Below are positions 1 through 33,839 of a DNA stretch of 33,839 nt, in pieces (position 1 is the first letter of the stretch; each line of letters begins with the position of its first letter). Source of the stretch: Spirochaetaceae bacterium (GTDB taxonomy: Bacteria; Spirochaetota; Spirochaetia; Treponematales; Breznakiellaceae); the NCBI GenBank assembly GCA_031276945.1, contig JAISMB010000014.1, positions 1 through 33,839 on the forward strand, in the 5' to 3' direction. The notes under the pieces are model-generated. The model did no database searches. It worked only from the letters and a program-made list of their open reading frames with translations, and was not told where the DNA came from. The translations under genes were made by a program, and so were the position numbers.

Positions 1-507
1 CCCCGTGGGCTTACAGACCAAGGTCTGACCTATCATGTTACTTCAAAAGTAAACAGAGACGCTTTTGAATTAGATCCAGTTGATATGAAAGAACTCTTTC
101 TCACCGTGATTGCAGAAGCTAAAACCTCCAAAGGCTTCAAGTTCAAGCTGTGGAACTTCTGCATCATGGGTAATCATTTCCACTTTCTCATTACGCCTGA
201 AAAAGGGCAGAGTCTCTCTGAAATACTCAAGTGGATCAAGATGGTTTTTGCTATTCGATGGAACAAAAAGCACCATAAGACCGGTCATTTCTGGGGAGAT
301 CGCTTTTTCTCACGCGAGATCAAGGATGAGAAAGACTTTTGGACTGTGTTTGAGTACATAGACCAAAACCCTGTCGCAGCAGGACTGGTGAAAAAGCCTA
401 AAGACTGGCAGTACAGCGGCGCATACCATCGAGAACAGGGGATTATTACGGTTGTCTCTCTGGTAACTGATACTGCATGGAGGACAGACCTCAAGCTTCT
501 TTTGTGA
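1..507 (+). CDS. REP-associated tyrosine transposase (RAYT), copy 1, 5' end outside window
   Basis: Y1/IS200-like HUH transposase of the RAYT group, which cuts and joins single-stranded DNA at palindromic REP-type sites. The frame is open from base 1. By comparison with the 174-residue copy at 6026-6550 only about six N-terminal residues are missing. The HUH motif is NHFHFLI, and EYIDQNPVAAG carries the conserved region around the candidate catalytic tyrosine. The codons for GLTY contain the exact palindrome AGGTCTGACCT (21-31), next to CAGACC-AA-GGTCTG (14-27). A degenerate copy, AGGACAGACCT, lies in the last codons before the stop. Family assignment is firm; activity is unknown. Confidence 0.85.
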   Translation, partial: PRGLTDQGLTYHVTSKVNRDAFELDPVDMKELFLTVIAEAKTSKGFKFKLWNFCIMGNHFHFLITPEKGQSLSEILKWIKMVFAIRWNKKHHKTGHFWGDRFFSREIKDEKDFWTVFEYIDQNPVAAGLVKKPKDWQYSGAYHREQGIITVVSLVTDTAWRTDLKLLL

Positions 508-513
508 AAGTGA

Positions 514-609
514 AAGGACAGAGGTAGTACTACTCGCTACGCTCAATGTTCTGATTCCTTTCTTGCCGCTCTCTCTGTTAGCTCTATCTCCCTTTCCTTT
601 TAAGGACAC
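514..609 (+). mobile_element. IS5-family remnant (transposase C-terminal tail)
   Basis: Immediately after the RAYT stop the DNA matches the 3' end of the transposase in the IS at 15248-16030. The frame reads roughly RY-AQCSDSFLAALS before TAA at 601, followed by GGACAC, which resembles the IS terminal repeat. The stretch is too short to be functional and is best read as the right end of a lost element. Confidence 0.6.
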
Positions 610-728
610 GCCCCAGCGAAGCTGGAAACCCGAGCTTGTTTTCTGTCCTTAGATTTGTCTCTCTTCTTGCTTTTTGGGGTAAAATTAGTGATATTGTATC
701 TAGTATTTCTCTAATAAGGTGGCAAATA

Positions 729-3101
729 ATGTCGGATCAAAGTGTTGTACCTCTCGATCAGCTTCTTCCTAATCAGTTACCCTTGGTTTCTCTGAGTGGT
801 CGCCCTATTTTCCCCGGAATTTTTACCCCAATTATGATTGGAAATCCGGCTGATATAAAGCTTATTGACAGCCTTATTTCTGGTGATAGTCTTGTTGGAC
901 TAGTCCTCCTAAAAAATGAAAATGGCAATCTCAGTATTGACGATCTCTATAGAGTAGGTACCATTGCGAAAATTATCAAAAAAATCAATTTGCCGGATGG
1001 CGGGATCAATATTTTTATTTCAACATTAAAACGATTTAAGATAAAAAAGGCGCTCAATGCGAGTAATCCTATCATAGCAGCCGTTGAGTATATGGAAGAT
1101 GAAGAGGATAACAGCGAAGAAGTAAAAGCTTTATCACGGGTACTGCTGAATGAAATGAAGCAAGTCGCTGAGAATAATCCACTTTTTTCTGAAGAAATGC
1201 GCCTCAATATGATCAATATAGATATTCCCGGTAAAATTGCAGACTTTATTACCAGTATTCTCAATATTGGAAAAGAAGAACAGCAGAAAATATTGGAAAT
1301 AAATAATGTCCGCAAGCGTATGGAACAGGTGCTGGTATTTATTAAAAAAGAACAGGAGCTGCTCCGTATCCAAAAGAAGATACAGCATGATATTAACAGA
1401 AAAATCGAAAAAAATCAGCGTGATTATTTCTTAAAAGAAGAACTCAAGGCAATTAAGACAGAACTGGGTATGGCTGGTGATGCAAAAACTTCCGAGTACC
1501 AGCGTTTTAAGACAAAATTTGCCTCGCTTCACCTTGAAGATGAAGTGAAAGCGGCAGTTGAACAGGAGCTTGAAAAGCTCGAATTCTTGGAGGTACAGTC
1601 GCCGGAATTTGTCATTACCCGTAATTACCTCGATATAATCGCCAGTTTACCATGGAATGAAACAGGACAGGAACAGTTCAACCTAAAAAAAGCGCAAAGT
1701 ATTCTGGAACATGATCACTACGGGCTTAAAGAGGTAAAAACCCGGATCCTGGAGTACTTAGCAGTGCGTAAACTCAAACAGGACACGCAGGGTACTATAA
1801 TTTGTCTGGTAGGACCGCCGGGTGTAGGGAAAACTTCATTAGGAAAATCAATCGCCCGTGCCTTGGGTAAGGAATTTTTCCGCTTTTCAGTCGGCGGTAT
1901 GCGTGATGAGGCGGAGATAAAAGGACACAGACGGACCTACATTGGCGCTATGCCCGGTAAGATTATCCAAGGGCTTAAAATAGTTAAAACACAATCGCCG
2001 GTCTTTATGATAGATGAGATTGACAAAATGGGCACAAGCTTTCAAGGGGATCCAGCCAGCGCTCTCTTGGAGGTGCTGGACCCGGAACAGAACTGCGCAT
2101 TCCGGGATCATTACCTTGATTTACCCTTTGATATATCACATATTTTCTTTATCGTAACGGCAAATACGCTGGATACCATAGCACAGCCGCTCTTAGATCG
2201 TATGGAAATCATAGCCTTGCCCGGTTACATTGATAGTGAAAAATTTGAAATTGCCAAACACTACCTTGTTCCTAAAAGCCTTGAGAAAAACGGCTTGAAA
2301 AAAAATCAGGTAAGATACACAAAGGAATCGCTTTTATACATTGCCAACGGCTATGCCCGTGAAGCCGGTGTGCGTACCTTTGAGAAAAATCTTGACAAGA
2401 TACACCGGAAATTAGTAAAACTCCTCGTTGAAGCCGATGAGCAGCAGACTGCATCTGAAGAGCAGCCGAAAGAAAAATTCGTGGTTACCAAAACACTCAT
2501 TGAAAAACATTTAGGCAAACCGATCTTCCCGGAAGGAGAAATTAAGAAAGCCGATCAGCCCGGTATGTCTGTGGGGCTTGCTTGGACAGCCCTTGGAGGC
2601 GATACGTTGATTATTGAAGCGCTGGCATTGCCGGGTAAGGAAGGATTTACCCTCACAGGCAAGATGGGTGATGTGATGAAAGAGTCGGCGAGCATCGCTC
2701 TGACCAGCGCTCGCAAGATTAGTATTGAGCGTTATGGTATGAGTCCGCAGTGGTTTGAAACCAATCATATTCACTTGCATATTCCTGAGGGCGCTACGCC
2801 GAAAGACGGTCCATCCGCCGGTATCACTATGGCAACAGCACTCATTTCTTTGCTGCGCGGTAAAACCATCACCGACCGGCTGGTGATGACCGGCGAACTT
2901 AGTCTCACCGGTCATGTCCTGCCTGTAGGCGGTCTCAAGGAAAAGATCATAGCCGCGGCGCGTAACAAGGCAAAGTACATCATTATCCCTAAACAGAATA
3001 TGCGCGATCTTGATGACATTCCTGATAATATCAAAAGCGATTTGAAATTCTATCCGGTAGAACGTTTTGATGAAGTACTCGCCATAGCTTTGCCGGATTA
3101 A
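729..3101 (+). CDS. lon: ATP-dependent protease Lon
   Basis: Cytosolic AAA+ serine protease that unfolds and degrades damaged or regulatory proteins. The 790-residue product is normal for LonA. The order is N-terminal substrate domain, coiled coil (about 190-300), AAA+ module with Walker A GPPGVGKT (362-369) and Walker B VFMIDEID, then the protease domain with Ser696 (PKDGPSAG) and Lys739 (GLKEK) as catalytic dyad. The open frame reaches back to 636, but ATG at 729 with AAGGTGG just upstream is the better start and matches family N-termini. The gene stands alone and converges on mrdA across a REP-like hairpin. Confidence 0.96.
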   Translation: MSDQSVVPLDQLLPNQLPLVSLSGRPIFPGIFTPIMIGNPADIKLIDSLISGDSLVGLVLLKNENGNLSIDDLYRVGTIAKIIKKINLPDGGINIFISTLKRFKIKKALNASNPIIAAVEYMEDEEDNSEEVKALSRVLLNEMKQVAENNPLFSEEMRLNMINIDIPGKIADFITSILNIGKEEQQKILEINNVRKRMEQVLVFIKKEQELLRIQKKIQHDINRKIEKNQRDYFLKEELKAIKTELGMAGDAKTSEYQRFKTKFASLHLEDEVKAAVEQELEKLEFLEVQSPEFVITRNYLDIIASLPWNETGQEQFNLKKAQSILEHDHYGLKEVKTRILEYLAVRKLKQDTQGTIICLVGPPGVGKTSLGKSIARALGKEFFRFSVGGMRDEAEIKGHRRTYIGAMPGKIIQGLKIVKTQSPVFMIDEIDKMGTSFQGDPASALLEVLDPEQNCAFRDHYLDLPFDISHIFFIVTANTLDTIAQPLLDRMEIIALPGYIDSEKFEIAKHYLVPKSLEKNGLKKNQVRYTKESLLYIANGYAREAGVRTFEKNLDKIHRKLVKLLVEADEQQTASEEQPKEKFVVTKTLIEKHLGKPIFPEGEIKKADQPGMSVGLAWTALGGDTLIIEALALPGKEGFTLTGKMGDVMKESASIALTSARKISIERYGMSPQWFETNHIHLHIPEGATPKDGPSAGITMATALISLLRGKTITDRLVMTGELSLTGHVLPVGGLKEKIIAAARNKAKYIIIPKQNMRDLDDIPDNIKSDLKFYPVERFDEVLAIALPD

Positions 3102-3138
3102 GGCGCTAGAGAGCGCGTATACCGCACTGGAAAAGTCT

Positions 3139-3244
3139 GAGGTCTGTCCGCCAAGCGGATGGGTCAGACCTCGGTCTGTTCCCACATTACAGTTTTACTT
3201 CAGTGTCAGTAGCATTTTTTTACCCGAGGTCTGACCCATCCGCT
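3139..3244. repeat. REP-like nested inverted repeat between convergent lon and mrdA
   Basis: GAGGTCTG (3139-3146) pairs with CAGACCTC (3165-3172), and TCCGC pairs with GCGGA inside, leaving a one-sided bulge: an imperfect hairpin of REP type. In addition 3154-3174 is a perfect 21-bp inverted copy of 3224-3244, separated by 49 bp. The right arm ends two bases before the mrdA stop codon. The position between converging genes suggests a bidirectional terminator or mRNA-end protector, but there is no clear T-run on either strand. Confidence 0.75.
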
Positions 3245-3246
3245 CC

Positions 3247-5106
3247 CTATTCCCGCCGCCCCTGCACCGGCATCAAATATTCAAGACCAAGGCTCGTTAC
3301 CGCTTCCTCGTACGATTGATTGGCGAAAATACCTTGAAAAATGATAGCAGAGGCGTAGGGCGCCCACCACTCCCATTTGTTTACCGCCTCTACAATGATA
3401 GACAGGACAATACGGTCGTCTGGATTGCTCGTCTGATAAGGCGCAAAAGCTGCAAACCACGAATGCCAGCGATCAGCTATGCCAATCTCGCCCGTGCCGG
3501 TCTTGCCGGCGATCTGCACTGAGCGTATGTTCAGGGGAAAGCGGGCGGTCCCTTCGCTTATTACAGTACGCATATCATGCCGGACTTGCCGAAATATATC
3601 AGGACTAATGGTATTAGTCTTATGCAGCACCTGCGGCTCTATGCTTTCTTCAACGGTATCGGTAAGCGGGTCCCGAATCTCCTTCAATAAATGCGGTTGG
3701 TAAATAACGCCGTCGTTTACGACCATAGCTACCATATTTGCCATCTGTAACGGCGTTACGAGGGTGTAGCCCTGTCCTATGGACATGTTCATGGTATCGC
3801 CTGCGACCCAGCTTTCATGAAAGCGCCGTTCCTTCCATTGCGGATCAGGAATAAAGCCGGCAATCTCGCCCGGAAGGTCAACGTTGGTTACCTCTCCGTA
3901 GCCGTATTCAAGGGCGTAGGTAACGATGTTTTCTATACCCAGATGATCACGCCCCACAATCCAGTAATAAATATCGCACGATTGAGCCATAGCCTGCTGA
4001 AGGTTCAAATAGCCGTGTCCGGGTTTGCGTATGTGGCAGTGCCACAGCCTATCCCCATAGCTCAATTCCCCTAAACAATTCACCGTTTGGTCAGTCGGAA
4101 AGGCATGTTCTGCAAGCACGCCGGTCGTCATAACAATCTTGAACGTCGATGCCGGCGGATAACTGGACTGAATCACCCGATTGAGAAACGGTTTATTCGG
4201 GTCTTTGATCAAATTTTGATATTCAGTGTCAAGGACTTGGTTAAAAATGTTCGGATCATACCACGGATACGAAACCAGCGCCAGAATTTCCCCTGTTGAA
4301 GGTTTAAGTACGACAGCAGCGCCGATACGCTCCCCTAATGCTTTTTCTACGAGGTTTTGTATTTCTCGGTCTATGGTCAGTACTAGATTCTTGCCGGTTA
4401 CAGGCGATTCCCGCTCCACCTGCCCAACACGCCGCCCCTTCACATCAACGGTCCGTATCTCCTGCCCGCTGAGACCGCGCAGAATTTCATCGTACTGTTT
4501 CTCTATCCCCGACTTTCCTATCACATCGCCGCGCTGGTAGCCTCTATTGTACAACATGGTCAGTTCCCCTTGCGTAATGTCTCCCACATACCCGACTACG
4601 TGCGAAAGGCTTCTCATATCAATATAGTTGCGCATGGGCTTTGACTGCCATGATACGCCCGGCAGTATGTCAACGACTTCGGCTATGCGTGCAATGGTCT
4701 CAAACGGCACGTTCATAGCAATTTCAATGGGCTGGAATAAGTGAAAGTATTCAGGCGGTATCTTTTGATCAATGCGGTCGCGCGGTATATTTATCAGCAC
4801 TGCAAGTCTGTCGATGAGCGGCGACAATTCCCCCGGCGGCACTTCACCGGGAACAACGCTCACGGCAAAGGCATCAGCATTCATAACCAAAGGCGCAAGC
4901 CGCTGCCTATCAAAAATCTCCCCCCGCTGCGCCGGTATGTTCGTAATTCGGCGCGTTATATTGTGCGCCTGCTTTTGGTATTGCTCATTGCTTAATACTT
5001 GTATGGAAAAAAGTTTGAACATATAGATACCAAAGAGGGTGATACACAGGCATTGAATAGCAACAATCCGTTTTTCAGTAGGAACTTTACGGCTACGACG
5101 TGGCAT
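3247..5106 (-). CDS. mrdA: Penicillin-binding protein 2 (peptidoglycan DD-transpeptidase)
   Basis: Class B PBP that cross-links side-wall peptidoglycan with RodA and the Mre elongation complex; inner membrane with a periplasmic catalytic domain. The 619-residue product has one N-terminal membrane helix (about 12-32), a dimerisation domain and a transpeptidase domain with the Ser320-xx-Lys motif (STFK), SCD at 376 and KTG at 535. The ATG at 5106 lies 14 bp inside the end of mreD, implying translational coupling. rodA does not follow; the next thing downstream is the REP-like hairpin and convergent lon. Confidence 0.95.
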   Translation of the reverse strand: MPRRSRKVPTEKRIVAIQCLCITLFGIYMFKLFSIQVLSNEQYQKQAHNITRRITNIPAQRGEIFDRQRLAPLVMNADAFAVSVVPGEVPPGELSPLIDRLAVLINIPRDRIDQKIPPEYFHLFQPIEIAMNVPFETIARIAEVVDILPGVSWQSKPMRNYIDMRSLSHVVGYVGDITQGELTMLYNRGYQRGDVIGKSGIEKQYDEILRGLSGQEIRTVDVKGRRVGQVERESPVTGKNLVLTIDREIQNLVEKALGERIGAAVVLKPSTGEILALVSYPWYDPNIFNQVLDTEYQNLIKDPNKPFLNRVIQSSYPPASTFKIVMTTGVLAEHAFPTDQTVNCLGELSYGDRLWHCHIRKPGHGYLNLQQAMAQSCDIYYWIVGRDHLGIENIVTYALEYGYGEVTNVDLPGEIAGFIPDPQWKERRFHESWVAGDTMNMSIGQGYTLVTPLQMANMVAMVVNDGVIYQPHLLKEIRDPLTDTVEESIEPQVLHKTNTISPDIFRQVRHDMRTVISEGTARFPLNIRSVQIAGKTGTGEIGIADRWHSWFAAFAPYQTSNPDDRIVLSIIVEAVNKWEWWAPYASAIIFQGIFANQSYEEAVTSLGLEYLMPVQGRRE

Positions 5107-5608
5107 TGGACTTAGTTTCCTTTTTTAATAAGAGCTTAAACCGGTTTAAGAATGAAAAAATAAGCGGAGCAAGGAGCGAATTTAAGCCAAGCTCGGCAAA
5201 AAAAGTCTTCGTGAATGAATAAACCGGCACAGTATCGGTAAACAGAAAATGTAGGACAAAGACAAGGACGGCTTTGGTAGCTGTTGCGCCGGCGCAGAGG
5301 AGCAGGGGGAAAAAAAGCACATCAAGCATAAAGGTTCCGCGCAATAAACCGGCGAGAGCACCGACAGTGGTATAAATAAAGGCATTCAGTCCGAGGGGCG
5401 CTGAGGATAAAAGGTCAAGCACAAGTCCTGAAAAGAAGCCGGCTACCTGTCCTGACATATTCCCGTTGTGATACGAAGTCCAAATAATGATGAGCAGGAT
5501 CAAATCCGGCACGGCATTGTATAAAGAGAGCTTTTGCAGAATGGTTGACTGCAACATTGCTGCACACAGGGCAAAAAGCACGGTCCATAAGATATGCTTA
5601 AAAAACAA
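5093..5608 (-). CDS. mreD: Rod shape-determining protein MreD
   Basis: Polytopic inner-membrane partner of MreC and PBP2 in the elongasome. The product is 171 residues, close to the usual length, with about five hydrophobic segments and typical MreD sequence near the N-terminus (VPDLILLIIIW). The start is TTG at 5608, with GGAGG six bases upstream, and the gene overlaps mrdA by 14 bp. The usual upstream neighbour mreC is absent: the DNA before mreD is a 21-bp repeat array and a RAYT gene. The assignment rests on topology and context more than on motifs. Confidence 0.85.
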   Translation of the reverse strand: MFFKHILWTVLFALCAAMLQSTILQKLSLYNAVPDLILLIIIWTSYHNGNMSGQVAGFFSGLVLDLLSSAPLGLNAFIYTTVGALAGLLRGTFMLDVLFFPLLLCAGATATKAVLVFVLHFLFTDTVPVYSFTKTFFAELGLNSLLAPLIFSFLNRFKLLLKKETKSNATS

Positions 5609-5741
5609 GTATTTCCTCCATTACTGGAGCATACTGTTTTTTATAGATTCACGCTAGAGATACTTTTACCGTCTCCTGACAGGCGGCATAGTGAGGCTCT
5701 TTCTCTCCTGTGGCTGTTCAGTAACGGGTAAAGAACACGGT

Positions 5742-5993
5742 AGCGAATGCCTCAAAAATTTTAGCGGATGGCTCAGAAATTTTAGCGGATGACCCAAAAA
5801 TTCTAGCCGATGGCTTAGAAATTCTAGCGGATGGCTCAGAAATTTTAGCGGATGACCCAAAAATTCTAGCGGATGACCCAAAAATTCTAGCCGATGGCTC
5901 AAAAATTTTAGCGGATGGCTTAGAAATTCTAGCGGATGACCCAAAAATTCTAGCCGATGGCTCAAAAATTTTAGCGGATGACCCAAAAGCCGT
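5742..5993. repeat. 21-bp tandem array upstream of mreD (11 full units plus a partial)
   Basis: Units begin AGCGGATG or AGCCGATG at 5742, 5763, 5784, 5805, 5826, 5847, 5868, 5889, 5910, 5931, 5952 and 5973. Three main versions alternate, differing at GGCTCAGA / GACCCAAA / GGCTTAGA and at the trailing ATTTT / ATTCT. Because 21 is divisible by three, the minus strand has a 106-codon open frame of seven-residue repeats (GHPLKFL, SHRLEFL) from a TTG at 5986 to 5666. It has no convincing ribosome site, so I do not call a gene. The AGCGGATGG-TCAGA part equals the start of the 21-bp inverted repeat at 3154-3174. Confidence 0.9.
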
Positions 5994-6014
5994 GGCGAAA
6001 AGGCAATATCAGAG

Positions 6015-6053
6015 GAGGTCTGACCTCACAAACGGAAACTAAGGTCAGACCTC
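6015..6053. repeat. Inverted pair of AGGTC-n-GACCT palindromes at the RAYT copy 2 stop codon
   Basis: GAGGTCTGACCT at 6015-6026 and AGGTCAGACCTC at 6042-6053 are perfect 12-bp reverse complements, 15 bp apart. The RAYT stop codon (6026-6028) lies at the edge of the left arm, so the right arm is inside the coding sequence. Each arm is itself palindromic, so either cruciform or site-pair recognition is possible. Confidence 0.8.
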
Positions 6054-6550
6054 AACGTCGTGTCAGTAACCAGCGAGATAATGCCGATAATGCCCTGTTC
6101 CCGATGGTACGCGCCGCTGTACTGCCATTGCTCAGGCTTCTTCACAAGATTCGCTGCAACAGGGTTTTGGTCAATGTATTCAAACACAGTCCAAAAGTCT
6201 TTTTCATCCTTTATCTCGCGTGAATAAAACCTGTCTCCCCAAAAATGACCGGTCTTATGGTGCTTCTTATTCCATCTGATGGCAAAGACCATCTTAATCC
6301 ACTTTAATATCTCAGAGAGACTCTGCCCTTTTTCAGGGGTGATAAGAAAGTGGAAATGATTATCCATGATGCAAATGTTCCACAGCTTAAACTTGAAGCC
6401 TTTGATGGTTTTTGCTTCTTCAATGATCCTGAGAAAGAGCTTTTTCATCTCATCCGGCTGTAATTCAAAAGCGTCCCTGTTTACTGTCGAGGTAACGTGA
6501 TAGGTCAGACCTTGGTCTGTGCGCCCACGGGGCAAATTATGATTAGACAT
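6026..6550 (-). CDS. REP-associated tyrosine transposase (RAYT), copy 2
   Basis: Complete 174-residue Y1/HUH transposase, closely similar in protein and DNA to copy 1 at the window start but on the opposite strand. It has the HUH motif NHFHFLI and the EYIDQNPVAAN region expected to hold the nucleophilic tyrosine. The start is ATG at 6550. The N-terminal codons for QGLTYHV contain AGGTCTGACCT (minus strand, 6502-6512) next to CAGACC-TT-GGTCTG (6506-6519). The C-terminal codons for LRSDL contain a further copy at 6042-6052. It is stand-alone, as RAYTs usually are, and sits between the SurA-like genes and the 21-bp array. Confidence 0.88.
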   Translation of the reverse strand: MSNHNLPRGRTDQGLTYHVTSTVNRDAFELQPDEMKKLFLRIIEEAKTIKGFKFKLWNICIMDNHFHFLITPEKGQSLSEILKWIKMVFAIRWNKKHHKTGHFWGDRFYSREIKDEKDFWTVFEYIDQNPVAANLVKKPEQWQYSGAYHREQGIIGIISLVTDTTLRSDLSFRL

Positions 6551-6638
6551 AATACCTATATAATGGAACCAACTCTACATTTTGCTTTAATTGCGGCAAT
6601 ATTTTTTTATATTTTTTTTACCGAGGTCTGTCCGTCTT

Positions 6639-6670
6639 AAAAAAGGCTCTGGCTGTTCAGAGCCAGAGCC
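6639..6670 (-). terminator. Rho-independent terminator of the SurA-like operon
   Basis: GGCTCTGGCT and AGCCAGAGCC form a perfect 10-bp stem with a 6-base loop. On the minus strand it is followed by TTTTTT. It lies 20 bp after the stop of the gene at 6690-7736. Confidence 0.9.
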
Positions 6671-6689
6671 CAATTAACCGGTGGGAAAC

Positions 6690-7736
6690 TTACCAGACGA
6701 GGTTGTTTTCGTAAATCTGAAAAGGATTGCCCGTTCTCAGTTCAGCAGTCAGTTCTGTTATCGCCTTCTCAAGGAGGGTTTGCTGCCGTTCTTGAGCAAG
6801 ATTGGAGCTGATAAACTGCCGTACCGTTACGCGGCTTCCTAATTGCACAATATCATCCAGATTCAAGAATTTCTGTGCATACGTCTCTGTTATTTTAATA
6901 ATATAGTATCCTGAAGCATTCTCAATAAGTTTAGACACTTCTCCTTGTTTAAGGGAGAATGCCGTGTCAATAAAATCAGTTCCCAGCAGTTGTTGAGACT
7001 GGGGGGTCAAAGGTAAATAGCCGCCGTCTCCGGCTCTATACCCGGAAGAAGGCGACTGCCCCCGTATGACAGCTTCATCGAATTTTGAAGGATTAGAGCC
7101 AATATCGCGTACAAGACGATCAGCGTTCTCTTTTGCCTTTGCTTTATCCGCAGCCGAGGTAAAAGGCACCATAATCAGAGAAAAACGCACAGTATCCGGT
7201 CTAATGAACTGGGCTTTATTAATGCTATACGCGGTAGCAATCTCAGTTTCAGTTGGCTCCTTAAAGGTTTTCAAAAGAGCCTCTTTTTTAGTGGTAATGT
7301 ACTTTTCTAAAAGCAACTGCTGACGAAGCTGGACCCGGAACGCCGGCATTTCCATACTGAATTGAGAACGCACCGCAGCGGCAAATTCAGATTCTGTTGG
7401 CGCACGACCGATTTGACTTGCCAGTTGATTCTTTAATGCCTGAATCTTTTGCTCAAGCTCAAATTCGCTAATAGTAACCCTGTCCCGTTCAGCAGCCTGT
7501 AAGACTAATTTTTCGTCAATCATAGTATCCAGTAACTGCCGGCGCTGCTCCTGTGTTAATGAATAGCCCAGTGTCTTCTCCTGTGTTTCAATCGCAGTTT
7601 TTAACTGGGCAACGGTAATAACATCCGTTCTCGTGCGTATAAGACGGACCTCGGCGGCAGGTCGCGTATCGCTCTGGGCGAAGAGCAATCCTCCGGTTAC
7701 TAAAAAACAAAAAATCATCCCTTTAAGACGCCTCAT
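6690..7736 (-). CDS. SurA/parvulin-like exported peptidyl-prolyl isomerase (single module)
   Basis: Periplasmic chaperone-type protein of 348 residues: signal peptide (MRRLKGMIFCFLVTGG, then LLFAQ), a SurA_N-like helical region (LLDTMIDEKLVLQAAERD ... AFRVQLRQQLLLEKY) and a degenerate PPIC rotamase domain (VRFSLIMVPF ... DGGYLPL ... GEVSKLIENASGYYIIKI). The classic parvulin catalytic His/Cys positions are not evident, so a chaperone role is more likely than strong isomerase activity. ATG at 7736 with AAGGAGG upstream is chosen over the longer open frame to 7820. It overlaps the preceding gene by 14 bp, and a strong terminator follows. Confidence 0.85.
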   Translation of the reverse strand: MRRLKGMIFCFLVTGGLLFAQSDTRPAAEVRLIRTRTDVITVAQLKTAIETQEKTLGYSLTQEQRRQLLDTMIDEKLVLQAAERDRVTISEFELEQKIQALKNQLASQIGRAPTESEFAAAVRSQFSMEMPAFRVQLRQQLLLEKYITTKKEALLKTFKEPTETEIATAYSINKAQFIRPDTVRFSLIMVPFTSAADKAKAKENADRLVRDIGSNPSKFDEAVIRGQSPSSGYRAGDGGYLPLTPQSQQLLGTDFIDTAFSLKQGEVSKLIENASGYYIIKITETYAQKFLNLDDIVQLGSRVTVRQFISSNLAQERQQTLLEKAITELTAELRTGNPFQIYENNLVW

Positions 7737-9675
7737 TATGTTCCTCCTTCTGTTCTGATACCGGAATTCGCTCCTTATAAATCCGGTATACCCCTTGAAT
7801 ACTGCGCAAGTCATTAACAAGGTCTTTTTGAATATGTTCAGTTGATTGAACCTGTGTTAAACGATCTTTAATATAATCTCTCACGGTTAAAGAACCGCCA
7901 AGCTGTACAGGGTCATCTAAGCCAAGAAACTGCTTATCATAGAGCGCCACAGCTTTCAGTATCTCATACCCAGCACTGACTTCAAAGACGCTTGATATTT
8001 GATCCGGCTTGAGGGTAAACAGTTCATCCGCTACAGCATCGCCGAGGCTTTGGCGTAATTGCAGCACACGCGGCAAATAGGCGTTTTCCTGCACCTGAAA
8101 GCCTGAACCGGGCGCACTGACTCGCTGAAAGACCGCATCAAAACGTGCTGAATCCTTGTTTATTTCAAGTGCTAACTGCTCAGCCGTTTCACGGGTTTTT
8201 TCTTTATCAGCACCGAAAGGCACAAGAATGGCATTATACCGGAGGGTTTCAGGCTGTACAAAATTGGTGCGCGCTATATTGTAGTAATCCTCAATTTCAT
8301 TCTCGCTGATAGGAACAAGTGCTGGAGGAGCAAGCGGACTATCGGTCTGTTTTGAACTCATATAGCGCTGTATAAGCAACTGCCGGCGTATATACTCCCG
8401 AAATGACGGCATATCCATACCGGTTTCAAGCATAACTTCTTCTGCGAACTCCTCAGTACGCGGCTCCCGTCCAAGCTGCGCCGCCATGCTAAACTGTAGT
8501 TGCTGAATATACCGATCCACATCAGCCATAGTAACCGTAAGTTTATCCCGCTCCGCAGCTTGAATTAGAAGCCTTTCGTCAATCATTTCATCCAAAAGAG
8601 CGTTCCAATCTACCGGACTATCCCCGACCTCCTGCTCAACAAGCTCCACAGAGCGTTGATACAAGTGCTCATCTTTGCGCAGTTCCTCTACAACTTCACG
8701 GCGAACCTGAATCATAAAGTGCTGGTTTTCTTGTTGCTGTAAAGCAGCTTGTATTTCTTCTGATACCAGGCGTACCGGCGTATTAAGCTGCGCTGGATCA
8801 TCAAATTCAAGAAACTTTAAGTCTAAAGTCCCAATGATTTTAACAATATAATAGGCGGTCAGACCTTCAATGACCGAAGATACCTCCCCTTGCTGCAAAT
8901 CAAAAACGGTTCGCATAAAGGCGCTCCCAAAGGTCTGCTGCGCTTGTGCGGTTCGCGGAACGTAACCTATATCACCCATTACTTCACAGCCTTCCGGGGA
9001 AGTCATTGCTAGTTCATCAAAAACAGAAGGATCAGCATGTATAGCGGCGCTTAATTGATCCGCTCTTTCCCGTGCCTGATCACGATCAGAATTAAACGGC
9101 ACGGCGATTACAGAAAGACGCACCGACTGGGGACGCACAAAATTAGCGCGAGACCACTCATAGGTCGAATAAATCTCTTCCTCGGATAGCTCTGAGGAGG
9201 ACTGTTCCGCTTTTTTGGTAAGGTAGACTTGGGCAAGCAACTGGTCCCGGTAGAGAGCTAAAGTCATACCGGTGTTTATAAGCATAAAAGAATCTAGTTC
9301 CTCATCAGTCAGTTCATAACCGGCCTGCATCGCCAAACTAGCGCGTATTTGTCTTATTTCCTGTTCTACCGTACTATATGTATCTGGATCTGCCTCTGCA
9401 CTAAGCGCAACCAATTTAAGATCAATACGTGTATCGAGCTGATTGGCAACACGCGCTCTGCGCTTCGCCTCGGCTTTTAACTGGGCTACGGTAATTGCCT
9501 CAATTCTGCCAAGCTCTACCACGGCAACGGGTTGTAAATCCGTATTGCTGTACCCTACTGCCGGCGCTCCTACCTCTTCTCCTGGTGCCGGAAGCTCAGT
9601 CTTAGTCGCACACGTACTCATCAGTAATACGACGAACAAGACCGAGCCTAACAAATATAATTTTTTCATAAGCAT
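7723..9675 (-). CDS. SurA-like lipoprotein with two tandem SurA_N/parvulin-like modules
   Basis: The 650-residue product has a lipoprotein signal peptide (KKLYLLGSVLFVVLLMSTC, lipobox LMSTC). Two homologous modules follow, each a SurA_N-like helical part and a PPIC-like part (VRLSVIAVPF... and LRYNAILVPF...). A third related module is the whole of the next gene. Start codons at 9675 and 9669 are both plausible; AGGT lies nine bases before 9675. The longer frame to 9792 would bury the signal peptide and is rejected. The role inferred from family is folding or escort of outer-membrane proteins. Catalytic parvulin residues are not obvious in either module. Confidence 0.82.
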   Translation of the reverse strand: MLMKKLYLLGSVLFVVLLMSTCATKTELPAPGEEVGAPAVGYSNTDLQPVAVVELGRIEAITVAQLKAEAKRRARVANQLDTRIDLKLVALSAEADPDTYSTVEQEIRQIRASLAMQAGYELTDEELDSFMLINTGMTLALYRDQLLAQVYLTKKAEQSSSELSEEEIYSTYEWSRANFVRPQSVRLSVIAVPFNSDRDQARERADQLSAAIHADPSVFDELAMTSPEGCEVMGDIGYVPRTAQAQQTFGSAFMRTVFDLQQGEVSSVIEGLTAYYIVKIIGTLDLKFLEFDDPAQLNTPVRLVSEEIQAALQQQENQHFMIQVRREVVEELRKDEHLYQRSVELVEQEVGDSPVDWNALLDEMIDERLLIQAAERDKLTVTMADVDRYIQQLQFSMAAQLGREPRTEEFAEEVMLETGMDMPSFREYIRRQLLIQRYMSSKQTDSPLAPPALVPISENEIEDYYNIARTNFVQPETLRYNAILVPFGADKEKTRETAEQLALEINKDSARFDAVFQRVSAPGSGFQVQENAYLPRVLQLRQSLGDAVADELFTLKPDQISSVFEVSAGYEILKAVALYDKQFLGLDDPVQLGGSLTVRDYIKDRLTQVQSTEHIQKDLVNDLRSIQGVYRIYKERIPVSEQKEEHNEAS

Positions 9676-9806
9676 ACACCGTTGACCTGAAAACGGCGAC
9701 GGGAATATCCCTCTCCTCCTGTTTATAACATATATAACGCATAAGTACGTTACTATACTAAATATATACCACATACATAAGAAAAATACCATATCACGAG
9801 CTAAAG

Positions 9807-10739
9807 TTACGGTATTGCCTGTAGCATCGCCCGGATAGCAGAGTCTGGATCCGCTTGTGCATCAATCCAGCGTACGTCCGGTAGGGTTTTAAAATACGTG
9901 ATTTGTCTTTTTACATAGTGCTGGGTATTTTTAATAATAGCGCGTGATACCGCAGTTTCATCCGGAACAAACGCAAATACTCCCGGTGCCGTCTCTTCAA
10001 AGAATTCACGGTATCCAATAGCACGCAGCCCCGGATCGCGCGGGGTATATCCTGCCCGATAAAGCTGCTTTACCTCATCTATAAGTCCGGCATGAAACAT
10101 AGCGGCTGTACGGTGCATGATACGCCGATACAGTACTTCACGCGGACGGCACAATCCTAGAACTAAAAATTGGTGACTCTGCCTATACTTATGTATTGCA
10201 TAAGAACTTAAAGGCTTTCCGGAAGTCCTGAATACCTCTAATGCACGCAGGAGACGATAGGTATCATTCCGGTGTATGCGTGAAGCGCTCACCGGATCAA
10301 CCGCCGCTAACTCAGAGAGGAGCGGTTCTACACCGCAGAACCGGAGTGTTTCTTTCAAATTCTGTCGTATGACCGGATCAGAGGGCGGAGATTCCGGCAG
10401 ACCATACAGTAAATTCTTGAGATAAAACCCTGTTCCGCCGCAGATAACCGGTAGAGCGCCTCGCTGTACTATTGTATCAACGGCAGCATTTGCACAGCGG
10501 ACAAAATCCCCAGCGGTAAACTGTTCATCAGGCTCACGGATATCAATAAGATGATGGGGGATTTTTGCCTGTAGCTGCGGTAAAGGCTTGGCAGTACCAA
10601 TGTCCATACCACGGTAGACCTGCATAGAATCTGCTGATATAAGTTCAAAGCTAGAGGGGCGAGCGGCAAAAATCTGTTCCACAAGCTCGGTTTTACCCGA
10701 TGCTGTCGGTCCTAAAAGGACTATTCCTCTATACAGAAT
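9807..10739 (-). CDS. miaA: tRNA dimethylallyltransferase MiaA (non-canonical start)
   Basis: Transfers dimethylallyl from DMAPP to the N6 of A37 in tRNAs reading UNN codons. Motifs include the P-loop GPTASGKT, SADSMQVYRGMDIGTAKP, PHHLID and ICGGTGFYLK. A canonical GTG exists only at 10682, which would remove the P-loop. The open frame carries GPTASGKT upstream but offers no ATG, GTG or TTG. ATT at 10739 (about 310 residues, with GGGGA six bases upstream) or CTG at 10736 fit family length. The start overlaps the end of the omega-like gene by 19 bp. An AUU/CUG start with coupled translation, or a sequencing indel, would explain this. Confidence 0.85.
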   Translation of the reverse strand: MLYRGIVLLGPTASGKTELVEQIFAARPSSFELISADSMQVYRGMDIGTAKPLPQLQAKIPHHLIDIREPDEQFTAGDFVRCANAAVDTIVQRGALPVICGGTGFYLKNLLYGLPESPPSDPVIRQNLKETLRFCGVEPLLSELAAVDPVSASRIHRNDTYRLLRALEVFRTSGKPLSSYAIHKYRQSHQFLVLGLCRPREVLYRRIMHRTAAMFHAGLIDEVKQLYRAGYTPRDPGLRAIGYREFFEETAPGVFAFVPDETAVSRAIIKNTQHYVKRQITYFKTLPDVRWIDAQADPDSAIRAMLQAIP

Positions 10740-10912
10740 TCCACATCCCCGGTAAAAATCTGATGAGCAGCTACAGAAACAATTTTATCTGCATTTAATG
10801 TACTATCCGGATCACCTAATACAGAAAGCTGATAGGAACGTCTGGACGCTGCAACGGTAATTTCGTACATATTACCATTATATGAAATCAGTTCTTCTAA
10901 AGGAAATATCAT
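10721..10912 (-). CDS. rpoZ: RNA polymerase omega subunit-like protein
   Basis: A 63-residue protein. MYEITVAASRRSYQL resembles the omega signature (FELVLLAAKRARQL in other bacteria), and IVSVAAHQIFTGDVEF resembles the following conserved helix. Omega helps assemble and stabilise the beta' subunit. The sequence is divergent and short, so the call rests on this motif alone. It overlaps miaA by 19 bp and is probably co-transcribed with it. An alternative reading is a small conserved treponemal protein of unknown role. Confidence 0.6.
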   Translation of the reverse strand: MIFPLEELISYNGNMYEITVAASRRSYQLSVLGDPDSTLNADKIVSVAAHQIFTGDVEFCIEE

Positions 10913-11029
10913 AGCATGAGTATAGTGAAGAAATGTCTTTCTGTAAAGCTTCGCTCTCTAGCTTATTTTCAACAGTTTCAACGTTTTTCAGCACGAGCTG
11001 CTCGACAAGTCTTCTGCATAGATACTTTG

Positions 11030-11040
11030 AGGTCTGACCT
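11030..11040. repeat. Solo AGGTCTGACCT palindrome
   Basis: Exact copy of the dispersed 11-bp palindrome, flanked by GA and CT, in the 183-bp gap between the conserved exported protein gene and the omega-like gene (both minus strand). No other feature is seen in this gap. Confidence 0.8.
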
Positions 11041-11095
11041 CTTTATCTACCAGCAGGAGCTTGGCATAAGGGAACGATCATCTCAAGGCGTAAAC

Positions 11096-11752
11096 CTAAT
11101 CATCTTCCATCTGTTGGAAGGTCTCGCGTACTTTCTGTAAAAGGGAAAGCTCACGGTTTATTGTCTTTGCATAGTCAAGTGTCGTATCCGCAATTCGAGC
11201 AGCTTCATCCTGCCAAAAATGTATCTGTTCCAAGTCAATAAACCGAAACCGGCGCTCCAAAGCCTTATTCGCCCATTCCACAGCATCATCCCAGTAAAGC
11301 AGGGCTGTTTTATAGCATGTTTCGGCTGTTTCAAGGCTTTTTAAGTTCTGTTCTTTCCATGGTTTGTTATAAAAATAAACTTCCCGTTTATTCCATTTAT
11401 TACCAAGAAATAAATACTGCTCAATCATTTTCAGATTCAGGTGCATCATAAACAAATACTGGTATTTTTCGTATGCTATTTCATTTTCTATACGCGCCGC
11501 TGCATACAAAGGGTTGGCAAAATCAGCATCCAATGCTTTTTCCAACCAATAAATATTTTCTATCGTATCATCCGGGTACTGAATGTAATGCAGATGGTAA
11601 AGCCTGTAATACTGCTCTTTGTACTGTATTGGATAGGCAGAAAGCGCAGAAGCGCCCAGAAAAAATAACAATCCCATAAAAACAGAAAAAGAGGATGGAG
11701 CAGAGCCGAAACCGGATAACCGGCGCCTACTATAAACCACAAGCTGTTTCAT
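11096..11752 (-). CDS. Conserved exported protein of unknown function
   Basis: A 218-residue protein I do not recognise by function. It has a basic N-terminus and one hydrophobic segment (about 23-40, ending LSAYP), which looks like a signal peptide or anchor. The rest is rich in Tyr, Trp, Glu and amphipathic helices (ENIYWLEKALDADFANPLYA, YKTALLYWDDAVEWANKALE) that recall TPR-like repeats. The start at 11752 is seven bases after the tmk stop, so the two are probably one operon. No catalytic motif is seen. Confidence 0.7.
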   Translation of the reverse strand: MKQLVVYSRRRLSGFGSAPSSFSVFMGLLFFLGASALSAYPIQYKEQYYRLYHLHYIQYPDDTIENIYWLEKALDADFANPLYAAARIENEIAYEKYQYLFMMHLNLKMIEQYLFLGNKWNKREVYFYNKPWKEQNLKSLETAETCYKTALLYWDDAVEWANKALERRFRFIDLEQIHFWQDEAARIADTTLDYAKTINRELSLLQKVRETFQQMEDD

Positions 11753-11758
11753 AATTCC

Positions 11759-12379
11759 TCACGTTTCCATAATCGGCAATTTTTGCAGTACTGCCCAGAG
11801 CGCCTGGGCAATTTCATCCGGAGAGCCATGGGCGTCGACAATCTCTACCCTACAGCCTAAGTCGCGATAAACCGGCAGCAAGTCCCGGTAACGGTTATAC
11901 ACCAGCCTTTGAAGAGCCGGTTCTTCGTACAATTCCTGCACGGGTCTGCCTTTTATGCGTTTAAGAGCATAATCAGGGTCAAGATCAAAAAAAACAAGCA
12001 ATTCCGGTAGCGGAAAATCCGCGTTAAGCCGTTCTATGAGTTCGGTAGGGCATGCTATGCCTTGATAAACCAAGGATGAGAATATATACCGGTCGCAGAC
12101 AACAAGTTCACCGTGCTGGCAGTGTTCTACAATACCGCCGGCTGCAAAGAGATGCTCAGCTCTATCGGCTGCAAAGAGATGTGCCATTGTTTGCGGACAG
12201 AGCCGTACTGCCCCTCGTAAAACCTGCCTGATGAGGCGTCCTAAAGGACCATTAGTCGGTTCGGCAGTGGTCCATAAGGGGGGGGCAATGGTCCAGCGCC
12301 TGTTCAAAATTGATAACTGGGTTGTTGTGCCGCTCCCATCTCCACCTTCAAGTACCACAAAATTTGACATTACCACCAT
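11759..12379 (-). CDS. tmk: Thymidylate kinase
   Basis: Phosphorylates dTMP to dTDP for DNA synthesis. The 206-residue product has the N-terminal P-loop GGDGSGTTT, the CDRYIFSSLVYQG substrate motif and DLDPDYALKRI. The lid region is short. Start choice is between ATG 12379 and ATG 12370 (MSNFVVLEGG); GGTGG lies between them, very close to the second. The gene is divergent from the UPF0158-GNAT gene with only 20 bp between starts, so the promoters of both must overlap or the plus-strand gene must have a very short leader. Confidence 0.92.
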   Translation of the reverse strand: MVVMSNFVVLEGGDGSGTTTQLSILNRRWTIAPPLWTTAEPTNGPLGRLIRQVLRGAVRLCPQTMAHLFAADRAEHLFAAGGIVEHCQHGELVVCDRYIFSSLVYQGIACPTELIERLNADFPLPELLVFFDLDPDYALKRIKGRPVQELYEEPALQRLVYNRYRDLLPVYRDLGCRVEIVDAHGSPDEIAQALWAVLQKLPIMET

Positions 12380-12399
12380 AACGTGGCATTATATACAGT

Positions 12400-13140
12400 A
12401 TGCACTTTAAGTTAAACCCTGAACTTATAAACAAGATTCTATTCGCTATGGAAAACCAGAACACCCTCTTTGTCCTTGATACAAAAACCGGCAATATAGT
12501 CCCCAGTAATTCTGTTACGCAAGATGAGCGGTATATTGCCTTACCGGTCTGGAATTCTGGTGATGGCTACCGGATCAGAGAGCGATTCACCGTGCAAATG
12601 ACCGATCCAGCTATTGCAGAGCAATTACTAGCCGCGCTCAACCGCGGCAAAGGAGTATTTCGAGCATTTAAGGAAGTATTACGGCAGTGCCCGCAGATAG
12701 AGGAACAGTGGACAAACTATAAAAACCGCGAGCTAAAACGGGTTATTGGCAGTTGGTATAAGGTGCTGCAAGAAGAGTGGGGGCTGGAATATATCGGTGA
12801 AGAACCGGAGGAAACGGTCGATCTTGTCGAGGAAGATTTTATTTTTGAGCCTTATGCAGAGGGTATTATCGCCAAAACTCCCCGTGGTGGGTATGCCGGT
12901 CGTATCAGCGTTATGTGGCGCGGGACGGCTCAGTATATATACAAGCTGGAAGTTCAGCCTGAATATCAAGGTTTGGGACTAGGAGAAGCTTTACTGACCC
13001 ATTTTCTCAGCACCAGTGATGTTGAGACTATTTTTATTGATTTACCGGCTGCGACTGACAATTTCGCCAAAGTGCTCCTGCGTAAATCTTTTATCCCCTA
13101 TGCAACCCGCTACAGATTGGATAGGAAAAAACATTCATAA
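12400..13140 (+). CDS. UPF0158 domain fused to a GNAT acetyltransferase
   Basis: A 246-residue two-domain protein. Residues 1-130 look like UPF0158 (ALNRGKGVFRAFKEVL and FVLDTKTGNIVPS are characteristic). Residues about 150-246 form a compact GNAT fold with the acetyl-CoA-binding motif VQPEYQGLGLGEALL and a C-terminal KSFIPYATRYRL strand. The substrate is unknown. ATG at 12400 is preferred because it starts the UPF0158 domain; no good ribosome site precedes it, so a leaderless or short-leader mRNA is possible. The fused form could mean the UPF0158 part selects a partner for acetylation; this is inference. Confidence 0.8.
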   Translation: MHFKLNPELINKILFAMENQNTLFVLDTKTGNIVPSNSVTQDERYIALPVWNSGDGYRIRERFTVQMTDPAIAEQLLAALNRGKGVFRAFKEVLRQCPQIEEQWTNYKNRELKRVIGSWYKVLQEEWGLEYIGEEPEETVDLVEEDFIFEPYAEGIIAKTPRGGYAGRISVMWRGTAQYIYKLEVQPEYQGLGLGEALLTHFLSTSDVETIFIDLPAATDNFAKVLLRKSFIPYATRYRLDRKKHS

Positions 13141-13177
13141 AGGTAAGGGGAGGTCAGACCTCTACCTCCCCTTACCT
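13141..13177. repeat. Strong hairpin with a nested AGGTCAGACCT palindrome
   Basis: AGGTAAGGGGAGGT (13141-13154) and ACCTCCCCTTACCT (13164-13177) are perfect 14-bp arms with a 9-base loop. The exact palindrome AGGTCAGACCT (13151-13161) spans the left arm and loop, so two structures compete. It starts at the base after the UPF0158-GNAT stop. It could act as a terminator, but lacks a T-run. Confidence 0.8.
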
Positions 13178-13239
13178 CCCACGGTCAGTCCTTGCGGCAT
13201 AACCTAGCCTAACTCAGGGCAAGACCAGTAAAATACCCT

Positions 13240-13629
13240 ATGGCTTTTATGAAAATGCTTCCCTTGACGCCGGTGGACTGTGCCGTGATTATCGTGAGTG
13301 TAGCGATAATCGGATTTTCTGCCTTTGCAGTCTATGCAGACCCCACAACCGATGCCTCCATCACCATAGAAGGCGCACAGAGTTCATGGCTCTTCCCGCT
13401 TAATACCGAGGAAACCGTAACCGTCTCAGGTCCTCTGGGCGCTACTGTTGTGCAGATAAAAGACGGGCTGGTGCGTATCCTGTCTTCGCCGTGTCTCAAC
13501 CAAACCTGTGTAAGCGCCCCGCCCATAGGACGGCATGGGCAGTGGCTCGCCTGCCTACCCAATGAGGTCTTTGTGGCAATAGACGGGACTGTGCCGCAGG
13601 GACAAGAGCTTGACGCTCTTGCGTGGTGA
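13240..13629 (+). CDS. NusG domain II-containing membrane-anchored protein
   Basis: A 129-residue protein with one N-terminal membrane helix (about 14-31) and an extracytoplasmic NusG_II (DUF1312-type) domain. The pattern SSPCLNQTCVSAPPIG ... WLACLPNEVFVAI, with two cysteines four residues apart and a CLPN motif, is characteristic. Such proteins occur beside Gx-type transporters and flavin or quinone export genes; their role is unsettled. The gene lies three bases upstream of the Gx transporter gene and is evidently in one operon. No strong ribosome site is seen before ATG 13240. Confidence 0.82.
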   Translation: MAFMKMLPLTPVDCAVIIVSVAIIGFSAFAVYADPTTDASITIEGAQSSWLFPLNTEETVTVSGPLGATVVQIKDGLVRILSSPCLNQTCVSAPPIGRHGQWLACLPNEVFVAIDGTVPQGQELDALAW

Positions 13630-13632
13630 ACT

Positions 13633-14202
13633 ATGCCGCAGCCGCCTCTGCTTATCCCCACAGACAGAAAAATAGTTGCCGTGCTGGGCGCTTTTTGCCT
13701 CTTTCTTGCGACCATCGAATACCTCATTCCCAAGCCGCTGCCCTTCATGCGTCTGGGAATTGCAAACCTGCCGCTCATGCTTGCGCTTGATATTCTGCCT
13801 TTCCGTGGTTTTATGCTGCTGGTAACCATCAAAATACTGGGGCAGGCTCTGATTTCAGGCACTCTCTTTTCGTACATCTTTCTCTTTTCCTGTGTCGGCA
13901 CGATCTTATCAGCACTTTCCATGTTTGCCCTCCGCTTGTTTTTCAAGCAGCGGATTAGCTTTGTGGGCATTTGTGTTGCCGGCGCTCTGATGTCTACCGT
14001 CAGTCAAATAGGCTTGGCATGGCTTTTTATCTTTGGCAAAAGCACGCGGTATATTATACCGCCGTTTTTAGGCGCTGGTCTTATTACCGGTATAAGTCTG
14101 GGTCTATGGTGCGCCTACTTCAGCGCCCATTCCCAGTGGTATCGCGAACAGCTCAGCACATACCGCCAGTCTCACACCCAGCATTCCTCAGAAGAAGCAT
14201 GA
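13633..14202 (+). CDS. Gx transporter family / heptaprenyl diphosphate synthase component I-like membrane protein
   Basis: A 189-residue integral membrane protein with about five helices and the signature PFMRLGIANLPLMLAL-DILPFRG, typical of Hpre_diP_synt_I / Gx transporter proteins. The name heptaprenyl synthase component is historical; sequence and topology resemble ECF substrate-binding components. It follows the NusG_II gene after three bases, a pairing common in this family. The substrate cannot be told from the sequence. Confidence 0.82.
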   Translation: MPQPPLLIPTDRKIVAVLGAFCLFLATIEYLIPKPLPFMRLGIANLPLMLALDILPFRGFMLLVTIKILGQALISGTLFSYIFLFSCVGTILSALSMFALRLFFKQRISFVGICVAGALMSTVSQIGLAWLFIFGKSTRYIIPPFLGAGLITGISLGLWCAYFSAHSQWYREQLSTYRQSHTQHSSEEA

Positions 14203-14207
14203 GAAAC

Positions 14208-14246
14208 TGGTAAGCTACCCATCGCTCAAGCGGTGGGCTTCTTGTT
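14208..14246 (+). terminator. Probable terminator of the NusG_II-Gx operon
   Basis: CCCATCGCT and AGCGGTGGG form a stem with one G-T pair and a two-base loop, extended by outer AAGC/GCTT and followed by CTTCTTGTTTT. It lies shortly after the stop at 14202. The hairpin also resembles ends of some IS200/IS605 elements, so a mobile-element origin is possible. Confidence 0.55.
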
Positions 14247-14361
14247 TTACAGACCAAACTGAGACCAATAAAGCAAGCCCTGCCAATAAGTGCGGTTTCA
14301 GCCTTCGCACGCATTGTATTCCTGCACCCCGCAAAAATCTTTATTCCTTCTTGAGGTTTTG

Positions 14362-14444
14362 CTTCCAACAAAGACGGTATTCTGATTCCAATAAGGACGG
14401 GCTTTTTATTCCAATAAGGACAAGATTTCGATTCCAATAAGGAG
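14362..14444. repeat. 23-bp direct repeats abutting an IS remnant
   Basis: Four units start at 14362, 14385, 14408 and 14431. The first nine to fourteen bases are conserved (ATTCCAATAAGGAC; first unit CTTCCAACAAAGAC) and the next nine vary. The last unit is cut at 14444 exactly where transposase-like sequence begins. No gene is seen in 14247-14444. Confidence 0.7.
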
Positions 14445-14564
14445 CACCATCTTATTGAGAATGTATGGCTTAAACAGTACAGAGGTATTGCTACTCGGTA
14501 TGCTAAACGCTCTGATTCCTTTCTCGCCACTCTCTATCTCAGATCTATCTTCCTCGCCTTTTAA
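14445..14564 (+). pseudogene. IS5-family transposase C-terminal fragment
   Basis: Forty codons read HHLIENVWLKQYRGIATRYA ... SDSFLATLYLRSIFLAF and stop at 14562-14564. This matches the C-terminus of the transposase in the IS at 15248-16030 on the opposite strand, with three codons lost at VFRW. The upstream part of the element is gone. Confidence 0.8.
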
Positions 14565-14669
14565 GGGGTAGGAGGTCTGACTGAGGGGGTGGGGAGTTCT
14601 CAGAGAGCGCCGTAGTAGGTTGCAAGAATTCTAAGAGCCTACTACCTTACTACGGACTTTGTTTTTTCT

Positions 14670-15247
14670 TTAATCTGCACCGCCAAACAGACTGGCTATT
14701 ACATCTGCAAGGGACTGCTTGATTTGTTCTTGAGTACTTCCCTGCTTTGCTAAAGTGGCGTACCACTGTTCATTGTCCAAAAGAGCTTGAAATCCTTCGG
14801 AACCATAACGGAAGTGGAAGTGTTCAATAGTAGCCGGTGAATGCTGCTCTGGAAGCAGGGCTATCAAATATTTAGCGGGACCAGTTTGGTCTCCTTCAAA
14901 CGCATACCAATAAGCCATGAAGCCTTCTTCTTCTCCAGCTTCAAATTGCTGCTTAAAGGTATAGGTTACTGCCGTTGCCGTACCAGTGGCATCAGCACCG
15001 GTATACCGGGTAAAGGTATCACCGCTGATAACACACGATTTGAAATCTGCGCTCATCATTTGTACAAACGCCTCTTTCAAAGCGACTGCGTCCATTTGTT
15101 CTGTTGCGCCTTCTGCAAAAACAGACTGGAGCCAGTCCGCATCCAAATAGTTGGTCATGCTGTTCCATGTGCCTGTCCATTTTGCCAATTCAGGATCAGC
15201 GCTGCTTCTGCTGGCAGAAGAACTAGCACAGCCTCTCGCTCCTAGGA
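14670..15247 (-). pseudogene. ZinT-like metal-binding lipoprotein, 5' end removed by IS insertion
   Basis: The mature domain is intact: WTGTWNSMTNYLDADWLQSVF at the start, EQHSPATIEHFHFRYG with the H...HxH zinc-binding pattern, and WYATLAKQGSTQEQIKQSL near the end. ZinT-family proteins bind Zn or Cd in the periplasm. Upstream in frame is GARGCASSSASRSSADPELA, which looks like a lipoprotein cleavage site and linker, but the frame meets the IS end (15248) and a TGA before any start codon. The only possible start is TTG at 15188, with no ribosome site and no signal peptide. I therefore read it as an IS-disrupted gene; a short cytoplasmic product cannot be excluded. Confidence 0.65.
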
Positions 15248-15991
15248 GGTGTCGTCAAAAGGAAGGAAGATAAATCTGAGATAGAGAGCGGCGAGAAAGG
15301 AATCAGAGCGTTTAGCATAGCGAGTGGCGATACCTCTGTACTGTTTAAGCCACCGAAATACATGCTCAATAAGATGGTGCTTCTTATACAGCTCTTTGTC
15401 ATAAGTCCTTACTACCTTAATATCTCCTGCCCAGGCTGTGTTTATTACATGGTTCACGTCATACCCTCTATCTATCGGCAATCAAGACTTTTACCGATAA
15501 ACCTGCCATTAAGAGCTGTGCATAGGTGCAATCCGCCTTCTGCCCCGCTGAAACTATAATACGTACCGGCTTTCCCCTCTTATCTATAGCAAGGTGGACT
15601 TTGGTATTGAGCCCCCTTTTGTACGCCCTATTACTTGATTTCCTCCAACCGCTGTACATCCGTCTGTATGGACTTTGCTATACGTTGCATCTATCATAAG
15701 CCACTGGGTATCTAGTTCCCCGATAACTTCAGCGGCTATTGTTTTCCAGACATCCCTATCCCGCCAGCGGCAAAACCTTCGGTGTGTATTTTTCCAGTTG
15801 CCGTATTCAGGAGGTAAATCTCTCCAAGGAACACCGGTTCTGATAATCCAAGATACAGCATTGATAAAGCGTCGATTGTCATGAGCCATTCGACCCTGTT
15901 TACCTACCGCTCCTGGCAGTAAGTCTTTTATTTTTTCCCACAGCCTATCACTGATGTCGTGTCTGTGCAGTGCTTTTCCGTTTTCTTTCAT
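15242..15991 (-). pseudogene. IS5-family (IS427-type) transposase, broken
   Basis: DDE transposase read in three pieces. 15584-15991 gives MKENGKALHRHDISDRLWEK to TKGG; the frame then shifts -1 at AAAAGGGGG (normal for IS427-type elements, where frameshifting makes the full protein) into 15468-15659. A 4-bp duplication in GATAGATAGAGGG, where GATAGAGGG would keep the frame, then forces a stop, and the rest continues in 15242-15481. DDE residues lie in MIDATYS, IADRGYD and EHVFRW. Between DIKVV and YDKELYK about ten residues usual in the family are missing. The element is probably not autonomous now. Confidence 0.82.
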
Positions 15992-16030
15992 TTTGTTATC
16001 TTACTTTATTTCCTTACTTTTGACGACACC
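15248..16030 (-). mobile_element. IS5-family insertion sequence with terminal inverted repeats
   Basis: GGTGTCGTCAAAAG at 15248 is matched in inverted form by CTTTTGACGACACC ending at 16030, giving a 783-bp element. No convincing target-site duplication is seen: CCTAGGA lies on the left and CCCGAGG on the right. It sits just before the mature region of the ZinT-like gene. Related, more decayed copies are at 514-609, 14445-14564 and 21596-22204. Confidence 0.85.
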
Positions 16031-16521
16031 CCCGAGGGTGAGGGCGAAGGCTGATTGAGGAAGGGGTGCGGTCTTGAGCATAAGCAGTGTGTTTGAGAAA
16101 CAAGGGTGAGACAGCTTGACAAGCGTTCTGCAATGCCTCTATTCTTCTTAGGAAATCTGATAAATCGTGCATCACAAAACTGTAGAGGAGCGTGGATTGC
16201 TCAATGACAACAAGAGCCTACTATATTACCGTTGTTTTATGCGCCGCTTCACGAAATGCTTCACGAGGAGAGGGGCAGACGTAGCCCCCGCACTCCCCCT
16301 GTATTTCCTTTACTCTCTACTGTTTCTATGAACAGAAGATCAGTTTACTTTCCCTGCTTTCTTTATTCTTTTTTATAAAGAATTTGCTATGGCACTTATC
16401 AGAGGGTTGATCGAGGTCGGATCAAAGGGCTGAAAGCACAAAAAGTGAAAGGCAAACGCTGCATGAACCTTGAGGTCGAGTCTTGGCTTTAGGGAAAACA
16501 GAGAATGTGTAGAGGGCATAT
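16031..16521. other. Gap with no confident gene
   Basis: No intact gene is seen. Near the right end a frame ending at TAG 16490-16492 reads RGRIKGLKAQKVKGKRCMNL then EVESWL. This resembles the end of a small excisionase-type helix-turn-helix protein and may be a decayed remnant. A short direct repeat, GCTTCACGA, occurs near 16235-16255. Confidence 0.35.
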
Positions 16522-16857
16522 ATGAAATTTTTGCTATTTGTTGGGTTGATGTGCTATATCGTGGCAGTTGGTTATAATATTGTAACGATAAGTAATTTGG
16601 ATGAGAAAACTCTTGAAAAGAATGGTGTATCCATTACCGTGGAACTAGCTTCTCGTCTTGGAGTGGTTCAAACATTAGGAATACTAGGAGATATGTTACG
16701 TACCGATGATACGGCTTCTGTTCTGAAAGACGGCAGAGCTTTAAGAGAATTTACTTATGTCTTATTTGATTGGTATGCACCCATAAAATGGTCTCCGATT
16801 TTGAGTGTCAGCAAAGAAATAGGCTGGTTAGTGCTGCAAAATAAACTCAAGGAATAA
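16522..16857 (+). CDS. Small membrane-anchored protein of unknown function
   Basis: A 111-residue protein, not recognised. It has an N-terminal hydrophobic helix (KFLLFVGLMCYIVAVGYNIV) and a soluble remainder with a second weakly hydrophobic stretch near the end (ILSVSKEIGWLVLQ). ATG at 16522 is preceded by GAGGG about six bases upstream, an acceptable ribosome site. It lies between IS debris and the methyltransferase gene and could be co-transcribed with it; the 95-bp gap leaves this open. Confidence 0.6.
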   Translation: MKFLLFVGLMCYIVAVGYNIVTISNLDEKTLEKNGVSITVELASRLGVVQTLGILGDMLRTDDTASVLKDGRALREFTYVLFDWYAPIKWSPILSVSKEIGWLVLQNKLKE

Positions 16858-16952
16858 GACATAATCTTGGTCAAAAGAGTATCTGATAGCGGGCTTGAGA
16901 TAAGCTGAAGCAGAGTGCTGATAGATACAAAAACAACTAAAGGAGGTTGATC

Positions 16953-17576
16953 GTGGTTAATGCCATACTAAGACTTGTTCGGGAGATTGTTATTGCGTGG
17001 TTGATACGGATATTTACGGCACATGATCTTATTCGGTATCAAATGCTAGCATTGGTTGCTGGAGAAATTAAGGATAAAAAAATAAAAGGCTGTATAGCGG
17101 AATTAGGTGTTTACAAAGGAGATTTTGCCAAAAGAATCAACGAACACTTTCCCGATAAAACCTTATACCTTTTTGATACTTTCAACGGCTTTGATAAGCG
17201 CGATGTGGATATAGAAAGAAAGTTTGATAATACGGCAAAAGAAAACGATTTTACGAATAAAAGCATTGAATTAGTGCTCAGAAAGATGAAATACCCGGAT
17301 AATTGTATTATTAAAAAAGGCTGGTTTCCTGAAACTACGGAAAATATCAAAGATAGCTTTGCATTTGTCAGTATAGATGCTGATTTATTTGAACCGATAT
17401 ACCAAGGTCTTTTATATTTTTATGAACGGCTTGAGAAGGGCGGTTATATATTTGTCCATGATTACAACGGTAAATTATATGGAGCCAAAGAAGCGGTTAA
17501 AAGATTTTCTGAAGAATTTAATGTGCCGTATGTTCCCATAAGCGATTTATGTGGTACGGTTGTTTTTTCTAAATAA
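16953..17576 (+). CDS. TylF/MycF-type (macrocin O-methyltransferase family) SAM-dependent methyltransferase
   Basis: A 207-residue protein with the SAM-binding motif IAELGVYKGDFAKRI, YLFDTFNGF, and the metal/catalytic region FVSIDADLFEPIYQGLLYFY then GGYIFVHDYNG, all typical of TylF-family enzymes that methylate sugar hydroxyls. An N-terminal hydrophobic stretch (ILRLVREIVIAWLIRIF) suggests membrane contact. GTG at 16953 with AAGGAGG six bases upstream is chosen over TTG 16947. In this setting a role in surface polysaccharide or glycolipid decoration is inferred; no glycosyltransferase is adjacent. Its position near IS debris and a tRNA suggests accessory DNA. Confidence 0.82.
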   Translation: MVNAILRLVREIVIAWLIRIFTAHDLIRYQMLALVAGEIKDKKIKGCIAELGVYKGDFAKRINEHFPDKTLYLFDTFNGFDKRDVDIERKFDNTAKENDFTNKSIELVLRKMKYPDNCIIKKGWFPETTENIKDSFAFVSIDADLFEPIYQGLLYFYERLEKGGYIFVHDYNGKLYGAKEAVKRFSEEFNVPYVPISDLCGTVVFSK

Positions 17577-17692
17577 GGCAGTGTAGAAAAAGCGGCAGTG
17601 CCACCTCAAAGGTCCTGTTCAAGCTACTTCAACCGTAGCTCAACGTGCTTCACTTCCATGAAGCCTTCACCCCTCAATGATATTGCCATAAT

Positions 17693-17734
17693 AAGAAAAG
17701 GGATTTCGCAACTCATACGAAACCCCTTTTCTTT
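17693..17734 (-). terminator. Terminator downstream of tRNA-Phe
   Basis: On the minus strand AAAAGGGGTTTCG pairs with CGAAATCCCTTTT around a 9-base loop and ends in TTTTCTTATT. It lies directly after the tRNA-Phe 3' end. Confidence 0.75.
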
Positions 17735-17736
17735 AT

Positions 17737-17809
17737 TGCCGCCAAAGGGAATTGAACCCTTGACAAAAGGATTTTCAGTCCTTTGCTCTACCAACTGAGC
17801 TACAGCGGC
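17737..17809 (-). tRNA. tRNA-Phe (GAA)
   Basis: A 73-nt cloverleaf with acceptor GCCGCTG / TGGCGGC, discriminator A, D stem GCTC/GAGC, anticodon stem AAGGA/TCCTT with loop CTGAAAA (anticodon GAA), and T arm AAGGG-TTCAATT-CCCTT. CCA is not encoded. Confidence 0.95.
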
Positions 17810-17887
17810 AAACACACTATCTATTATTATGATCTTGCAAAAAATGTCAAGTAGGCACGGTAAAATTTTTAGGTATTGATTATCACT

Positions 17888-19231
17888 TTATCCCTCCTGT
17901 CTGGTAAGCGGGACAAATTTAGTAAACCGTGATTTGAATAAAATATCAATTGTTCCTACCGGTCCATTTCTTTGTTTTGCAAGAATGAGATGAGTCGTAC
18001 TGCCCTCTTTGTTTTCTTGATCCTCAATTTTTTGATCTGAATCCCGTTCTCTGTGCAGAAATATCACTACATCAGCGTCTTGTTCAATAGCGCCGGATTC
18101 ACGAATGCTTGACAAATTAGGACGATCTCTTTCGGCTTCTCTTGTCAGTTGCGATAAAGCGATAACCGGAATATTTAACTCACGCGCTAAGCTTTTTAAT
18201 GAACGGGAAATTTCAGCAATCTGTTCATGTCTTTGTAAGCGGGGATTTTCAGAGCTGATTAAAGTAAGATAGTCAATAAAAATAATTTCAACTTTCTGTT
18301 GTATCCGCAGCCGCCGTGCTAATGCTCTTAAATCCAGCAATTTCATATTCGGCTTATCAACGATATAGAGCGGTGCATCATAAATACTACTGGCAGCCTC
18401 GGTAATGCGGTCAAAATCGTCCGATTTAATAAAACCGGTGCGTATTGCGTTTGACTCAACACCAGACTCACTCGAAACAATACGCAACATCAGCGATAGG
18501 TCCGACATTTCAAGGGTAAAGAAGGCAACTGGAATATTCCCCTGTTGATTATGAATAGCCATATTAGCAGCCATAGAAAGGGCAAGCGCGGTCTTTCCCA
18601 TAGAAGGTCGCGCTCCGATTATGATGAGTTCCTGTTGCTGAAAGCCGCTGGTCAATCTATCTAAATCATCAAAACCGGAAGGCACACCAGTATATTCTTT
18701 TTTTGTATTATAAATCCGTTCAATAACATGAATCGTTTCTTGAATAACTTCCCGTGCGCTTTTGAAGTTAAAAGTTTGACGGCGGTCATTTAATTCAAAG
18801 ATTCGTTGCTGTGTCTCTTCCAGAATCATCCGGGCATCTTGTGACTCATCATAACATTGAGCAATGACGGTATGAGATACCCGTATAAGCGCACGTTTAA
18901 GGGAACAATCTTGCACTCTTTGTGCATAATATTCAATATTAGCACTTGAAGGCACTGCATCGGTTAAACTGGCAATATACGCCGGACCACCTACCTGATC
19001 AAGATTACCCCCCTGCCGTAATTGACCGGTAACAGTAAGAATATCTGCCTGTACACCATTATTAAACAAATTCAGAATAGCATCGTAGACTAAGGCATTT
19101 GCCTTTGAATAAAAATCCCCTGCCCGCAAGTATTGGATGGCAATACTAATTGCATCGCCATCCAAAAGCAAAGCTCCCAGTGTAGATTGCTCTGCCATAG
19201 CATCATGCGGTGGAATTTTATCTAAATTCAT
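17888..19231 (-). CDS. dnaB: Replicative DNA helicase DnaB
   Basis: Hexameric 5'-3' helicase at the replication fork. The 447-residue product has the N-terminal helical collar domain (MAEQSTLGALLLD onward) and a RecA-like ATPase with Walker A GARPSMGKT (Lys213), Walker B IIFIDYL and the DnaB4 motif ALSQLTREAERD. No intein is present. ATG 19231 directly abuts the rplI stop codon, and the order rpsF-ssb-rpsR-rplI-dnaB is the common one, which joins replication and ribosome genes in one transcript. Confidence 0.97.
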   Translation of the reverse strand: MNLDKIPPHDAMAEQSTLGALLLDGDAISIAIQYLRAGDFYSKANALVYDAILNLFNNGVQADILTVTGQLRQGGNLDQVGGPAYIASLTDAVPSSANIEYYAQRVQDCSLKRALIRVSHTVIAQCYDESQDARMILEETQQRIFELNDRRQTFNFKSAREVIQETIHVIERIYNTKKEYTGVPSGFDDLDRLTSGFQQQELIIIGARPSMGKTALALSMAANMAIHNQQGNIPVAFFTLEMSDLSLMLRIVSSESGVESNAIRTGFIKSDDFDRITEAASSIYDAPLYIVDKPNMKLLDLRALARRLRIQQKVEIIFIDYLTLISSENPRLQRHEQIAEISRSLKSLARELNIPVIALSQLTREAERDRPNLSSIRESGAIEQDADVVIFLHRERDSDQKIEDQENKEGSTTHLILAKQRNGPVGTIDILFKSRFTKFVPLTRQEG

Positions 19232-19813
19232 TTAGTCTGCTACCGGTGGTGTTTCAACTGGAGTATCCAACTTTATTGGTGCCGGTGTCTCTACCGGTTC
19301 TGAAACACCCCGCCGACGGCGAGCTGTTCTCACCGGTGCAGATTTACTCTCTGTTTTAATCGTCTGAGCTTGTACGGTAATCTCCATCTCTGCCGCAGCA
19401 CTTTCATATAATTTGATAGTTACTTTGTACTTACCAATGCTCTTAAAGCTGTTCCCTGGAAGCTCAACTCGTTTTCGTTCTATTGAGAAGCCTGCCTTTG
19501 CCAATTCATCTATTATCGTTTGCGCGGTAACCGCACCGTACAACTTACCATTAGCACCAGCTGGCATGATAATAACCAAATTCAAAGCCTCAAGTCTTTC
19601 TTTAATACTTAAAGCATTTTTTCGTTTTTCAGCTTTCCGTGCTTCAATTTCTTCACGGCGCTTCTCAAAAAGAAGCGCAAAAGTTTTGTTGTAGGGAAAG
19701 GCGATCTTTTGAGGAAAAAGATAATTGCGCGCATAACCCCGTGCTACTTCACGTACATCACCTTCTTCACCGAGGGGAAGATGATCTTTATTAAGAATAA
19801 TTTTAATACCCAT
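19232..19813 (-). CDS. rplI: Large ribosomal subunit protein bL9, C-terminally extended
   Basis: Binds 23S rRNA near the L1 stalk. The N-terminal domain (MGIKIILNKDHLPLGEEGDV, then ARGYARNYLFPQKIA) and linker helix are typical. The product is 193 residues against about 148 usual: the last 40 or so are an added tail with a basic patch (RTARRRRG) and Pro/Thr/Val-rich PVETPAPIKLDTPVETPP. ATG 19813 with GGAG eight bases upstream is chosen over GTG 19816. The tail is likely disordered and its role is unknown. Confidence 0.95.
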   Translation of the reverse strand: MGIKIILNKDHLPLGEEGDVREVARGYARNYLFPQKIAFPYNKTFALLFEKRREEIEARKAEKRKNALSIKERLEALNLVIIMPAGANGKLYGAVTAQTIIDELAKAGFSIERKRVELPGNSFKSIGKYKVTIKLYESAAAEMEITVQAQTIKTESKSAPVRTARRRRGVSEPVETPAPIKLDTPVETPPVAD

Positions 19814-19843
19814 CACACAAGCTCCATAACATAATAATAAGGC

Positions 19844-19945
19844 TCAAGACTATACACCTGCGCCTTGTTTCCGGAGTAGGAAACATATTGTTCCTATCAT
19901 CTGCTCCTAAAGGCAGGTGATAGTCCCCAAGACTAATACGGCGCT
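19844..19945 (-). other. Candidate structured RNA between rpsR and rplI
   Basis: The 216-bp gap inside an otherwise tight operon holds nested inverted repeats. GACTATACACCTGC (19848-19861) faces GCAGGTGATAGTC (19913-19925), complementary apart from one bulged base. Between them lie alternative pairings: GGAACA/TGTTTCC and GTTTCC/GGAAAC on the minus strand. CTATCACCTGC can also pair with the nearer GCAGATGATAG. CAAGACT recurs on both sides. This suits a folded leader or processing element for rplI-dnaB. No known class is recognised. Confidence 0.5.
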
Positions 19946-20029
19946 CTTCCCTCACTTCTCTAAAAAGAGGCGGTGATTGTTCAAAGCGCCTGTTTACAGG
20001 ACAATTTTTGTATTGTTAGTAGCAAGTTG

Positions 20030-20362
20030 CTAATCGGCTACAAAGGGAAGTAAGGCAATAATGCGCGCCCGTTTTATAGCAGCTGCAACGGCACGTTGAT
20101 GTTTAGCACAGGTACCGGTGATACGGCGTGGCAGTATCTTACCTCGTTCGGTAATAAAACGGCGCAAGATTTCAGTATCTTTGTAGTCAATTTTCTGTTT
20201 CTGAGTGCAAAATCTACAGACTCTCTTCTTAAAGAAGACTTTACCTTTTGTACCTCGACCGTTTTTATCATCATTATCACGACTATCATCCCTATCCTGA
20301 CGAGATACTCTTTCTCGTTCCCGCGGTTGCTCAAAATCCTTATCAAATTTATCGTCAGACAT
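20030..20362 (-). CDS. rpsR: Small ribosomal subunit protein bS18, N-terminally extended, zinc-type
   Basis: Binds S6 and 16S rRNA in the platform. The 110-residue product has the conserved core [18 protein letters not shown] ... [24 protein letters not shown] and retains cysteines of the zinc-binding (C+) form. About 40 extra N-terminal residues are highly charged ([20 protein letters not shown]), unlike the usual 75-residue protein. AGGAGG lies upstream of ATG 20362, and ssb ends 13 bp upstream. Confidence 0.95.
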
Positions 20363-20375
20363 ACTTCCTCCTTAC

Positions 20376-20843
20376 TTAAAATGGAATATCATCGGCAAAA
20401 CTATCATTATTTGATTCCTGTGTAGTTCCCGAACTTTGGTAGCTGCTGCTCGTTCCATAACCGGCTGCATTCGTGTTATTGCGCTCATAGTTTGGTTGTC
20501 CACCGCTGCCGATACCGGGGTTAGTACCAAGAAGTTGTAAATTATTTGCTATAATTTCAACCTTTGAGCGATTTTGCCCATCCTGCTCCCAGCGATCCTG
20601 CCGTAATTCTCCATCAATACCAACTAATTTACCCTTGACCAGATACTGATTCAAAGCCTCGCCTTGTCTGCCCCACAAGACAATGTCGAAGAAATTTGCT
20701 TCATCGACCCATTGATCGCCATTTTTCCTGCGCCGGTTAACCGCAATAGAGAATTTGCAGACTGCCTGACCATTTGCAGTGTATTTGAGTTCTGCATCCC
20801 GAGTTAATCTGCCGATTAGAACAACATGATTTAGATCCACCAT
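20376..20843 (-). CDS. ssb: Single-stranded DNA-binding protein
   Basis: Tetrameric OB-fold protein coating single-stranded DNA. The 155-residue product has the OB domain (NHVVLIGRLTRDAELKYT ... RQGEALNQYLVKGKLVGIDG), a Gly/Asn/Ser-rich linker and the acidic protein-interaction tip DDIPF. ATG 20843 has GGAGG just upstream, and rpsF ends eight bases before. It sits between rpsF and rpsR as in most bacteria. Confidence 0.97.
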   Translation of the reverse strand: MVDLNHVVLIGRLTRDAELKYTANGQAVCKFSIAVNRRRKNGDQWVDEANFFDIVLWGRQGEALNQYLVKGKLVGIDGELRQDRWEQDGQNRSKVEIIANNLQLLGTNPGIGSGGQPNYERNNTNAAGYGTSSSYQSSGTTQESNNDSFADDIPF

Positions 20844-20851
20844 TTCCCCTC

Positions 20852-21133
20852 CTATTCTTCAATATTTACAAAGAGATATTTAAGAAGATTGACATTAAGC
20901 TTGAAAAGCTTATCGAGTACCGCTACTTCCCTCGGTTCTAGCCTGAGAGTAAAAAGAACGTATTTTCCCCGTGTTCTTTTTTTTACTTCATACGCGAGAT
21001 CCTTATCGCCAACTTCATTGGTTTTCTCAATTTCAGCACCATGGTTGCTCAAATCAGACAAAAGTTGTTCCCGGCCCGCTTTGTGAAGATCCTCTTCCAG
21101 AGGAAAAATAACCATCAACTCGTATCGACGCAT
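20852..21133 (-). CDS. rpsF: Small ribosomal subunit protein bS6
   Basis: Forms the S6:S18 heterodimer on the 30S platform. The 93-residue product starts MRRYELMVIFPLEED and carries KRTRGKYVLFTLRLEP; length is normal, with no glutamate tail. AAGGAG lies eight bases before ATG 21133. It is the first gene of the operon and follows a leader hairpin at 21158-21177. Confidence 0.96.
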   Translation of the reverse strand: MRRYELMVIFPLEEDLHKAGREQLLSDLSNHGAEIEKTNEVGDKDLAYEVKKRTRGKYVLFTLRLEPREVAVLDKLFKLNVNLLKYLFVNIEE

Positions 21134-21157
21134 GTATGCTCCTTATGGACTAATATG

Positions 21158-21177
21158 GTCCACCACTAAGGGTGGAC
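21158..21177 (-). promoter_or_regulatory. Leader hairpin of rpsF, candidate S6:S18 autoregulatory element
   Basis: GTCCACC and GGTGGAC form a perfect 7-bp stem with a 6-base loop, 24 bp upstream of the rpsF start. On the minus strand GGAC is followed by GTCC after seven bases, giving an alternative pairing close to the ribosome site. S6:S18-binding leaders are known before rpsF in many bacteria; the conserved CCG of that motif is not evident here. Confidence 0.45.
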
Positions 21178-21595
21178 AAAGAGTTTGAATTCTACCCTTT
21201 CTCTGTTCAAGAAAGGATATTCCTGTTTCTTTAAGGCAAACATCATTGTCTTGCACATGAATATTCACCTCTGTTCACAGGCTTTAAGTTTCGACTATCC
21301 GTGCCGTACCGTTTCTTTCAGGCGCTCTCAAGCCTCTCTTAAAGATTGATTTACGCCTACAGATAAAAGTATGCCGGTTAACTGTTCAATCGTCAAGAGG
21401 CACAGTCAAAGGCTGTTTCTGCGTTCAGTTTTGTTTTCCAAACGGTGTACGACATCTAAATCCTACAATCTATACATACCTAGGCTAGGCTGTTCTTATT
21501 TTCTTCATATTTATATCAAAGGAACAATGAATAATTCATTCATTGTTCTTCCAAACGCCTTGCAACGTTTTTGTGCACAAACACATTGCAAGGGA
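21178..21595. other. Intergenic DNA with strong palindromes
   Basis: No gene is seen. GAACAATGAAT / ATTCATTGTTC (21522-21548) is an 11-bp perfect inverted repeat. CCTTGCAA / TTGCAAGG (21558-21565, 21586-21593) encloses the 12-bp palindrome TTTGTGCACAAA (21570-21581). Both stop right at the left end of the decayed IS at 21596. The rpsF promoter must lie at the left of this stretch, but no convincing -35/-10 pair is seen. Confidence 0.6.
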
Positions 21596-22204
21596 GTGTC
21601 TTCAAGAGGTGAGCAAGATACATCTGACATAGAAAGCGGTGCGGAAGGAATCGGTGCGTTTAGCATACCGAATGGTAATACCTTATACAGCTCTTTGTCA
21701 TAGCTCCGTGCCACCTTCCGACTGCACTTGGACGAGATACTACTTCAACGTTTTCCGCACAGGTGGCATCCACTACCCGGTTCAAATCATACCCTCTTAT
21801 CGGTAAACCCGCGCCTAAGCACATCGTATAGGCGCGATCCGCTTGCTGTCTCGCCGAAAGGATGAAACGTACCGGCTTCCCGCTTTTACCTATAAGCAAG
21901 ATGGAGTTTCGTAGTCAGTTCTCTTTTGTACGCCCTATCCCTTGATCCCTTCTGACCGCTCCACAACCGTCTGCATGAACTTTGATATAAGTTGAAGCTA
22001 TCATGAGCCAATCAGTATCCACTTCCACGATACCGCGTTGATAAACCGCCGTTGTCCTGTACCACTCGACCCCATTGCCCAGCCCTTCTCGGCAGTAATT
22101 TTTTATCTTTTTTCATAGTCTATCACTTATATTGTGTCTGTGCAGTGCTTTTCCGCTTTCTTTCATCTCTTTAGCTTACTTTATTTCTTTCCTTTTAACG
22201 ACAC
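21596..22204 (-). mobile_element. Decayed IS5-family copy
   Basis: GTGTC at 21596 and GACAC ending at 22204 match the ends of the IS at 15248-16030, and fragments of the same transposase can be followed on the minus strand (GKPVRFILSARQQADRAYTM, AENVEV, YDKELYK). Stops, frameshifts and deletions break it; about 609 bp of 783 remain. In contrast to the fuller copy it retains sequence (SRPSAVGR) between EVV and the YDKELYK region. Confidence 0.8.
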
Positions 22205-22232
22205 TATCTAGGATTATATTAACTTGTAACTC

Positions 22233-22261
22233 TTGACGTTTCAGTTAAAATGTGCTATACT
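22233..22261 (+). promoter_or_regulatory. Sigma-70-type promoter of the zinc-ribbon / rpsT operon
   Basis: TTGACG (22233-22238), a 17-base spacer and TATACT (22256-22261) match the consensus closely. They lie 39 bases before the start codon, just beyond the decayed IS. Confidence 0.8.
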
Positions 22262-22300
22262 ATTTTATATTCTTTGGTATAAAAGAAAGGAGGAAATTAT

Positions 22301-22480
22301 ATGGCACAGGCAGGAAAAATCACAAAGAATGCCCGGACTGGTACTAATACACAAAAAAATTTTTGTTCTTGTGGTGGTGAAATTACCATGAAAACAATTA
22401 TGGTAGACAATAAAATCAAAAATATTGCTGAATGTGGAAAGTGTAAAAGGACAGAACGTCGTCCTTCAGATTTTAAGTAA
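22301..22480 (+). CDS. Small zinc-ribbon protein, 59 residues, unknown function
   Basis: A complete small gene with AAAGGAGG seven bases before ATG 22301 and a near-consensus promoter upstream. The protein starts MAQAGKITKNARTG and carries CSCGG (Cys22, Cys24) and CGKC, a likely four-cysteine zinc ribbon, ending with a basic tail KRTERRPSDFK. Lysine and arginine content and its place 12 bp before rpsT suggest RNA or ribosome binding; that is inference. It is not a member of any ribosomal protein family I can name (it is not L31, L33 or L36). Confidence 0.8.
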   Translation: MAQAGKITKNARTGTNTQKNFCSCGGEITMKTIMVDNKIKNIAECGKCKRTERRPSDFK

Positions 22481-22492
22481 AGGTGGTCCCCT

Positions 22493-22768
22493 TTGGCAGG
22501 TAACTATAGTTCAGCGCAAAAGCGCCATAGGCAGAGTGAAGAGCGTCGCCTCCATAACAAATCAGTAAAGAGTAGTGTACGGAGCAGTGTTAAGAAATTT
22601 GTAGCTTTAGCTCAAAAAAAAGAAGTAAATGAAGCTTCTGTTGCACTGAAGATAATGATCAAGAAAATTGATGCCGCTACCCAAAAGGGTATTATTAAAA
22701 ATAATACAGCAGCGCGTAAAAAATCAAGAATGCAACGGCTTTTTAATGCCATAGCGGTATCCCAGTAA
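22493..22768 (+). CDS. rpsT: Small ribosomal subunit protein bS20
   Basis: Binds the base of the 30S subunit. The 91-residue product has the typical SAQKRHRQSEERRLHNKSVK start and KKSRMQRLFNAI end, all helical and basic. The start is TTG at 22493, with AGGTGG upstream, which may limit translation; a non-AUG start for S20 is also known in E. coli, where it takes part in autoregulation. Confidence 0.95.
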   Translation: MAGNYSSAQKRHRQSEERRLHNKSVKSSVRSSVKKFVALAQKKEVNEASVALKIMIKKIDAATQKGIIKNNTAARKKSRMQRLFNAIAVSQ

Positions 22769-22772
22769 TGTA

Positions 22773-23111
22773 ATGAACGGTAAAAAAATTACTAAGGCAG
22801 ATCTCGTTGAGTTAGTTTCACTAAAAGCTGGTTTTGATCGACGGGATGTGAAGCCAGTTATTGATATTTTGCTTGAGGAAATAAAAAGGGTCATGGTTAA
22901 TTCTATGACTATTGAATTACGGGGTTTTGGGACTTTTGAAGTAAAAGTGAGAAAGGGTAAACAAAAAGCACGAAACCCAAAAACAGGAGAACCGGTGTCT
23001 GTTCCTGCACATAGGGTGGCGGTTTTTAGGCCGGGTAAAGAATTGAAACGGGATGTATGGGTATTAACTAAAAAATCTTCGATAGATACCATTTCTGGTA
23101 GCGATGTGTGA
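22773..23111 (+). CDS. HU/IHF-family DNA-binding protein
   Basis: Nucleoid protein that bends DNA as a dimer. The 112-residue product has the HU fold: KKITKADLVELVSLKAGFDR, GFGTFEVKVRKGKQKARNP with the beta-arm, then KTGEPVSVPAHRVAVFRPGK. It is about 20 residues longer than HU, with an extra tail (KKSSIDTISGSDV). ATG 22773 follows the rpsT stop by four bases, and the stop TGA overlaps the lnt GTG start, so translation is coupled. Confidence 0.92.
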   Translation: MNGKKITKADLVELVSLKAGFDRRDVKPVIDILLEEIKRVMVNSMTIELRGFGTFEVKVRKGKQKARNPKTGEPVSVPAHRVAVFRPGKELKRDVWVLTKKSSIDTISGSDV

Positions 23112-24736
23112 ATATTTGGACAGATAGAAAAATCTGGGGGCGTTCTCAGAGTTTGATAATTAATTGTTTTGCACTACTAATAGGTGCTTTGCTTTTTGCT
23201 GGTTCTTTTCCAAATCTATTTTTTGAAAAAGGAATTGCTTTTTTAGCATGGTTAGCATATTTTCCGGTATTTTGGTTATTATACCGGATATCATTCCGTG
23301 CTTCATTTTTTTATGGAGCTTTGTATGGATATGTTGCCTATAGTTTGTTTAACTATTGGCTCAATGCCTTCCACCCACTTGCTGGGGTTATTGTTGATGT
23401 TATTTATCTCTTTTATTTTTTTATATTGTTTCCGGTTCTAAAAATTGCACTTGTTTTTTTCCCTAAACGTGGTTATTTAATTCAATTGCTTGTTTGGGTG
23501 AGTTTTGAATATATACGTACACTTGGTTTTTTAGGTTATCCTTATGGTATTACTGGATATTCCCAATGGTATATTTTACCAGTTATACAAATTGCTAGTC
23601 TTGTTGGTGTATGGGGAGTTTCCACCCTTGTATTATTTCCTTCTGTGTACCTTGCTGCTCTATTCTCTAGAGAAAATAAACTTAAAGGTATGCATTCATT
23701 TTTAATAGGCGAATGGATACCGGCCGCAATTTGGGGAATCTGTTTGGCAGGAACACTTATTTATGGTTTTATGTCTCCAGTTGATTATACCGGCGCGGCT
23801 ACTAGACGAATAGCCTTAGTCCAACATAATACCGATCCATGGCGCGGTGGACTTGTCGAATATCGTAGAAATTTCAATGTACTGCAAGAGCTTTCTAACG
23901 AAGCGCTTGCACAGAATCCAAAACCGGATTTAATTGTATGGTCTGAGACGGCTTTTGTACCGCGAATAGAATGGCATAAACAATATCGTACTGATCGAGA
24001 ATCGTGGCTCTTGGTTAAGGATCTTCTTGATTATCTTGCCTTACAAGAGGTTCCTTTTGTGATTGGTAATGATGATGCAAGTAAAGATCTTTTATTGAGT
24101 AAAGAGCTTGATGGACGGGTTGACTATAATGCAGTAATGCTTTTTAATAAAGGAGAGGTAGTTGATATTTATCGAAAGATACATTTAGTACCGTTTACTG
24201 AGTATTTCCCCTATCAAAAACAGTTGCCGTTTGTATATAATGCACTAATCCATGCTGATACCCATTTTTGGGAAAAAGGTACTGAAGTAACTGTTTTTGA
24301 AATCAATGGTTTGAAGTTTTCAAGTCCTATTTGTTTTGAAGATAGTTTTGGTTATTTATCGCGTAATTTTGTACGAAATGGCGCAGAACTTCTTGTTAAT
24401 TTAAGTAATGATGCATGGTCAAATAGTTTATCAGCACAGATGCAGCATTTTGCTATGGCAGTATTCAGGGCTGTGGAAAATCGTCGTTCTATGGTGCGTT
24501 CAACCGCCTCTGGTCAAACTTGTGCAATAGATCCTAATGGTAGAGTCATCAACATGGCAAAACCTTTCGCTGAAATACAGTTAACGGTTGATGTTCCTAT
24601 TGTGAAAAATGTTACGTCGTTTTACACCCGGTATGGTGATTTTTTGCCACGTATCTGTATTATTTTGATAATTCTTATGATACCAGCCGCGATTATCCGG
24701 TATATGATAAAGGTTAGAAATCATGGCAAAGACTGA
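23108..24736 (+). CDS. lnt: Apolipoprotein N-acyltransferase
   Basis: Inner-membrane enzyme that adds the third acyl chain to lipoproteins. The 542-residue product has about six N-terminal membrane helices, a nitrilase-like periplasmic domain with Glu280 (WSETAF), Lys357 (YRKIHLVPFTEYFPY) and Cys409 (PICFEDSFG) as catalytic triad, and a C-terminal helix. It starts at GTG 23108, overlapping the HU stop by four bases, and its 3' end overlaps bactofilin by 14 bp. It fits a lipoprotein-rich spirochaete. Confidence 0.95.
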   Translation: MNIWTDRKIWGRSQSLIINCFALLIGALLFAGSFPNLFFEKGIAFLAWLAYFPVFWLLYRISFRASFFYGALYGYVAYSLFNYWLNAFHPLAGVIVDVIYLFYFFILFPVLKIALVFFPKRGYLIQLLVWVSFEYIRTLGFLGYPYGITGYSQWYILPVIQIASLVGVWGVSTLVLFPSVYLAALFSRENKLKGMHSFLIGEWIPAAIWGICLAGTLIYGFMSPVDYTGAATRRIALVQHNTDPWRGGLVEYRRNFNVLQELSNEALAQNPKPDLIVWSETAFVPRIEWHKQYRTDRESWLLVKDLLDYLALQEVPFVIGNDDASKDLLLSKELDGRVDYNAVMLFNKGEVVDIYRKIHLVPFTEYFPYQKQLPFVYNALIHADTHFWEKGTEVTVFEINGLKFSSPICFEDSFGYLSRNFVRNGAELLVNLSNDAWSNSLSAQMQHFAMAVFRAVENRRSMVRSTASGQTCAIDPNGRVINMAKPFAEIQLTVDVPIVKNVTSFYTRYGDFLPRICIILIILMIPAAIIRYMIKVRNHGKD

Positions 24737-25163
24737 AGAAAAGAAAAAATCTAATTCCCCAGTGGTAGTACTCAGTGATACTACCAAATTTGAAGGTTTT
24801 CTCCGTTTCAAAGAAACACTTTGTATTCAAGGGCAATTCAAAGGTACTATAGAGGCAGATGGTGCCCTTATCATTGATAAAGGCGCTATTATTGAGGCTA
24901 ATCAAATCAAGGTTACTTCCTTAACTGTGTATGGAATAGTAGTATCTCCGGTTGAGGCAGTTGATAAAATCGATCTATTGCCCGGTGCTACAGTAAAAGG
25001 CGATCTGACTGCTGCACGTTTGCGTATTGCTGATGGAGTGTTATTTGAAGGCCAGTGTAATATGACTGGTACAGACCGGTCAGTGGAGATATTTTCTCGG
25101 TCTACCCAAGAAATAAAAGCAGAACTTCAAAATAATAATGAACAATTAAAAATGGATAGTTAA
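24723..25163 (+). CDS. Bactofilin
   Basis: Self-assembling cytoskeletal protein that shapes the cell wall or positions envelope machinery. The 146-residue product has a disordered basic N-terminus (MAKTEEKKKSN) and a right-handed beta-helix core with short hydrophobic repeats (FLRFKETLCIQGQFKGTIEA, GALIIDKGAIIEANQIKV, LPGATVKGDLTAARLRIADG) and a charged tail. ATG 24723 lies inside the end of lnt. Treponemal bactofilins influence helical shape; the match here is to the domain. Confidence 0.9.
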   Translation: MAKTEEKKKSNSPVVVLSDTTKFEGFLRFKETLCIQGQFKGTIEADGALIIDKGAIIEANQIKVTSLTVYGIVVSPVEAVDKIDLLPGATVKGDLTAARLRIADGVLFEGQCNMTGTDRSVEIFSRSTQEIKAELQNNNEQLKMDS

Positions 25164-25690
25164 GTGAATTGTAATGAATACAAATGCAGAAATTTTAGTT
25201 GAAAAACTATCTATTTCTTCCCGAAAGCTTGTTACAGGAAAGTTGTGTATTGCCGGATGGATTAGTGGCTGATTTAATTTTTAAGTCCCGGGTATTTTGG
25301 GAAACCTTTGTTTATTATGCTACAGTTGTAAAGGTTAGTATGCTTGGTATTGATGATGGTTTAACTCATTTTTGAGCAGTTAGCGAGGGAATAGTGTGTC
25401 TTAGCAGAAGCTGTATTCACAGCAGTGCTTTTGCAACAGTTGTTGTAACTGGTCTTGCCTGACCTGAAAGTGATTGAGCGTGAATCCGGTGGGAACAGTA
25501 TGGATAGCTACCATATTCCAAGGCAAAGATGTTATAATAAACAACTTCTTTGCAAAATGAAATACGTGTTTGTACCGTCTTTTTGTGCGTGAGAAAAATT
25601 ACTTAAAGCTTTTTATGAATAAAACATATATATGTTTTATTATATATATCTTAACAAAAATATACAGAAAATTGTAGAGGTGGTTGTTTT
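25164..25690. other. Gap between bactofilin and rho with a possible decayed gene
   Basis: A reading frame from ATG 25174 (MNTNAEILVEKLSISSRKLV) stops at 25272. In the next frame DLIFKSRVFWETFVYY continues to a stop near 25375. Together they look like one broken gene that I cannot name. Further right is a perfect 24-bp AT palindrome (25618-25641, arms AATAAAACATAT), 50 bp before rho, possibly part of its control region or a terminator. Confidence 0.45.
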
Positions 25691-27394
<1,704 letters not shown>

Positions 27395-27474
27395 GCGGCA
27401 ACGCAGTAACTTAATCAGCGGGTTATGCGTTCTTGTCAATGATAAGAGCAGCTTGTGTAACTCAGGAAGAATAA

Positions 27475-27520
27475 TTCGGCAGTGCCGAAAAAATTAATTT
27501 TTGTCAACTTCCCGGTTGAC
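27475..27520 (+). promoter_or_regulatory. Candidate leader structure of rpmE
   Basis: TTCGGCA-G-TGCCGAA (27475-27489) followed by AAAAAA, then GTCAAC / GTTGAC (27503-27508, 27515-27520) with a 6-base loop and TTTAT, end 17 bases before the rpmE start. L31 leaders that bind their product are known in several phyla; no specific class can be assigned. Confidence 0.35.
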
Positions 27521-27537
27521 TTTATGAGGAGAGAAGT

Positions 27538-27741
27538 ATGAAAGAAAAGATTCATCCCAAGTATGAACCGACAAAGATTACCTGTGCGTGTGGCAATGTG
27601 ATCGAGACACGGTCAACAGTAAAAGACATTCATGTCGAAATCTGTTCTGCCTGCCATCCTTTCTTTACCGGCAAGCAGAAGCTCGTTGATACCGCAGGGC
27701 GCATTGAGCGTTTCCGCCGTAAATACAATATCAAAGAATAA
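27538..27741 (+). CDS. rpmE: Large ribosomal subunit protein bL31, zinc-binding type
   Basis: The 67-residue product starts [20 protein letters not shown] and has CACG and [13 protein letters not shown], the four-cysteine zinc (C+) form. L31 bridges the subunits and is released or swapped when zinc is scarce. GGAGAG lies upstream of ATG 27538. A Rho-L31 gene pair is common in bacteria. The paired zinc-type S18 and this L31 suggest a zinc-replete normal state; the only other zinc-related gene seen here is the broken ZinT-like gene. Confidence 0.96.
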
Positions 27742-27833
27742 TCAGCCGTTGTTACTGCCATACCCTAGCTTACGGTTTGTTAAACAGTGATTCACAAAAA
27801 TGAAGCACTGGAAAAATGGTATGATCCGCTTAG

Positions 27834-27880
27834 AAAGAGCTGCACAAAAAGTCTCTGCTTTGTGCGGCTCTTTTATTTTT
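27834..27880 (+). terminator. Rho-independent terminator after rpmE
   Basis: AAAGAGCTGCACAAA pairs with TTTGTGCGGCTCTTT (one mismatch) around a 10-base loop, followed by TATTTTT. It lies 93 bp after the rpmE stop. Confidence 0.85.
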
Positions 27881-27927
27881 ATAAACCACTTGCACAATAT
27901 CCATTGAGTACTGGATAATAAATAGTC

Positions 27928-28932
27928 ATGTACTTCATTCTCTTATTCTGTCTGCTTGCGTTTCCAGTGCGCGCTCAAAATACCAGTATGTTAGCTCCTA
28001 ATTTGCCCGTTCTGAGTGCAAAGCCGGTCTTGGATATTCCCTTTTTCCCCTTTGTTTATTTCCCAGACCGGCTTGCGACTATCCGTTCGTACGAAAAATC
28101 ATACCCTTACTGGGTGCCGACAGAGACAGAAGTGGCAATACCAGCTTACCCGTATGAATCCTCGCTCTTGCTTAACAATGATGTGCTGGCATTCTATGGA
28201 CATCCGAATTCGACCCGCATGGGTATTCTTGGGCGCTATACAATAGAAGATTTGGCTGACCGACTGAACAAGCTCGCAGCAGAATACCGAAACGTCAGCG
28301 GCGGGCGCGGGGTCATTACGGCGTTTTATATTATTTATGGCACGGTTTGGCCCGGAGGAGACATCGGCATTATCGGCGAGGAAAACTTGATGCGTTATAT
28401 AAACTATGCCTTAGAACATGACATGCTGGTATTCATCGATCACCAAATCGGTCGCTATGATCCGGTTGATTCTCTTAAAACAATGTTCCCTTACCTGCGC
28501 TACCCGAATGTTCATCTTGCTTTAGACCCGGAATGGCGCACCACAAGACCCATGAAAGAGATAGGGTCTGTTAGTGCGGACGAAATAAACCGGGCGCAGC
28601 GCGCTATGGAAGAGTATATTATACAGAACAAACTGCCGGGGGACCGGATGCTGGTAATTCATCAATTCAACGTCAAGATGATAAAGAATCGTGCCGCGGT
28701 TACAAGCGGGCTGCGCACCGTTCGGCTGGTGCATTGCGCAGACGGTTTTGGTTCGCCGTTCTTGAAGCGGGACTCGTATGCCTCCAATGCGCTTGCCTTG
28801 AGCATGCCGATTAAAGGCTTCAAATTGTTTTATAATTTTGGTATCCCCGGCGCCGGCTATGACAGCCCGCTTCTTACCCCTAAAGACGTGTATAATCTTA
28901 CCCCTCGCCCCTATCTTATTATGTACCAGTGA
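27928..28932 (+). CDS. Conserved secreted protein of unknown function
   Basis: A 334-residue protein with a signal peptide (MYFILLFCLLAFPVRA, cleavage before Q). The body contains FYGHPNSTRMGILGRYTIED, VFIDHQIGR, VHLALDPEW and MLVIHQFN, spaced as in a TIM-barrel with acidic residues at strand ends. Similar FYGxPxxxxLGxLG motifs occur in exported or lipoprotein families of unknown role in several phyla. A glycosidase-like or polysaccharide-binding activity is conceivable from the acidic strand ends but is not shown. It stands alone between terminators, with no strong ribosome site. Confidence 0.75.
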   Translation: MYFILLFCLLAFPVRAQNTSMLAPNLPVLSAKPVLDIPFFPFVYFPDRLATIRSYEKSYPYWVPTETEVAIPAYPYESSLLLNNDVLAFYGHPNSTRMGILGRYTIEDLADRLNKLAAEYRNVSGGRGVITAFYIIYGTVWPGGDIGIIGEENLMRYINYALEHDMLVFIDHQIGRYDPVDSLKTMFPYLRYPNVHLALDPEWRTTRPMKEIGSVSADEINRAQRAMEEYIIQNKLPGDRMLVIHQFNVKMIKNRAAVTSGLRTVRLVHCADGFGSPFLKRDSYASNALALSMPIKGFKLFYNFGIPGAGYDSPLLTPKDVYNLTPRPYLIMYQ

Positions 28933-28942
28933 GAAATCTTCG

Positions 28943-28969
28943 CCGCCCTCTTCAAGGGAGCGGTTTTTT
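28943..28969 (+). terminator. Rho-independent terminator after the secreted protein gene
   Basis: CCGCCCT and AGGGAGCGG form a bulged stem with a short loop, directly followed by TTTTTT, 11 bp after the stop codon. Confidence 0.8.
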
Positions 28970-29024
28970 GTCATTCTGACGCTCATTCTCTGCCCGTTCT
29001 CCTCATTACAATTCCTTACTCTCT

Positions 29025-29590
29025 GAACGGAGACTGCCGCATCTCTCGGACGAGACTCCCGCATCTTTCAGTCAGGACTCCCGCATCTCTCGGATGAGAC
29101 TCCCGCATCTCTGGACTGAGACTCCCGCATCTCTGAACAAAGACTCCTGTATATTTTGACGGCGAGGTCTGACCTATGAAAGAGAAGGTCTCACCTATAA
29201 GGAGTGAGGTCTGACTTATGGTTTAAGATACCGCATCTCTGAGTGGAGACTCCCGTATATTTTGACGGCGAGGTCTGACCTATGAAAGAGAAGGTCTCAC
29301 CTATAAGGAGTGAGGTTTGACTTATGGTTTAAGATACCGCATCTCTGAACAAAGACTCCCGTATATTTTGACGGCGAGGTCTGACCTATGAAAGGGCAAG
29401 TCTCACCTATAAGGAGTGAGGTTTGACTTATGGTTTAAGATACCGCATCTCTGGGCTGAGACTCCCGCATCTCTGAACAAAGACTCCTGCATATTTTGAC
29501 GGCAAGGTCTGACCTATGAAAGGGCAAGTCTCACCTATAAGGAGTGAGGTTTGACTTATGGTTTAAGATACCGCATCTCTGGGCGGGGAA
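29025..29590. repeat. Composite tandem array: 22-bp units plus four 106-bp units
   Basis: Five 22-bp units (29025-29134) have a variable 7-base head (CGGACGA, CAGTCAG, CGGATGA, GGACTGA and others) and a fixed GACTCCCGCATCTCT body. Four long units start near 29142, 29248, 29354 and 29482; the first three are spaced 106 bp apart, and the fourth has one extra 22-bp unit before it. Each long unit contains AGGTCTGACCTAT (29165, 29271, 29377, 29505), then AGGTCTCACCTAT 21 bp later, then AGGTYTGACTTAT 21 bp after that. No gene is seen in 28970-29736. Confidence 0.92.
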
Positions 29591-29736
29591 GTCTGCCCTC
29601 TGGATGAATACTGCCGTAACTCTCAGGCAAGATTGCCTGCTCTTCAAAGATTGTTTTGCTCGTTTTAGAGGCGCTCATCCTGCCTGTAAGAGTCTAAACT
29701 CTTGCTACAGACGGCATAAAATGCTATATTATTCCT

Positions 29737-30411
29737 ATGACAGTATTCGTTTCTATTGTTCTATTCATAATAAGCGCTTTGTCTGTTTCAGCACAGGAAA
29801 TCATTACCGCAGAACGCTACCTTGCAACAGTAGCGGAGCGGTATGGGAGTATCAGAGATTACGAGGCAAGCATTGCTATTGTTTCAGGCGGCACCACCAT
29901 GTCAGGCATGGTAAGCCATATCACGCCGTCCTTTTTGCGGCTTGATTTTACCCGTCCTTCAGAACAAGTTATCGTGTTTAACGGAGAGCAGCTCACTATT
30001 TACCTTCCGGAATACCGGGCAGTATTAAACCAAGCAGTAACCGCAACAAACAGACCAGCTGCTTCAATGGCAAGCGCCCAAGGGCTTACCCTGCTTCGGC
30101 GTAACTATGTGCCTTCTTACATAAACGTCCCCAGCCCTCAGCCTCTTGATACCGGCTCTTCAGAACTTGTAGTCAAGCTGCGCCTTACCCGCAGATCGGC
30201 TGCTGAAAATTTCCGTGAGATTACCCTTTGTATCAATCCTGACAGCCAGTTAATTCGGCGTATTGAAGGCAGAACTAATAATGATACGCTGATTCGTTTC
30301 GATTTCTCTCAGGTGAAGATTAATCAAGGAATACCAGTACAACGTTTTATTTATGATTCGCCGGCGTCGGCAAATATGTACAATAATTTTCTATTCAGAG
30401 ATACCAATTAA
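29737..30411 (+). CDS. LolA-like outer-membrane lipoprotein carrier protein
   Basis: A 224-residue periplasmic protein with signal peptide (TVFVSIVLFIISALSVSAQ) and a LolA/LolB-type half-barrel: ITAERYLATVAERYGSIRDY, FLRLDFTRPSEQVIVFNGEQ, LTIYLPEYRAVLNQ and FDFSQVKINQGIP follow the family pattern. Its role would be moving lipoproteins from LolCDE to the outer membrane. It is followed within seven bases by the RodZ-like gene. Start ATG 29737 has no clear ribosome site. Name kept general because LolA-like folds have several functions. Confidence 0.82.
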   Translation: MTVFVSIVLFIISALSVSAQEIITAERYLATVAERYGSIRDYEASIAIVSGGTTMSGMVSHITPSFLRLDFTRPSEQVIVFNGEQLTIYLPEYRAVLNQAVTATNRPAASMASAQGLTLLRRNYVPSYINVPSPQPLDTGSSELVVKLRLTRRSAAENFREITLCINPDSQLIRRIEGRTNNDTLIRFDFSQVKINQGIPVQRFIYDSPASANMYNNFLFRDTN

Positions 30412-30429
30412 TAAAAAGTGGAGGAAACT

Positions 30430-31533
30430 GTGGCTTCTCTGGGAAATACATTAAAGTCTGCTCGTGAAAGCAGAGGTTATACTTTAGAGCAAGTTAGTAA
30501 TGAAACGTATATTGCAGAACGGTATTTGCAAGCACTTGAAATAGAAGAATTCTCCATCTTTCCCGGCGAGTCTTACTTACAAGGTTTTCTTAAAACGTAC
30601 AGCGAATATCTTGGGCTTAACGTTCAAGAGGTATTTAGTCTTTATCAGTCAATGCGTGGGGAGCAGGAAGCTGTGCCTACTGAATTGTTAGTAGATAAGC
30701 CTCCTCAATTCCCTTTCAGAATTATCCCTCTTATTCTCCTCGGTCTAGCGATTTTAGCCGCGGTAGCAGGTCTTGTGTATTGGATTACCAATCGCCCTAA
30801 AAGAGTGGCGCCTTTTGTTGAAATACATCAGCCGGTTCAGTGGACCTTAGAGAATGATTCTTTTGAACGGCGTTTGTATCCGGGGGATTCGCTTACGGTT
30901 CCGTATGGTGATCATAGTTACGAGTTCAGACTAACCGGTATAGAAGACACGGTAACTGTTGCTGTGCTGGATAGTGTTCTAAACCTTGCATTAAATCAAG
31001 AGGTGCCTGTTGATTTAGATGCTAACGGTATTAATGATGTACAGATTATTGTGTCGGATTTTGTTAAGAACGAGCCGGTTACCGGTGCATTTCTTCAATT
31101 CAAGATAGTGCATATAGAAGCGCCGGTAGAAAATAGTACGCCGGTTATGCCCAGTAGCCTACCGTCGCCCTCTACCGGAACAAATACTCTTACTCAAACA
31201 ATTATCTTCTCTTCGCGAAACCCTTATCCTTTTGCCATACAGGTAATTTTTCAAAATTATTGCTTTCTTCGTTGGGAAATTATAGCTGAACGTGCGCGAC
31301 CTGACCGTAATGAGGAATTTTTTCAAAAGGGACGTGAACTTAACATCCAACAAATACAAAACGGCGCTCGGCTTGGTATGTCTAATGCAATGGCAGCTCG
31401 TGTTACTGTTATAGGTGGCGGACAGGAACAAACGCTTGACATGGGGACTGCCGGTGAAGTTGTTGTAGCAGAAATCAGGTGGGTCCGTGATGATGACAAT
31501 CATTACCGGTTGGTTTTGTTACGCTTGGAATAA
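30430..31533 (+). CDS. RodZ-like membrane protein with cytoplasmic helix-turn-helix domain
   Basis: A 367-residue protein: HTH_25/XRE-type domain (LGNTLKSARESRGYTLEQVS, ERYLQALEIEEF) at residues about 2-75, a single membrane helix (FRIIPLILLGLAILAAVAGL), then an extracytoplasmic part with beta-rich DUF4115-like sequence. RodZ links MreB to the wall-making elongasome, so it matches mrdA/mreD elsewhere in this window. GTG 30430 with GGAGG five bases upstream is preferred over GTG 30418. The C-terminal region repeats the beta-rich pattern (about 250-367) and may be a second domain. Confidence 0.85.
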   Translation: MASLGNTLKSARESRGYTLEQVSNETYIAERYLQALEIEEFSIFPGESYLQGFLKTYSEYLGLNVQEVFSLYQSMRGEQEAVPTELLVDKPPQFPFRIIPLILLGLAILAAVAGLVYWITNRPKRVAPFVEIHQPVQWTLENDSFERRLYPGDSLTVPYGDHSYEFRLTGIEDTVTVAVLDSVLNLALNQEVPVDLDANGINDVQIIVSDFVKNEPVTGAFLQFKIVHIEAPVENSTPVMPSSLPSPSTGTNTLTQTIIFSSRNPYPFAIQVIFQNYCFLRWEIIAERARPDRNEEFFQKGRELNIQQIQNGARLGMSNAMAARVTVIGGGQEQTLDMGTAGEVVVAEIRWVRDDDNHYRLVLLRLE

Positions 31534-31646
31534 AGCATATACAAAGTCGGCGTGAAACATTGAGGTTTGTAGATAACTCCCCCGCTTCTGACCGCACATT
31601 TTTTTTAGCAGAGGAGTAATAAACAATTCAAAGCTTTTACAAGAGC

Positions 31647-31675
31647 TTGACTTTTTTAGTATACCGGTATAGAGT
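31647..31675 (+). promoter_or_regulatory. Probable promoter of the CAU tRNA
   Basis: TTGACT (31647) with either TATAGA (15-base spacer) or TAGAGT (17-base spacer) as -10 box lies 22 bases or so before the mature tRNA 5' end. Confidence 0.5.
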
Positions 31676-31696
31676 ACTGTTATACCATAACTGAAG

Positions 31697-31769
31697 GGCC
31701 CATAGCTCAGTTGGTCAGAGCTGCGGACTCATAATCCGTAGGTCCCTGGTTCAAATCCAGGTGGGCCCA
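31697..31769 (+). tRNA. tRNA with CAU anticodon, probably tRNA-Ile2 (lysidine), else elongator Met
   Basis: A 73-nt cloverleaf: acceptor GGGCCCA/TGGGCCC, discriminator A, D stem GCTC/GAGC, anticodon stem GCGGA/TCCGT with loop CTCATAA, T arm CCTGG-TTCAAAT-CCAGG. The acceptor GGGCCC and anticodon surroundings resemble Ile tRNAs. It is not the initiator: position 1-72 is paired and the anticodon stem lacks the three G-C pairs. CCA is not encoded. Confidence 0.88.
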
Positions 31770-31772
31770 TTC

Positions 31773-32603
31773 TTAACCGGTGAGTTTACACCGGTGGTAA
31801 ACTGCCTGTTCATGATTACGGTATGTTTTCATTCTGTTCATCATACTATCAAAATCAACCTGACAGCCATCAAATTCAGGACCATCAACACAGACAAATC
31901 TTGTATCGTTACCAATCTTTACGCGGCAACAGCCGCACATACCGGTTCCATCAAGCATAATCGTATTCAATGACACCATAATTGGCACTGTGTATTCTTT
32001 TGCAACCGAGACGCAGAATTTCATCATAAGAGGCGGACCAATTGCCACTGTCATATCCGGCTTGTCCACAGCGGCGCAAATTTCTTTGAGCGGTTCTGTT
32101 ACTAAAGCTTTACGACCCACAGAACCATCGTCAGTTACTATGATAAATTCGTCAGCAAAGCGACGTATCCGTTCTTCAAAAATAATCAGGTCTCGGTTCC
32201 TTGCCCCTATGATCACGGTAACCCGGTTACCAGCGCTTTTCATCGCTTGTACAATAGGGAAGAGCGGAGCTGCTCCTATGCCGCCACCGACACAGACTAC
32301 AGAGCCAAAATGTTTAATATGAGTAGGATTCCCCAAAGGACCCAGGACATTTTCAAGATACTGTCCTGCATTTTTCCGCGCAAGCTTGTGCGTAGTTGCG
32401 CCAGCGACTTGAAATACTATGGTAACAGTACCAGCATCCGGATCCGCATCAGCAATGGTTAAAGGAATCCGTTCAGCGTACTCATTGTCAAGACTTAAAA
32501 GCAAAAACTGCCCAGCCTGCCGCGACTGAGCAATGAGCGGCGCTTGTATAAGCATTTCGTACACATCAGCAGAAAGCTGCTTTTTAGCAAGTATGGTATT
32601 CAT
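31773..32603 (-). CDS. NfnA/PyrK-like FAD/NAD-binding oxidoreductase subunit
   Basis: A 276-residue flavoprotein of the sulfide/dihydroorotate dehydrogenase-like group. Order: FAD domain (RIPLTIADADPDAGTVTIVF), NAD domain (VVCVGGGIGAAPLFPIVQAM, VIIGARNRDLIIFEE), and a C-terminal [2Fe-2S] site (GMCGCCRVKIG ... FVCVDGPEFDG). NfnA works with NfnB in ferredoxin/NADP bifurcation; PyrK works with PyrD. Neither partner is adjacent in this window, so the exact partner cannot be told. ATG 32603 faces the Hsp20 gene across a 268-bp gap. The stop is four bases beyond the tRNA, tail to tail. Confidence 0.85.
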   Translation of the reverse strand: MNTILAKKQLSADVYEMLIQAPLIAQSRQAGQFLLLSLDNEYAERIPLTIADADPDAGTVTIVFQVAGATTHKLARKNAGQYLENVLGPLGNPTHIKHFGSVVCVGGGIGAAPLFPIVQAMKSAGNRVTVIIGARNRDLIIFEERIRRFADEFIIVTDDGSVGRKALVTEPLKEICAAVDKPDMTVAIGPPLMMKFCVSVAKEYTVPIMVSLNTIMLDGTGMCGCCRVKIGNDTRFVCVDGPEFDGCQVDFDSMMNRMKTYRNHEQAVYHRCKLTG

Positions 32604-32650
32604 AACGTAAAGTAAGTGTAAAGCACGGACGCTCTTTTGTCAAATGACAA

Positions 32651-32696
32651 GCACGTGCCGTTTTTTCACGAGCGCCCTTGAAAAAACGGCACGTGC
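32651..32696. promoter_or_regulatory. Perfect 17-bp inverted repeat in the divergent NfnA/Hsp20 region
   Basis: GCACGTGCCGTTTTTTC (32651-32667) and GAAAAAACGGCACGTGC (32680-32696) are exact reverse complements with a 12-base loop. Each arm contains the self-palindrome GCACGTGC. It is not the HrcA/CIRCE operator (no GCACTC/GAGTGC). It could be an operator pair, cruciform or back-to-back terminator. Confidence 0.85.
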
Positions 32697-32871
32697 GACA
32701 GACGTTTTCTCTCAAGACGATGGGGGTATTATTCAAATACCTGTTTATTTCTCTCCCCATATTCAGTATATTCATTGAGAGAAACAATGTTTCCCGACCG
32801 CTCAGGAGAGGGTCAAATTGCCGGACTGATAAGTCGGCGTTACGCTTTTGTGCGTAAAAGGAGTTGCCAGT

Positions 32872-33423
32872 ATGAGAGGCAAGATGTATATGGATATGGG
32901 CAGTGTTTTTGATGAAATCTTTGAAGCTGCCCGTGATTTTAGTGATGAAGTGCAGCGAAACTTCAAACAATTTGAGCAGGAAGGACCGCGTTCCGAAGGC
33001 TGTGGGCGTGATAGGCACTGCGGGCTTTTTACGGATGAGCCGCGTGTTGATTACTATCCAAACTATTCGTATCCTCCTATGAATGTTTTTATGACTGAAG
33101 ATAGGAGTATGGTTTTTGAGTTTGCCATGGCTGGCTTTGATGAAAAGGACATCAGCCTTGCTTTTCAGGGTGATTACATGGTATTTTCAGCAAAAATGCC
33201 CGTGGAGGAAAGCGCTTCTGATGGCACGGTGCGGTATTTCAAGCGCCGGCTTAAGATGCGGGATATTGAAAAACAGAAGTACTTTGTGCCGCAAGACAAA
33301 TATGCGCAGGATAAGGTCAAAGCGGTCTATAAAAATGGTGTCTTACGGGTTGCTATTCCGCCCAAAGATGAGCCGGATCAAAACGGCGGCATTAAGGTAG
33401 AGATCATTAAAGAAGGCGACTGA
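32872..33423 (+). CDS. Hsp20/alpha-crystallin family small heat-shock protein
   Basis: ATP-independent chaperone that holds unfolding proteins. The 183-residue product has an N-terminal region (MRGKMYMDMGSVFDEIFEAA) and an alpha-crystallin domain: VFEFAMAGFDEKDISLAFQG, FKRRLKMRDI and the conserved VYKNGVLRVAIPP motif, then a short charged tail. ATG 32872 with AAAAGGAG upstream is preferred over GTG 32848. The domain match is clear though divergent. Nothing in the leader resembles a CIRCE site. Confidence 0.85.
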   Translation: MRGKMYMDMGSVFDEIFEAARDFSDEVQRNFKQFEQEGPRSEGCGRDRHCGLFTDEPRVDYYPNYSYPPMNVFMTEDRSMVFEFAMAGFDEKDISLAFQGDYMVFSAKMPVEESASDGTVRYFKRRLKMRDIEKQKYFVPQDKYAQDKVKAVYKNGVLRVAIPPKDEPDQNGGIKVEIIKEGD

Positions 33424-33436
33424 GGGAGGAAATCCT

Positions 33437-33464
33437 CTTCTGCGCGGCGGCTGCTCCGCAGAAG
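33437..33464. other. Hairpin after Hsp20
   Basis: CTTCTGCG (33437-33444) and CGCAGAAG (33457-33464) form an 8-bp perfect stem 13 bp after the Hsp20 stop. No T-run follows, so termination is uncertain. The rest of 33465-33650 holds no recognisable gene. Confidence 0.5.
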
Positions 33465-33702
33465 TCCCCCAATAGTTTAGCAAAAGGGGCGGGGCATTAA
33501 ACGCCCGGTAGTGCAGCGGCTCATAAGCGCATCAGTTACCGAGGGCGGTTAGAGCGGCAATGCCACCCCCTCGTCAAGGTCGCCGTCTCTGCTCGTGCTG
33601 CAAGACGGCGCAACTTCTTACCTCCATAAAGCACGGTTATCCCCATATTATAAAAAAATCAAGGTCTTGTCTGAAGGGAAAAATAAGGGAATATCAACCC
33701 TT

Positions 33703-33839
33703 CGGTCAGACCTTCCTCTCCATAAGTCAGACCTTCCTCTCTATAAGTCAGACCTTCCTCTCTATAAGTCAGACCTTCCTCTCTATAAGTCAGACCTTCC
33801 CCCCTATAAGTCAGACCTTCCTCTCTATAAGTCAGACCT
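33703..33839. repeat. 21-bp tandem array running off the window
   Basis: Units of exactly 21 bp start at 33721, 33742, 33763, 33784, 33805 and 33826, with a related partial unit at 33703. Each contains TATAAGTCAGACCTTCC; one unit varies CTCTC to CCCCC and the first begins CATAAG. Read on the minus strand the core is AGGTCTGACTTAT, as in the 29-kb array. The last unit is cut by the window end, so total length is unknown. Confidence 0.92.

Follow-up and report, generated by a model that had tools for sequence, protein, structure and literature searches.

What is the 59-residue, four-cysteine protein whose gene stands directly ahead of the gene for ribosomal protein bS20 in the genome of a Spirochaetaceae bacterium? 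The window analysed here is a stretch of 33,839 nt (contig JAISMB010000014.1), and an earlier note, made from its letters alone, guessed at a ribosome- or RNA polymerase-associated factor belonging to no family that it could name. Based on homology, conservation of contact residues, a fold match, distribution, and gene neighbourhood, we consider it very probable that this is bL38, a ribosomal protein of spirochaetes, in a form with four cysteines (referred to below as C4). This gives a name to a protein that has no library match, and assigns it a site on the ribosome that can be tested.

The gene and its surroundings

The open reading frame at 22,301–22,480 (+) encodes MAQAGKITKNARTGTNTQKNFCSCGGEITMKTIMVDNKIKNIAECGKCKRTERRPSDFK, a product of 59 aa with cysteines at residues 22, 24, 45, and 48 (CxC...CxxC). 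It is preceded by a sigma-70-type promoter-like site located by motif scan (22,233–22,261, +; TTGACG-17-TATACT, matching the consensus at 10 of 12 positions, with TG before the −10 hexamer) and by a ribosome binding site, AGGAGG, 7 nt before the ATG (22,288–22,293, +). On the same strand follow rpsT, for bS20 (22,493–22,768; TTG start; PF01649, 5.8e-24), a gene for an HU-family DNA-binding protein (22,773–23,111; PF00216, 1.1e-25), and lnt, for apolipoprotein N-acyltransferase (23,108–24,736; PF00795 and PF20154), which overlaps the HU gene by 4 nt; bactofilin and rho genes come after these, as identified by Pfam. The four-cysteine frame, the promoter-like site, the ribosome site, and the downstream rpsT and HU genes are all where the earlier note put them.

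Judged by its conservation, this is a real gene and not a chance frame: the protein is encoded by 52 of 58 genomes, its own included, and the versions from the 51 others are 55–74% identical to that of the window. Across 30 aligned members, K9, N10, R12, T13, C22, C24, G25, G26, A43, C45, C48, R50, E52, R53, P55, and F58 are invariant. The single promoter match is weak by itself because the 2.1-kb region scanned is rich in such sites (10, vs. 5.0 ± 2.1 in shuffled sequence). Among 119 homologous loci, the best promoter score within 150 nt upstream is at least 10/12 in 74, vs. ~3% of mononucleotide shuffles, and a Shine-Dalgarno-like motif (loosely defined, and without a shuffle control) occurs in 115. 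The promoter-like site and the ribosome site are the only features that would suggest large-scale production of the protein.

The gene-poor stretch just before the promoter (21,591–22,212) holds the decayed remnant of an element that is dispersed in the genome and has IS4/5-type transposases (DUF4096) as relatives. The remnant lies on the minus strand, carries deletions and stops, and ends ~20 nt before the −35 hexamer. A search of the genome with BLAST returned 87 rows for this element, including the stretch itself, mostly 68–85% identical and representing pieces rather than whole copies; a second copy in the window occupies 15,249–16,029.

Homology to Borrelia bL38 and two forms of the family

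No Pfam or NCBIfam model matches the window protein, and two PHROG matches (E 0.047 and 0.16) were judged meaningless. Its 30 relatives have only weak library matches (the best have E 5.5e-4 for Pfam and 2e-4 for NCBIfam); those to the NCBIfam L31 model (eight of 30 members, best 0.0094) and to other zinc-ribbon models were judged to reflect the cysteine pattern. A search of the PDB with phmmer, at E values up to 10, returned a single chain, 8fmw_Ai, which is bL38 from the 50S subunit of Borrelia burgdorferi (E 1.5e-4, residues 21–58). With a profile of 30 C4 relatives from the Treponematales, the same chain was found at 4.4e-9 (the next chain scored 0.75), and with a profile of 26 members that also included the Borrelia form, it was the sole match, at 1.1e-22. 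In direct comparison with a Borreliaceae-type member, BLASTP aligned the window protein at 22 of 54 identical positions (E 4e-12), and hhalign gave the C4 profile a probability of 98.3. One of the sequences in our set (L180) contains exactly the 38 residues of 8fmw_Ai shown in the PDB alignment.

The homology extends over nearly the whole length of B. burgdorferi bL38 (BB0162; chain Ai of 8fmw and 8fn2; PMC10618245). According to the article text, this protein was initially an unassigned density; homology to its F. johnsoniae namesake did not lead to it, and mass spectrometry assigned it to BB0162 (PMC10618245). The earlier note had itself pointed to a match with a known family as the result that would speak against its view, and B. 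burgdorferi bL38 provides that match; its statement that no family could be named fails in substance, since a relative of solved structure exists, although the curated libraries scanned hold no model.

The window protein and B. burgdorferi bL38 share the motifs SKN, GG, A.C, and R(R/K)P, as well as the same predicted fold. However, where the window protein has C22, C24, and C48, the Borrelia protein has S, W, and S, and the two also differ at E52 (A in Borrelia) and S56 (R in Borrelia). We read 120 genome-derived sequences along with the solved chain; 52 came from the search of relatives' genomes and 68 from 70 further loci, two of which (L166 and L167) were left out as incomplete at contig ends. 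There are 73 rows with the C4 site; C22, C24, C45, and C48 are present in every one of them, four or more cysteines having been the criterion for entry to this group. Another 46 rows, including the solved chain, have a single cysteine, equivalent to C45 (the C1 form); their first knuckle reads S.WGG and their second mostly C..(T/S)GN. Two intermediate rows, L194 and L206, have two and three cysteines, respectively.

In a tree built without the metal-site columns, the C1 rows fall on one side of a branch with SH-aLRT support of 96, and both intermediate rows are on the C4 side. The tree is unrooted, is based on 50 columns, and has few well-supported branches. Because the C1 rows lie to one side of one branch, a single change would separate the forms, although an unrooted tree does not say in which direction. 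New here, on the reading of these sequences, is the division of the bL38 family into the C4 form found in the window and the C1 form that includes Borrelia. The C4 form is probably zinc-binding, although the one homologue of solved structure keeps just one of the four cysteines. We found no description of the C4 form in our literature searches. Borrelia bL38 is now placed within a class-wide family that has a C4 form, and spirochaete bL38 could be annotated with a family model made from rows of both forms. Among the proteins that can now be named is that of a 1.1-Mb Treponema-type genome (G044).

Several ribosomal zinc-ribbon proteins (bL31, bL33, bL36, and uS14) exist in a cysteine-bearing and a cysteine-poor version (C+ and C−), and the two are often paralogues in one genome under zinc control. 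The bL38 family resembles these in having a cysteine form and a cysteine-poor form. Unlike such paralogue pairs, both copies are C4 in the three genomes read that have two strong matches to the broad profile (G373, with L207 and L272; G464, with L273 and L274; G508, with L275 and L276).

The name bL38 is also borne by a protein from another group, and it is important to distinguish the two. Searching with a DUF4295-like probe gave 7jil_4 (“50S ribosomal protein L38”), from what we take to be the F. johnsoniae ribosome, at 2.4e-19, as well as a chain named DUF4295. This F. johnsoniae protein (DUF4295, PF14128) shares with the window protein its name and its small size. Its 50S location is described as similar to that of B. 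burgdorferi bL38, with a displacement of 14 Å and a distinct internal structure (article text of PMC10618245). By sequence, the two showed no kinship: hhalign gave a probability of 0.1 over one aligned column, the window protein has no Pfam match, and PF14128 is over its cut-off in none of 59 genomes of the class (19 have matches at E ≤ 1 below the cut-off). The absence of 7jil_4 from the lists of structural matches to the window model proves nothing. In sequence, then, the spirochaete bL38 family is distinct from its Bacteroidota namesake.

A candidate site on the 50S subunit

In the B. burgdorferi structure, the residues of bL38 described as contacting 23S rRNA are K34, K36, R49, K50, and R52, and the first nine residues of the protein are poorly resolved (article text of PMC10618245). 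The chain in the 8fmw_Ai alignment is offset by nine residues, and with this correction the contacts map to K38, K40, R53, R54, and S56 of the window protein, four of the five being basic. Counting across the family (the solved chain and the two intermediate rows left out), K or R occurs at position 38 in all 73 C4 and all 45 C1 rows and at position 40 in 69 of 73 and 43 of 45, respectively; R53 is present in all 118 rows, as is K or R at position 54. The fifth position, that of Borrelia R52 and window S56, is basic in 40 of 45 C1 rows vs. only 20 of 73 C4 rows, and this counts against the bL38 assignment. As far as sequence can tell, the conserved contact residues are evidence beyond the cysteine pattern.

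The uL6 side chains touched by B. burgdorferi bL38 are given as T111 and E114 (article text of PMC10618245). Both are absent in the three Treponematales uL6 proteins compared, which again counts against the bL38 assignment. E114 is present in five of five genomes with the C1 form and two of five with the C4 form, and it is no specific marker of bL38, because it also occurs in two of four genomes of the class without bL38 and in one of five genomes outside the class. The numbering was checked in two Borreliaceae-type genomes, in which exactly T and E were recovered at 111 and 114; a search of the 82%-complete assembly to which the window belongs yielded no uL6. With the partner residues absent in Treponematales, the exact seating on uL6 may differ, so the C4 form in this order may make a different contact with that protein.

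Given these correspondences, a mechanism can be proposed. The C22-x-C24 and C45-x2-C48 pairs would hold one zinc ion, which would fix a two-stranded ribbon (strands 27–35 and 38–45 of the model) followed by a short C-terminal strand and helix. K38, K40, R53, and R54 would bind 23S rRNA at H95 (the stem of the sarcin-ricin loop) and H97, as K34, K36, R49, and K50 do in B. burgdorferi, placing the protein beside uL6 and uL14. There, bL38 would form part of the 50S structure, adjacent to the place where translation GTPases land. It is probably made together with bS20, from a putative shared transcript. We infer that it is on the ribosome of this organism and that it may have some effect on assembly or on the GTPases.

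The protein could instead have the fold of bL38 without being a permanent 50S protein, and act as a ribosome-associated factor in hibernation, assembly, or quality control. The SKN.R motif of the N-terminal tail is strongly conserved in the C4/C1 alignment, in a part of the protein that is poorly resolved in B. burgdorferi, so that a role beyond docking is possible, and the Borrelia structure came from hibernating ribosomes (article text of PMC10618245). However, the bL38 density is reported there to be the same in a separate 50S class, and the protein is called a stable component; moreover, almost every genome of the class has the gene, often with rpsT close by. We therefore regard a factor of this kind as unlikely.

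Structure prediction is consistent with the protein being bL38. The AlphaFold2 model of the window protein has a mean pLDDT of 74.9, with residues 2–14 below 50, and DSSP assigns strands at 27–35 and 38–45, a two-residue strand at 51–52, and a three-residue helix at 55–57. This corresponds to a beta hairpin with a small third strand and a short C-terminal helix, at middling model confidence; in both sequence and model, the CxC and CxxC knuckles lie at the hairpin ends, as in a four-cysteine zinc ribbon. The first-ranked Foldseek match is 8fmw_Ai (probability 1.00, TM-score by target 0.79), with an E value of 4.0e-3 that is not below 0.001 (the second rank has 0.43). The same chain is ranked first by VIA-align 2 (Z 5.7, 46 residues, rmsd 3.5 Å; next Z 3.4). 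It should be noted that the program warns that matches with Z below 8 may reflect no more than a common arrangement; the identity is carried by the sequence evidence.

The next VIA-align matches are the I chains of RNA polymerases (for RNA polymerase II, presumably RPB9), with Z 2.0–3.4 and rmsd of about 1.5–2.5 Å over 36–40 residues; for those of RNA polymerase II, which rank second, the rmsd is about 1.6–2.1 Å over 36–39 residues. These, together with weak matches of two of 30 members to Pfam Zn_ribbon_Elf1 (best E 5.5e-4), would favour a small zinc-ribbon transcription factor or polymerase accessory protein of the RPB9/Elf1 type. The bL38 match is better both by sequence, including the rRNA-binding residues that are not cysteines, and by Z (5.7 vs. 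3.4), despite the lower rmsd of the polymerase chains over fewer residues, and the C1 rows keep the rRNA-binding residues though their metal site is gone. We take the I-chain matches to be those of general zinc ribbons and have rejected the polymerase alternative as very improbable. Of the two guesses in the earlier note, it is the ribosomal one that gains support, through homology to an integral 50S protein of B. burgdorferi, whereas the polymerase-associated one falls away, as does the idea of a nameless family. That the protein is a transposon- or phage-borne zinc ribbon brought in with the upstream IS remnant is hardly credible, for although the decayed IS4/5-type element ends ~20 nt before the promoter and seven of 30 members weakly match the NCBIfam IS1/IS1595 zinc model (best 0.0015), the element stops short of the promoter, and the gene is kept throughout the class, with one match in most genomes.

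Distribution and gene neighbourhood

At E ≤ 0.05, 234 of the 247 class genomes searched carry the bL38 gene. Among the nearest genomes, six of 35 from the window's own family gave no match. In three of these (G003, G010, and G014) rpsT was also not found in the assembly, and in the others (G018, G022, and G031) the contig ends 54, 6, and 14 nt, respectively, upstream of the rpsT match; for these reasons, all six were taken for assembly gaps. A later search across the whole family found the gene in 105 of 112 genomes, the exceptions being G031, G014, G458, G459, G470, G500, and G502. Two other families of the class had no match at E ≤ 0.05, and none at E ≤ 0.001 in a repeat search: f52 (three of three genomes: G203, G250, and G305) and f67 (four of four: G223, G288, G300, and G325), with a partial match (0.0115) inside a longer frame in G223. 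As rpsT is present in the five of these genomes checked (G203, G250, G305, G223, and G288), f52 and f67 may truly be without bL38, through real loss or early branching. Five further misses in the class are G218, G228, G241, G254, and G322.

In phylum-wide samples searched with a broad profile at E up to 0.001, 80 of 197 genomes match, all of them in the class, and the C4 profile gave one weak match outside the class among 149 genomes searched (G132, E 0.0044). In a scan of genome contigs, the best 80 of 425 relatives are titled as spirochaetes, except for one titled only “bacterium.” Breznakiella homolactica is among the carriers of the C4 form (L065).

The forms also differ in their surroundings. 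The gene for bS20 lies just downstream (within 600 nt) in 48 of 75 C4-type loci, including that of the window, with its rpsT–HU order, vs. none of 47 loci of the C1 form to which Borrelia belongs; in these, rpsT is absent from the flank altogether, four of them having <600 nt of downstream sequence. The query for bS20 was the window's own protein, and strongly diverged versions could have escaped it. Within the window's family, rpsT starts no more than 600 nt downstream of bL38 in all 29 loci. In the rest of the order (23 loci), it is 1.0–1.2 kb downstream in 14, within 600 nt in three, and not in the flank in six; among C4-type loci beyond the order (also 23), it is within 600 nt in 16, at 1.0 kb in one, and not present in six. 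In a named genome collection, the proportion within 600 nt is 72 of 80 loci. The earlier note had raised the question of whether the gene is absent from this site in other treponemes. The bL38–rpsT arrangement holds throughout the window's family but not in f3, a family of the same order that has bL38 but no rpsT within the 1.5-kb flank in six of seven loci.

We lean slightly toward a history in which two unrelated proteins named bL38, the zinc ribbon of the Spirochaetia and the DUF4295 protein of the Bacteroidota, came independently to lie beside the sarcin-ricin stem, with the metal site of the ribbon swapped once, on the branch leading to Borrelia and its C1 relatives, for a core that has a tryptophan and no metal; there, the gene stands away from rpsT–HU.

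Some individual loci show other arrangements. With regard to the genomes with two C4 copies, the L207 copy of G373 is beside a helix-turn-helix-like gene (judged by eye) and is not near rpsT, and for G464 and G508, mixed bins could also explain the second copy. At six loci where bL38 does not directly precede rpsT, a PlsC-like acyltransferase gene is close to it, as identified by Pfam in L051 (PF01553, 1.4e-21) and by eye in L049, L020, L201, L202, and L205.
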